Of a stretch of 64,000 bases of DNA, positions 1 to 64,000 are shown piece after piece (within the stretch, counting starts at the first letter, position 1; the number at the start of each line of letters is the position of its first letter). The DNA is taken from NCBI GenBank assembly GCA_964030475.1, contig CAXIPT010000001.1, positions 9,501,510 to 9,565,509 on the forward strand, read 5' to 3'. Source of the DNA: Tethya wilhelma (lineage: Eukaryota > Porifera > Demospongiae > Tethyida > Tethyidae). The notes beneath the pieces are model-generated. The model had not been told where the DNA came from. It did no database searches and worked only from the letters and a program-made list of their open reading frames with translations. The position numbers and the translations under genes are program-made.

Positions 1-4
1 ATTC

Positions 5-50
5 CCGTCAATATTTCCGGCTATACCTATACGGTCAGAAATATTGACGG
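5..50. repeat. Short perfect inverted repeat
   Basis: Bases 5-17 and 38-50 are exact reverse complements (13-bp arms) around a 20-base spacer. It could be a miniature element end or a chance hairpin at the window edge. Nothing else is recognised before 177. Confidence 0.6.
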
Positions 51-176
51 TCATGAAGTGCCAAAGTTTAAATGGTCAAATTTAAATTTGCCACTGTGTA
101 TACATGCAGTTCATGCACATACATAAATTCTTCAGCATGCATGTGGTATGAGTGTATGATGTGTCAATTTTGTTAG

Positions 177-822
177 ATATTTCAAATCTCCAACTTCCTC
201 CTAAAATGAAGAAACGTGGACGTCCGAAAGGGAGCGAGTTAACAGCTATAGGTTTACCAAAAAAGAAGCATAAAGAGGGTGGACCAATCCCTTTCATTCT
301 AAAACATCCAAAGGAGAAGGAACAAGGTGTGTTTGTACCACAATACATAACTTGCAGTACTAAGTCTAGTTTGCTTGTGTATATATGCTTATTTTTCCTA
401 ACATGGACAATGTCAAATATTTCAGTCATGCCCTATTCACTTATACAGTTATGTTAGAGTGGTTTGTCTCATCAAGTGATGTAGCCAAAGCTCTTAATGG
501 TCAACTGATTGAGGAAGAAATGGTAGAAACTATACCAGAAAAAGTCCCTAACTGCTGTATTGATGAGAATGTGAATATGTATTACATCAAGAAATACTTT
601 ACAACAGATGCGTGGAAAGTTGTTACCCAAGTGCTGGAGATCAAACAAAGCCAAGATCTACTATGGAGCTGTCGAGTATGCAACAAAGAATTTGAAGGGG
701 ACACTGCTATCGCTTGTGACTCATGCCTTGACTGGTTTCATCTAGGTTGTGTTGGTTTAAAGTGTGCACCAAAAAGGAAAAAGTGGTTCTGTAGATTTTG
801 TTGTATGGTTGATTGTGAATAG
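177..822 (+). CDS. 3' end of a PHD-finger protein gene (two exons)
   Basis: Two exons are seen. Exon 177-326 follows a TTAG acceptor and ends at GTGTGT. Intron 327-457 ends in TTAG. Exon 458-822 runs to TAG. The join is phase 1 and stays open. Exon 1 encodes a basic stretch, KKRGRPKGSEL then GLPKKK, resembling an AT-hook or nuclear signal. Exon 2 has a helical segment and a C-terminal PHD-type zinc finger from about 671 to 805: CRVC, ACDSC, WFHLGC and FCRFC give the Cys4-His-Cys3 pattern. PHD fingers usually bind histone H3 tails, so a nuclear chromatin role is inferred. Earlier exons must lie upstream of the window. I recall related sponge and coral proteins with this basic block plus PHD layout, but none with a known function. 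Many such genes are transposon-associated, and a DUF7869-type gene follows on the same strand. Confidence 0.65.
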
Positions 823-1279
823 AGTTTTTTTAATGTGTACATGCAATCTATTAAAATTTAATTTCCACTTCTTGTTAGCTATTCATACTTACTGTTTGTT
901 TTAATGCTACATTGAGTATATAAAGATTTTTATAGTGTACAGAGCTGTAATACCTGTCTACTCTGTTATATATAATTTTAAAATCGTGAGTTTACCACGA
1001 GGCCTGACTCTGAACTCGTACTCAGTCGTACCCTGATCCGCTACGCGCTCGTATAGCACTTCACGTGATCTACCGGACGAATAGCCTCTGTTGATCGCTT
1101 CCGGCACCGGACGAATAGCCACTGCGAACTTTTTATGCCACCTGGCTTTACACTTACGCGATCACAACAACTCAAATTTTTTTTTTCACTTAATTAGAAT
1201 AAAGTAAAATTTCCAGTCAATTTTCAATTTTTTAGTTCATTCAAATAGAGTACCTCGTGGCATATAACTATTATAGAAG
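823..1279. repeat. Non-coding spacer with a possible small inverted-repeat element
   Basis: No gene is seen. The octamer CCACGAGG at 995-1002 is matched inverted at 1253-1260, and the 15-mer ACCGGACGAATAGCC occurs twice (1072-1086 and 1106-1120). This may be a roughly 265-bp miniature element or the terminal region of the element carrying the next gene. The matching ends are short, so the call is weak. Confidence 0.3.
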
Positions 1280-3318
1280 ATGGCTGCAATGTTGTCTGAG
1301 GAAGTTTTGGAAGGTTATGCGGCTTTTGAGAGGGATTATTCAGTTTATACGAATGAACAGAACATTATTGAACCTGAATCAAGTGAGGATGAAGCAGAGC
1401 AAACTCCTGAACGTCAACCTACTTCTCTAGCTGTAAGCCGCAAGTCTATAGATGTAGAAGAAGACAGGGAGACACAAAAAGAACGTTTAATAATCGATAA
1501 TTTTGTAAGTGACACTTGTAAATGCACACTAGGTGCTGGAAAAAAGCCATGTTCTACTCAATTTTCCTCTGAAGAAATAACTCAGCAAAGAGAATACTGC
1601 CTTTCACTAGAAAAATCACAGCTTGACCTGATTGTGTTGTCTAACTTTCAAGCACTTGGAAAAGATGTTGTATCATCAAGTACAGCTGCTAAACGTACAA
1701 AATACTTGGAATTTTGCTTCAAAGGTAAGCATATTTGCCGAAACACATTCTTGTTTTTGTATACATTAAACGCTATCGCAATCTATTTGAGCACTTCTGT
1801 AAGTGTGGTTTGGTTTTAAGAGAGCATGGAAATTATCGCCAAGCTCCACACAACAGGATGGCCTTTGATGATGTAGAGGCAGTTGTGGAATTCTTGAAAA
1901 ATCTTGCAGCTGTACATGCACTACCACTTCCAGGACGACTTCCTGGACACAAGGACAAAGCTCTACTTCTACCCTCAGATATGGGTAAGCGGTCTGTGTA
2001 TCGCCAATACGTAAGGCTGTGTTCAGATGACAATAAACCTCACATCAGTTGGTCAAAATTTCATTCTCTTTGGATGGAACTTGTCCCTCACATTTGTACA
2101 ATACGTCCAGCTACTGACCTTTGCTTTGTATGCCAACAGAATAATGATGCAATTCAGAAAGCTAGTAATCTACTGGAAGATGAAAAAACTGAACGGTTGA
2201 AGCAGGCAGAGGCTAATTTACGTCAAGCAAAACTTCAACGAGCAAACTATAATGATGCATGCTCTAATGCAAAGGCAAAGAGAGAGAAGTTTTTAGAAAC
2301 TGCATCTCCTTTAGATAAATATGATGGTCCAATGCATTATAGCTTTGACTATGCCCAAGGTGTCCATTACCCATCAAACCCATTGCAACCTGGACCTGCT
2401 TATTTTAAATCAGGACGTAAATGTGGGATTTTTGGAGTAGCATGCGAGCCTCTAAACTTTCAAGTTAACTATTTGATTGATGAAGATGATGATCCTGGAA
2501 AAGGTGCTAATGCTACTGTCAGCATGCTGCATCATTTTTTCAACAACCATGCCATACAAGCTAGTGAATTGTCATTACATGCTGATAACTGTGTCGGCCA
2601 AAACAAGAATAATATACTTACGCAATATCTACTTTGGCGTGTGATGACTGGATTAAACAAGGCAGTGACTTTGTCTTTTATGTTAGTAGGGCATACTAAA
2701 TTTGCGCCTGATAGATTCTTTGGCCTGATAAAGAAGCGGTATCGATGCACACCTGTTTACTCGATCAGTGACATGGTAACTGTTGTTAAGTCATCCACGG
2801 TAGCAGAAGTTAACAAAGTACAACTGAGCAAAACTATTGCTGGCGGGCGACAAGTTGTTTGGAGAGATTGGAAGTCATTTTTGAGTAGTTTTTTTCGACA
2901 TATTCCACAAATTACTACTTATCACCACTTCCGATTTGATTCCAATTACCCTGGAATGGTGTTTGTTAAAGAATTTGCAGATAGGCCAGAAGAAACTGTG
3001 GATGTGTCTAAGACTAACACTGATCTAGAACTACATTCAGCAAGGCTTCCAGAGGAGATTGAGCCAACAGGAATGGATTTAAAAAGAAGATGGTACCTTT
3101 ATGAAGAAATTCGTCCTCTCTGTATGAGTTCTGAAGGCAAAGATCTAACTTGCCCAAAACCGTCTCAACCTAAACCAGGAAGTGATAACCACACTCAGTC
3201 TGATACAGCTACTGCTGGGCAGAAAAGAAAGCGAACTTGTAGCCACTGTCATCAGGAAGGTCATACAAAAACAAAGAAAGGCAAACTTTCTTGTCCTCTA
3301 CTTTTGTCTCAAAAATAG
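1280..3318 (+). pseudogene. DUF7869-type element gene with one frameshift
   Basis: Two overlapping frames (1280 to about 1765, then about 1765-3318) read as one protein of about 670 residues if a single-base shift near 1765 is allowed. The first part is acidic and then has a short Cys pattern (CKC...C). The second part begins with a segment resembling the helical region preceding a DUF7869 core. A Lys/Ala-rich coiled coil lies at about 2170-2310. The core has DYAQGVHYP (from 2347), HADNCVGQNKN (from 2578) and GHTKFAPD (from 2689), a spacing suggesting an RNase H-like metal-binding fold. The C-terminus carries a CxxC...GH...CP zinc knuckle from 3238. Family members are numerous in corals, sponges and fungi and behave like transposable elements, but their biochemistry is not established to my knowledge. 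The shift may be a true mutation or a sequencing error, since the rest is clean. Confidence 0.6.
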
Positions 3319-3509
3319 TTGTAAAATTGTGTAAACGTATGTATCTTTGATGTGTTATACAGCTACTAATAATGTTTATTTCAGCTTCAAAATAATGTAA
3401 TCAATAGAGGGAGGCCTCAAGATCATATTTTCAGTAAAATCTTAATTTTCATAAAATTTCACTTTAGTACCCTTTTTGCGTGGCCAGTCACAATTAATTT
3501 AAGTGCACC

Positions 3510-3812
3510 ATGCATGCACATGCAGGTGAAGCAACACAGCTAGCTCATCAATTGGGCATGCAGTGTATGTGTGTTCTGCAAGACAAGGAAAAGGTGGAGG
3601 AAGTTGTAAAAAGTATCGGCTATGATTTCGAACATACAGACTCATCCAAGCTGCTTGACGAATTGAGCAGGCTGTCATTTGGTCAACAAGCCAGACGAAA
3701 CAGTACCTCCTCTAACGATACCGTACCTGAGGAATCTCATACTACTGGAACATCTCCCACTCATGCATCTGTACAAACGGTACCCACCCGAAAAACAAGG
3801 AGTAGTGGCTAG
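3510..3812 (+). CDS. Hypothetical Ser/Thr-rich reading frame, possibly a last exon
   Basis: This frame of about 100 residues starts within a CATGCAGG context that could also be a splice acceptor near 3524. It encodes a helical part (EKVEEVVKSIGYDFEH) followed by a polar tail rich in Ser, Thr and Pro and ending KTRSSG. I do not recognise it. It lies between the DUF7869 gene and the DIRS relic and could be the final exon of an older gene interrupted by these elements. Confidence 0.25.
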   Translation: MHAHAGEATQLAHQLGMQCMCVLQDKEKVEEVVKSIGYDFEHTDSSKLLDELSRLSFGQQARRNSTSSNDTVPEESHTTGTSPTHASVQTVPTRKTRSSG

Positions 3813-4017
3813 GAATTGAAATGGTCCAAAGAAATGGGGGCAAGCAACCCAGTAGAGTAACTATAATTAATTCTAACACACCTAGCTATACTCTCATCAC
3901 AATGTGGGTATAAGGTCATGAGAATTTGCATGTGAGCTGAGTTTACTGTATAGATAATGATTAGTGTGCTTCGTATTTGCATCTGTTGTTGGAGTTGTGT
4001 GGAAGGTTGGGGATTCC

Positions 4018-5037
4018 CAGTCTGCACTACGACCTACAATTTCCCATACATTTTCAGTCACAGCCGGGAAACAGTGCATTCTGGTTTCCATGCCAATCAT
4101 TTCGTAGTCCATGTTTCATGACGTAAGCGAAGTGTTCCCTCGCACAATTTCCATCAGTGAGATTGCGACTACTTAGTGTAACAAATGCGGAGTCCTTGGC
4201 AGCTGCGCACTAATTCTATTATTCACGTTTTACGTCACACAAAGTTTGCACATGAGCCAAGAAATTGAAAAGGACAATTTCCAATCTTTCACTGTGAATA
4301 TCTTTCGTTATTCAAAGAAAATCAATTGCACTATTTAATATGTTAAATATCATAATGTATCCTATCAATCGATGATAACTGATTGTGCTGGATTCTTTCT
4401 ATTCTAGTGCCCATTTGTTCTGAACATGACACAGCTCAATAATCATCAAACAGGGGGGATGGTTCCTGCTGTGGTGAATGAAAAAAACAAAGCATCAAAA
4501 ATAATGACAATCATAAATAGTAAGAAATATAACAGTACTTTTGTAAACAGTTTAATACAGTGTCCTGCAAAACAAGAGCTGTGATACAGAAAGCTTTTAA
4601 AAATGGTAAAACTAACTAATTTTGCTTGGTCTCAATATCTTGTGGCAAAATTCAAGTAAAAGAGGCTTTGAATACCTCGTAGATAGAATCTAGAGACATT
4701 TCAATGGCAGGAACCGAGTGCCCATTTTTAGTGAAAATGGCTAAAATCGAAATTTTTGCCATTAGTACCTGTATAAATAAAGCTTAGTTATGCTACAAAT
4801 TCATGTTAGGTAGCTAAAGAAAGCTCAAACATGGTAAAAATAAGTTGCTTTACCTTGAAAACTAGTCAAATGTCGCCATAGTCCCCTCAATAGCTCGTAG
4901 TGTCGACTTGTTTCAGGAGCTTTTCAGGCGGCCATCTTAAAATTTCCCCATACAAATTTCCCTATCTAAAATCCCACTTCCGGGTGCATTTTTCATTTCC
5001 GGGTGTGACTGAAAATTGTAGGTCGTCCTGTAGACTG
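4018..5037. mobile_element. 1,020-bp non-autonomous inverted-repeat DNA transposon inside the DIRS RT frame
   Basis: Left end 4018 starts CAGTCTGCACTACGACC and right end 5037 is the inverted match CAGTCTACAGGACGACC. Homology continues inward for about 50 bp (GACCTACAATTT, then CAGTCACA and CCGG), with a 12-base insertion in the left arm. TCC at 4015-4017 is repeated at 5038-5040, a 3-bp target duplication. Removing the element and one TCC rejoins the DIRS reading frame, which confirms both boundaries. The interior holds no convincing gene. A 3-bp duplication is usual for PIF/Harbinger and CACTA elements, but the terminal bases do not place it firmly in either. Confidence 0.8.
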
Positions 5038-5040
5038 TCC

Positions 5041-5942
5041 AGTTGCAGATCACAAGGTGGAGGGCCCAGTGACACTGTTGATCTTTTTAGGTATCTTGCT
5101 GGATACCTTGAAGGGTGATATGAGACTTCCTGAGGAAAAATTGCGACATTTACGTAGTCGTTTGGAAGATTGGATAGGTCGCAAGAGATGTACGAAGCGA
5201 GAGCTGCTATCAATTGCTGGTCTCCTACAACATGCAGCGAGAGTTGTTCGTCCGGGAAGATCCTTCATTAGAAGGTTGTTTGATTTAAGTACAACGGTGC
5301 GGAAGCCTACTCATTACGTGAATCTGAATGTTGATGTTAGATCTGATTTGGCATGGTGGCATCAGTTCCTGGAGGAGTGGAATAGGGTATCATTCTTGGA
5401 GGCAGTAGGTCGGGTGGAGCCGTCAATCTGTGTAACATCAGATGCATCTGGTAACTGGGGGTGCATGTGGGGCGTACTGGGAGTCCCATTGGTTCCAGTT
5501 GGCATGGGCAGATGCAGTTGGATCTGGCGAGCTTTGTATTGCCACTAAGGAGCTGATCCTCATTGTATTGGCAGCTGCTGTATGGGGAAAATGTTGGAGC
5601 CGACAGTTGATTCAGTGTCGGTGTGATAACAGTGCAGTTGTTGCAGTGTTGAATACGAGGTCCTGTCGGGACAAGAGTCTGATGCATTTGTTGCGGTGTT
5701 TGGCTTTCTTTGAGGCCAAGGGTAACTTCCGTTCAATGGGAACACACATTCCAGGAAAACAAAACATGTTGGCTGATGATCTCACTCTTGATAGGCTTTC
5801 ACATTTTTTGCAGGACCAGGAACAGATGGTTTCAGTGACGGTGTTGCCTCAGCCTCTAATAGAGATGCTGATTACCCACAAACCAGATTGGACCTCACAA
5901 TGCTGGAGAGAGATGTTCAGCGCTATATGGAGCTTGGTCTAG
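5041..5942 (+). pseudogene. DIRS reverse transcriptase tail and RNase H
   Basis: The first frame (to 5548) carries the RT end (FLGI then a D..RLPEEKL segment), the typical basic connector with a CTKREL..AGLLQHAARVV pattern, and the start of RNase H (TSDASGNWGC). The reading then shifts to a second frame (5442-5942) with CDNSAVVAVLN and HIPGKQNMLADDL, the later RNase H motifs, so one frameshift falls at about 5460-5520. The domain order is that of DIRS-like pol. In an active element it would copy RNA to DNA and degrade the RNA template. The end overlaps the start of the recombinase frame, as is common in this family. Confidence 0.75.
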
Positions 5943-6876
5943 CTCCCTCAACAAGAAAAACATATCATGCTGGTGTCAAAAAGTTTGTACAGTTTTGTTC
6001 TATGTATAATGTATCAACCCCATTACCTGTAATACAGTCATTTCTTTGTTCATTTATATCTCATCTAGCTAATCTAGATTTAGTTTATGGTACAATAAAG
6101 ACATACTTGGCCGCAGTCAGGCATGTTCATGTAGTTCTGGGGCTTCCTGAACTGTGTGCCTTTGAGATGCCAAGGTTATCATTGGTGAAGCGAGGGATCC
6201 AGTGTGCTCAGAGTCACGGTTCTAAAGTGAGAAAGACTCGTTTACCAATAACTTTAAAGATTCTCCCCCAGTTGAGGTCATTGTGGGTAAGGGTCATCAT
6301 GGACTACGATACCGTAATGATCTGGGCCGTGTGCTGTACAGCATTTTTCATATTCTTTTGCATGGGAGAGCTCGATCACATCGCAGACGATTAGTGTGGT
6401 AGGCTCACATTTTGTGCTCTGGTGCAAGACAACCATGGTGCAAGACAACCATAGATAACCATGAGCATCCGTCTGCTGTTAGAATCAGGCTTGGTTCATC
6501 TAAGACGGATCGATTGGGCGAAGGAGTAGATATTATTCTAGGCAAAACCAGCACAGATTTATGCCCTGTAGTGGCGCTTCTATCGTACTTAGTGCGTAGA
6601 GGCGGTGAGCCAGGACCTTTGTTTATCATGGAAGACAGACGTTTTCTGACGAAGGAGATTGTTGTCCAGCGAGTGAAAACAGCTCTTACAACGTTGGGGG
6701 TGGACTGTAAGCTCTACGCTGGCCATAGCTTTAGAATTGGGCCCGCAACCACAGCAGCAGAGAAAGGAGTGGAAGATTTAGTAATTAAGTTGATGGGTCG
6801 TTGGGAGAGTTCTGCGTATCAGCTGTATGTACGTCCATCCAGAGAGTCCCTGATATCGGTATCAAAAAAAAGCTAG
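5888..6876 (+). pseudogene. DIRS-type tyrosine recombinase, inactivated
   Basis: Frame 5888-6394 holds the N-terminal SAM-like core-binding domain (LAPSTRKTYHAGVKKFVQFC) and the start of the catalytic domain. Frame 6412-6876 holds the rest, with GHSFRIG (His 6724-6726, Arg 6733-6735) and the terminal RWESSAYQLYVR carrying the nucleophile Tyr (6817 or 6826). The first catalytic Arg, expected before MGE, is Cys (TGC, 6359-6361), consistent with a CGC to TGC change. A stop and frame change at 6392-6412 also break the gene. Intact proteins of this type integrate circular cDNA by strand exchange. Confidence 0.8.
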
Positions 6877-7440
6877 TATCCTAACTAATCTGTCAGGATT
6901 ATGGTGTAATATTTTATGGTCCTTACATGTTTATATCATGATATCAGTTGTGCATTGTTTGTGCTATTGTTGGGTTATATTTAGGCTCTATTGGGGTCTT
7001 TTATTTGTGTTCATTTAATAATGTGGGTTGTAATCGTTTTATCGTGTTTTCACCTCGGATCGTTACCGCTTGGAGGGGTAGTCTCCGCCGGTCATTAGTT
7101 GTACGGCGTCGACTTCTGGTTGGAGGGTTTTTTCGGGGTGGCAGCCCCTCCAAAGTTGGCTCCAAGTGGGCAGGCGAAGGAAGATTATCGCTTGGTCTAG
7201 GAAAGAGGGGCAGGGCTGCAGATCGGTAAATTGCCTGCAGAGTCATTAGATACACGCGCTCCCCAGTGTGGTATATCGTTTAGGACAACTCGGCACACCC
7301 TCCATTCATAGCTAATATTAGTGGTAGGCTAATTCAGCAACTAACCAGTTAATCAAAAATGAAGCTGATGCGTGCTGTTTTTTAAAGTTAACACAACGTA
7401 TGGTCTTATGCCATATTACCACATTGTGGTCTGATCAGGT
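6877..7440. other. DIRS 3' tail and spacer
   Basis: After the recombinase stop comes about 170 bp of AT-rich sequence, then a GC-rich segment (7040-7230) with CTCCGCC and GGGGTGGCAGCCCCTCC. I take this as the 3' untranslated part of the DIRS element. From 7260 to 7440 nothing is recognised. Confidence 0.35.
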
Positions 7441-7528
7441 GACCCTTGATTCCCACATTTTGTAATTTGGTGTGTAATCATGTCAAAATTACAAGCTGGT
7501 GTATGCTCTTTTCTAACTTGAATAACAG

Positions 7529-7808
7529 GACAGAGAGAGAGAAATATGCTAAGCATAAGCATAAAGCTGAGAAATATCCTTCCAACTACACTAGTATCAT
7601 AATTGATGGTATGGATCAGGATAAGACTAATATCCCCCACATCATTTCCAATCCCAAGTCAATTGCTGGACAGTTTACTTTAGAAACACATGTGACAGGT
7701 GTTCGTGTTCATGGTAGAGGGTCAGTCATGGTAATCGATTGCCAACAATTTTCACACGATACCAATTTAACCATCGAAATACTCTTGCAGTCTCTTCAAA
7801 CATACAAG
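7529..7808 (+). pseudogene. DUF7869-type core fragment
   Basis: An exon-like segment after an AACAG acceptor, ending at CAAG|GTATAT. It encodes EREKYAKHKHKAEKYP, then SIIIDGMDQDKTNIPH, VTGVRVHGRG and FSHDTNLTIEILL. This matches the start of the DUF7869 core: the Asp in DGMDQ, then the HGRG turn, then HD.NLTI. It comes from a different subfamily than the gene at 1.3-3.3 kb. The downstream half of the core (the D-N-x motif and the GHTHED-type motif) is missing, so this is a fragment. Confidence 0.6.
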
Positions 7809-7862
7809 GTATATATATACATGTACATGCTATCAGCTCTCAACTAACATCGTGTGCTTCAG

Positions 7863-8431
7863 AGATACCCAATGCGCAATACTGAAATTGGAGGTGGATG
7901 GAGGAAACTACTGTGGTGTCAACATCGAGGTGGATCCAGCTAACTTTTCCTATTGTGACCTCAACTTAACAGAGGAGCAGGGAGACAAGTGTATGCTATA
8001 TGCATCATCGCAACTCCTCCAAATGTACACATCATATTGGATACCATGAAGAAAGAACAGTACCATGCTGAAATGGGATTCTGGGACACAGAAGCTACAC
8101 CAAAGAGAAGTACATAAACATTTGAACTGATTACATATCATACTTATTATTTGTGTCCAGGTGATAGCATTTGTCGTGGCAAGTACTAACACTAGTTGTG
8201 GGTATATACAACAAGGAAGTGGTGCAAACGAGTAGCAATTTCCTACTAGGACAAAGAGTACAAATGTACAAGACTTTGACAGAGTACTTTACAGTTGAAG
8301 GTGACTGGATCCTGGAGATGCAACCAAAAAATGGTATAAAATTATGTTACATGACCATAGATGCAACACAAATAGTTGCATTCCCAGCAAACAACACAGC
8401 CCCTTTTGCTTCCAATGTTTTTTTTTTTTAA
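7863..8431 (+). other. Exon-like hypothetical segments
   Basis: After a GCTTCAG acceptor at 7862 a frame runs to 8049 (VDGGNYCGVNIEVDPANF, then LTEEQGDKC). A second frame, 8171-8431, contains VEGDWILEMQPKNGIKLCYM. The composition looks coding but I recognise no domain. The segments do not continue the preceding DUF7869 core, so they may be another gene's exons. From 8432 to 8590 nothing is recognised. Confidence 0.25.
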
Positions 8432-8589
8432 AAACTGTGACAATATACAGAACCGCTTCTTTGACATGTATCTTGTCATTTGCTGTACTATCAGTATCTG
8501 ATTCAGTTGTTTTACAGTAAGGTTTCCAGCTTCAAGTATCCAAGAAAACAAGAACTGATCGCTAGAATTGCACATTAGGCCAAGAGAGT

Positions 8590-9028
8590 CTGTCTTTCAT
8601 TTTACTCTCCAGTGTTTTTAAATCTCTCAATACTGCAGTTGAACAACTAGAAATGGTTGTGTCACTGTAATGTGTAAGACAACTACCCTGATAATTTTAT
8701 TCTTTTGTACCACTTGGTCCTGAAGAAATTGCTGACATCACCTGCTTCGCTGTTGTCCAGTCTTTAGGCTCTTCTCAGATAAGCTTTGTAGACTACTTAC
8801 TGCTTTTAGTGTGCTTTGTATTCCTTAAATTACATCGACTTTATCTTCTTGCAGCGATAGACTATATAAGCAGAGAAGGAGGTTGAGTGCATCTGCATAT
8901 TTAGAACATCCCACAATTATCTTTCCCTGTGACCATTTCAGTAAATATCCTCTCATACGTGCTCTATCAATGGAAGTATCTTCGGCTAAAGTAGCAAGAT
9001 GAGCTATGTAAGCTCCGTAGTGCTCCAC
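8590..9028 (-). pseudogene. hAT-like transposase C-terminal relic
   Basis: Read on the minus strand from 9028, the frame gives YGAYIAHLATLAEDTSIDRARMRGYLLKW and then IIVGCSKYADAL and LYSLSLQEDKVDVI. This is the helical region that follows the catalytic core in ZNF862/KIAA1586-type hAT proteins. Beyond 8825 the homology continues with stops and shifts (a KAYLRRA..RLDNSEAGDV stretch). It is a decayed fragment on the opposite strand to its neighbours. Confidence 0.45.
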
Positions 9029-9074
9029 TACCCTTAGGAGAGCTCTTCACTTGTGAATAATCCACCTCGTCCCA

Positions 9075-10545
9075 ATGGCACGAATAGGCAAGTTTCCACC
9101 ATCAGAAAACACAAAATTAATATTTCTTTTAAGTACACCAATCGAAACTTTAGAGAAAGAAAACGATCAATTAAAGAAGAAGGTGGTCACCCTGTCTGAC
9201 CAGATTAGATTAGTTGGAGATGAAGTGGCACCTAAGAGAAGAAAGCCCTTTGATGATCTAAGTGAGAGACAGCAACATCGTGTTAAGCAAGGACAAGCAG
9301 TTGTAAGGCATCTTTAGGTTGGCTTGACGAACAAGGCTATACACCTGTGAGTGTTCAAGTATTCAATAGGACCACAAAAGAGGTAGAAATGATCACAATG
9401 GAGAATGTGGAACATCTTCTTGGTGCTACATCAGAAATTGGTGAATGTGACTTAGACATGCTGGACATGATGCTATATGTTAAGGATTCTTATAGCATCT
9501 CACATGTTGCATACCATGAGATGGCTCAAATTTGTAAGCAAATGCCACGTCAGTACAAGATAAAGGAACGAATCAAGGAACTTAATGAACAATGGAACAT
9601 TACACCACTACCAAACTCAATTGAAGGTGTACAGCAGTATTTGGAAGAGAGACTACGAGTACGTGTTGAACATTTGATGAAAGTTTCCACTGGAGAGAGT
9701 GAATTTATGAAGACAAAGAAGCTTCGGGTTAAATTATCAGGTGATGGAACTTGGATTGGAAAACGACTCCATGTTGTGTGTTTCACCTTTACTTTGCTTG
9801 AAGAGGAAGATTCCACCAGTTCGTATGAAGGAAACCACATTTTAGCAGTGTTCAAAGCACCCGAAAAGTATCCCTCACTGAGGGATGCTTTAGAAGACAT
9901 CATCAACAATGTTCAACGGCTCACGGAAATTCAAGTTGGTGACAATGTTTTCAACATTCAGTACTTCTTAGGAGGTGACTGGAAATTTCTAGCAGCTGTC
10001 ACTGGGATTGATGCAGCTAGTAGCAACTATGCCTGTATCTGGTGCAAGTGTAGTAAGGAAGAGCGGTACGATCCTACTAAAAAGTGGTCAATAACCGATG
10101 AAACGAAAGGAGCACGCACGATTGAAGAAAATGCAAGGAATGCTACACTACCAAAATCAAGAAAAGAATACAATGTTTCTAATTATACAATCCTCCTCTC
10201 TTTCCAACCATTCCACTCAGTCACACAGTCATCGATAACCTCCACCTCTTCCTACGTGTTTCGGACGTTTTGATTGATTTGCTGATCACTGAGCTTCGAC
10301 GACAGAATGCAATTAGTCAGTCTAGGAAATTCACAGGACAGTTTTCGATTTCTCAATTCAAGCACCTCGATTCATACGAGAAATTCGTGAAGTCATTAGG
10401 AATCCCCTTTAGTTCTTATATGTCAGAAGAGTCGAAGCAACTTAAGTACAGAACACTTACTGGACCTGAAAAGTTAAAGTTATTTCAGAACATCAGAATA
10501 AAGAATGTTAATAAGTTAATGTTAATAAGATTGAACATTTTATAA
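9075..10545 (+). pseudogene. Transposase-like gene with a RAG1/Transib-like residue pattern, truncated
   Basis: Three frames read as one gene: 9075 to about 9310, about 9315-10187, and about 10187-10545, with two single-base shifts. The start is a coiled coil (LEKENDQLKKKV). The middle has KLSGDGTWIG (Asp codon 9743), a beta-rich FTFTLLEEE stretch, AVFKAPEKYPSLRDAL, GGDWKFLAAVTGID (Asp codon 9977) and a CxxCxC cluster (10034-10051). In RAG1/Transib proteins a DG motif, a second Asp and a CxxC zinc site occur in the same order, so I infer an RNase H-fold transposase. The third acidic residue and downstream His are absent because the gene stops at about 10545, next to the copia element. Closely similar proteins are widespread in corals and sponges and are annotated as uncharacterized. 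This could instead be another DDE superfamily. Confidence 0.5.
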
Positions 10546-10575
10546 CATTAACAAAAATATAAAGAACTGATGTGA

Positions 10576-13500
10576 AATATATACCATATATCAGAAGAAG
10601 ATCAAGTTGTAACACTTCTTGGTAGCCTACCTCCAAGTTACTCTACTCTTGTCACTGCACTGGAATCTCGTGTTGACGAACTCAGCCTTGACTTTGTTCA
10701 ACAATCGCTTATCCACGAGGAGCAGAAGCAGAAAGATACAGTAACGACAAAGTCTTCAGACTCAGCATTACTGGGAGGAGCTAAGACAAACAAGGGTCGA
10801 AAACCACCTGTGTGCTGGAAATGCAATGAAATTGGACACATCCAACGTTATTGTCCAAAGAACAAAGCTGATCATGGACACAATGCTGCCAATGTTACAG
10901 AGCACCTTGTTCAAGATGATCCTGAAAATGCCTTTCACATGTCTGGAACATCCTCAAACCAAGAACAATGGATAGTTGACTCTGGTGCAACAAGTCACAT
11001 GACATTTCAGAAAGAGCTCCTTGTTGACTATCAGGAATTTGATACACCAGAGAAAGTTGGACTTGGAGATGGCAGAATTGTTGATGCTGTTGGAACTGGA
11101 AACGTTCGCTTGAGCATGAAATTCAAAGTGAGCAATCCTAAACGAGCAGTGATGCAGAAGGTGCTGTACGTACCTCAATTAGCAAGTAATCTCTTTTCGG
11201 TTCGAGCTGCTGCACAAAAGGGTAACATTGTCAAGTTTGGACATTCAAGGTGCTGGATCAGGAGTCAAACTGGAGAACTCTTGGGTATGGGCTCCTTGAA
11301 TGGGAAGCTGTATCATCTTGACTGTGAATCAAAGTTGCCCAGCATTGAGAAGGCAAGTGCTGCCACATGTGACAAGTCAAATGTTGATCTTTGGCATCAA
11401 CGTCTTGGTCATGTAAATGCTCAATACCTTAGTGATCTCTCGCAGAAAGAAATGGCAACTGGAATCAAGCTAACCAAGGAGGCACAACTGTCCTTCTGTG
11501 AAGGATGTATTGAAGGAAAGATGCACAGGAAGCCTTTTAAATCAGTGGGAGAAAATCGATCTACCCGAAAGCTTCAATTAGTGCATAGTGATGTCTGTGG
11601 TCCAATGCCAGAATCTATCGGAGGCAAAAAGTATTTTGTTTCGTTCATTGATGATTTTTCTCGATGCTGTGCTGTTTACTTTCTGAGCAACAAGAGTGAG
11701 GTGTTTGAGAAGTTCAAGGAATTTGAAGCTATAACCGCAAATGAGTGTGGAGAACATATTGGAATTTTGAGAACTGACAACGGAGGAGAATATGTCTCAA
11801 GGGAGTTTGAAAATTACCTGAAATCAAAGGGAATAACTCACCAACTCACAATTCTACACACCCCTGAGCAGAACGGAGTGGCAGAACGTATGAATCGAAC
11901 ACTCATGGAATCTGCACGGTCAATGCTATCGCACTCTCATCTTTCTGACAAATATTGGGCTGAAGCTATCTCCACAGCAGCTTACCTCAGGAATAGGTCA
12001 GTGTCATCTGCCATCTGTGAAGACAAAACACCATACGAAATGTGGTACAATCAGAAACCAGATCTTAGTCATCTCAAGGTCTTTGGTTGTGTAGCTTATG
12101 CTCACATTCCAGATTCACAACGTCGAAAGCTAGACAAAAAGGCAGAAAAGTATCGTTTTGTTGGTTATTGCAAAAATTCAAAGGGCTACAGATTACTCGA
12201 TGAAACATCATGGAAGATTGTAAAAAGGAGAGATGTGACATTCAATGAATTCTCCTTTAATATGAATGACACAACTGTCAACTTGAAGCAACAGTCGATG
12301 CTGGATCTGGAGCCAGCGAGTAAAACTGTAGAGGAGCATGCTGAGAGTGAAGAGGAGCAGCAAGTGCGCCAGTCCACAAGAGACAGAAGGCAACCAGTAA
12401 GGTATGGGTTTGATGAATATGCTGATGCAGCAAAAGTTGATCATCTAGCATGCAGAGCATCTCAAATCATTGAGCCTATGACAATTGAAGAGGCATTTGC
12501 TGGTGATGAAGCAAGCGAATGGAGGGCTGCTGCCAACTCGGAGTACACATCGTTGTTGGAGAATCAAACCTGGGAGCTCGTCAAGCTTCCTCCAGATAGA
12601 GAAGCCATACCATGCAAGTGGGTGTTTAAGGTGAAATACAGAGATGACGGAAATGTTGAGAGATTCAAGGCACGATTAGTAGCGAAGGGATATGTTCAAA
12701 AGCATGGAATCGACTACGATGAAACATTCTCACCAGTTGTACGTCTCTCATCAATCAGAATTCTGTTGGCATTTGGTTTGCAGAATGACATGCATATCCA
12801 TCAGATGGATGTTGTTACCGCCTTTCTACATGGAAATCTCGAAGAAGAAATCTATATGACACAACCCTGTGGTTACTCAGTAGAAGGGAAGGAAGATCTT
12901 GTGTGTAGGCTTAACAAATCCTTGTATGGCCTAAAGCAAGCACCACGGTGTTGGAACAAAGCTTTCCAAGAGTATATTGAGGCCTTGGGATTCTCTCAGA
13001 GTACAGCTGATCCATGTGTTTTTATCGAAGTGTCTGACATGTCCACAACAACGGTCATTGCAGTTTATGTGGACGACCTGATTTTGATGACTAGAGACTT
13101 AAACAGAATGCAGGAATTGAAGCAAAGTCTAGCTGAACAGTTTAAAATGAAAGACATGGGTCCACTACACTACATTCTAGGAATCACTGTGATACAAGGT
13201 GATAACTTCATTAGTCTCCATCAAAAGCATTACATCCTGAAGCTGTTGAAGAAGTTTGGTTTGGAAGAAGCAAAGACAATTGCTACTCCAGCAGACATTA
13301 ATGTCAAGCTGACAAAAGATGATCAAGTAAGCAAGAAGGCAGACTCTACAAAGTTTCAATCACTTGTTGGAAGTCTCCTCTATGCTGCAGTTAGTACCCG
13401 ACCTGATATCTCGCTAGCAGTGGGAGCTGTTTCAAAGTTTTGCTCAGACCCATCTGAATTACACTTGACAGCAGCCAAACGGATACTCAGATATCTCAAA

Positions 13501-14019
13501 GGTACCTTGAATCTCACTCTAATGTATAGAAAATCAGAAAATGTGTCACCTGTTGGCTATGCTGATGCTAACTGGGCTGGAGATCTTGACAGCAGACGAT
13601 CCACATCTGGGAATGCATTCTTAATGAATGAGAGTGCCATTTGTTGGCTGAGTAAAACACAACCAACCGTTGCATTATCTTCTTCTGAGGCCGAGTATGT
13701 ATCACTAAGTTTGGCTGCACAAGAAGCAACATGGATCCGTAGATTTCTTGGTGATCTACAAGTTATAACTAGCTCAATTGAAGTAATGGAGGACAATCAA
13801 GGAGCAATTGCAATTGCTAAGAACCCCGTTTCTCATGTTCGTACCAAACATATTGACATCAGATATCACTTTGTCCGTGAAGCCATTCAGCAGAATGTTA
13901 TTGCTGTTAAATATTGCCCAACTGAAGACATGGTGGCCGATATCCTAACTAAACCACTAACAAAGAGCCGATTTGAAAGGTTACGCCAAGCTTTGGGCAT
14001 GCACTATCTCTCTAATTAA
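10576..14019 (+). CDS. Copia Gag-Pol polyprotein (gag C-terminus to RNase H)
   Basis: One uninterrupted frame from 10576 to TAA at 14017-14019, about 1,147 codons; the first ATG is near 10831. Order: end of gag; zinc knuckle CWKCNEIGHIQRYC (from 10813); aspartic protease IVDSGATSHM (Asp 10978); GAG-pre-integrase with a HxxxH..CxxC zinc site; integrase core with Asp 11590, Asp 11776 (RTDNGGEY) and Glu 11884 (NGVAER), 35 residues between the last two; reverse transcriptase with YVDDL at about 13066; RNase H from about 13557 (YADANWAGD). This is copia order (integrase before RT). All catalytic residues I can check are present, so the pol part looks recently active. The polyprotein is normally cut by its own protease and assembled in cytoplasmic particles. 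Confidence 0.9.
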   Translation, partial: NIYHISEEDQVVTLLGSLPPSYSTLVTALESRVDELSLDFVQQSLIHEEQKQKDTVTTKSSDSALLGGAKTNKGRKPPVCWKCNEIGHIQRYCPKNKADHGHNAANVTEHLVQDDPENAFHMSGTSSNQEQWIVDSGATSHMTFQKELLVDYQEFDTPEKVGLGDGRIVDAVGTGNVRLSMKFKVSNPKRAVMQKVLYVPQLASNLFSVRAAAQKGNIVKFGHSRCWIRSQTGELLGMGSLNGKLYHLDCESKLPSIEKASAATCDKSNVDLWHQRLGHVNAQYLSDLSQKEMATGIKLTKEAQLSFCEGCIEGKMHRKPFKSVGENRSTRKLQLVHSDVCGPMPESIGGKKYFVSFIDDFSRCCAVYFLSNKSEVFEKFKEFEAITANECGEHIGILRTDNGGEYVSREFENYLKSKGITHQLTILHTPEQNGVAERMNRTLMESARSMLSHSHLSDKYWAEAISTAAYLRNRSVSSAICEDKTPYEMWYNQKPDLSHLKVFGCVAYAHIPDSQRRKLDKKAEKYRFVGYCKNSKGYRLLDETSWKIVKRRDVTFNEFSFNMNDTTVNLKQQSMLDLEPASKTVEEHAESEEEQQVRQSTRDRRQPVRYGFDEYADAAKVDHLACRASQIIEPMTIEEAFAGDEASEWRAAANSEYTSLLENQTWELVKLPPDREAIPCKWVFKVKYRDDGNVERFKARLVAKGYVQKHGIDYDETFSPVVRLSSIRILLAFGLQNDMHIHQMDVVTAFLHGNLEEEIYMTQPCGYSVEGKEDLVCRLNKSLYGLKQAPRCWNKAFQEYIEALGFSQSTADPCVFIEVSDMSTTTVIAVYVDDLILMTRDLNRMQELKQSLAEQFKMKDMGPLHYILGITVIQGDNFISLHQKHYILKLLKKFGLEEAKTIATPADINVKLTKDDQVSKKADSTKFQSLVGSLLYAAVSTRPDISLAVGAVSKFCSDPSELHLTAAKRILRYLKGTLNLTLMYRKSENVSPVGYADANWAGDLDSRRSTSGNAFLMNESAICWLSKTQPTVALSSSEAEYVSLSLAAQEATWIRRFLGDLQVITSSIEVMEDNQGAIAIAKNPVSHVRTKHIDIRYHFVREAIQQNVIAVKYCPTEDMVADILTKPLTKSRFERLRQALGMHYLSN

Positions 14020-14026
14020 GTGGGAG

Positions 14027-14256
14027 TGTTGCATAACTCTGAACTTACACTAGCAAATTATTTGTAATTAGATAGATTGTTTTGTTTATTGCACCTATGT
14101 GTTAGATCTAAATCTGAGGCAAGTTAGAACTTGCCTGATGTGTTTTTTGTTCTAGAATGTTCTTGCTCCTATTCTGTTGAGTTTGCTGCTTATTTTAGTC
14201 TTGTTCTGTCTCGATTATTCAATAAGAACAGTTCCAGTTCGTTGAGTTAAACAACA
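14027..14256 (+). repeat. Copia 3' LTR
   Basis: It begins TGTTG directly after the purine tract AGTGGGAG and ends CAACA at 14256. The ends are imperfect inverted repeats: TGTTGCATAACTC against the complement of GAGTTAAACAACA. Length is 230 bp, in the normal range for copia. No second copy is seen in the window. Confidence 0.75.
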
Positions 14257-15360
14257 GGTACATAGTGCATACCAGTACTTAATGTTCACCATACTGTACA
14301 TTTTTCATTAGAATTTGCCAACCTTGACTTAGACCCTGCCGAATCCACATGTGCAGAAGGTCCAGATGAGTTAGGTAAAACAATTAAATAAGTACATCTG
14401 TAAGCACATGTAACTCGCACAAAAAACACTTTTAATTAAACCTATAGCCACTTTTCACAGTATTCTACAAGTCGTACGTAATGCAACAAATGATTTGTTA
14501 TTTACGTTTGGATGTTGACGTTATCAACATCAATCAGCCTGATGAGGACAAGATGTTGGAGGATGAAATGTTGTGGGATGAACAATTAAAGCATTCTTAG
14601 CCTATCAATACCAGCCATCCCTCCTTCAATAGTCTCATCTACATCGTTACCACTGCTGCCCTCTACTGGTGCCGTTGTTTCGAACCCACTAAACACAAGT
14701 GGAGCTGTTGGTCCACCACTGATGAATTTGTTGATTCTGGACCACCAGTATAACCATGACTGCTTTTGCTTTTGTTCCAGTAGTTCATCCACCCACCACT
14801 GCCATAACTCCACTTGCCATGACTCCAGCAATGACTGCTCCTGTAGGTGCCTTTATTCGTCCCTTCCCTAGGCCTCCAGCTTGGCTTTCTAACACTCCAT
14901 GGCCTTTGCCAAACAGCATGCCAAGGCCAAGACCACAACAAATTAACTATAATATCCATGATGCACGAGTTAGCATAATGCATAGTGTACGTGTTCACAC
15001 TAGCGTGCATACCATACCACAGTTGCATGTTGACGTCATGACCAAGCCTTAATTAATTGATCGTATATGCGTACACATGTGAGCATATAATTGCACAGTA
15101 CAGGCTCTTCCATCGCAAACATTTTCCTGCTTATTTGGAAGGAGGAGGCTGGGCGTGCACAAGGCTACAGTTGACGCATATGCGCATTACAAATTATGAC
15201 AATAATGCGCGGCGGCTGCTTTCGGATCCCGGGATGTTTTTTGGACTAATAACTGTACTGAATTTTAATTTAGATTTCTTTTATTTCGTTACTTTTTCTA
15301 GCACTGCCTATTCCTAGACTCACTTTTTTTCTAAAAGTTTTTTTCAATAAATTATTTTCT
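14257..15360 (+). other. Spacer with exon-like segments and a proline-rich frame
   Basis: A short exon-like piece, 14312-14373, lies between a TTTTCATTAG acceptor and AG|GTAAAA (FANLDLDPAESTCAEGPDEL). A second acidic piece at about 14495-14600 ends LEDEMLWDEQLKHS and stop. A frame at 14756-15052 is Pro/Ala/Thr-rich (PTTAITPLAMTPAM, RPFPRPPAW) and may be exon or chance. These could be leftovers of the gene whose 3' end lies at 15.4-15.9 kb. No domain is recognised. Confidence 0.25.
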
Positions 15361-15960
15361 TTGATGCTGCCACAAGCAAGATTGCCCTCACCAAGTTTTT
15401 TAAGAATAGAGAGCCTAGTGATTTGCCACAGCGGTATACAGGTGGATAGACCATTGATTTTCCCTCTACCTGTTCGTGACCCAGCTTGTCCTCCGAGTAC
15501 GAAATGCCCAGAGTGTCATAATCATAAGGCTTGCAGTGGTCACTTGTTAAAGCCAAACAAAACAGTCCCAAACCTCAAAGAAGCAGACAATAATGATATT
15601 ATGAAGGACCCACCATCTGTGGTAATCCAGGACTACATGAAGTCACTAAAGAGGTCACCAAATGAGTTTGAGATCAAATGCCTCTCCAGAGTACTTTTGT
15701 TGTCAGAGCAAGAAGTCTTTGTTTGGGATTGAGCACCCACAAGAGTTGTCTAGAAACAGAATATGTGGTGCTCAAAAAGCTGCTGCTGCACGAAGAGCAA
15801 AGAAATATTCACAGATTTTTGTGGAGTATGTGCCATAAGAAATGTGAAAAAGAAACAGAGGAAGTTTCAAAATTAATACATTGGTGTAGAAATTGAGCCA
15901 GATAGAAGACTTTTTTGTAATAAGTGCCACGTTAAAATAATGTAAAGTCGTGCACACTTT
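15361..15960 (+). pseudogene. Decayed Cys-rich/PHD-type gene
   Basis: Frame fragments give FDAATSKIALTKFFKNREPS, then DPACPPSTKCPECHNHKACSGH, then YMKSLKRSPNEFEIKCLSRVLLLSEQEV. In shifted frames follow CGVC and EIEPDRRLFCNKC. The last pieces look like the first and last Cys pairs of a PHD finger whose middle is deleted. At least three frame changes and stops show a pseudogene. It is the same kind of gene as that at 177-822 and lies directly before a pogo-like transposase relic. Confidence 0.45.
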
Positions 15961-16035
15961 GATTGTACCTATATACCTATCACAAAATATTAATTCAAGA
16001 CTTATTGTCTATATAGTCATTATATAATGGAACTA

Positions 16036-16050
16036 CCATATAGCGGGAAA
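16036..16050 (+). repeat. Terminal inverted repeat of a pogo-like element (left end)
   Basis: CCATATAGCGGGAAA preceded by TA. The same terminal word, with one or two changes, bounds the element at 57946-58913. Here it precedes the pogo-like transposase relic by about 220 bp. No matching right end was found between 17260 and 18800. Confidence 0.5.
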
Positions 16051-16176
16051 TTTTCTTATGGTAGAAATTATCGTATATTTCATATCCGGTCTAAGTATAC
16101 GAAAATTAAACTAAAAAATTTTAAACTCACCTGCACGTAGAGTAAACTAATATCGATATCTGCGATCAAAGTCTGA

Positions 16177-17262
16177 GTGACAGTACTGTATCGTGGCTCT
16201 GTAGAGCTTTCTAGTGCCGATGATCTTCAAGATCCGAAGGGAGCACTATCATCATCCATGAGCTCAGGGACAACCAAGAAGGCCAACGAAGCAGTACGGA
16301 ATGTCATGAATGGTACTCGTAATCGGAAACGTGGCAGTTATTCGAAGTTTACACCAGAACAGCAAGCGCAAGTAGGGCAATATGCAGCACTAAATGGAAA
16401 CCAAGCCACCATTAGAGTATTCTCCGAGAAGCTAGACGTTCAATTAAAGCTTATGACTGTTCAAACGTAGAAAGTGAAGTATTGGGCTGAACTTGCTCAC
16501 AGGTATAAACAGAAAGATGCATGGTAACCGTGATTGATCTCACTGCTAAAATCGATTCTTTGCCGGTCAAGAAACGTGGAAGACCACTGCTTCTTGGAGA
16601 CAAGCTTGACTGTCAAGTCCAGAACTATCTTCGGACAGTACGTGAAGGAGGTGGTGTGGTTACTACATCTATTGCCATGACAGCTGCTACAGCAATTGTC
16701 AAGAAAGCTGACTGAAATCTTCTTTCTGAAAATGGTGGACCAATAACCATTACCAACAACTGGGCCTAGTCCCTCCTCAATTGGATTTATTACGTTAAGT
16801 GACGTGGAAGTTCAGCTACGAAGATCACAGTACCTGATTTCAAAGCTACAAAAGAGCAATTCATTTTCGATGTGCAGGCTGTTATGGAGATAGAGGATAT
16901 CCCACCCGAATTAATATTCAATTGGGACCAGACAGGCATTACCATTCTTCCAGGATCATCCTAAACAATGGAGCCCAAAGGATCGAAGCGTGTTGAGATA
17001 GTCGGGATTGGTGACAAACGGCAGATAACATGTGCAGCTGTTTTTTGTGGGGCGCTAAATGGATTATCCCCACGGCTTATCTATCAAGGTAAAACCTCAG
17101 CCTGCCTACCTCATTATGATTTTCCCAAAGACTGTGAAGCCGTTTGGAGCACGCTGGCTTGTCAGTCTCTTTGACTAAATTTCTGAGAACAAGTCTATTG
17201 TACAAAATGGCTTTAAAGCAGCTGGTTTACTGTTCCAATGTAATCTTCTCTGGATAGTTTGC
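16177..17262 (+). pseudogene. Pogo-like DDE transposase, internally deleted
   Basis: Starting near 16258 (MSSGTTKKANEAVRNVMNG) the relic shows a basic helix-turn-helix region (RGSYSKFTPEQQAQVGQYAA), then LKKRGRP-like DNA-binding sequence with GGGVVTTSIAMTAATAIVKKAD (16521-16715). The DDE start FNWDQTGI (first Asp near 16926) follows, then TMEPKGSKRVEIVGIGDKRQI and LIYQGKTSACLP (16968-17110). From there it jumps to the C-terminal GARWLVSLFD and a SIVQNGFKAAG stretch, so the region with the second and third catalytic residues is deleted. Several stops and shifts are present. It belongs to a large animal family related to pogo/Tigger. Confidence 0.65.
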
Positions 17263-19336
17263 TGGACTATGATTATTAAATTCATAATTTTTATGCTACC
17301 ATGCTGTTTATAGTAGTCCAGCTCAAAACAGATTGTGATAATGTAGCATAAATAACTTGTCAAAGGAAAGAATACATATTCAAGTATATTAGGACACACT
17401 AAATGCATCTCTAGTCAATGCTCAACAGTTGAAGACAAATCGTGACCCTACTCTTTCTAAGGTACATGATGTTGTGCTACAAGGATATAGCGGCCCACTA
17501 TATATGCAGCCCTACCAATATCATAAACTACACAGTATATTCAGGACAAAGCCAACACCATAGATGCTAGATGGGTTCATATTTACTGCATTTAGATTCC
17601 ACTATCTTTTCTGTTGATTTGATTAAATTTTCATTGGTAAAATTGTTGTAGCTCAACATTTCACTTCAAGATCCCATCAAAAAGGAGTGGACAAGCATTC
17701 AACGATTGTAACTGATCATATTACAAAAAAAACCCTTAGCAAATGGCAGGTACAAACTTGATCAAAAACAAAATGAAGAATGGTTAAAATAGCAGACATT
17801 AGTATCAGTGACTATAGTGATAAAAAAATCATTGTAAAAGAGCACTGTGCATACCGCTGCATGAGTCTTGCTACTATTCTAAAGCATTATAGACTCAGTA
17901 TGGAAAGTGATACCAGTGATAGTATATACTCCCGCAGAAGCAGAAGTACCACTAAAGTCTAATGCAATAAGCATTGTCGCAGCTTGTGATGCCACAGGAA
18001 ATGAGTCCAAACTTGTTATCGAGTTTGTTCCAAGTTTCTTCATTCCTGAAGAAACAACTAGTTTACTATTGTAAATGAATCTCAAACATTTTCAAAGTAC
18101 AAAAAAGTACCATAATATGCATTGTGGTGTATGTATATTAAACAACACTCTTCAACAACAATCAACAACCGTGGAAAGCATAGTAGATGACCTGTGATTA
18201 TGGCAGTTGGATGATATAGGTTTCACATTGTGCATGCAATGGCATCCAGAAATTTGATCCCATATTGATGTTGTCATGAAAGGTGCAGCATATTTAGCGT
18301 ATAAACTTCAGCAACAAAATTGTGAAAATGCTCTCAGAAGTACGACAAATTAAGTAATTGCACTAATCCGAGTACAATCAGGGATCGTAAGCCATCATTG
18401 TACAGGACAGTCGTACAAAAATACCTCACTATTATAGCATACTGTTTTCTTCCCCATCTCGACTCACTTAAAATGAGGTGAAAGTTATCAGTGAGAAGAG
18501 TTTATATCAAGTTCTAAAGTGATGTTAAGTCAAATCAATCAAAAGTGAATTCGTATGCTCTACAGTCGTTGAATGACAGACCAGACTTTACCAGCCATTC
18601 ACCTTATTCCTTGCAGTCATTGACTGATGCTGCATTTAAAGAAATATCCACCTGATGCAAAGCATAATAGTTAATATATATATATATATATATATATATT
18701 TCACTATTACAAATCTGATTCAATAAAGGTATACAATGAAGGTACTCAGATTGATCAAGAGTCTGTTGCAAGTTCTCTCCAGCATGATTATGCTATAGAG
18801 TAATTAATTGATTTTCGCCGGACACCAATAATCGTCGGTTATTCTGCCAAGTACAGGACTATTTACCACTATCTAACTACATGCACTTACACAAGGTTAT
18901 TAGAGTAGCACGCTATGAAAAGTTGGAAAGAACAGCTCTCTTGCTGCCGAGATGACCGAGCTCTGAAGTGAACTGCTGAAAACTTCGATCTTCGTCAGCC
19001 TGAAACTAATTCCGTCTTTGCATGCTCACAGAATGAATATACTAGCAACACAAACATAACTTGGTGTGGTAGTTCTAAATAAAGACCACTACCAACAGGC
19101 AAAGGTCTCAGTCGCTGCCAGCCCCTCCTCCCAGAACTAGAATGTGACGAAATCATGACTCGATCAAGTCGAGGGTGAAAGGTCAGAGGTCAATTTTGGC
19201 GCAAACCCCCTATGACTGACAGGGTCAAAATGGCCAGCCAAATCAGCTGTTTTGTTTCTAAAAGTCAAAATAGGTAAGTGTAAAGTAAAGCACAACTACA
19301 TGTAGCACTAATATCAAACTTATTGCTGTTTTCGCA
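17263..19336. other. Non-coding stretch with a TA microsatellite
   Basis: AT-rich and full of stops. It includes a (TA)n run at about 18674-18699 and several short direct repeats. No domain is recognised. It may contain the promoter and first exon of the gene that begins at about 19337, because a putative acceptor (GCATTGAAAG) lies just before that frame. Confidence 0.4.
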
Positions 19337-20779
19337 TTGAAAGATCGGATATTAACCAGAACTCTCTCAGGATCTCTACAACTATCCTCATCATTGAAGT
19401 ACACAGATAATGCAACACGACCAAGCAAATATAAGGAGTGGTCGGACTTGAGTATGCGAGAAGCACTTAGTGCCATTCACGAAGGTATGAGTGTAAGCAA
19501 AGCATCTATGATATATGGGATACCCAAGACTACTTTAAATGACCATAAATTGGGGAAGGTGAAGCCTGGTGTGAAAGCAGGTCCCCCAACCCTGCTGTCG
19601 GCTTCACAAGAAGATGATTTAGTTAAATTTTTAGCCAAGTGTGCTGATATAGGCTATCCTCGAACACGAAGTGAAGTCTTGTTGATAGTGTCTCAACTAC
19701 TGGCTCGTAAAGGGGTTGAGCGCAGCGTTAGCAATGGGTGGTGGAATAACTTTCTTTGTCGTCACCCTCTGTTGCGAACCCAAACGCCTGCAACACTCTC
19801 TGTTTCCAGAGCTAAAGCGTCTACCAAAGAGTGTATTGATGCATATTTTGATCTCTTGGAGACCACATTGGAAGAAACAGGGCTTGCTGAGTACTCTGCA
19901 TTGCTGTTCAATATGGATGAGACAGGATTTGCTTATGATCCCAAGTCCAGCAAAACTGTGCATGTATGTGGAGAAAATGCCTTCTCCATTTCCAGTGGAT
20001 CAAAATCCCAAGTAACAGTTATTGCTTGTGTTAGCGCCACCGGGCAGGCTATTCCACCCTTGATCATTTGGAAGAGGAAAACGATGCCCCCTGAGATGGC
20101 GATCGGGGAGATACCAGGAACTCATTATGCTTTCTCAGACAGTGGTTGGGTTAATAGCCACATTTTTGATTCTTGGTTTGAAAAGCCTTTTTTGCGTTAC
20201 GCACCTGCAAGTAGACCACTGATTTTATTCATGGATGGACATAGCTCCCACTATTGTCCTGACACCATAGCACTTGCCCGTGAGAATGGAGTTATCTTAT
20301 TTACACTCCCACCCAATACCACACACCTTTTGCAGCCTTTAGACAAAGGTGTTTTTGGGCCTTTTAAAGCTCATTGGCGAAGTGTATGTCATGACTTTAA
20401 AATAAGCCACCCTGGAAGAGTAATTAATGACTATAATTTTTCTAGCATCTTTAGCAAATCTTGGCTCGAGTCCATGACAATCAGTAACATTGCAAGTGGC
20501 TTTCGTATGACAGGGATCTATCCTTGAATCGAAACGCCATTGAATTGCCGGGAGAGAGTAAATTTGCCGAAAAAATGATTCGCCCAAATATTGGCTTTAC
20601 TCCTTTCAAAGCTAAACATCTCCACACTTCAGGTGACCTGGCTGAAGGAGTAGCACAGATCAAACCAAGACCAAACTTTTTAAAGGACCGCATTAAGGGC
20701 CCTGAAGTACAAGCCAGTACTGCATTTACTATTCAACCACCTAATGTATTCAACATAAAAGCTGGTCATAACGTAACAG
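19337..20779 (+). CDS. Tigger/pogo-type DDE transposase domain
   Basis: About 395 residues before a single-base loss at 20524, then about 85 more in the next frame. The N-terminus has a pipsqueak-like helix-turn-helix (MREALSAIHEGMSVSKASMIYGIPKTTL), then a CENP-B/Tc5-type second DNA-binding unit (GWWNNFLCRHP). The DDE domain has FNMDETG (Asp 19917, residue 194), LFMDGHSSHYC (Asp 20234, residue 300) and NTTHLLQPLDKG (Asp 20342, residue 336). The last two are 36 residues apart, as in the second copy at 59.6 kb, and all three are intact. The frame breaks at IYP|NRNA with one base missing. The usual Lys-rich Tigger tail is replaced by a shorter linker leading to a phase-1 donor (CAG|GTAAAT). Confidence 0.85.
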
Positions 20780-22669
20780 GTAAATACACAATAATTATAG
20801 CATGCAACTGCTTAATTATTTAATATTATACCATTTCAGAGGAATTATCTCGTTGTTTTGTATGTGGGGCTAACTCTCTTGTCACATTCAAGCCTTGTGG
20901 GCATTGCACTCTCTGTGAAAAATGTGCAAAAAGGGTAAAGAAATGCCCCACTTGCAAGGTATGCAATTCTATGGTTAACTATAATTAGCAGTGGTGTGTA
21001 ACATGTACATATTATACATCTATAGAAGTGTGTGATGAGCCTTCTAAATTAAGTCCTGTGAAGCCCTGTGGTCACTTATTCTGTTCAGGTATTTGTCGTT
21101 ATATAAGATTATAAATCCATGTGCATGTCATTGTAGTATGATTATTGTATAGCTTGTTCTGAAAGAATGAAGTCTTGCTTTGTTTGCAAGACACCTATAC
21201 TTCGTGCGTGTGACCCACCCGAAGACTCTGCTGGTCAGTGTACATTTTGCGTAGTGTTTTATGTTCCATATTGATGTGTGTGCATGCATCCATCCCAATG
21301 CATAATAATAATGTTTTAATTTACAGCAGCAAACTCTGATTCCGACACTGACAGAGATCCATATGTTGAATCTGCTTCTTTCTTTCCAGAAGACAATAGT
21401 TGCTCTCCAAACAAAAGTATGAATGTATTATGTATAATGGAGGGAATGCATTCATTAGCCCTAAGCTATTTATTTACAGGCCTTGCTAGCCACAACTGTG
21501 GTAAGGAGATTTATTTTTAAAAACAACAACAACAAATCTTGCAGTTGGGAAAATGTTTGCAGTTTGAGCGAAATTCAAATTTTGTACCAAAACCTTTTAG
21601 TTTATTGGCAGGGTTATTGCTGTACAATATTTCATATGTGTACCGTTCATTCAAATCATAGGTACACTGCTGAATCGCTCTGTCTCATATTGTTTGCCAA
21701 AAGTTGAAGGCTACTTTGAAGGTACATGGATAAGTCTACATGCATTATTGTACACTGGCTTCTCTCTTTCTCACTAGTCTGTATACACTTATGTATGAGC
21801 AAGGGCTTGATTATAAATTCTGATAGCTACATGCTAAAATTTTACATCTGTCAATATATTTTGTACACGGTGCTACCTAGGCTCGATCAGTGTCTCATCC
21901 AGTCCAGTACCTGACTGCCCTGAGTTTACATCATGGGTTGGTGATCTTGCTTTGTCAGTGGCAGACAGACGAATACTAGTCAATGGAAAGTGGTTGACAG
22001 CGTCACATATCTCAGCAGCTAATTCCCTACTAAAAGCTCAATTCCCATCTCAAAATGGCCTGTGTGATACGTGTATATTGAAGGAGAGAGGAAAATGGTT
22101 GTCAAAATCAGATGGATTCGTTCAAATAATACACATATCCCCAGGACACTGGGCATGCTTATCCAACAAATTTTCCTGTGAAGGCAATGTTGAACTGTTT
22201 GACTCACTTCAAACAATTCCTGAAGAAGATGGCACAATCATTTCTCAAGCATGTAGCATTGTACGTACCCAACAGCCAACCTTAACCATCAGTGTTGTAA
22301 ATGTTGGCCTCCAACAAGGTGGAAGTGACTGTGGCTTGTACGCCATTGCTATGGCGTATGATTTATGTGCTGGTGTGGATCCGGCTTCCAAGGAGTATGT
22401 TCAAGACGAACTGCGAAGTCATCTCCACGATTGTATAGTGACAAAACAGATCAAGGCATTTCCCAGCACTGTTAGAATTGTCTCAAAAAGAACAATTATG
22501 ACAGTGAAGACAGATGTTCATTGCACATGTCGAATGCCAGAAAGTTCATGGATGGTGTGTTGTGATCAATGCCATACTTGGTACCACGAGGACTGTATTT
22601 TGGTTCCGGATGAGGTGCGTAGTGACACAAGTGATACAATACCTTGGCATTGCCATCAATGCGAGAAAG
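19337..22669 (+). CDS. Multi-exon fusion gene: Tigger transposase - RING - RING - Ulp1 protease - PHD
   Basis: Proposed exons: 19337-20779 (one frameshift at 20524), 20840-20958, about 20992-21088, 21153-21233, 21327-21416, 21480-21500, 21662-21721, 21881-22669. All junctions are GT-AG, and all but one are phase 1 and keep the frame open. The RING1/RING2 join is unclear (phase 0, 33-bp gap, or a read-through stop). Domains in order: pipsqueak/CENP-B-type DNA binding and DDE transposase, two RING-like zinc fingers, C48 (Ulp1) cysteine protease, PHD finger. A basic AT-hook-like exon array follows at 23.1-23.7 kb. Inferred role: a nuclear DDE recombinase or its domesticated descendant, with ubiquitin-ligase-type, SUMO-protease-type and histone-reading parts. 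The alternative is two adjacent genes. Consistent phase and spacing favour one. Confidence 0.55.
20840..21233 (+). CDS. Two RING-like finger exons
   Basis: Exon 20840-20958 gives CFVCG, then FKPCGHCTLCEKC and CPTCK, a complete C3HC4-like spacing close to the RING type of mind bomb and neuralized E3 ligases. Exons ending 21088 and 21153-21233 together give EVCDE, KPCGHLFCSACSERM and CFVCKTP, a second finger split by a phase-1 intron. RING fingers of this type recruit ubiquitin-conjugating enzymes, so an E3 role is inferred. The first Cys of finger 2 depends on which acceptor is used (20992 or 21026). The upstream neighbour is the transposase tail and the downstream one is the Ser/Asp-rich linker. 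Confidence 0.65.
21327..21721 (+). CDS. Linker exons between RING and Ulp1 domains
   Basis: Exon 21327-21416 encodes an acidic linker (NSDSDTDRDPYVES, then FFPEDNSC). A 21-nt micro-exon candidate, 21480-21500, gives LASHNC. Exon 21662-21721 gives LLNRSVSYCLPKVEGYFE. All have phase-1 boundaries with AG/GT at both ends and stay open when joined. The micro-exon is the least certain; omitting it also keeps the frame because its length is a multiple of three. No known domain is present. Confidence 0.45.
21881..22669 (+). CDS. Ulp1-type (C48) cysteine protease plus PHD finger
   Basis: The exon starts after CTACCTAG. Protease: the substrate-side region GKWLTASHISAANSLLKAQFP, then His (GHWAC, codon 22147), Asp (LFDS, codon 22201), and Gln plus Cys in QQGGSDCG (Cys codon 22330). 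The His-Asp-Cys triad and oxyanion Gln are all present. Ulp1/SENP enzymes remove SUMO or related modifiers; which one is cut here is unknown. A PHD finger follows: HCTCRMPESSWMVCCDQC, WYHEDC and WHCHQC (about 22519-22662). The exon ends CGAGAAAG|GTAAAT, again phase 1, so at least one more exon follows. Reading on past the donor gives a frame to 22800. Confidence 0.75.
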
Positions 22670-22800
22670 GTAAATGGTACAATTATATGATAAGTGCACA
22701 TCTATTCCCGTACGTCATATTAAAGGTACACGAACTCCCTGGCTTGGAGGAGTATGTGTTTAATAAAGTTCCATGTCAATGTACTCTATTTACATCCTGA

Positions 22801-23100
22801 CCCATCTCACCACTCCACTGATATTATCCTTATATTAGCTTAATATGAAAGTGTGTATAGCTCGAAGTACAAAGTTTAACCCTTTGACTGCTACTGAGTG
22901 TATATATATATGGTTTGGGGTTCAAATTTAATAAAAAAAACTTAGGAGTCAGTAAAAACTTCCATATTGTGCTAACACATAGTTGAATCATTATAATTAT
23001 AGGCTATTCAATAAAAATTTTGTTTTTTTTACTTGGATTATGTGGATGTAGAGAGGGGCTAAAAACGGGAATAAAAAGTGGGCAGAGTTACCTTGTGTAT
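22801..23100. other. Intron-like spacer
   Basis: AT-rich, with a short TA run (22901-22911), poly-A/T tracts and no coding frame. It lies between the PHD exon and the tandem small exons and is probably an intron. Confidence 0.4.
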
Positions 23101-23752
23101 GTGTGTGTGTCTTTGTATTGACTCAGTAGTACACGCTGCTCTTACATTCCTTAATCACTCTTCCTGATGACAATAAGTCACCTCAAGATTGTGAGGCTGT
23201 TTTGAAACCCAAGAGAGGAGGCCGAGGGAAGAATCAAGCAGGTACATGTTGTGTGTGTCTTCATAATATTGACCCAGTAATACACGCTACTCTTACATTC
23301 CTTAGTCACTCTTCCTGATGACCATGAGTCACCTCCTCAAGATTGTGGAGCTGTTTTGAAACCCAAGAGAGGAGGCCGAGGGAAGAATCAAGCAGGTACA
23401 TGTTGTGTGTGTCTTTGTATTGACTCAGTAATACACGCTACTCATAGTCACTCTTCCTGATGACCATGAGTCACCTCCCCAAGATTGTGAGGCTGTTTTG
23501 AAACCCAAGAGAGGAGGCCGGTGGAAGAATCAAGCAGGTACATGTTGTGTGTGTATTGTATTGACCCAGTAATACATGCTACTCTTACATTTCTTAGTCA
23601 CTCTTCTTGATGACCATGAGTCACCTCCTCAAGATTGTGGAGTTGTTTTGAAACCCAAGAGAGGAGGCTGAGGGAAGAATCAAGCAGGTACATGTTGTGT
23701 GTGTATGTTTGTATTGACCCAGTAATACAAGCTACTCTTACATTCCTTAGTT
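23101..23752 (+). repeat. Tandem array of a 90-nt symmetric exon with its intron (4 copies plus a partial)
   Basis: The repeat unit is about 142-151 bp and contains a GT-rich intron and a small exon: 23155-23241 (87 nt), 23306-23395, 23448-23537 and 23598-23687 (90 nt each). Each exon ends GCAG|GTACAT and copies 2-4 have an AG acceptor. All are phase 1 at both sides, so any number can be spliced in. The encoded peptide ends LKPKRGGRGKNQA, a basic Gly/Arg/Lys block like an AT-hook. Copy 1 has AA instead of AG at its acceptor, and copy 4 has TGA in place of the Arg codon of GGRGK. A fifth unit is cut off at 23752 after the acceptor. Their phase matches the PHD exon upstream. Confidence 0.75.
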
Positions 23753-23929
23753 ACCCATTGCCAGAAATACGCGGACACGGAAAATAATTTTACGTAATCT
23801 CTCCGTTTTAGTTAGTTTAAAAGTTATGACCTTTCCAAATATTGATGAGATTATTTTACTATACATTATAAGGTATCATGACTGTTGACCCAGGCCTTAA
23901 GTACACAGAGAAAGCTGCTTGTCATAGCA

Positions 23930-24037
23930 GAAAGGTTTCGTTTTTACCAACACTCTCAGAAACAAGAGGAAACTGTCGCAGATTTTGTGGCAGACCTGCG
24001 TCGACTCGTCTCAATATACGATGTAACAAAATGGTAA
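23930..24037 (+). pseudogene. Ty3/gypsy gag fragment
   Basis: The frame gives ERFRFYQHSQKQEETVADFV and then ADLRRLV, the conserved capsid helix segment of gypsy Gag, and stops at TAA. No zinc knuckle or pol is attached. It is a small relic inserted next to the tandem exon array. Confidence 0.55.
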
Positions 24038-24097
24038 ATGATGGTAAATGTTATCAAAAGAAGAGAGACTACAAGCAAGCTGAAACTACTGTAACAG

Positions 24098-24245
24098 CAG
24101 TATGAGAGTGGAGCTGTATGTACTACAATGCAAGACGTTGAAAAAGTAAGAGAGAAAGAAAGAAGATTAACTACTCTTTTTGATAGGCTTGACAATGGAC
24201 ACTTATCACTAGATGACTTTTTGGAGGCTGTAAAGCATCAGACTG
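24098..24245 (+). other. Exon-like segment, charged helical
   Basis: Between an ACAG acceptor and ACTG|GTTTGT lies an open segment encoding TTMQDVEKVREKERRLTTLF and then RLDNGHLSLDDFLEAVKHQ. It looks like a coiled-coil exon; the gene is not recognised. It could be a later exon of the fusion gene upstream, but the phase (0 in, 1 out) does not match directly. Confidence 0.3.
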
Positions 24246-24447
24246 GTTTGTATATTTTTATTTTTATAATTACTCTGCTTGCTGAATTGATTTCATAATA
24301 GTTGATCTAATTTGGGTTGATCTTGTGTAAAGTTGATTAGTTCAGAGTTGATCACGAGTCAGCTTATCTCGTCAGAAGTTGATCTCGTGATACCGAATTG
24401 AAATCAAGGTGTGAGCCACCTCCATCCACGCCTCAATCTTCAGAGTT

Positions 24448-24902
24448 GTGTTTGTGTTTACCTACTCAAACTATATCCCTTCATTGCCACCTTCACGAGT
24501 GAATGCCATCAAAATGAAAGACAATGATCTCAATGTGCCAACTGTAGTTCAGGATGTTGAAAAGTCCAACACTGTGGCTGACCTGCCAATTGAACAACTG
24601 GCTGAGGTGACCAATTTGGCTAACTGCAGCTAACAGAAGACCATAACAGAACTCCAGGTGTAATCAATGAAAGCAGAGAAAAGTTTTGGACACCAGTAAA
24701 GAGTAAGAGAGCAAGTAAGCAGTTCGGTAAAGGAGATGGCACTAAGCATATGCCTATGGTAACATATCAGGAGCTAAGTCTAGCCTCAGCACAAGACAAT
24801 GCATATCGTATGGTACGGATGGAACTCAAGGAATTAGGTTCAGAAAAGGGAAGACTAAACATAGTTGTGTGGACTTCTATTGTTCCCAGATGTAATAAAT
24901 AA
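24448..24902 (+). other. Exon-like hypothetical segments
   Basis: The frame to 24633 (VPTVVQDVEKSNTVADLP, EQLAEVTNLANCS) is followed, after TGCAG near 24628, by another open segment to a TAA near 24899 (REKFWTPVKSKRASKQFGKG, YRMVRMELKELG, VVWTSIVPRCNK). They look coding and may form a last exon with an AATAAA-like signal (24895-24901). No domain is recognised. Confidence 0.3.
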
Positions 24903-25650
24903 AAAGTTTATTTATCCTTCCATTTGTGTTTAACTCTTCAGTTTTATTCTAGTTTGTGATGCAGCTGGACTTCATGTGACTTTTCTTCTATATATACTTA
25001 ATAATACACAACCAATGAATAGCACCTATAGTGCACAAGCCTCAGCGCACTCATACAGCATGCAAAACTAAACATGCATAACATTGTGTACAAAAGAAGA
25101 CAAGGAGTACTGAGACTCGTGCAAATAAGCAGATTAGCTAAGTGTTGGATCTTGAGATGGCAAAATAACTTCCAATTGACCTGCAGTAGGCAATCAAGAA
25201 TGTCAGCTTACTGAGCTGCAGTCAGCGGTCAGCGGCCTTGGCTGCCTAGTGAAACTGACTCTATATTTGCATGGACATTGAATGGTAAAACTTTTAATGA
25301 TTATACTTAATTAACTGATATAATGATATAATGTGAAATAAGTCAGTGTAACTGGTTTGGCATGACAGGTCACAGTCTTCATAGTATATAGCTACTGCAT
25401 GCCATCCTCTATAGCTAGTCTATAATATAAAATATGCTGTCAGTCTGTCAAGCAGCACAATTTGAAGTTTACTGATAAAAACAATGTGACATATATCTAA
25501 GCTTAGTATACTATTATGTTACAAAGTACTATATCAATTGAGTTACTAACCTGGATAAGTAACTAAAAAAACTAAAGATTTAGTGAAACTGGCCCAACAC
25601 ACTGCCTCTCAGTGCTGCTCATCTCTCCTGTGTTTCTGAATAATGCACAC
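24903..25650. other. Non-coding spacer
   Basis: No gene seen. A segment near 25028-25052 (GTGCACAAGCCTCAGCGCACTC) resembles the tail of the interspersed repeat described at 25653 and 26390. Confidence 0.4.
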
Positions 25651-25652
25651 CA

Positions 25653-25890
25653 CATGGGGTGTGATGGGTGCAGTTTCAAAGCCAAAGCGCAGAATGCACA
25701 AAAGCATCAGATCTCTGAAACTACAGCGTTTTGCAAGATTCTATACATCAAATTTCAAGATAATTTCAATTCATGAACTAAGTACCTTCCATTTTGACTC
25801 TACAGCTGCCGTTCTTCAGATACTGAATTTAGTAACGGACACACACACACATAAAATGAAAGCACCACTGCGGGTGCACAAGCCTCGGCA
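25653..25890 (+). repeat. Interspersed repeat, copy A
   Basis: It shares an ordered set of blocks with 26390-26650: a GGGTG...CAAAGC start, GCACAAAAGC, CAGATCTCTGAAACTACAG, GTTTTG, TTCATGAACTAAGTACC, TCTACAGCTGCC, then an AC-rich microsatellite tail and a GTGCACAAGCCTCGGCACACTC end. About 235 bp. It has no coding potential; I take it to be a SINE-like or miniature element with a microsatellite tail. Confidence 0.55.
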
Positions 25891-26389
25891 CACTCAACTA
25901 GCTAGTGTACTTGTAAGAGAGTTAAATTATCACAAGTCATGTCTACATGTATGGCATGTGTATATGATCAAGAAAACTAATGCACCTGCAGGCCTGTATT
26001 TTATATACGGTAGGCCCAAGTTATAGCCTACTCCCAAGCTAAGCCCACTGGTTAGCTGAATAACTCTGTGATGAATTGAGCAGCACAGGACATACTGTTA
26101 GGCTACTGAACTATAGCTAGCTAGCTAGTTACTATGATGACTAAAGTGGCTGACATGTGAATGCTCAGCTGTTGTTAGCAATTCAGTGATGCAAAGTCAA
26201 GCTGGGCTACCTCAACCATAATCTATGCCTAAACAGTAACCCAGCTTGCATCATAGCTAGATATTATGTATCAGTGCTTGCTAGCACCAAGCACCACTGA
26301 CCAAATTGAAAAGCATCAGCAGCCATGCATCTAAGCTGCTTCTAGAGATCTTGGAGCTGCTTCCATTCAACACGAATTCTAGATAACGC

Positions 26390-26692
26390 ACACCAAATCA
26401 ATGGGCGTGGTCTCGAAGCTAAGCGCTAAAAGAAGCACAAAAGCCTCAAATCTCAGCAACCACGGTGTTTTGGACAGCAAAAAATATATTTCTACAAGAT
26501 CATTCAGATTTATGAACGTAAGTACCATCAGTTTTGTCGCTAGAGCTGCCTTTCTTGAGATTTCGATGGAACAAACAGACAGACAGACAGACACACAAAA
26601 CGACTACCGTAATCCTCTGCACGTGCTACGCACGTGCCGAGGCTTAACAACTACTGTAATCCTCTGCACATGCTACGCATGCGCTGAGGTTT
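26390..26692 (+). repeat. Interspersed repeat, copy B, with duplicated tail
   Basis: The same family as 25653-25890 and same orientation. The microsatellite here is (CAGA)n at about 26570-26595. The terminal block is duplicated in tandem: 26604-26647 and 26648-26692, each with ACTGTAATCCTCTGCAC-like sequence and a palindrome of type GCACGTGCTACGCACGTGC. Confidence 0.55.
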
Positions 26693-27850
26693 AATTAGGA
26701 TGAATATGGACAGCTGCTGATCAACACCTTTGCACTCTACTATACAATAATACGATCAAATTTCACATATTTTTCTTGTAATAAACTAACTTATTTGCAT
26801 GGCAAGGAGTTCTTTATAGCAATGAGTCAAATCTTATACAGAAAATCCAACAGGAAGTCTGTGACATTAGGGAACTTATACGTGTGTGGTGAGCTTTTTA
26901 CTATACATACCTCTATGGTACTGAGCATGCTCATTGGAACACTTTGGGTTAAACTCTTTCCCCCCTTTTTACAATTTGCTGTATTCAAGTTAGTCATGCT
27001 TATTCCTTTACAAAATTTTGACAATATGCACACACACACATATACACGCACACTGTTCATGATGATGTATACATAATTTGTCAGGAGATTAATACCAAAT
27101 CAGTTCAGGTGAATTGTCTTCTTCGGCCCCAGATTCAGATCTCTTCCTTTTTCGAGGTCTTCCACTCTGCATATACGAAGATATCCAAATTGCTGGTAGT
27201 GTCACGTTGCAAAATTGTGTTGCTGCATACCGGATGTACATTTACGTACGTACGTACGTACCATGGTACATGGTACTTCTCCGATCAGCCATCCAGTGTA
27301 TCAGGGGTGCCCGCTCAAGCTGTGGTCATGCTACCAAGTCACAACCTCCCATCGACCTAGCCATTTCTGAACTACACTGTATTTGAACTAACTCCTTATC
27401 CTTTTTTTTAACCTACTCTGTCATTCTATTCATCTCTATATCACATTATTTGCCATGCACCATTGTAAAGTACTGCAGTCACACGTTTTGGTGTTTTGTA
27501 TAATAATTTTTTTTTTAAATTTAAAAAATGGTACAAGATGTATTATGACATAACTAGAATTTTGCTGACCTGGTTTTGTGTGTTCATGTTGGGCAAGAAA
27601 ATACTTGCATGTTCACACGTGACATAAAACCCTCGGGTCTCAGCGTACTATGTCAAGTGAAAGTGATCCCAGTGCTAGCAGTCGGTCGTTTATCTTTCCG
27701 GTTATTTCTCCGCACGGTCTCACCTTTGACCTACGATAGTGTAACAGTTAGCAGTTGTGATACGGAAACCGTTTATACTTGCTCCGTATGATGGTCCACG
27801 TGGAAAGTAAAGTATACAGAAAAATATGCAGAAAATTACAGAGAAAACTT
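26693..27850. other. Non-coding spacer with small open frames
   Basis: Several frames of 70-90 codons occur without recognisable domains. There is an ACGT microsatellite at 27244-27260 and a CA-rich tract near 27030. Nothing here can be called a gene. Confidence 0.35.
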
Positions 27851-27851
27851 A

Positions 27852-27925
27852 GCGCATGCGCAGACAGTGTGTACCAGGCCCTCTCCCTTCTTTTGATGGG
27901 AGGAGCCTGGGTACAAGGCTAGCCA
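27852..27925 (+). repeat. CCAGGCCC repeat family, copy 1
   Basis: Pattern: GCGCATGCGCAGACAGTGTG, then TACCAGGCCCTCTC, a variable centre, and a GCCTGGGTACAAGGCTA end. The arms CCAGGCC and GGCCTGG are inverted. Copies at 45427-45492 and 48226-48287 share both ends. Confidence 0.65.
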
Positions 27926-28098
27926 GGCCTCAGTCTAGGGTCTGGAAGCATTTTGAAGTGTCGAAAAGGTGATTAGCCGGGAAATATCGGAGCAGAGATA
28001 AATATTACCTATGATCGAGAAACCATGAGTCTCACATTAATATCAGCAGAAAAGAAAGGTACGTATGTGATGTTAAAAGGTACGGTGAAAATTAGATT

Positions 28099-28153
28099 CA
28101 GAATAGTTTACGCTTCACAGTAGCAGTAAGTTTGGCAAAGTTTAGCAAAGTTT
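28099..28153 (+). repeat. Direct repeat partner of 29686-29735
   Basis: AGAATAGTTTACGCTTCACA, then GTAGCAGTAAGTTTGGCAAAG and GAGAGTAA, nearly identical to 29686-29735. This copy has a small internal duplication (TTTAGCAAAG). They lie 1.6 kb apart in the same orientation. Confidence 0.7.
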
Positions 28154-28339
28154 GAGAGTAATTTCCTGGTGACATTTCTATCAAAAGATGAACAACGATG
28201 GTGATTAACGAGTATAAGTCATGATCTTAAGTATATTCTCACTCATAAACTGTAGTGAGTGGAATCAGCCACACACAAAAACATACCTAGGGTCACTACA
28301 TGTTGTCACGTTTGGATTCTCTCTGATGGATAAAGGGTC

Positions 28340-28564
28340 TGTGGTCAAATCCGCAGATTGTTATTTTTCACCACCAATAATTTTAGCGACAGGCTACAAG
28401 AATCTATTAAGAACTGCTACAAGGAGGCAAGCCTCAGAGTAGCACAAATTCTTCTTGACCAACTGGTCAAACAGGAACCAGTAATACAAGCCAGAACAGA
28501 CAATCTCAAAAAAGAAAGCCAAAATGGCCCTATCTCACGTTTTGCGTGTATTGAAGGAGTCTAA
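28340..28564 (+). other. Hypothetical helical frame
   Basis: A frame ending at TAA (28562-28564) encodes NNFSDRLQESIKNCYKEASL and RVAQILLDQLVKQEPVIQ, predicted helical. An upstream segment near 28024-28060 (MSLTLISAEKK then G|GTACGT) looks like a first coding exon. No family is recognised. Confidence 0.25.
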
Positions 28565-29685
28565 AGATTATGATAGCATACTGAACTCAATGAAGTTAGT
28601 ACCCAATTAATAAGTGTTCCTTGGCAGTACAAATTAAGGTGGTCGTATCCAATGCGGAATGCTATCTTAATGGAAACCGATACCATGCCTACTATGGAAG
28701 GTACGTGACTGGAGCGGGCCGAATGGAAAAATGTTAATGGAATACGGAAACAGATGGTGAAAACGGAACGCCGACCATTGTACGTATATTAATTTAACGA
28801 CCTTTACCTATTAGACTTGTCAATGACATTTCTGAGATGTTCAACTGTTTAACTATTACATACAAGCATGAATAAACATGATAAGTCACAAAATACATGA
28901 TACTATGAAAAGTAAATCATTTACATGATGTATACATGACATTGTGTTTAACTTTTATATACAATATGGTGAAAGATTGTAAATATGAACGTAGGCATGT
29001 CCATGACATTGTATCAGACAATCAATCCAACCTTGAAATGTCAAAAACATGAAATGTAATATGAGGAGTGAGTAAAGTGAACTTGCAGCATGAGAGATTT
29101 ACATATCCAAACTCATCAGCATTCAAATGGCTTGGATATGATTCAATGTGTCGATCTCTGACATCATCTCTTACTTGGAATTCTACTTGGAATTGATTTT
29201 TGTACAAGAGTTAAGGAACCTAACAAATGGTGTTGTACACTTAGCAAGGATATAGAAAGCTTCTCGACCAAACCAAGCTGTGCGGAATTAGATGTAAGTA
29301 ATAATATTATAATGCTATTTGTTCCCATCCCCTAGCGGTGTGCAGCTGCTAGGGTTCAAAATAGATTTATTTTGTTGACAATTCTTACAAAACACATTTT
29401 ATTCAGATATTGAAGTTTTACTTGATTAATATGGAGTTTAACGTCTAGTTAAACGTAATTAACCGTAAGAAGTAATGGTGGGCGGCATTTGGGACCAGAT
29501 CCTGGTTTGTGGTCTGCACATGCATCATCTCTGACCACATGTGTTTTTGAATGCCAATTCAGTCTGTCCAGTGGTGGAGCCTGATTCTCTGAACCATGCA
29601 AGGTTTCGTTTGATTTTCTGCCTTCTTAAGCTGATATTTGTATTCCCAAGTTCACTCCCTAGAACAGTGCTGAACCCCAATGGCG
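28565..29685. other. Non-coding stretch
   Basis: AT-rich with no supported gene. Includes short repeats of ACATGA-type words around 28850-28960. Confidence 0.35.
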
Positions 29686-29735
29686 AAGAATAGTTTACGC
29701 TTCACAGTAGCAGTAAGTTTGGCAAAGTTTGAGAG
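29686..29735 (+). repeat. Direct repeat partner of 28099-28153
   Basis: The near-identical 45-50-bp copy described at 28099. It lies just before the non-LTR retrotransposon remnant. Confidence 0.7.
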
Positions 29736-29934
29736 TAAGTCTGGTCACCTCTGAGTCAGACTATATAACACTTGACGTCTCCATTTAATAACGACACCGA
29801 GTCATACCACCTGCGGCATTGACCATCCACAATCCTTGGGAACCGGAGTGGCCGATTTACAAACCCTAGTCGCCTCACTGGTGACCACAGCCCTTTAATC
29901 CTCAATGGTTGGCTACATGCAAGTGATTGACCAA

Positions 29935-30705
29935 AAAGGTTCTGTCAGCACTACGAACGCTCCCCTAGATTTGTCTTTCTTGGTGAAAACCTATCCTTAA
30001 GTAAGTCGGGTGTTCATCTTGGTCACATTCTCTCTTTTAACCTTTCTGATGATGATGATATTCAAGCCATCTCCAGTGATCTGTGCCGTAAGGCTAATTG
30101 TCTCCTTCACACATTTTCGTGTTGTGACCCAATTGTGAAGACTCATCTCTTCTCAAGTTTTTGTATGTCACTCTATGGTGCCTCTCTTTGGAGACTTGTC
30201 ATCCCCTCAGCTCAGTGCTCTTGAAGTTTCTTTCAATAACATCTTAAGAAAGATTTGGTTACTTCCTCGAAATTGCCACACCTCTATTCTCCATTCGGTT
30301 GCCTGCCTTCCCAGCATTTACAATATTGTCTATCTTCGTTCCAGTAAGCTTATATCGTGCGCCATGAAGTCCAATTCCCATCTCATTTCAGACATCTACC
30401 TCAGGTTATCCTCATGTGCATACACTTCTTTTGGATACAATCTGTTATATGGGGACAAGCAACATTAAGCATTATCCGATCTCTGCTCGTTTGTGTGGTG
30501 ACTTTGTTTGAACTGCGAGATGCCATCCTGATGACAATCACCATCTGGACGCTGACATCCATGACATGTGTACCCTTTGACTCTTTAGTATTATTATAAT
30601 TACATTACTTTACTACGTTATTTATGTGTTTTGTTTGTATGTCTATGGCTCCTCTTGTTGGAGTTTCCAATTACAATTACAATTACAATTACAATTACAA
30701 TAATC
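29935..30705 (+). pseudogene. Non-LTR retrotransposon (LINE) 3' end
   Basis: Frame pieces encode the end of a reverse transcriptase: GVHLGHILSFNLSDDDDI, KANCLLHTFSCCDPIVKTHL, FCMSLYGASLW. Then, in the next frame (30175-30468), SSPQLSALEVSFNNILRKIW, LLPRNCHTSILH and YLRSSKLISCAM follow. This is the thumb and C-terminal region of CR1/L2-like elements. One frameshift near 30180 and another near 30465 break it. A 3' untranslated part follows and ends in an ATTACA microsatellite at about 30669-30705, typical of this group. The element is 5'-truncated, as expected for LINE integration. Confidence 0.65.
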
Positions 30706-33700
30706 CCCCATCAAGCTCCCGGCAATTCATATATCTCTACATTCTTGCCCATGTCCTCAAACCAGCTACCTCCGTCAGCCTCTTCCTTACTGGGACGGGA
30801 CACCCACGCATGCTGGCAACGTGTCAGTCTTTGCTGTGCTTGAGCAAGCAACGTTCCCCTGCAAACTGGCTCATAAAGAGTGGAGCAAGGAGATTACGTG
30901 GAATCAGCTGAATTCTTGCCTGGACAAATTAAAAAAAAAAAAAGAGACAGGCATACATGCTACTCTTCTCCCAACCATTATGGCTTGAATATCGCAACAG
31001 CTACGGGAGCATAGGTATACGAGCATAATTATTATTACTTAATCACACTGCAAAATAAGCGTCTGATCAAATTGAGCACACGGCATTTTATTTCAAGCAT
31101 CTTGAGGACATTGTGCACAACAGAGTCTCAGCTTATCTACATTGAACATATGGGCTCGGCCAAGATGCTCTTGGCCTCTATAGCAGGCGCATAATGAGCT
31201 GTGGTGTGATACTATCATAGCATCTACGAATACAATCCTCCACCAATGAAATTAGGAAGCTTGCACACAGTAATCAATCCACTACAGCCTACTGAGCCTG
31301 CCCCCTCTTCACAAATTTTCTAAATGCCAGGCAAGCACTTTCTGCAGCTACAGATTTGTGATCCGCTGGATGATATTCTTTCAGATCCATTTAACTGGGG
31401 TGATAGTACAGATGATGAACACACATTTCAATATTCCAATCCTACTTAATTATCTTCTGAAATATCATTAATGTGTAAATCTTATCAAGCACAGTAATTG
31501 TTCATTAAGTCTAGAACACTTTGATATTGAAAACGGGAAATCTGCAGCTGCGTTTGCCGGTAGAGACGCTAAAGAAACTGAAGGAACTGGTAGAGTGTTG
31601 GAGGAAGCAGAAAGCCTGTCGAAAATGGCAGTTGCAATCCCTTGCAGGTAACTTGTGCCATGCGTGCAAAGTGTTAGGCCAGGAAGACGTTTCTTGAGGG
31701 GTCTGTTCAGCTTGCTGCCATTATGAAATTTTCTACTTTGCAGTAAAACTTTGAAAGTTTTCCACAATGATACACAAATAGCAACAGGGATATTTCTTCA
31801 AGATGTAGATGATATATATATATATATATATGAATTCATGATGCGATTTTACATTCATCTTAATTCAGAAGCAATATGTCTAGCTGTATATAGGTATGTT
31901 TGCAGAAGTAGCATTGAGCAAATGTGCTTCAATAGAAAATATTGAGATTGAGCTATATCACAAAGTACCTGCCAATCCTGCCACAGGCCGTCCAGCCAAG
32001 TCTTCTTTCAATGCATGAGCTCCAGGTACAGGATTGTTCATGCTGTTACATTGGGCCACACAAACTAGATTGTTAGTTTCGCATCGCTGCCCGCATGCTC
32101 AAAAGCCTATCGTATGTTTATTCATTATGACGTCAAATTTTCAGTTTCCACCCACGTGCCACTTATTGAGTGTCACGTAAGCTGCCACATGCCAGTGGAG
32201 CTAGCTAGCTAGCTAAGTAGCTAGCATCAGTGAGGATGCCTCTCGTAAACTTGACTGTATAGTAAGTTCTTGCAGAACCCACATCACTTGGACAGTTGTA
32301 CAACTTAGTAGAGACATGAAAAATTATAATTACTACGTCGGCAGTTTGGTTCATTTCCTATCAAATGTTGACTCTCTTTCATAAAATTCTAGCTGGTGCT
32401 TATCCACGGCTGCAAGTAGACAAACAATTGTCACGTTCAACCTTGAACACCATGTTTGTTGGTCACTCCAAAGATTCCTTGAGTGCCGTAGATGACATGC
32501 TTGTCATTGATGATGTCTGTGCTATGTTTGGCTCTCACATCAAGTACTTGGTATACAGTTGCAAGTGAGAGTGCAAGATGCTCCATAGAGTAATAGTTAA
32601 TAGTTAACAGATAAATGTTATATGTGTGTTTTGTACTAAAAACTCGTCTTAATGATGATTTTTTTCCCGGAAAAGTAATGAATAACGATCTCCCTCCTGC
32701 ATCCAAATTAGGCAGGATGTGGGCGAGAAACTAAGAATCTAGTTTGTGTGGCCTTATAGCATTTATCACAATATTGGTCGTCTTACAAAAATTTGTTACC
32801 TTTGCAGGCAAATGACTCCTTCTGGTGGAAGTTAGAGAAGCTGAAGCCCGAAGACGATAAGAATGAGTCACGATTACTGACAGGCAGGAAAACGCTGCAA
32901 ACCTGTCGCAACAAAAACAAGTTGACAAACTTGTGTAACTAAACTGTTAACTTGGGTTAACAACTCCATTTAGTTACATTGTTGTGCAATATATGGTTAT
33001 TGTGTAGGGTTTTAATTGGTACATTATTGCATTGTTTTTATAGATGTATTGTATTATTGTCGTCTTGTTTCTTTAAACTAATTTTTAATATTCATTACAA
33101 GTTGATGACAAATTAAAAGGGCCGGTCATGTGATCTGCATGTTTCTAAAAACTATCAGCGTATTTAATAGCTAGCTTGATGATTTAAGACAACATTCAGA
33201 ATCATTTTCATACATTTTCCAGCCACGATATCATATGTAGTACTAGTAAAAGTTTCCTTTTCAGGTTCATTTCAGGAGCATATCAGTAACTTTTTACATC
33301 TTTTTCAGCACAGTTCAGGGAGCATTTCAGGACCATATCAGTACCTTTTTAGACTTTTTGGACAATTCTGATTCTAACTCAAAAAAATATAAGACTGTTA
33401 ACAAACAATTTTAAGACCCTCCTTTTTCAGTAGTGCTAAAGATCATCCTATAATATTATTCCAATTGTTGCTACTCGAGTGTGTCGAAATCAACTACCAG
33501 AACACTCACAATCAACACAGTGAAGGTGAAGAAGCAGCAAAACAGATCAGACTGTGGACATTTTGCTATTGTCATAGCAATATGCTAACAAGTAACATAA
33601 TGAAACTGATTATTAGCTGATGTGGAATACTCTTTCTGCAAATGAGTTACAAAAGCTATGCTGCACTCTATTTTAGGTTTCTGAAAATTTATTCCAATAT

Positions 33701-34100
33701 GCTTTAACTTAAGGTGCTAGTCTTTTGCCTGGGCGGCGTATTTTCAAAGTTCAGAAAAATATATATGAAACTGATCCTCTCACCTTTATAAAGTCAACTG
33801 TGCTGTTTGTGTTCACTGCCCCAAGAGGGAGCAAACATGTATGGTAACTCTGAAGAATCATAAAGAAAAACACTATAATAGCCATAGTCAGCCGGTAGTC
33901 CAAACAGGAGAATGTAGTACCTGTACAGGGTACTTGTGGTGAAAATTTTGTCCATGCATCACGACACCTCTGGACAGTGAAGCCAACACATGATTGGTAT
34001 CTGCAGTTGGAGAATGGAGCTTGAAGTCACAATCATAACCTGTATATTCCAGTCTTACTCTTCACTCAATGAGAAGCTAGCAGCAATGAACAGCTTCATG
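30706..34100. other. Mostly non-coding stretch with short frames
   Basis: No gene can be supported. Present are a poly-A run (30929-30942), a TA run (31811-31830), a GCTAGCTAGCTAGCTA stretch (32201-32217), a small frame 32365-32568 (LSRSTLNTMFVGHSKDSL) and two related segments at about 33262-33360 with CAGGAGCATATCAGTA and CAGGACCATATCAGTA. Confidence 0.35.
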
Positions 34101-34123
34101 CACCTGGGCAGGAAGCGTTTGTC

Positions 34124-34342
34124 ATGAAGGAAGATAGCTCTTTGCAGAGGGGGCTGTACCACCACCTCAAACAGGAACAGTTCCAACTAATTGAAAAAAA
34201 ACTAAATGCAGATGCTCTCCACGACTGGAGAACAGAAATGGTTGCTGCTGGCCTAAGTGCTGGCAGCTATTATGCAGCTGTAGGGTCAGGGAAAGGAACT
34301 TTATCATTTATACATAAAACAATGGGACCCTTTCTGAGATAA
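34124..34342 (+). other. Hypothetical frame
   Basis: This 72-codon frame encodes LKQEQFQLIEKKLNADALHD and a Gly/Ala-rich middle. No family is recognised. It may be an exon or chance. Confidence 0.2.
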
Positions 34343-34356
34343 TATCACACATTTGT

Positions 34357-34880
34357 CATGCACTACTTGTCAACATTTGTCATGCTCTACTTCGTTTCTT
34401 GTCCACATTTGTCGTGCTTTACTTACTTCGTTTCTTGTCCACATTTTGTCATGCTTTACTTACTTCCTCTGCAAGCGACACCCCAATTGGCGACCCAAGC
34501 TTAAGATTAAGTGAAAAGAGCTACACCACGGAGGAATCGCCACCCACACTACTACCCCCAACCCCACACTACACAATCGTGGAGAACAACCCTAGAAAGA
34601 GAGGAAGGGACACCACCCCCAAGCAAGAACCCAACACTTCAAAAAAGTCTAAGGTTGAGTTCACCCCCCCCCCTACACACACAGTCAAACTAACTAAACT
34701 AGAATTCGTTTCTTGTCCACATTTGTCGTGCTTTACTTACTTAGTTTCTTGTCCACATTTGTCGTGCTTTACTTACTTCGTTTCTTGTCGTGCTTTACTT
34801 ACTCCGTACATTAAATTTTGTCATTTTTTTAAAATTTTTACTTACTTCGTACATTAAATTTTGTCATGCTCTTCGTTTCT
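34357..34880 (+). repeat. Interrupted tandem repeat with an exon-like insert
   Basis: A unit of about 37 bp, TTTCTTGTCCACATTTGTCG followed by TGCTTTACTTACTTCG, occurs about three times at 34357-34470 and three more at 34707-34870. Between the two arrays, 34470-34700 encodes a polar Pro/Thr-rich segment with a basic nuclear-signal-like block (NPRKRGRDTTPKQEPN, then SKKSKVEF). The insert has a coding-like composition quite unlike its flanks. Confidence 0.5.
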
Positions 34881-36165
34881 TGTCTTCCTCTCCCTGACCC
34901 AACAGCTGTATAACTAAGCTCTACAGATCTCAATCAGACCAGCCTTTTCAGGAGTAAACTAGGTAAAGATCGTCACAAAACTTCTGCCTCAGCTAACGAC
35001 TGTATAGTTATATTATTTGCACACTTCGCAATGTTTTGCAGGGTAAAAGGCTTCAAGTTTAAATATTTGTAATACGACATAGCTGAGGGGGTAAACGCTC
35101 GCACGCGCAGTAGCCAAAATATAATTTAGTTATATTTAAACGTAGATATATAGCATTTTACTAGTAGTTTCTTTTCACATGAAATTAAGTGCACTTGCAC
35201 TCGTTGTTGAGGCAGAATTTTGTCAAAAAAAGTGCTAGCTTCTCGCTCTTCCGTACTCACGTGGTTGCTTGCTCAAGCATGCGCATTGGGTGGATCCGCA
35301 TGTCCATATGGGCAGGGTCTATTTTGCATGGCCGGCCGGCCGGCCAGGTGCACATGCAGTGTCATGTGACTACCCGTGAGCTAGCTAGCTTGAGGCTTAC
35401 ATGCACAGGGAAGCAACAAAGCTAGTGGGGGTAGTCGGTCGACTATTTCTCACTTTAAATTCTTGAGATAGGCTTACCTTCACAAATAAAAAGCAAAAGA
35501 AAGATCTTTGGATTGGTTGGTAAGCTATAACTAATTTTGGTGTTCAGTTTGTATGGCTTGTCAGTGGTTGTGTTTTCGTATCGAGGTGCCCGGGGGAAAA
35601 CTAGAGAGCCTAAGGCTAGCACATGCTGGATAACATAAATAACAATTCTCTCCCCTTGCAGAGCTGAATATGAAGGCTGGCATTATGTTATGCACCTTGC
35701 ATGGTGCTTTCATTTTTATGGGTAATGGATAGTAGGTTTCATGTTTATAGGTAACTTCTAGTGAGCTACTGATATCCATGTCGTTGTATTGTGGGAGGGA
35801 TGGAGTCTGCTCAATGAGCCGTAGAAAATTGTGATCACTGTGGTTCCATCCTTGTGTAGAAAAACCAACGACTGCTTGTTCCAATTGCAGGGGCACCTCT
35901 TTCCTTCCTTGTTCAGCCTATATATGACTGCATATTATGCAGTTTAACTGGAGGTTAAACAAGGTTAACAGGAATGTGTGCGAGTGGGGTGGGGCGTGGA
36001 CCGTTAGGCATGCGCAGTAGGCTCCCTAGTATACCTCGTGCTGAACAGCTGGCACAATTAGCTCTGTGCCTGGAGAGTTCGTTCTTGTTTTGTTAGCGGT
36101 GCGAGGAGCTCCGTCGGTGTCGGGCGAGCATGTGGACCCCCCGTCTAAGATTTAAAGTATGTGTA
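34881..36165. other. Spacer with GC-rich palindromes
   Basis: Includes a GGCC/GGCCGGCC-type palindromic run at 35331-35346 and GAGCTAGCTAGCTTG (35378-35392). Several frames lack recognisable domains. Around 36060-36165 the base composition becomes richer in CpG, perhaps a promoter for the short frame that follows. Confidence 0.35.
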
Positions 36166-36169
36166 CGAT

Positions 36170-36286
36170 ATGAGTGACGACGAGAAGGACAAGCGGAATC
36201 CAGAAACGGAGGAGATGGAAGCCCACTTGGAACAGCAGATCATGCAGAAGCTTTATTTTGAGGGCTACTATAGCCGTTCAGGATGA
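36170..36286 (+). CDS. Short acidic frame (38 codons), possible first exon
   Basis: ATG at 36170 follows a CpG-richer segment. The peptide is charged (MSDDEKDKRNPETEEMEAH, then QQIMQKLYFEGYY) and ends at TGA 36284-36286. The composition looks coding. The end overlaps an interspersed repeat that also occurs at 44703-44760, so the natural end may have been replaced. Confidence 0.3.
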   Translation: MSDDEKDKRNPETEEMEAHLEQQIMQKLYFEGYYSRSG

Positions 36287-36336
36287 TGCAGTCGTTGGTG
36301 CAAGCAATTTCACTTGACGTAGTTTGAACGTTAAGC
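36282..36336 (+). repeat. Dispersed repeat, also at 44703-44760
   Basis: GATGCAGTCGTTGGTGCAAG, then CAA(T/C)TTCACTTGAC and TAGTT(T/C)GAACGTT, is shared with 44708-44760 with few changes. Same orientation. Confidence 0.65.
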
Positions 36337-37094
36337 AAACGTTTATAAACATAAAATCATGACAGGAATGTCTTGTTTCCACAGATATAATTATACATAC
36401 CATCTATGGTTGCTATAAGCTATGTTTAATTATCAATATGATGTTTCCTTCAAGTGGACTGCCGCAATCATGCCACACAGATAATACATACTTTTTAAAG
36501 TTCTCAGTGATCTAAAGAGTCAAGCTTGGAAGTCTTGACAACATATATTTCTTCTTGTTGAGTGTATAGTAACAGTTTAATGTGCATGCAATTTGTGAAC
36601 TGCATTTCTTGTTCCAGAATGTGGTCTTTTCTCTCTAGCAAGAGCTATTTACTTTCGTGTTCTTTTGTGGGAAGTTGGACTCTGTCTCACCAAAGTCCGA
36701 GAAATCTACATCGAGTTTGGAATCTAGTCTTCCTTCGGAAGATCAGGAACCAAGACCAAAAAGGTCAAGACCGGAACTAAACTATGCTGAGTCAGACTCA
36801 CCAAAGTTTGAGATATCTACCGCAAGTTATCACGCGCCATCAACTGAGCTTACAACGGTGTACGTTTGTCCTCATTCAAAAGCAATTGATAGTGTTACTT
36901 TTTAAGTAATATCGGCCGCATTGATGTGACGAGGGTGCCCACCTATAGTTACACCCCTCCTCGAAATGCATATCATCTAGGCTAACCCTTCAATGAATGG
37001 ACTGATTCTGAAGTGCCGAAACAACATGTGTCAGACATGACAACAATCATTAAACGTGGAAATAAAATAATCCAAAAGGAAAGGTGGTACGATA
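36337..37094. other. Spacer with a hypothetical frame
   Basis: A frame around 36657-36905 encodes a Ser/Glu/Pro-rich segment (SPKSEKSTSSLESSLPSEDQ and PRPKRSRPELNYAESDSPK) that may be an exon. No domain is recognised. Confidence 0.25.
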
Positions 37095-38051
37095 ATGATG
37101 GGAAAATGTTTTTCTACCATTTGTTTCGTATCATTTGTAACACCATCGCTCAATCTGGACTTCGCTGGTCCCTTTATGGGACAGATGTTTTTGATCATCG
37201 TAGACGCCAATTCCAAATGGTTTGACGTTCACATGATGTCTTCTATCACGTCATCTAGAACAATTGAGACCCTGCGTACTGTTTTTGCCACCCATGGCCT
37301 ACCAAAGAAGGTCGTGACTGATAACAGGTCCTCTTTTACGAGCGAAGAATTCCAATCATTAAATTTTATGTCTGAGAATGGAATCTGCCATGTGACGACA
37401 GCTCCTTATCACCCGTCAAGTAATGGATTGGCAGAAAGAGCCGTTCAAACTTTCAAACGTGGCATAAAAGCAACTCAAGGGAGACATTCAAGAGAGACTG
37501 GCCAAATTCCTTTTTTCATATCACGTCACTCCACATACAACAACCGAAGTCTCTCCGGCAGAGTTACTCCTGGGTCGGCGTCCCAGGTCTCGTTTTGATC
37601 GCCTATTTCCTGATCTGCAACACAGTGTTCAGCAAAAACTGACTCAGCAAGCTACCTATCATGATAATTCAATAATTCTAAACTGTGTAGAAGTTTTTCT
37701 GTTGGAGATCCAGTATTCACTAGGGATTTCTCTGCTACTGCAAACACTTGGACCTCAGGTTCAGTTGTCAAGGTCACTGGTCCCTTATCCTATCACATTG
37801 TGTTGGACGATGGCCGTAGAGTTCGTCGGCATGTGGACGCAGTTCGGAAACATTATGCTGGAACAGCTCTTGTTTCAGCTGATCATGCTGTGGAAGACGT
37901 TTATCTTCCTTCCAGCAGCGATAATGCTAGTGGGCCAATACCTACATCACCTCCACCACCACCACCACTACCCCCACCCTTGGTTTCCTCACAACCCAGA
38001 AGGTCCACTCGTACCCGCCCACCTCCTGACAGATATGGTTTTGGAACCTGA
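37095..38051 (+). pseudogene. Ty3/gypsy integrase with chromodomain-less tail, frameshifted
   Basis: The core integrase reads LDFAGPFMGQMFLIIVDANS (first Asp near 37157), KKVVTDNRSSFTS (second Asp near 37319) and YHPSSNGLAERAVQTFK (Glu near 37434). The conserved DNG is DNR here. The frame then shifts several times: SPAELLLGRRPRSRFDRLFP, then GPLSYHIVLDDGRRVRRHVD and a Pro-rich end (SPPPPPPLPPP) with RRSTRTRPPPDRYGF. Upstream protease, RT and RNase H are not found within 2 kb. In an active element the integrase inserts the cDNA into chromosomes. Confidence 0.7.
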
Positions 38052-38103
38052 CTTCTTTTTGTTTTTGTTTTATTTTCTTATTTGTCATCTTGGAGGGGGG
38101 AAG

Positions 38104-38270
38104 TGTGGTACATGCTACTACTGAACTCTGAACTCTATTATTGCATGCATGCTTAATTTCCACTGTGGTTTTATCTATTTTCTGTTCATGTACTATACGT
38201 GTTACTTCTTGCTATTTTGTCACTTCTTGTTCAATTTGTTCGTTGTTCATTAAAGACAGGTTATTACACA
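38104..38270 (+). repeat. Ty3/gypsy 3' LTR
   Basis: It begins TGTGGTACATG after the purine tract GGAGGGGGGAAG and ends TTATTACACA. The length of 167 bp is short. The TG...CA ends and position behind the integrase support the call. The right boundary is less sure. Confidence 0.55.
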
Positions 38271-39985
38271 TATGTGACAAGCAAGCAGGAGTCCATTTGT
38301 ACAATCACAGAGTTTAAACTCTGCACCCATCTACCCAACATTTCCACATTTGTCTGCAAACTTCCGTCACAGGCACTTACGGCAGCACCTCCCTTTTCAT
38401 GTAACTCTAGTGAAATTTTTTGCTGCCCAATTTCAACCTTAGGTACATTGTTAACTTAGTATGTCACAAAAAGAAAAAGTCCCAATTGTTAGAGATGTTA
38501 TCAAGTCAATTCAGACATTCAGATTCTAAAATCAGACCTATAATAAAGTAACAAGGAGTTGAGTTAACTGCATATTAACTTACGGGACAGCATACTATCT
38601 AAAATAGTTTGGACTCTGAAGTCTCCACCAAATTTTCCGAATAACAGAGAGTACCTTGCACAAATATAGGTATACGGTACTTTTATTAACTCTTCAGAAA
38701 GCCCTTTACACTTAAATATCACCATAGTGTGAGGGAACATTGTTTTCAGCATGTCATTTGTTAAAAGGCTTTCGAGCTAGAGAGTTCAAGTCTTCCTTTG
38801 GTTGTTTAGCTAGATAGTGACGAAAAGCAATCCATTCAGAAAGAACTTCAGGACTAATTAGAAATTGTTTTTCATATTCCTTGCCATCTAGAGTTAGCCC
38901 ATTTTTGTCAACTGCATATATACTGGTTCAGTAACAATTCCAGAGAATGTTCTCCATAATTGGAAGAATCAGCACTTAGGATTTTTTTTTTAATCAAATA
39001 AACTAAATGCTGATACTACATCTTGAGAACTAAATCACCAATGATAAAAATATTAACAACTCAGGGATGTTATCATGCCACAATAACTAACGTTAGGTAA
39101 TTCTGATGTGAGCGTGGCAGTCGGGTGGAAGGTTTGGAGCAAGATGGCTCTCATGTTTTTCTTCATAGGGCTAGGACAATTGCAGAATAGTTTTCTTTCA
39201 CTGCTTTGACACAGCTTTCATCAGCCAACCAACGTGTATCAGACAGCTTGACTATTTTAAATTCTGGCATTTCTAGCACTCGCTGAATTTCCTTTCAACA
39301 TTCTGTCCGTTTAGGTGAGTAATGAAAGTACTTCCATAATGTAGTGAGTGTGGTATAAACATGATTTATACCATGAGTAATATTGGCAGCGTGAACACTT
39401 ACAAGTTGTAATAAATGACAGTGGCAATGTACAAAAATTGCGTGTGGAACGTTTCATTTTGAACTCCATTGTGCTTGCCGGATAAAGTAGCAGCTCCATG
39501 GAATCCCATTCCAATCATGTTACTGATTGTTAACCCCTTTCTTTTTTAAGCAGGCAGTTAGGGTGTCATATATTATTGTAAATTAATATTAAAAACACAA
39601 CCCTACACAGACATGTTATCACGTCACGATAACTAATTCAGACATTCAGATTCTAAAATCAGACAAATTTACCACGTTTTTTAAATTCCTTGCTTAACTT
39701 AAAATCACTCTGTGAATTTGTAGTGGACTTCTGGTCAGCATCAATCTCTATCTCACTCTCAAAATCAAAACTCAAATCTAGAATTGAACAAAAATTTATA
39801 AAACACTTACAAATAAACCATTAAACAAAGCATTCAGGACATACCCACACTCAGCTAGGTGTGTCTAAGAATGTAAAGTTGCTGATAGTAGGTTCCCTGT
39901 TTGTTAATATTAACCACTGATGGTAACGCTCATTTCGGCACTCTTCTTCTGAAAATTCCACCTCTCTCGATCCAGTAGTACCCTT
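38271..39985. repeat. Repeat-rich spacer (family shared with 41.2-44.5 kb)
   Basis: Blocks here recur further right in the same orientation: 38500-38580 (CAGATTCTAAAATCAGACC) with 43680-43740 and 39640-39665; 38584-38720 (GGACAGCATAC, then CTCCACCAAA, TTTTATTAACTCT and AAATATCACCATAG) with 41193-41275 and 43755-43892; 39089-39135 (TAACGTTAGGTAATTC, GGCAGTCGGGTGGAAGGTTTGG) with 42741 and 42958. No intact gene is seen. Confidence 0.5.
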
Positions 39986-40198
39986 TCACATTACCTTTGT
40001 CTTTACTCTTTGATTTATCAGCCTTTTTTTTTGCTCCAATGCCTTTTCTTTTTCTTTCAGTTCCTTTTTCTCTTCTTCATTCTTTTCGCTAAATCTTTCT
40101 TTCTCCTTAGCATTTTGCTCTTCATCACTTGTGAGAACTCGGGCTTGACCAGGAACTGATTTCTTGGCTTTGAAAGCTACCTCAGGTACTGTCAACAA
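39986..40198 (-). pseudogene. Lys/Glu-rich tail resembling the Tigger C-terminus
   Basis: The minus-strand frame encodes VPGQARVLTSDEEQ followed by a long Lys/Glu coiled coil (KEKERFSEKNEEEKKELKEK). An (A/K)VLTS(A/D)E motif before a Lys-rich coil is also present in the Tigger tail at about 61000-61180. It follows a hAT fragment on the same strand, so it belongs to a mosaic of relics. Confidence 0.4.
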
Positions 40199-40932
40199 AT
40201 CTTTCCATAATGGCTTTGATTGGCTGAGCGACTGAAATACGAGTAGATTGTACTTACAGATTTCTGAAACAAAACCAAGTATGCATATGGCAAATCATTT
40301 GCAGCATGGCTGACAGCCAAAGCCAGGCGGTGGTTAGCACAGTGCACAGGTACACAAAAAGGTTTGTCACTTAAAATGTATGCTGCTCGTCCAACCATTG
40401 CACTTGCTCTGTCTGTTCCTAGTCCTGGTACCTTACCAGTAGCATACACTTTTGTTCAATTATACATTGCACTGCCCATTCCATCTACTATATCTACACA
40501 CTTAGCTACAACCTGTCCATCTTCATTTATAGCTCTGCAAATGGATGTTTCTGTACAGAAATGTCTGTACTCTACACCAACCCCAATAAAAGAGCTTTCT
40601 TGAAGAACAGTGTCAGTATTTTCTTCAATAACTCTATACTTAGCATTATCCCCAGGGTTAAGATCATTAATCTCCTTTATACCGACAAGCCGAAGAAAGT
40701 CAAGGAGTGAGGGATATTTATGGCTGGCAATTTCTTCCTTTGCTAACCAATACACACATTTAACAGCCAGTATCATTGCCTTTTCTCTTCTGGTGCGAGT
40801 ATGAGAAAAAAGGGAATATAAATCCTTACAAGACTCAGCTTCAACAGCTACCTGATGGTCTTTGGTTGTAGCATGATCATGGTAGCTTTCAGTCATGTAT
40901 AATTTATATATATTATAGGATTGTATACGCAT
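40192..40932 (-). pseudogene. hAT-like transposase core (ZNF862/KIAA1586 type)
   Basis: Minus-strand frames 40932-40456 and 40449-40192 encode TRREKAMILAVKCVYWLAKEEIA, then LDFLRLVGIKEINDLNPGDNAKY, and in the second frame GLGTDRASAMVGR (a catalytic Asp) and VPVHCANHRLALAVSHAAND. This is the order of the hAT catalytic domain in ZNF862/KIAA1586-like proteins. The expected DE(T/S)TD block with the first Asp is not recognisable, and there is a stop between the frames. The element is dead here. Confidence 0.65.
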
Positions 40933-41300
40933 TTTTATCTAGAATGATAATTTACCTGAATTTGAACATCCTTTGGTGAAGGCATTTTCTTTACAATACT
41001 TCTTACAAATTGAGCAAAATATTAGCCCCGCACAGCTGAGCACATGTCTCTGACCAGAAATATTGCATGTTCTAATTAACAGAAATATTAAAAAAAATTC
41101 TTGCATTTTGTAATTATCCGCAAAATGACCGTACGAGGCAAGAGCTAACAGTATAATATACGGGAAGTATGGCCGCTGCGGCTATCATTGCAGGACAGCA
41201 TACAATAATAGATTGAACTCTGAAGTGTCCACCATACTTTTCTGAATAATAGAGAATACCACAAATAGGTACCGTAACTGCATGTAACTAAACGAGGAAG
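40933..41300. other. Spacer with shared repeat block
   Basis: Contains the 41193-41275 copy of the GGACAGCATAC block described at 38271. No gene. Confidence 0.4.
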
Positions 41301-41302
41301 AA

Positions 41303-41612
41303 GGTTAACTGCTGGCGAAGGAGGAGGAGGAGGAGGGTTGACTGCTGGCAGAGGAGGAGGAGGGTTGACTGCTGGCGGAGGAAGAGGAGGGTTGACTGCT
41401 GGTGGAGGAGGAGGAGGGTTGACTACTGGCAGAGGAGGAGGAGGGTTGACTGCTGGCGGAGGAGGAGGAGGGTTGACTGCTGGCGGAGGAAGAGGAGGGT
41501 TGACTACTGGCGGAGGAGGAGGAGGGTTGACTGCTGGCGGAGGAAGAGGAGGGTTGACTGCTGGCGAAGGAGGAGGAGGGTTGACTGCTGGCGGAGGAGG
41601 ATTATTATTACC
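41303..41612 (+). repeat. 27-bp minisatellite, about 11 copies
   Basis: The unit GGTTGACTGCTGGCGGAGGA plus GGAGGAG is repeated in head-to-tail order with few substitutions. It reads open in one frame as LTAGGGGGG nonapeptides only because the period is a multiple of three. There is no start context, splice signal or flanking coding sequence, so I do not call a protein. Confidence 0.8.
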
Positions 41613-42148
41613 TGCATAGTCGTGTCTAGCAATGAGTTAGAATGACTACTTAAAAGCAGAAGAGACTACCATATTATTTCGAGCAACCTCAATTTTGTTA
41701 AGTCCGAAATTGCTAATGCCAGGTCATTTTGCCCTCCCTTCAGCCGAAACCTGAAAGAAAACCTTTTCAGTAAGGTATGTGCAACCCCCTTAATTGGTCA
41801 TGTCAGAGATGGTAATTATCTTGAACTTGAGGAGCCAACTTGATATGCAATCACCAATGATATTTTTTACACATTACAACCAGAGCCTTTTTGTATGGAA
41901 TAGTATAGAGCTATAGCCATAGAAACAATTGGACTTTAAGCTCGAACAATTATACACTTAACAGGCTATAGTGTCTGAGTTGGTTGGCATGGTAAATGAA
42001 CGTTTTTAACACTTTACTGTCACGGCACTTGTTGCTTACAATGCATTTTAATCAGTAAGGCCAGTATGCAGGCTCTGTATTTCTGCTTCAAGGGTGCTAA
42101 TGTGTGCTAAAAAATGATCTTCAATATCTTGTAGGCGTGTTTCTGGAT
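41613..42148. repeat. Repeat-rich spacer
   Basis: Segment 41744-41865 (GAAACCTGAAAGAAAACC, GTATGTGCAACCCCC, TGAACTTGAGGAGCCAACTTG) recurs at 42795-42905 and in part at 42672-42712 and 44213-44230. Segment 41944-41980 (GAACAATTATA, CAGGCTATAGTGTCTGAGTTG) recurs at 44489-44526. Confidence 0.5.
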
Positions 42149-42409
42149 TTAAACATTAACCATCTTCTCTTTTTTGTTTAGTCGGCTAAGTGCCACACTG
42201 TTCTTCTCACCAACTCTTTGCACAGCTTCCAAACGAGTGCGAAGTACCTGATTTTCTTTATTTAGATTTGCAATATCAAATTTGTACTGTTTTAGTTTTT
42301 CATCTTTTCGCTTTAACTTCTTGTTTACATTTCTAACATTAAGCTTTGAGTGAGAACCAGTTGTTTTCCTTGATACACTAGATTCCACTTCTTCACTAGT
42401 TGATTGCAT
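42149..42409 (-). other. Coiled-coil frame, possible exon of a transposase-like gene
   Basis: The minus-strand frame of 86 codons encodes RNVNKKLKRKDEKLKQYKFD and LNKENQVLRTRLEAVQRVGE, a clear coiled coil. Similar coiled coils open the RAG1-patterned gene at 9.1 kb, so this may be its counterpart from another copy. Function unknown. Confidence 0.35.
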
Positions 42410-45400
42410 ATGAGGGAAAAAAGGTTCGTTAAGGAATAACTCAAGCTTATGACAATATTTGTTTTAAGTAAGCTCTAAACGGTTTTTATTAATTATTATT
42501 CTTATTAAGTCTTGATACACCAGTCTTAACACATGGTAGGGTAAGTGGAGGGAAATCACCACAGTCACATAGTAACGTCAACCAATTGTACTAATTATCC
42601 CACAAGTAATTGCATGTACTTCTGAAATGATTTAGTTTGTAAACAATACTTTTCATTATCGAGGAGCTTGTTAATTATCTTGAACTTAGGAGCCAACTTG
42701 ATATGCAATGATAAGCAAAATAAACACAACCAGCATGATACTAACGTTAGGTAATTCGTGGGCATGGCAGTCGAGTGGAAGGTCTGGAACCTGGCTGAAA
42801 CCTGAAAAAAAAAAACCTTTCAGTGAGGTATGTGCAACCCCCTTGGTCATGTCAAGGATGGTAATTATTTTGAACTTGAGGAGCTAACTTGATATGCAAT
42901 GATAAGCAAAATAAATTAATATTAACAACACGACCAGTATGATGCTACACAGAGATGCTAACGTTAGGTAATTCGTGGGCATGGCAGTCGGGTGAAAGGT
43001 TTGGCTCATGCTTTTCTTCATAAATGTTATTTGGTATGATGTGGTTCCACATGTACTGATGTACCTAAATCACTGCTTTCAGTGGTTTCACTGGATAGTA
43101 AAGTGTTTTTGTTTTGATTGGACAACAAAAGAGAGTTGTCATTGACCTCAGGACGAGAATGAAACGGCATGTATATAATGATACTGCTAATTTATACCCC
43201 ATAAAGACACTCAACCATGTTTGGTATATGGTTGAAAAGATTGCTCCTACAACAACAACATGAATCAACGGACAGTCCTATGTGCGCCCTGGTTGCACTT
43301 TACTGTTACGTCCTATGTGCGCCCTGGTTGCACTTTACTGTTACGGCACTTGTTACATGCGGTGCATTTTAATTAGTAAGGCAAGTATATGTATTAGTAT
43401 GCATATGCTACTTCATTGCATTATGTACACATATAGATTTACCAGCTTTATAAATGATCTCCTTACCAAAATCTTCCTCTTATTCAGTAGGTGTCAATGG
43501 CTTGTCAGAAGGTGTCTGCTAAAATGTATGCCTCCTAGGCAGTGGTAATTTTTTAGGAGACTGGGAGATTGACTCTCCTCTTGGTACCAGAACGTGAAGA
43601 TTGAACAACTCCCAAGTGTTGTCCTACTCTTACTGCCATGAACTACAAATTTAGAGATTGAAAGGGTACACACCTGCATGGGATTCTAAAATCAAGCCTA
43701 ATAATAAACATAACATTGAGTTGTGTGAACTGCATATTCTACACACAAACTAACAGGACAGCATACAATCTATAGTTTGAACTCTGAGCTCTCCACCAAA
43801 CTTGTCCAAACAACAAAGAATACCACAAACATGAAGGTATCTGGTACTTTTATTAACTCTCCAGAACGCCCTTTACGTTTAAATATCACCATAGGTAGGA
43901 TATACTTACTACCAGCTGAGACACAGCTAGTATAGTGACTTGCTCATTGCTTCCGGACGTATTGACAGTGACGTGCTTTTGTTCACGTACTAATAAAATA
44001 TAAATAACAAAATAGTACCATAGCCAACTAGTTCACTGTTGCCATTTGAGGCATCCCACAGTTTTTCAGTTTAGTGATAAAATTGGCCTTGGTCAGGTGT
44101 ACTACATTACAACATAAAAGCATTTCTCTCTTATGGCAAGTCTGCCTTTCAAGCGGCCTCCTAGTTGTTTCAAGAGGGCCCACTAATCACTACAACATAA
44201 AAACAGTATCTTGAACTTGAGGAGCCAATGTTTTCCATTCAGTACACACTGCACTTTTGTAACTTTCTAGTTTGCAAGTCGACAAGCGCAATAACTGTTT
44301 GGTTGTGAAACTTGTGCAAGCAGGTTGCAACGCAGACGGTACTGTCATGGGCAGCTCTCTTGACTGTAACAGCCCTTCTCCAGGAGAGAATACGTAAAAG
44401 ATCCTTCATCATAGAGCACCCTTGAAAAGCATGCTGCATGTGGCACATGGCACTCTTCAAACCCGTAAAAGCAATCACTCTCCGAGTCTGAACAATTATA
44501 AAGCTCACAGGCTATTGTGTCTGAGTTGAGGGGGGTCTATAAATAGATATACCTATATACTTCCATAATACGTAGAGATTGCTTTTCATGAACATGCAAG
44601 ACTAATGTACACAGCTTGAAAATTACATTAGTCGATTATACGCCTGCACTATTAACAACACCAACATGAGATACTTAATTGCCACGTTGAGATAATAGCC
44701 GGTCTGGATGGATGCAGTCGTTGGTGCAAGCAACTTCACTTGACATAGTTCGAACGTTCAGTAATTTTTTTTTTAAAGAGGTTGGTACAATTGGCATGGT
44801 TAAAATACGATCAGACGCCACTAAGTCTTGATAGCATGCCTTACAGGAATTAAGGTTCCATCACACGTTTTCCAACAAAAGGAGAGACGAAGACAAGGGA
44901 CATCTTATCATCACTTTTAAGTTAAGCTCTATACTGTACTTGCAGAGGAAGAGAATGTAGAGATGGCCGAATGTGATCGATATGAACAGTGGTAATACAA
45001 AGATTGCAGGGACATTCTAGACGAGGTGTTCAACAAAGGAAAGGATATCCATTGGGAGTGAGATTGTGACACTGAGAGAGGTGATATGTACTGCTAGATT
45101 GAAGGTGTTCATGAATTAATCTTACACATGCAATATAATTATAGATATCCATGGATGGAGTGTCTATTAATTGACATCATTAAGAAGTAGCCTCAGTCAA
45201 GTTGTTCAGATAGATATAGGAACTGACAAATATCTCCGCCTCTCATCCCTGGAGGGATCCTGCTGACTGAATAACGTCATAGATATTTTCCAAAACGCTT
45301 GGCATAGAAAAGTTGTCTCCTGGTAAGAGCTTACTTGATATATATTTCCAGAAGAAAAGAGTGGAATAGCATCAGTATAACCAACCCTGGTAGGACTAGA

Positions 45401-45826
45401 GATCAATCGTTTTTTTTTTCGCTACAATTATGCACATGCGCAGTCAGTAGATACCAGGCCCTTATTTTGGGGGGCCTGGGAACGAGGCTAGATCAAACTC
45501 ATAACAGAAGAATCGAATGCTAATCAAGAAGTAGAGGAAGCCCAAATGACCCTCATCTCCTTTCGAGATAGGATTTCATGAGTTCAAACATGCATTGAGA
45601 CAAACAACAGTATTCATGTAAAGAGTTATTTTTAAACTTGTCTCATAACTGTATTCATGTGATGTTGGTGTCTACTTTAGGCATGCAAATGTAGGATATA
45701 GAGTATTTAAACAGACAGGTTACAGACTCCTCACCAATGTTCTTAACAGTGATTGATGCTGCACACAAGGAAGAATAATTGAGCTGACCACAGACAAACA
45801 AACTTGATTATAACTCAAAAAAAAAA
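42410..45826. repeat. Repeat-rich non-coding stretch
   Basis: Holds a tandem pair of 35 bp (TCCTATGTGCGCCCTGGTTG... at 43275-43309 and 43310-43344), blocks shared with 38.5-42 kb, a segment 43365-43560 also present at 50806-51010, the 44703-44760 dispersed repeat, and the CCAGGCCC family copy at 45427-45492. A segment around 44950-44995 (EEENVEMAECDRYEQW after CTTGCAG) may be an isolated exon. Confidence 0.45.
45427..45492 (+). repeat. CCAGGCCC repeat family, copy 2
   Basis: CACATGCGCAGTCAGTAGA, then TACCAGGCCC, a short T/G centre, and GGGCCTGGGAACGAGGCTA. Same ends as 27852-27925 and 48226-48287. Confidence 0.7.
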
Positions 45827-46117
45827 GTGTACAGCAATTGCAAGGAGTTAAGAATTAACATAGCCAATCCTTACTTACAGGAGGGTTTCGGTGCAGTGAT
45901 TGTGCAAACAAAGTGTTTTGCTCAGATTGCTGCAAAAAAATTCCACAAGCATCCCAACAGGGCAAATCATACACCAACGAACATGACCAATCATAATGTG
46001 CATGCTGAGTCACATAGTGTAAGAGTGAATGAAGAGAGTACTAACTATATTGATAGTCATAGTACTGAAAAGGCAGAATCTGAGTTAGATTTTATTAATT
46101 TCAGGATTTCCCCATAA
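45827..46117 (+). other. Hypothetical frame
   Basis: A 96-codon frame (NCKELRINIANPYLQEGFGA, IVQTKCFAQIAAKKFH, then polar sequence). It looks more coding-like than its surroundings, with CxxxxxxxxxxC-like spacing near the start, but no family is recognised. Confidence 0.25.
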
Positions 46118-47055
46118 TTTGTGTTTTGCATAAATCCTTCCCGTAGAGTTACTAGCATAGTCAATTGTGTCTTCTCTACTCGGTGTTTAATGCAGAGTAG
46201 AGATTGCATAATTCAACCCCATAAAATGCACTCATTACATGAGATGTAACTCCAGTCTGGTCTCCGACATGTACTCTTTGTCATCTTCCTGTTCTTATAA
46301 TTCTATTGCATGGCTATAACTTTTTGATGATGAGAAGCACATCAAAATCTCCTCTCGTTTATGTGGTGACAATTACATTTTACCTAGCCTCACTGACGCA
46401 CCAATCATCTACAACATTATGCTAAGCTAGCTATAAGGTTTGTTTCTAACAGTTATATAGAGTTTTTCAGCCTTAAGGAGAAAAGCGGAGGGGGACATTA
46501 ATCCCCATCATCGGATGCAAATCTGTAATTATTTGCGTCTCCTGGGACGTAGATTATGCGTCTTTCTACGGGGGGAGACGTGAACGATTAGGACACCAAG
46601 TCGCCGGCCCCAGCAGTGTTAGCTCCACCCACCTCAGCGTGCCTCGAGTGTAAACGCCCACTCACATCGTATCATCAATGCGATATGAGACAACTTTTAT
46701 AGGTTTTAACTTCATTCCCATATTGCTTCCAATCCAGGTAACTCTATAATATACTCACTCTCTGGTGTGAAACATTTACCCAAAGTGACTCTCAGATGCA
46801 GCAGGTGCAGTCTGTCTTCCAACTATTCCATGTGGGGAAGGAAGCACACAACTGGGTTCAAATACTACGATAATCAGAGAGAGTATGTTGAAGCATAGAT
46901 AAACGAAAAGGGGGAGAGATTGGAAACGCCAATGGTATGTATTGGTTAGAGGCCTGTTGCGCCAACACGGCGCGAAACTTCCAAATTCAGTGATCAGAGA
47001 GTTAAAAATATAGCATTAACCCTGTAGTCAATGAAAAGAACAATATTAACCCTGT
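46118..47055. other. Non-coding spacer
   Basis: No supported gene or repeat. A GC-richer segment at 46550-46640 stands out from the AT-rich surroundings without a recognisable feature. Confidence 0.35.
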
Positions 47056-47133
47056 ATGAACATTACTCTTGACAAATTTCAAATTTATAATATACAGTCT
47101 TTCGTCTTTCTTGTCGATCTATTCTTCACTAGA

Positions 47134-47420
47134 ATGGCAACTTCAAGTGTAAGTACGACAATCTGTGGCGATTATTTTAAGCTAGATCTTGTTTATCAAT
47201 CATTCGTAGCAGTAATGCAGAGTGACAAGGAAGTAAACTGCAAAAAAGATGGTCCAAACTCACTTGAAGCGATTAAAACCTTGTTTCCAACCACGTGGGT
47301 ACCATTCAAGCTATTAACAACTTTGGAATTTTCTTCCTATTTGAAGCCACCGATAAAATAGTGGTTGCTTATGTGGTGCTGAAATTCATGGTCAGCAACC
47401 AGCCTTGGAATGCAGGTATG
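47134..47420 (+). other. Exon-like hypothetical segment with a frameshift
   Basis: The frame starting MATSSVSTTICGDYFKLDLV continues to GPNSLEAIKTLFPTTW. An overlapping frame then reads FLFEATDKIVVAYVVLKFMV and ends NAG|GTATGA at a plausible donor (about 47414). This suggests one exon with a single-base shift near 47300. No family is recognised. Confidence 0.25.
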
Positions 47421-48225
47421 ACGTCACTTGTACGTACCTATACGCATCACGTGATATGCGTTTCCAATCCCTCCCCCTTTTCATTTATCTATGGTTGAAG
47501 TTACAGATACAGTTTTCTTTGATCGCACTTTCATTGAATTCCAGTGCTCACTTGCGTAAGTCTTGGCAAGTGCAATTTATTGTCAGTATGTACCTGTAGT
47601 AAAAATTTCAAAAAATAAGTATTGGAACAAGGCATGTCTCAGCTTCGGCAGATGACTACTTCATTTTTATTCTTGATCCAGAGGAGGTTAGACACACATC
47701 ACATGCCTCAGGCCCAAAAGAAGGTCTGGTACACACCGTGTTTGCGCATGCGCGTAATTATCGCCGCAAAACCAGGTGGTTTTGAGAAGATTTGTGGGTG
47801 TGTTCATAGATGACGTATGTATACAAATGTATGACGTTGGCTAAAATACTGTGTATGTATATCCAACACTAAGGGTCTTTTAGAAAGCTTCTGTGAGTAT
47901 ATTTGGACTTAGTAGTTGTAGAGAAAAGTACCTCATTAGATCAAAAAGCTTACAACCAACATCTGCTTATAAATTGTTTTGTGGTGAATGTCCCGCATGT
48001 CTTTTAATACAACAAAAACTAATTCCAAGTGATAGATAGGTAGAAATACATTCAGCGATCTACTCTAAGCAAAAAAAAACTTTGGCTAAAAATACTGATA
48101 TTATGTGGATCACTTTTCTTCATACTTTTAGAATGGGGGTTCAAAGTGCACTAATTGAGAAGTGACGTCAAAGTATACGAACGTATGTCGATAGTTTTCA
48201 ATCGCCCTGGAATTCCAGGGTGATT
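47421..48225. other. Non-coding spacer
   Basis: No supported feature. A 16-bp perfect palindrome CCCTGGAATTCCAGGG lies at about 48206-48221. Confidence 0.4.
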
Positions 48226-48287
48226 AAGCGCATGGGCAAACAGTGTGTACCAGGCCCTCTCTTTGCGGGCCTGGGAACGAGGCTACA
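48226..48287 (+). repeat. CCAGGCCC repeat family, copy 3
   Basis: AAGCGCATGGGCAAACAGTG, then TACCAGGCCCTCTC and GGGCCTGGGAACGAGGCTA; same pattern as the copies at 27852 and 45427. It has the shortest centre of the three. Confidence 0.7.
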
Positions 48288-48577
48288 ACAATCGAAGGCA
48301 AGCTATTTCGTTCATCACAGCGGCGAAAAAGGGCGAAAACAGTTATTCAGGAATGCTAATTAAACTCGCTCTTATGATGTAATAATTACGCGTGTCCAAC
48401 CTCCTCTGTTCTTGATCCTTCTTGCATATGGATCCTTAAAAGCAAAGATCGATGTGTACAATAGTAGTCCATATATAGCTCGTTGCATTGGTTCAAATTC
48501 CTATTAAGCAGTTGGCTAAGCAGTGGAGTACACGGGTTAATTTGTGCAATACAACTTAGTGGCTTGGTTCAATTGAG

Positions 48578-48691
48578 ATGGGAAGAAAGAAAGGATCAGC
48601 TTTGCAACGAATACAAAAACTGAGAGCAAGTGTTGTTCTCCAGCCCTCAGAAAGTGAGAATGATCTCGAGGGAGGCGCTGACATTGTACCA
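48578..48691 (+). CDS. Possible first coding exon of an unknown gene
   Basis: ATG at 48578, 38 codons, ending ATTGTACCA|GTAAGA in phase 0. The peptide is MGRKKGSALQRIQKLRASVV followed by an acidic, Ser-rich part. The basic start resembles nuclear proteins. No matching second exon was identified downstream. An upstream CpG-containing segment and the clean donor support it being real. Confidence 0.35.
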
Positions 48692-49288
48692 GTAAGATGC
48701 CTGAATTAAAATTGCAATGTATTGTACACAATGTCATGTAGTCCTCCCTTACAATCATGTATGCAGTGTCAGGATCACACACACCCTGGGTCACCTGAAA
48801 TAGAGCTACAGAATAAAGATTTATGTGACTAGGTGCTAGATGATTATACTTATTAGTTTACAGATTGTTAACTAGGTCTATGTACTCACTGTGAAGTTTC
48901 ATTTATCATCAGCATAGCACCTCTGACTCATGTGTATCCCTTCTATGAGAGTCTACTGAAAACTCTCATATGCTCCCTAATAACTTGACTAATTTCATTA
49001 TAGGTCAGTCCACCATCAATCCAGCTTTGCAAATTCTCCTTGAGGTGTGGATCTTCGTGCAATATGAGTTCCATGGTTGATTCGCCGACTGTCAGGCTCA
49101 ATGGGCGTGGCTAGCTAGCTCAATCTAGATATCTGTAGCGATCGTGAGTGCGCATATTATTAATGTGCGCGTGCTGGTGTCAGGCACGAGCACAGCTAGC
49201 CGGCTGGCCGGGCACGGGCGCAGAGCCCATGCTATATTAGTTGCACATCATGCAGTTAGTTGTCACTCCAACTCACTCTCATTTTCGG
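48692..49288. other. Spacer with inverted GC-rich words
   Basis: No gene. Near 49153-49175 a GTGCGCATA/ATGTGCGC inverted pair flanks a TTATTA spacer. GCTAGCTAGCTC and GCCGGCTGGCCGGGC-type words are frequent. Confidence 0.3.
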
Positions 49289-49519
49289 TGCAGCAGCATG
49301 AGTAAATTTGCTCTAAAGAAAGATTCATTGTCATTACGTTTAACTAGTTCGCAATTGAAGACTACGATCTTGAAAAAGATTTTTAATATATACACAATTA
49401 AGCTCTATCTTTTTTGTTGCAGAAGATGGAACAGTAGCGCTTCCGGATGACGAAGGAGATTTCGATACTTACGACATGAACAACGAGACATTGTGGACCG
49501 TAAACGGCGATCCGGCGAC
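49289..49519 (+). CDS. Possible exons of an unknown acidic protein
   Basis: A frame from ATG 49289 (MSKFALKKDSLSLRLTSSQL) may be a first exon, but its donor is not clear. Exon 49423-49519, after a pyrimidine-rich TTTTTTGTTGCAG and before ACGT|GTAAGT, encodes EDGTVALPDDEGDFDTYDMN and TLWTVNGDPAT. The splice signals are strong and CpG content is higher than in the neighbouring sequence, which suggests a host gene. No family is recognised. Confidence 0.35.
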
Positions 49520-52500
49520 GTGTAAGTCAAGGCAACAACTTTTTCCTACAGGAGTTATATTCAGGATCTACAGGTGCTTTTAAAAAAATCTGTGGCAAAA
49601 TTATTATTGTCTGATGTATGACTAGGAATGCATGGTGCCAATACCAGTGCCACAGTTTCATGACTCTCATCAATCTGCCCATTCTAACTTGCCCCAACCC
49701 CAGAGCAGTGATTGTCAGAATCAAAAGGTGCTAAATTTAGCTATAACTTTTTTTGTAATGCATTGTTAATTTATATACTGACGAAGCAGAAGAATGTAAG
49801 AGGAAGCTGTTTGCATCTACTCACTGTACATGATGATCCCCCAGTAGATGATGCTGGTTGCTCAAAAAAGCTTCATAGTGATACTGTAACACTTATTTCA
49901 ACGGTGAATAGTATAATCAACGTACACAATGATTAGCATTAAATAACTGTATGCCATCTCTCTAGAGCGAAATGGAGAAAATTAGAAGCATCAACTCCCA
50001 CTTCTACTCTCAAATTAGATCAAAAGTAATAATTAAGATTAGCTAGATCTTAATTTACATTATCAGCTTTATCATGTCTTTGTCTCCTTAACACGATAAT
50101 AATTAGCTATTATACCCAGTTTGCAAAATGGATTGAAAAACGGCACCATGTGAGCCATCATTTTGTTTCTTCTATTGGAAGAATATAAAGGGTACTCACG
50201 AACTTGTATGGGAAGGTACATTAATATGATTGTGTGATTGAGGTCCTTGTGTGACTGATATAATTATAAGCTTTCAGGACCTGAGCACATGAGACCATTC
50301 ACCGGACATATGATGTTGTTGTTGAGGAATTCAAGAACATTGCAATGAGGAGAGGGATGCAAATGCTCTGGAATCTTGACTTTTGAAGTCACAATCTGCA
50401 TATATCGTGACCTTTGACCTTGCAGTTGCAGCAAAGTGCACGTGTAACTTCGCCAAAAATTAATCGCAAGTAGACTATTCTCTGAAGAAAGCAGTCTTCA
50501 CTAATATCCCGTAAGTAAAACAGTCTTTTAAGCTTCTGTACCCCCTGTATTTAATCAGTACTGTGCTAAATTGCATCGTCTGTGTTGCATGGCCCACACC
50601 CAATCGAATTCAACAGTTATTTGACCTTATTGACCCTGTCCAACCGACATGTAGCCTATTATTCAACTTCTAAAAAATTGTCCCTATTATTCAAAAATTA
50701 TTTCCAAATATTTAGTGCAGGCCTAGCTGCAGAAAGTCAGAACACGATGAAACACTACGTCAAAAATGGGTTTGCAACAATTTTTTTTTCTATTTGCAAG
50801 GTATTTTAATTAGTAAGGCAAGTAATACTATACGTATTAGTATGCATATGCTACTTCATATCATTATGTACACATATAGATTTATAAATGATCTCCTTAC
50901 AAAAAACTTCCTCCTATTCAGTAGGTGTCCATGGCTTGTCAGAAGGTGTTTATCTTTAAAATTTAATATCCCGCTAAAATGCATGCCTCCTGGGCAGTGG
51001 TGGCAGACCAAGCTTTCCAGGAATCCCACATATCTCTATGCCTGGGAAAGGCAAGTCGACAACTCCTCCAGCACAAAAGGTCCCGAGACGCTTTACTGAC
51101 TGAAGGGAAAACAAAATATCACAAAATAGGAGGCACTTTTGACATCTGAATCAGTTTCAGGACTATCCATATTTTCAGTCACTCTAATTTCTAGGAGACT
51201 GGGAGATTGATAATTATGAGTGCAGTAGAACCCAGTGTGGCACAATTTGTATCTTGCTAGACTGTCTTTTTGCTGGTACTTTTGCAAAATAGAATGATAA
51301 TAGACAATAACAAGTGTTAAACTAAAATTGCTGTGGAGACTAGATGATTCTCTTCAGAGTTTTCTAATAGAAATTTTGAGTTGAGCGGAGGAGCTTTGTT
51401 GGCTTTGTATTGTTATGTATCGGGTGGGAGAGGGAAGGCCAAATACTTACAATATTATTATCAATTCAGTGTTGAATGGTGTAATTATTATGATTTACGA
51501 CAAATTAAAAATAATGAGTTAACAACAATGAACTGAAACAGTACAAATGACTTAATGTGACAAAAAACACAGTACAAGTGTGTTTTAACGAGGCAAAAAA
51601 ATTACACTCAGACTGAAATTTTTCTATTCTTCAATTTTGACCGTGCATCAATGCACAGATCAAAGTTAAAATTTTCCAAATCCGGATCTTCAATTGATAC
51701 AAGCATACAGTCATTAAGTGTAGAATTTTTCATTTCACTCCTCAAACAACTCTTGACACAGCGCATCGTTGAAAAGGCACGTTCACAATCCTCCTGTACC
51801 TGTGATTGCCTTAGCTTGCATACTGAGCAAAATAGTCGTTAGTACATTGTCAGGTTTACGGTTGGATGCTCGTAAGCTGACATGTTTGACCCGGCTGAAC
51901 AACCGTTCAGTACTAGTAGGCGTAAGAAAAATTTAATTAGCAAGTACCCGTAAATTGTATTGGGTCAACGTCATCAACGTGACGTCATAATTATTCATAT
52001 TTTGCCGATTGTAATTATCTTCCAAATCATAGTGCAAAGTTTCCATATGATATAATATTGGGTGCTAATTTTGACTCAAGCAGCTGGCTTGTTGAATAAG
52101 TCTAGTAAACAAGGGCCTACTGACTGCTGATCAGAGGTATTATGAATAGATATTGCTACCCAATTAACAAGTAAGATAAATATTATATATCAAGCCTCAG
52201 CCGGCTATATGTGTGTCTCATGGGCATCATGGTCTTCAGGCTTTGCCTTTTTTGCTCTGAGCGGTGTAATTTCAGTAAGTTCTTTGTAATCAAGTCTAAG
52301 TAATCAAGTAATCAAGTTTAATTTCAGTAAGCGTTGGTGTACATTTCACAGTGCGTTATCTCCGAGGCATTCATTAATATCTAAGGTATTAACAATAACA
52401 AGAGGAGAAATTTGAATGAAAATTTAGTGAACCGACGGCAAGACAGCGCAAAAATTTTCCCCACAAAATTTTTACAACTATAGTAGTTTTACTATAAATA

Positions 52501-53519
52501 CTTGCCTCAACCTGGATTTATTGGCGTACCTCGTCAAATCCTCACTGTTGCAGAGGTTAGACGAACAGCAAGCAATTCTCCAGCAGAGAATACGTAAAAA
52601 TAGTACTAGCTATAGAAAATCAATGAAAATCATTTGAATAATATGCTTTAATTTCGATCATGATTCTATTCATGCATGCGGCTGGCCAGCTCAGGCTAGG
52701 CCGGCGCCCGCTTCCTGTATAGTTGAAAAGAAACTCCCAGATAATTCCCCCACTTGTGCATGCATGTGTGCTGTGCATGCAGGCAGTTCATGCCATAGAG
52801 GACGGAGGAAGCCGAATCCATTATGTGAAAATATACATAAGTTGAAAGTGGCAAATACGCTTCGACCGACAAGGAGCTAAGGAAAAGTACAATGTAATCC
52901 TATACAGAAATAAAAAAATGTGGACAGATGGTACTCTCCCCCCTCATCTGAATCTTGAAGTGGATGGTGATCGATATTCCCCAGTGATATTGTTGCTCTT
53001 GTTTGTGCAAACAGACCAAACATCAGAGCAAGACACAACGACAGGAACTGCAAACCACTAGAGTTTAAGGAGACAAATACAAGTGACGCTAAAGGAGAAA
53101 TTTACAGAAGAAACATGGGTGGACGTATATACAGTACTACAGATGATGCAGACTTTGGGGAAAACTTTATACTGATAATAATATTTATATCAGCAAATGC
53201 AGGAATCAATCAGTTTTGATAAAATAATGCAAGGCCCAGTTGGGTCCAGATAGAAAATAGAGGGTGTATATATAGAAACTAAATTTAGTCATGGGTGTCC
53301 CAATGGAAAAATGTAACCGAGCTATCATTCTGAATTGAGATTATCTTAAAACATATCAAAACATAGATCACTACGATTTTATTTAAATTATATAAGGTTG
53401 AACTCAGTGTTGACGCTGGATTCTTATCTGAAAACCACAGTGCATGAACTGATTGATGTCCACCATACAACACTTGATCTCACTATGTAAGGAAGGTGCT
53501 AATTTCAAAATTGTCTTGA
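49520..53519. other. Long non-coding stretch with one shared repeat
   Basis: Segment 50806-51010 is a copy of 43365-43560 (TTTTAATTAGTAAGGCAAGT, TATTAGTATGCATATGCTAC, TTCAGTAGGTGTC, GGCTTGTCAGAAGGTGT). Small frames such as 52918-53061 (MWTDGTLPPHLNLEVDGDRY) are not supported as genes. The rest shows nothing recognisable. Confidence 0.35.
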
Positions 53520-54003
53520 CTCATATGACAACACTCACCAGACCATTTGGACACTACAAGTTCAAGATGATGCCATTTGGTTCGTTTTGAGCAAGAGAAA
53601 CGAAGGAGATGAATCAACACTCAATTACCGATTTGGCAGATAACTATTACTAAAAGAAGAAAAGTATTTGGTTATCGAAAATAAGTGTCTGGCAATCAAA
53701 CTACACGGACTACCTAGCATTTGGCTCTTTTCTGTCAATATAATATGCATCATATTATAGTATCTGGCATACTAACATAAACAGCATATACTGGAATAAT
53801 GCTTTTTGTGTATTAGTCGGGAAAGACTTTCAATATTGAGAGAGATCAACGAACTTTGGAGTGGCTAGACAAGCTCAAATAAAACAATGCACACTTAATT
53901 GCCTCACTAGCACATGGTTGGCAGCCATTCCAATTCATAGTGAAACACAAAGAAGGAACAGCTAACGGAAATGCTCTGTTCAGGGCTCTAGTTTGTGAAA
54001 GTT
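53520..54003 (+). pseudogene. Ty3/gypsy RT and RNase H relic
   Basis: The RT fragment TLTRPFGHYKFKMMPFG (53525-53582) is followed, after a deletion of the catalytic palm, by RNase H pieces: LLKEEKYLVIENKCLAIKL (about 53648-53703), a degraded TDHRAL region (RDQRTLEWLDKL), then PFQFIVKHKEGTANGNALF (about 53928-53985). Stops and shifts are frequent. It is unrelated in position to the gypsy integrase at 37 kb. Confidence 0.55.
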
Positions 54004-54060
54004 AATTTTTTTTACATTAATTTATTTAATCTCTGATCATTCTATTGTTTTCACGTGATA

Positions 54061-54236
54061 TACCGTAGATTGGGAAATTTTCGCCGTTAAAAATTTTTCG
54101 CCACATGCGTGAATGGCAAAAATTAAATGCGCGAAAATTTAAAACGTATGGTGATCTTTACCAAATCGGTTGAAGTGGCAAAAATTAAACATGTGAAAAT
54201 TAAACAAGCGAAAATTTATAGCGGCAAAAGGTATAA
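54061..54236. mobile_element. Miniature element with TTTTCGCC subterminal repeats
   Basis: It starts TACCGTAGATTGGGAAA and ends near GCGGCAAAAGGTA, with many copies of GCGAAAATT/AATTTTCGC in both orientations between. The ends recall the CCGTATAGCGGGAAA family at 16036 and 57946 but are diverged. No coding potential. Confidence 0.5.
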
Positions 54237-56662
54237 CTTTCATGGTGTTCATACCATTTTGCAAAAAGAAACTGGAAAAATAGAGAGTGATCTCTATACA
54301 AACCTTTTTTTGCTTGTTTGTTTAGAATAAAAGACTCTTAATACTACCCCAATACTCCTTTGTTTGTTTCAGTTTTGTAGTCATTACATCATGCATTTCA
54401 AAGTATACCTTGCAGCAATTCACCTGGAGTACTTGGAGCAAGGCTTATCAGACCCCACATAATCACCTCTGCTGAAGTACTTCATCATGGGCATCAAACA
54501 AACCAAAGGCACATCACCAGTCTACTACACAAGACTACCCATCACCATCAACAGCAGCTTATATTTAGATACTGTACATGCCTTTTGCCTTTTAAAATTT
54601 GTAGAATAAATAAATACTAAATTAGTCATCTAAAACACAATTCAGTAGGTCAACAAAGAAGACCACCTTAGGAGACTTTGAATATTTTGAGGGCATGATC
54701 TAAGTCTACCTGGAACTCAGAATCTGCATTTAGTGCGTATTGCATTATTTTGCTGTAAAAAAAAAACATTCATTAATGGTTGTATAGGTCAATTAAATCT
54801 CATTAACCGTCACCTTTGATTGACCTTCTCACTCTTGGGGTATGCAACGTGATGAAGGAGCGTCTAGTTTGATACCCTAGCAACTCCCCTTCTTCACGAG
54901 TTTGGTAGCTGCTGATCGTAGTGTCCAGTAATTGTGAAAATTGTTGAATGCATGACCTCCATTACTTACTAGGCTTAATTCCATCTCCTTTCCAGGAGTG
55001 AAAGGTCAAGGGTGAGCTGCATGAATTTTTAACACATGTAGCAGATGACTTTTTTTTGTATTATGTTGGTCTAACCTCAGACACTTCGAGAACAAACATG
55101 CATAATTGGTTAGATGCTATAGTTTCACAATATTGCATCCTGAATACTGTTTGTATACTCCGGTCAGCAATGAGCAGGACAACGGCAAAGATGATGAGTT
55201 GTAAATGTGGGATCAGAGTGGAGCCTCAGCACCAGCAGTGGCTAGTAGGGCCTGTGCTACTATAGGAAATATCCTTTTCACCCATGAAGACATATATAAT
55301 AACCAGATACAAGGATCCAAGTATGTTCAATACTTTAATTGTGGTGGGAAAAAATGGTCCTCGTGGAGTGTAAATCGTTTTTGGACGGTATAATTGATTT
55401 TTTCTGTATCTACTGTGTCTTTGACATCATTTATCTTGAACCCTTACTAGGATGTTCTGTTCAAAAAAATTTTCATCAATGACCAGGCAAAACCACCATG
55501 TTTACCAAAACTTGTAAGAGAACCTGAAAGAACCGTTCACGCATTTTAAGGTCATGGTCATGGCTTAAAACACTGAAAGGAGCTCTATCAATGTGTGGAA
55601 GTTTTAAGTCTACTTATTGTGTGAAGAGCATAAATGCAATTTCCCAAGTGAGTCTACACTACCATTTAGAGTCAACAATCAAAACCTGAAGGGTTGAATA
55701 GGTTCAAAAAGACTAACTATCTCTATATTGAAAAGTCCGTCGTTGATCTTAACAATGGAGATAAAAACTCAAATGCTGTAGGTGGTTCCAGGACCCCAAG
55801 ATCGGGTCTGATCATTGTTCTTCATTCAAATTCAAAGTAAAGTTATACATTCAAACCTCCAAAAAAAGGCCACTTTGGGATCCGGAGTGATCAAGGTTAT
55901 GGCGGGAACAATAACTCACAATAATTGTGGTGTCAAATTCAGGTCATAAGTTGTAGCGCAATTAGTGGCTTCAGTTCAATTTTGTTTGCTTAATTTAGCT
56001 AAGTGTCAAATTTATAATAAATTATTAATAAGAGGAGTATAAGGGCACCAGCTGTTGGCAGGTTACTGTATACAATCCCCATGCACACGTTGTATGAAAG
56101 TACCAGGATGTCAGGTATTAGTTGTGGAAGTATTGATTGACTTGGACAGTTGATGTTGAAAACTGAAATTTCCCCATTTTTTGGGCCTCCATATTATCTA
56201 TGCGTGCACTATGCGCTTGTGCAAATTGTCAAGTTTAAATTTGTTAAGAACATTAACAAGTATTCTATTACACCGTTTAACAGTACTATAATAATAGTGC
56301 ATATTTTGTTTCTTGAATGACAGTAACATAAATAATAATGAGCCATTAATTCTAAATCATTCATGTCCAGTTAGATATGGTGGAGATTTCATTCCATTTA
56401 AACTACAAGCTGTTGGAGCTGCGACAAAGAGTGAGCGAGACACACACATGCAGCTGACAATGAACATTAAGGATAAGGATGTCATGGAAAATTAGTTAAA
56501 TCAAGTTAATAGATCACCTATTTGAGGATCATGGTGGTGATGTGGTTTTTGATGATGAATCTGATTTGGATTCCCTGAGAAAAGACATGGGACGTATACT
56601 TTCCTTGGTACAACACAACTAAAACAGGGCTGGGCAAGGAATCCGCCATGAATGTACAATAC
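54237..56662. other. Non-coding stretch with small frames
   Basis: No gene is supported. Frames at 55056-55265, 55205-55393 and 56313-56495 are under 76 codons and lack domains. Poly-A and poly-T tracts are common. Confidence 0.35.
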
Positions 56663-56815
56663 CAAAGACACCACAACAGAATGGTGTGGCTGAGAGGCTA
56701 AATAACACTCTAACAGAAATGGTGTGCTCTATGCATGCTACTGGATTCAAAGTTGCCTCACACTTTTTGGGCTGAAGCATTAGCCACAGCTGTTAATCTG
56801 AAAATCAAAATTTAA
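56663..56815 (+). pseudogene. Ty1/copia integrase fragment
   Basis: It encodes TPQQNGVAERLNNTLTEMV, then a shifted FWAEALATAV stretch. The DNA is almost identical to 61753-61900, so the two are recent copies of one element. No flanking copia sequence is recognised beyond about 20 codons. Confidence 0.65.
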
Positions 56816-57468
56816 TCTCCATTCATATACAAGGTAAACATTTTTTATGAACTATCCGCATTACAAAGAATTAATGTTAGGAGTACAATTTTAGTGTAGT
56901 AACGGAATATGCATGAAGTTAACTGAATAATGTGTGAGAATAGTTAGAGATTTCTACGCAGGTGAGAAGTGAATTACAACAGGGTGAAAAGGATCAGTCG
57001 AAGAAACATGTTAGCAGTCATCAGTTCTCACTCGGAAAATGGCAGTCTCTCAATGAACCTGCAGCTGGTCCACATCTAGAAGCTGCATGTTGTCTGGGAA
57101 CCAATCTACTATAATTTTGGTATCTGCGACTCAGTTCCTCAAATTGAGTGTGGCAGAATGTCTAAGTGCCATCAACCTGGACATTCAAACAGTTTTTGAC
57201 GATGTCACCTTTTTTTGTCCAAACTAAAAAGGTGCTAATGTGTGCTTAGGACCTTGCTTCACCTAATTTACCAAGGATAAACTGCATAGACACTGGACAG
57301 TGGTACTAATTATTGCAGCTGTGATTAGTGTAGCATCTAATAATAAATCTATGCTTGCTCTATATTGTCGGGCTATAAGCCAGCATTTTACACACCCTAA
57401 CGCAGGAGAATGAATATTGGTCGAATGTATTTAAGCAGATGGTGGGTGGATGTGATGAATGCACTAGT
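56816..57468. other. Non-coding spacer
   Basis: No supported feature. Confidence 0.35.
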
Positions 57469-57596
57469 ACTGTTAAATTTTGGTGTGTTAAAAAACGAAG
57501 TGTGTAGTTATTGGGGATACTTTTTGTGCAGTTGTAGCACACTTTTACCGATGTGTGCTATTTTATTTTTGTTTTTACACACCAAAATTTAACAGT
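57469..57596. mobile_element. 128-bp miniature inverted-repeat element
   Basis: Perfect 20-bp terminal inverted repeats, ACTGTTAAATTTTGGTGTGT at 57469-57488 and its complement at 57577-57596. No clear target duplication, no coding potential. Classic MITE form. Confidence 0.65.
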
Positions 57597-57945
57597 GGCG
57601 TGCGCATGCGTATATCATCAGATCGATGTCTAGTTCACGAAAAGGTTTATATTTTTTGGACTGTCCACCTCACTAGTTACTGCAAGAAATAGTGGAGCAT
57701 AATACATTAATCGCGTGGAGCAACAAAATGGCTGTATAGCTATTGCTCATGTCAATCTATTCATACCATCTATGTTCGCTGGTTCAAATATTGATTCTGA
57801 GACTGAACAGCTTCACACGGAGTGATTTACCTTGAATATGCAGATGGCAGTCGATGTTTACATCAATCATGTAAATCATTGTTCTTGTTGTAGTGTATAG
57901 GATGTGACATAATGCATACTTGTGTTGTTTTTTTTTGTATAAGTA

Positions 57946-58913
57946 CCATATAGTGGGAAAATTTGGCAGGCACAAAATTTGGCAAATTGTTCTGAATGTC
58001 GAAAAAGTAAAAATTCTTAATTTGGCGAATTCTTACTGACGTACTTTGCGCGTACACAAACGCATATATTTTATATCCTTGATTTTGGTGACGTATTCCA
58101 AGCACATGATATAGATATGCGATCGATCGAGCAGCTGTCTAGTACGTGTGAAAGCATCGTCTTCTGCAGATCTGATCTAGTTCAAGTATGGAAGTCTATG
58201 AATTTGAGAGCTGTGTGAGAGGCCATCATGTTTATGGATGTGTTTGGAGAGCTACAGTAGATGAGCAGTTAGAATGTGAGCCTGAACCAGAAAACCAAAA
58301 AGATCCCTACGCTGTTGCCGTACTGAAAAATGATGCTATAGTTGGACACGTACCCAGAAAAATATATATCAGCAGCTTGTACTCTGTTCATAAGAAAGAG
58401 AGGAACCATAGACTGTAATGTCAAAGGAAGAAGACGATACTCTAGTGATCTCCCACAGGGTGGACTAGAGGTACCCTGTGTCTACCGATTTCAAGGCACT
58501 TCCCAGCTGGTGTCGAAAATAAAGAGACTGCTGGTTAGTAAATCTGTCCCGGCTGTCAATGATGAAAATGACCCTGATTCTGAATCTCCAAAAAGTAAAC
58601 GTATTAAAATAGACCCTGATCCAAAAACTAGTCTAACCCCTGATTCAGTGTGGAAAGTCGTGAATGGCTATGAACTTAGCCAGGCTGACAAGTTAACCAT
58701 GTTATCTGGGGGAAGGCTTAATGACAAACACATCAATTTTGCTCATCAGATTTTAAAGAGACAATTTCCTAACCTGACTGGACTTCAATCCACTCTCCTC
58801 CTCTCTACACATAAATCCCAGCAAATTATATGGCGACTTTTAATTTGGCAAATTTTCATATTACTCGCCAATTCGCCAAATTAAATTCTTCGCCAAATTT
58901 TCCCGCTATACGG
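57946..58913. mobile_element. TIR element carrying a HIRAN-Ulp1 gene fragment
   Basis: Left end CCATATAGTGGGAAA (57946-57960) and right end TTTCCCGCTATACGG (58899-58913) are inverted repeats with two mismatches in 15. TA flanks both (57944-57945 and 58914-58915), the target duplication typical of Tc1/mariner/pogo. Subterminal AATTTGGC words are shared by both ends in opposite orientation. Between them lies a 5' gene segment with HIRAN and the start of an Ulp1 domain that runs into the right end. No second pair of ends was found that would make these two separate solo insertions. Length 968 bp. Confidence 0.6.
58188..58803 (+). pseudogene. HIRAN domain plus truncated Ulp1-like domain
   Basis: ATG at 58188 opens the HIRAN domain: YEFESCVRGHHVYGCVWRAT, then NQKDPYAVAVLKNDAIVGHV. 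A small shift near 58358, where a TA-rich tract (AATATATATC) seems enlarged, moves to the next frame: AACTLFIRKRGTIDC, RRRYSSDLPQGGLEVPC. A linker with KSKRIKIDPDPK (nuclear signal) leads to LSGGRLNDKHINFAHQILKR and QFPNLTGLQSTLL, the N-terminal part of an Ulp1-like domain. The His, Asp and Cys that would follow are missing. HIRAN domains bind DNA 3' ends or damaged DNA in HLTF-type proteins. I recall HIRAN-Ulp1 proteins in sponges and corals as uncharacterized. Confidence 0.65.
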
Positions 58914-58915
58914 TA

Positions 58916-59568
58916 TATGGTATATGATTCGTATAGAGACAGTATAGAGAATATGATTTTTTGATATGTTAAGTAAAAAGACAAGTTGCGTTGACTGATA
59001 GTCAGTTGCCTTGATGAATAGTAGAATGGTCCTCTCTTGTAACAGTGCTATTGACGCTACATTGTGGTGATACTTGTGTCAATCTGTTCAAAGATGCTGA
59101 CTCAAAAGACTGGCAAAAATTGAGAGAACTCGTACTCAGTTATCATAAAGGTTCAGAGAAAGCAAAAGTTAAACAAATCAACAGTTCTGTTATATTGACA
59201 AGATATTGACCATTCAAAATTACCATAGAGAGAAGGTACACTATAGGAAGACTTGTTTTTCTACCAAATGTTATCTTGTGAAATCCATAATATGAAATGT
59301 ATCCACTAATTTTACTGTTGATACGAAGGTATGTGTCCAGAAAATTTTCATGCCATAGCGTATTTGGTTTTTAAGTTCTGAAATTATAGAAGTTTAATAT
59401 TAATTTTGGTATAATTTCAGTCTACAATAAGACCCCCGGAAGTACATATATTTTCTTGGACATTGGCGTTTGTACAGGGCAATAGGGAGTGGCCCTACAC
59501 GTGGGCAGCTGTAAACAANATTTCCAATGTTTTTTGTACTTGTAAATAGATAATCTGGATCTGTGTAG
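58916..59568. other. Spacer before the second Tigger copy
   Basis: A short open stretch at about 59066-59206 (GDTCVNLFKDADSKDWQKLR) could be an exon remnant. An ambiguous base lies at 59519. The Tigger frame opens at ATG 59569 preceded by a TGTGTAG acceptor-like context. Confidence 0.35.
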
Positions 59569-61185
59569 ATGGAGCGACCTTTGAAGGAGCGATTCGTTGG
59601 ACCTCTGCATGGAACTTCCACAGAAGGTCACAGTGGGCTTGAAGTCAACTCCAGTCGACCATCTCACTACAAGAATTGGTCAGAGACAAGCCTACACAAA
59701 GCATACCAAGCTCATCTGAATGGGATGTCACTAAGAAGGGCTGCAGAGGCCTACCATGTTCCTCATTCCACTCTAGCTGAGAGAGCCTCGGGCAAAGTGA
59801 CATTTGGTGCCAGGAGTGGGCCAGCCACTTACCTTACCGACATTGAAGAGCTTGAGCTCGTGCAGTATCTTACTCATTGTGCTAGTGTTGGGTATGCTAA
59901 ATCAAAGCAAGATCTAATGGCAATTGTCAGAAATGTTCTTGTTTACAAAGGAGTGCCGGATGCCATTGTAAGTGATGGCTGGTGGGCATCTTTCAAACGT
60001 AGGCACAGCATGTTAACGCTGAGAACTGGCGAACAGTTGTCGTATGCAAGAGCAGTAGCTGATTCACCCGAAATTCTCAACAGTTACTTCGATCTCCTGG
60101 AAGAGACTATGGATAAAAACAGCCTAATGGATAAGCCAGCACAAATTTTCAATCTGGATGAGAATGGCATGCCTTTAGACCCCAAACCACCGAAAGTGGT
60201 TACCATTCGAGGCGTTAAGCATGCCACCACTATTTCTACAGGAAATAAATCACAGATCACTGTTTTGTCATGCTTCAGTGCTTCTGGGTATGTGATTCCT
60301 CCTCTTGTCATTTTTAAACAACAAGTCACCCCAAATCTTGCATTCGGAGAAGTGCCAGGTACTGTATACGGACGGTCCAAAAGTGGATGGATTACTGCAG
60401 AACTTTTTGATGACTGGTTCCACGGGCATTTTCTTGCACATGCCCCTGCAGCTCGACCGCTCCTGTTAGTAATGGATGGCCATTCAACACATTATTGTCC
60501 TAGAGTTATCAACACAGCTCTAGAAGAGAAAGTCATCCTGCTTTGTCTCCCTCCCAACACGACGCACTTCACCCAGCCGTTAGACAAGGGGTGTTTCGGC
60601 CCCCTCAAGGTCGCTTGGCAAGACAAATGCAGAGAGTTTGTGCAGAGAAATCCAGGAAGAGTGGTGACAAGATTTGACTTCTCCCAGCTCTTCGGAGCAG
60701 CCTGGATGAAGTCTATGGGAATGAGTAATGTAGTTGCTGGCTTCCGATGTTGTGGAATCTATCCGTTTAACCGAGATATAGTTCTACCCAAACCCTCTGT
60801 TACCTCTCCGAGCCGAGAAGAGAGATATGGTGTCAAATTCATCCCTACTTATAGCCCTGCTCCTCCAAGAATAATGCCTCTACCAATTGAAAGTGATAGG
60901 ATGGAGAGTCGAATGCAAGCTTTGAAGGTCCATCTTATTTGAAGTACCGGTCAACCTTGACACAAGTAGTGTCAAAGCTGCCAAAGGCTCAGATCAAGTA
61001 TCCACAGTTCAATGCAAAAGATAGATCTGGAAAAGTGTTGACAAGTGCCGAGAAGATCAGAGAAGATGAAGAAAAAAAAACAGAAAAAGGCAGCAGAAGA
61101 GCTTGCTCGACTAAAGAAGAAGGAAGAAAAGGAACTGGCTAGAAAGAAGAAGCAAGAGGAGAAGGAAAAACGGAAAAGACCCAAG
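59569..61185 (+). pseudogene. Tigger/pogo-type DDE transposase, second copy
   Basis: The main frame, 59569-60942 (457 codons), holds a pipsqueak-like helix-turn-helix (HKAYQAHLNGMSLRRAAEAY), a CENP-B/Tc5-type unit (GWWASFKRRHS) and the DDE core: FNLDENG (Asp 60157, residue 197), LVMDGHSTHYC (Asp 60475, residue 303), NTTHFTQPLDKG (Asp 60583, residue 339). All three are present. A frameshift near 60942 and another in the A-run at about 61072-61082 precede the Lys-rich coiled tail (KEEKELARKKKQEEKEKR). It resembles the copy at 19.3 kb in order and spacing but is clearly diverged, so they are not recent duplicates. It follows the HIRAN-Ulp1 fragment on the same strand. Confidence 0.8.
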
Positions 61186-61751
61186 ACACCATCCAAACGG
61201 TTCTTGAGAAGATCAAAGTAGCTAAGTGGTTCACTGTGATCGCAGATGAAGTGACTGATATCTCAAACAAAGAGCAGTTGAGTCTGGTATTGAGGTATGT
61301 GGATCTCGACACTCTTATTATTCGAGAAGATCTGATAGGGTTTTTTTAAATGTGATTGTGGAGTCACAGGTAGAGAGCCCTAGCTAGTAAGATCACAGGA
61401 TGTTTGGAAACATTTGGTTTGGATCTATCCAACATGAAAGGGCAAGCTTATGATGGAGCTGGTAGCATGGTTGGCTCTATAAATGGCACTACAGCTTTGA
61501 TTACGGCAAAATATCCACTTGCTATATATCTCCATTGTGCATCCCATTAATTGTCTGAACCTGGCTGTTGTCAAATCTCTACAGATTACCAGTGTACGTA
61601 ACATGATGAATGTTGTCGAGAGGGTGTATTCTTTTTTGCCGCTCATCCCAAAAGACAACAGGCTCTTGAGAAGGCCATTGCACAAACATAGCAATCTTCA
61701 ACAGTGCACAAACTCAAAGATCTTTGTCGCACTAGGTGGATCGAACGTATA
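61180..61751 (+). pseudogene. hAT-like transposase fragment (ZMYM1/THAP12 type)
   Basis: Frames give VLEKIKVAKWFTVIADEVTD (catalytic Asp), ISNKEQLSLVLRYVD, then GLDLSNMKGQAYDGAGSMVG (second Asp), LHCASH and LNLAVVKSLQ, then VYSFFAAHPKRQ and KLKDLCRTRWIER. The order is that of hAT proteins related to ZMYM1 and THAP12. Several stops and shifts are present. The left edge merges with the Tigger tail at about 61185 and the right edge stops abruptly where copia integrase starts. Confidence 0.65.
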
Positions 61752-61752
61752 A

Positions 61753-62103
61753 CAAAGACACCACAACAGAATGGTGTGGCTGAGAGGCTAAATAACACTC
61801 TAACAGGAATGGTACGCTCTATGCATGCTACTGGATTCAAAGTTGCCTCACACTTTTTGGACCGAAGCATTAGCCACAGCTGTTTACATGAAAAATCGTA
61901 GTCCAACAGGTACAGTTGAAGAAAAACAAAAGCTTGATCCAAAGGCAAGGAAGTGTATACTTGTGGGTTATGGCGAAGCTACCAAAGACTATCGACTGTA
62001 TGATCTCAACCGAAGCGGAAAAAGAATGTCTTGCAGTCGTGATGTTCGTTTCAACGAAGAGAGTGGTGAAAAAGATGAACAACTGATGATACAAAGCACT
62101 TAG
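61753..62103 (+). pseudogene. Ty1/copia integrase fragment, internally deleted
   Basis: TPQQNGVAERLNNTLTGMVR (the Glu of the integrase triad), then in the next frame FWTEALATAVYMKNRSPTG. The sequence then jumps to LDPKARKCILVGYGEATKDY, RLYDLNRSGKRM, SRDVRFNEE. So part of the region between is deleted. A near-identical start occurs at 56663. Confidence 0.75.
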
Positions 62104-63419
62104 TAAGCAGATGAAGAGAGCCAAGTAGACTACCAAAATGTCAGGCTCGCCCCACATGGTCTTTGTAACTGGTAAAATTTCTGTTGGTTTGCTTGTTTGT
62201 ACACGGTGGACACTTTCCGTATATTCAAATTATTCGAACGGTAATATGCAGTCCAGATTACGTCAAAAAATATTGAAATTTGGAATTGATTATACACGTA
62301 CACTTGGCCGGCAGAGACTGTAGCTTGCTATAGAGAGAGGCATAAATCTTGAGAGAGCGAAAGAGAAAGGAGACTCGATGCAGAGACAACGCTGCGCAGA
62401 CCACTCATAAGGAGCCGGACTGTCAGAGCTCAAATTGAAACCAAATTATAGAGGCTGAGAGAGCCTCCGACGTCTAGAGCTGCGGAAGCAATGATCTGAG
62501 CGGCAGACACTGCCATGGGGACACTACTCCTGAGAGATACCGTCTCTTGAAGCAGACCTAGAGAGACTACACCTCATGCAGGAGCAAATTAATATTGAGC
62601 AACTATGACACCATGCTAGTACAGCAAGTATAGCAAGGCCAAGCCTCTCACACTTGCTCCGCCCATAGCGGTGTGATGGCCAAATTGCTCTTCAACACTG
62701 AGAAAACTTCCTAGCTAATCAGCTATAGTCTCGCTAGCCAGACTCCCATTTTTTGCGGAGAGTCTGGCTAGCGAGACTAAATCAGCTAATCATTGACACT
62801 GACATTCTGACAGAGATATCGTCTTCTTCTCAATCAAGAGCTGCTGCCTCATGAGCTCTTCTTTCATGACGTTTATACCCGGCATCTAGGTATAGATATT
62901 TAAAACAGAATCAACTTGACTGTATATATAGCAACTGGAAAGGAGACTCTCAAGGTGTAGTACAGCAGCACCAAAGAGAAGCCACTCAACACAAATATGT
63001 GATGGAGAGTGCTTCATATCTACAACTGCCAGCACCCTGGAGATGCCTATATACTTGACAGTTAACGACCTAGCTATACTGGTTGGTCAAGAGTGAGAAG
63101 AATTTGCAAGTAAAGTCCCCTAGATATAGGTGTACAGCTATATACTATATACAGCAAGTGTACGAGGTACCAAGCAGTACTGGTTTAGTTGTCTCATATA
63201 GCCACCATTGGAGTGACTGCTCTTGCTTGTTCTTCAACTCTGCTCTCCCGAATCTACGTCTTCAAACACCTCAAGGCTCCAGCAGTCACGAATCATGAGA
63301 TGCAACATAAGAACATGCACATGCGTACCTCTACCCTTGAGACCACAGAGCTACTCATGCAGGCTCGCCCCCATGATGCTTTGCATCACCCTAGTAACAT
63401 AATAATGTGTGGGAATTTG
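62104..63419. other. Insert between copia fragments
   Basis: About 1.3 kb without recognised genes separates integrase and RT pieces of the same kind of element. It contains the hairpin element at 62726 and GAGAGA-rich stretches (62330-62400). Nothing else is recognised. Confidence 0.35.
62726..62779. mobile_element. 54-bp hairpin element with 9-bp direct flanks
   Basis: Perfect 20-bp inverted arms, TAGTCTCGCTAGCCAGACTC (62726-62745) and its complement (62760-62779), around a 14-base loop. AATCAGCTA flanks both sides (62717-62725 and 62780-62788), a 9-bp direct repeat like a target duplication. The unit is too short to code for anything. Confidence 0.7.
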
Positions 63420-63898
63420 TTGAATTACCAGAAGGTTGTACACCTGTAGGAAGCAAGTGGGTGTACAGAGTCGAAATAGATGAAAATGGATTATTAAACG
63501 TTACAAAGCACAACTAGTAGCTCAGGGTTTCGCACAAAAAAAGGCACCAACTATGACTAAAAACGTTTTGTCCAGCAGTTAGACGGGAATTTCTTTGAAC
63601 ACTGATTGCACTTGCCGTGCATCACGAGATGAAATCACATAATTAAGTTGATGTATCAACTGCGTTCCTCAATGGTGAGCTCAAGGAAGAAATTTTTATG
63701 AAGCAGCCAAAAGGCTTCATTGCTGAAGGCAGAGAAAACCTAGTTTGCAAGCTAAAGAAAAGTATCTATGGCTTGAAACAATCCCCAAGATGCTGGAATA
63801 CTGCCTTAGATGCTCAACTAAAGGTGGAATTTGTTCAAACAACAAGTGATCCCTGGATTTACATACAAACAGGTTTGTGATGGTTTATGAGGGTCACT
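63420..63898 (+). pseudogene. Ty1/copia reverse transcriptase fragment
   Basis: Pieces: GSKWVYRVEIDENG, ALAVHHEMK, VDVSTAFLNGELKEEIFMKQ, PKGFIAEGRENLVCKLKKSI, YGLKQSPRCWN, then DPWIYIQTG. This is the start of copia RT, stopping before the YVDD motif. Stops occur at about 63500-63660. It belongs to the same relic as 61753-62103. The last 100 bases of the window show nothing further. Confidence 0.7.
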
Positions 63899-64000
63899 CC
63901 ATAGTGTGTGTTTTGAATTCAGTACAGAGCATTGAGGACCATCGACCAATCAGCCTGAAGCAATCAAAACTCCACCCAGAGAGGCATGCAACCCAGCAAC

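What the first reader, a model, noticed from the sequence alone, without database searches (positions are those of the whole stretch)
19337..23752. Candidate new system: DDE transposase fused to two RING fingers, an Ulp1 protease, a PHD finger and AT-hook-like exons
Seen: a Tigger-type DDE domain with three intact Asp, then GT-AG exons carrying two RING-like fingers, a C48 protease with His-Asp-Cys present, a PHD finger, and a tandem array of small basic exons. All joins but one are phase 1 and keep one frame open through about 3.3 kb. Known: the RAG recombinase pairs a DDE nuclease with RING (RAG1) and PHD (RAG2) modules, and Ulp1-like proteases occur in some Mutator-like plant elements. I know of no pogo/Tigger element with RING, Ulp1 and PHD on one chain. 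Inference: a transposon or domesticated recombinase that reads chromatin and edits ubiquitin/SUMO marks at its targets.
Basis: partly seen in the sequence, partly recalled or inferred. Interest (0 to 1): 0.93.

Follow-up and report, generated by a model that had tools for sequence, protein, structure and literature searches.

The report
Tigger transposon with chromatin-protein add-ons

Summary
The observation mostly holds. Window 18794-23754 is a copy of a TA-target, long-TIR pogo/Tigger element carrying, 5' to 3', HTH_psq, DDE_1 transposase, RING1, RING2, a C48 (Ulp1/SENP/NEDP1-fold) domain, a PHD finger and a small-exon array. A sibling on contig C8 has the same domain order (array not matched) between 359-bp TIRs, 98.3% identical and ending in TA, so the extra modules belong to the transposon. 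dN/dS between subfamilies is low. Protease residues and an H3K4me3-reader-like PHD cage are kept in 46-47 of 47 aligned relatives. The window copy is dead: frameshift at 20525, right TIR not found, shortened 5' region. One chain is not shown: in sibling C3, RING1 cannot be joined in frame to RING2, whereas skipping RING1 works there and in the window, suggesting alternative isoforms. Close RING1 matches occur only in three copies of this genome. Ulp1-PHD is commoner, mostly found without this transposase, and absent beside an apparently TIR-bounded element of the same clade. A second pogo-like family carries a convergent HIRAN-Ulp1 gene. Verdict: new variant of a known kind (transposons with captured chromatin or ubiquitin/SUMO modules), not a domesticated recombinase.

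The parts
18794..19151 (+). left terminal inverted repeat (terminus TA-GAGTAATTAATTGAT...)
   Evidence: 96% identical and inverted at the 3' end of copy L069, 76% in L070; 67% in siblings C3 and C8, of which C8 has both TIRs
19344..20524 (+). HTH_psq + DDE_1 (pogo/Tigger-type) transposase exon; its frame stops at TGA 20525-20527
   Evidence: Pfam; ORFs; 108 matches in own genome
20528..20779 (+). conserved transposase tail, in the next frame in this copy; donor GT at 20780, phase 1
   Evidence: ORF 20488-20823; directly continues the transposase match in C3 and C8
20840..20958 (+). RING1 exon (C3HC4; closest solved RINGs XIAP, cIAP, MYLIP); enters in phase 1, leaves in phase 0
   Evidence: dN/dS 0.16 against C3 and C8 over 35 codons
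21026..21088 (+). RING2 first half; first Cys damaged in this copy; alternative start 20992
21153..21233 (+). RING2 second half, phase 1-1 exon
   Evidence: exon end by inspection
21327..21416 (+). acidic Ser/Asp-rich exon, phase 1-1
   Evidence: by inspection; no conservation shown outside this copy
21662..21721 (+). short linker exon, phase 1-1
   Evidence: by inspection; 100% identical in C3, within the segment nearly identical to the window
21881..22669 (+). Ulp1 (C48)-PHD exon; His 22147-22149, Asp 22201-22203, Gln 22312-22314, Cys 22330-22332; PHD about 22516-22665
23102..23754 (+). tandem array of about 150-bp units, each with a 31-aa basic exon (KPKRGGRGK); the 4th unit carries a stop
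23808..23911 (.). high-copy ~100-bp repeat just beyond the broken 3' end (not part of the element)
   Evidence: 22 other places at 89-95%

Best explanation
It is a decayed copy of a pogo/Tigger cut-and-paste transposon that gained chromatin and ubiquitin/SUMO modules. Shown: long TIRs flanked by TA, a DDE transposase with a psq-type DNA-binding domain, and RING, Ulp1 and PHD blocks on the same strand inside a TIR-bounded sibling, with low dN/dS between subfamilies. Inferred: the transposase cuts at the TIRs and inserts at TA; the PHD (cage like DIDO1/Spp1/PHF2) docks the complex on H3K4-methylated open chromatin; the Ulp1-like domain removes SUMO or NEDD8 from the transposase, from SUMO-dependent silencing factors or from repair proteins; the RING ubiquitinates the transposase or a neighbour to release it. 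RING1 and RING2 are probably alternatives: one product ends in RING1, the other skips RING1 and runs through RING2 to Ulp1 and PHD. The 9 Ulp1-linked DDE rows all fall in one clade, so Ulp1-PHD was probably gained near its base and often lost; the RING pair was added in one sub-branch.
Against: No transcript or protein data; one chain not shown. C12 (L049), in the same clade, has 294-bp inverted repeats, 100% identical, around its DDE and no Ulp1 match within 7 kb, so the module may not be needed for movement; one of those repeats abuts a single N, so an assembly effect is possible. The Ulp1 label needs 6 changes on the DDE tree, with 52 of 500 shuffles as low; the Ulp1 tree does not unite the DDE-linked rows (5 changes, 22 of 500 shuffles as low). 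Some own-genome Ulp1 rows have lost a catalytic residue: Asn for Asp in L014 and L016, Tyr for His in L020 and L025, Tyr for Cys in L027. PHD dN/dS reaches 0.35 and 0.49 in two wide pairs, C3-C8 DDE 0.83, window-C3 Ulp1 1.0 on few changes. C3 is 99% identical to the window over 888 nt but about 71% elsewhere, and that segment stops near a single N: recombinant or misassembled; no right TIR was found for C3. C8's genes are broken. No Ulp1/SENP chain is among the 60 shown of 110 profile hits in PDB sequences.
Confidence: 0.7

Rival explanations
1. Two genes in one element: a transposase (with or without RING1) and a separate RING2-Ulp1-PHD gene with its own promoter, acting in trans, as CryptonS elements encode an additional C48 protein.
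For: The RING1 exon ends in phase 0 and every join to RING2 tried in C3 meets a stop; a second family here has Ulp1 in a separate convergent gene; at C53 Ulp1-PHD sits in its own 451-aa ORF after a different 654-aa ORF.
Against: Skipping RING1 gives one open frame from the transposase tail into RING2 in the window and in C3, and the later joins read as phase 1-1 (by inspection); no Ulp1 place lies upstream of its nearest same-strand DDE (0 against 10 downstream).
Confidence: 0.25
2. Chance neighbourhood in a transposon nest: Ulp1-PHD, RING and Tigger pieces of different elements landed side by side.
For: The window is rich in element pieces; Ulp1-PHD has no DDE near it at 53 of 70 places.
Against: Same order in siblings C3 and C8, inside TIRs in C8; 16 pairings within 5.5 kb against 1.16 expected; contig lengths 114154 and 614510 are each shared by a DDE hit and a Ulp1-PHD hit in the protein collection, which suggests linkage elsewhere.
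Confidence: 0.03
3. A domesticated host gene, RAG-like.
For: Domain parallel to RAG1 RING and RAG2 PHD; low dN/dS between subfamilies.
Against: Several copies, TIRs present, this copy frameshifted and truncated, C3-C8 DDE dN/dS 0.83.
Confidence: 0.02

Closest known systems
Ginger1 DNA transposons (Hydra), e.g. Ginger1-9_HM
   Same: DDE transposase with C-terminal Ulp1 and PHD, and TIRs (PMC2836005, passages seen)
   Different: Gypsy-integrase-type transposase, not pogo/Tigger; no RING in the passages seen
Pogo/Tigger transposons
   Same: pogo-type transposase with HTH and DDE_1; Tigger reported from Porifera (PMC7386202, passages seen); TA target recalled
   Different: The terms Ulp1 and PHD occur 0 times in that paper's main text; the vertebrate fusions it names (CENPB, POGK, POGZ) carry other domains
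RAG1/RAG2 and Chapaev (Transib/Chapaev group)
   Same: RING in RAG1 and in two Chapaev subgroups; PHD in RAG2 that binds H3K4me3 (PMC4411706 and PMC11844651, passages seen)
   Different: Another transposase superfamily; PHD sits on a separate protein and is absent from ProtoRAG's RAG2-like protein; no SUMO protease domain (recalled)
Ulp1-bearing MULEs and Cryptons; Rehavkus
   Same: Accessory C48 protease (PMC2836005, PMC3212892); Rehavkus has a PHD finger and a minisatellite before the 3' TIR, a MULE called Ghost has a RING ORF (PMC6446971); passages seen
   Different: Other superfamilies; the RING-Ulp1-PHD set was not in the passages seen
TET/JBP-carrying DNA transposons of fungi (PMC12730594, abstract and outline seen)
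   Same: One chromatin-related module captured by many DNA transposon lineages
   Different: A DNA-modifying dioxygenase, not ubiquitin/SUMO/PHD modules

Membership tests
pogo/Tigger transposon | DDE_1 catalytic domain with three Asp | tested here: met
   Pfam E 1.1e-22; 35 residues between 2nd and 3rd Asp
pogo/Tigger transposon | HTH (psq/CENPB-type) N-terminal DNA-binding domain | tested here: met
   HTH_psq E 3.4e-10; HTH_Tnp_Tc5 only 0.0066, below cut-off
pogo/Tigger transposon | TIRs and TA target site | tested here: met
   met in sibling C8; in the window only the left TIR was found
pogo/Tigger transposon | place inside the Tigger clade of a pogo tree with named reference elements | not tested
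   no reference elements were put in the tree; Tigger rather than another pogo family rests on resemblance
C48 (Ulp1/SENP) protease | fold, and His-Asp-Gln-Cys order | tested here: met
C48 (Ulp1/SENP) protease | cleaves SUMO, NEDD8 or ubiquitin | not testable with these tools
   needs an assay
H3K4me3-reading PHD | zinc ligands and aromatic cage | tested here: met
   columns 214 Y/F/H 47 of 47, M225 46 of 47, W234 46 of 47; the window has His at 214; which columns form the cage is recalled, not modelled
H3K4me3-reading PHD | binds H3K4me3 | not testable with these tools
   needs a binding assay
RING E3 ligase | C3HC4 ligands | tested here: met
   RING1 complete; RING2 damaged in the window, complete in C3
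Ginger1 | Gypsy-type integrase | tested here: not met
   Pfam at E up to 1 finds DDE_1, HTH_psq, DDE_3, HTH_Tnp_Tc5 only
RAG recombinase | Transib/RAG1 core | tested here: not met
   same Pfam result
domesticated host gene | single intact copy without TIRs | tested here: not met

The most novel reading that the evidence does not exclude
A pogo/Tigger lineage independently arrived at a RAG-like solution: one alternatively spliced gene makes a short DDE-RING form and a long DDE-RING-SUMO protease-PHD form, which reads H3K4me3 to choose targets and strips SUMO (and adds ubiquitin) to defeat SUMO-based silencing or to finish repair; related elements solve the same problem with a convergent HIRAN-Ulp1 gene.
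Probability: 0.25. Interest if true: 0.85.

Novelty: new variant of a known kind. Interest (0 to 1): 0.62.

Why it matters
If it works as inferred, it is a second, independent joining of a DDE nuclease to a RING and an H3K4me3-type PHD (the RAG pattern), with a SUMO/NEDD8-protease fold added. Together with Ginger1, MULEs, Cryptons and the HIRAN-Ulp1 pogo-like family seen here, it would make the idea that DNA transposons repeatedly need to remove SUMO or ubiquitin-like marks testable on small, well-defined domains.

Tried and rejected
Rejected: domesticated gene; chance neighbourhood; an intact gene in the window. Tried without result: Ulp1-PHD profile in genome contigs (11 pattern matches, no relative) and viral contigs (30 pattern matches, no relative); PDB by single sequence for Ulp1 (best E 0.99); Pfam on the 654-aa ORF at C53 and on window 58342-58881 and 16177-16467 (none); inverted repeats around the C1:1.18 Mb copy (many short matches among repeats downstream, no pair that brackets the genes with good identity). 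An AT-hook was not tested with a model; it is judged by eye (RGRKPRGRKP in P0134). Foldseek itself was not run.

Literature: eight searches. One search (four of pogo, transposase, Ulp1, PHD finger, RING finger) found 0 papers. Of the others only part was listed (20 of 36, 16 of 17, 15 of 1,886, 4 of 4, 10 of 32, 6 of 110, 8 of 17), and I saw titles and abstract beginnings; none of those describes pogo/Tigger with RING, Ulp1 and PHD, or HIRAN-Ulp1 in a transposon. Six papers were seen as passages and one as abstract and outline; none was read whole. Most subscription papers are not in that library; I did not look for Repbase Reports.

Rows dropped before counts: one search used 72 of the 130 rows (bits 57.9 or more; merged to 70 places) and 146 of the 258 rows (overlapping and some weak rows left out by hand; merged to 141). 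The Ulp1 at C8:3236583 was counted as convergent with a DDE 239 bp away although a same-strand DDE lies about 3.6 kb upstream (C8:3240799); in the tree that DDE row is unlabelled. One search used 29 of the 30 DDE loci (L040, near-identical to the window, left out). One search used 28 places, fragments included. One search used 46 of the 77 hits plus the window; one search used 29 of the 120 listed of 444. Two of the six convergent pairs were read (L075, L076). dN/dS comes from my own Nei-Gojobori script; most wide pairs are saturated at synonymous sites and the RING counts rest on 16-35 codons.
Full report
What is there. The window is G000:C1:9501510-9565509 of a 124.6-Mb genome. A DDE frame at 19289-20527 gives HTH_psq and DDE_1. 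The transposase frame ends at TGA 20525-20527 and its conserved tail continues in the next frame (ORF 20488-20823); in C3 and C8 the tail directly continues the transposase match. Downstream come RING1 (20840-20958), RING2 in two exons, an acidic exon, a short linker, a Ulp1-PHD exon (21881-22669) and an array of about 150-bp units (23102-23754).

Element boundaries. The stretch 18794-19151 is 96% identical to the far end of copy L069 in inverted orientation and also ends L070. The sibling C8:2179611-2186586 has 359-bp TIRs, 98.3% identical, ending TAGAGTAATT...AATTACTCTA. Between them lie, on one strand, DDE, RING1, RING2, Ulp1 and PHD. The C8 genes are themselves broken: the DDE match is split in two frames, RING2 has a gap and the PHD part has a stop and a lost first Cys. 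C3 has the left TIR only, no PHD, and an unexplained inverted repeat just outside its left TIR. In the window no right TIR was found; about 190 bp lie between TIR and transposase, against about 800 bp in C8 (positions); and a repeat with 22 other copies in the list follows. This copy is a fossil of a transposon, not a working gene.

One chain or two? The joins other than RING1 to RING2 read as phase 1 to phase 1 (by inspection; for the RING region). RING1 ends in phase 0 at a GT donor in the window, C3 and C8; the frames of P0004 and P0005 read CPTCKV at this place, as if running into such a donor. In C3 each of the three RING1-to-RING2 joins tried meets a stop, whereas skipping RING1 gives an open frame into RING2 with two of the three starts; the window offers one in-frame route that includes RING1 and one that skips it. 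C8 cannot be judged past RING2a because of its 10-base gap. I therefore think RING1 and RING2 are alternatives, giving a short and a long product. This is inference; a separate downstream gene is the main rival.

How general is it? Of 70 strong Ulp1 places, 10 have their nearest DDE upstream on the same strand, 6 have a convergent DDE, 0 have a same-strand DDE downstream, 1 is divergent at 6957 bp and 53 have none within 7 kb; chance expectation 1.16. On a DDE tree of 29 rows all 9 Ulp1-linked rows lie in one 16-row clade (support 80/94), but 6 label changes are needed and 52 of 500 shuffles do as well. The Ulp1 tree mixes linked and unlinked rows (5 changes, 22 of 500 shuffles as low). In six divergent copies I saw a basic Lys/Glu-rich tail in most and no RING between DDE and Ulp1 (by eye). 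Close RING1 matches are the window, C3 and C8. In the same clade L049 (C12) has 294-bp inverted repeats at 100% around its DDE and no Ulp1 match nearby, so the module seems dispensable; one repeat abuts a single N. The protein collection holds Ulp1-PHD relatives up to 72% identical, and two contig lengths are shared between DDE and Ulp1-PHD hits.

A second solution nearby. Two of the six convergent pairs were read. L076 has a 490-aa DDE frame and, on the other strand, HIRAN and C48 frames, within 59-bp inverted repeats at 90%; L075 has a DDE region and a 330-aa HIRAN-C48 frame within 48-bp repeats at 85%. HIRAN-Ulp1 gives 444 hits; the 120 listed include Amphimedon queenslandica and Halichondria panicea records, and His, Asp, Gln and Cys are invariant in 29 aligned. 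The window has pieces that look like this family at 16177-16470 and 58342-58884 (by eye; no Pfam match).

Comparison. Ginger1 pairs a Gypsy-type transposase with Ulp1 and in one family PHD (PMC2836005). Chapaev subgroups and RAG1 have RING, and RAG2 a PHD that binds H3K4me3 (PMC4411706; PMC11844651). [quoted passage not shown] a MULE with a RING ORF is described in PMC6446971. The pogo survey PMC7386202 has 0 occurrences of Ulp1 or PHD in its main text. I therefore file this as a pogo/Tigger-type transposon by tested features, a new variant by its module set, and RAG-like only by analogy.

Noticed in passing
L076 (C4:5216300-5220000) and L075 (C27:71800-75600): Small pogo-like elements (59-bp and 48-bp inverted repeats) with a DDE region and a convergent HIRAN-Ulp1 gene; four more convergent DDE/Ulp1 pairs were counted but not read. 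HIRAN-Ulp1 gives 444 protein hits.
   Followed up: partly
window 58342-58884 and 16177-16470: Frames resembling the HIRAN-Ulp1 gene and the transposase of that second family, truncated (by eye; no Pfam match).
   Followed up: partly
window 59569-60942: Another Tigger-type transposase frame (457 aa, DDE_1 E 1.8e-19) with no Ulp1-PHD match near it.
   Followed up: partly
window 10576-14019: Open 1147-aa frame that reads like a Copia-type polyprotein (by eye, not tested).
   Followed up: no
C3:7091090-7091974 against window 21495-22382: 888-nt stretch 99% identical while the rest of the element is about 71%: recombination between copies or an assembly chimera (a single N lies near its end).
   Followed up: no
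L077/L029 (C53:61800-69724): Ulp1-PHD in a 451-aa ORF after a 654-aa ORF with no Pfam match: the module may also travel with another element kind.
   Followed up: partly
C1:9.47-9.53 Mb: Local cluster of copies close to the window's (C1:9480927, 9490963, 9493996); in L069 the array matches fall in two blocks about 2 kb apart.
   Followed up: partly
L049 (C12:274369-278484): Tigger-type DDE between 294-bp inverted repeats that are 100% identical; one repeat abuts a single N, so TIRs or an assembly effect.
   Followed up: no
L017 (C1:13892530) and C1:13883202: Nearly identical Ulp1 copies about 9 kb apart in opposite orientation.
   Followed up: no
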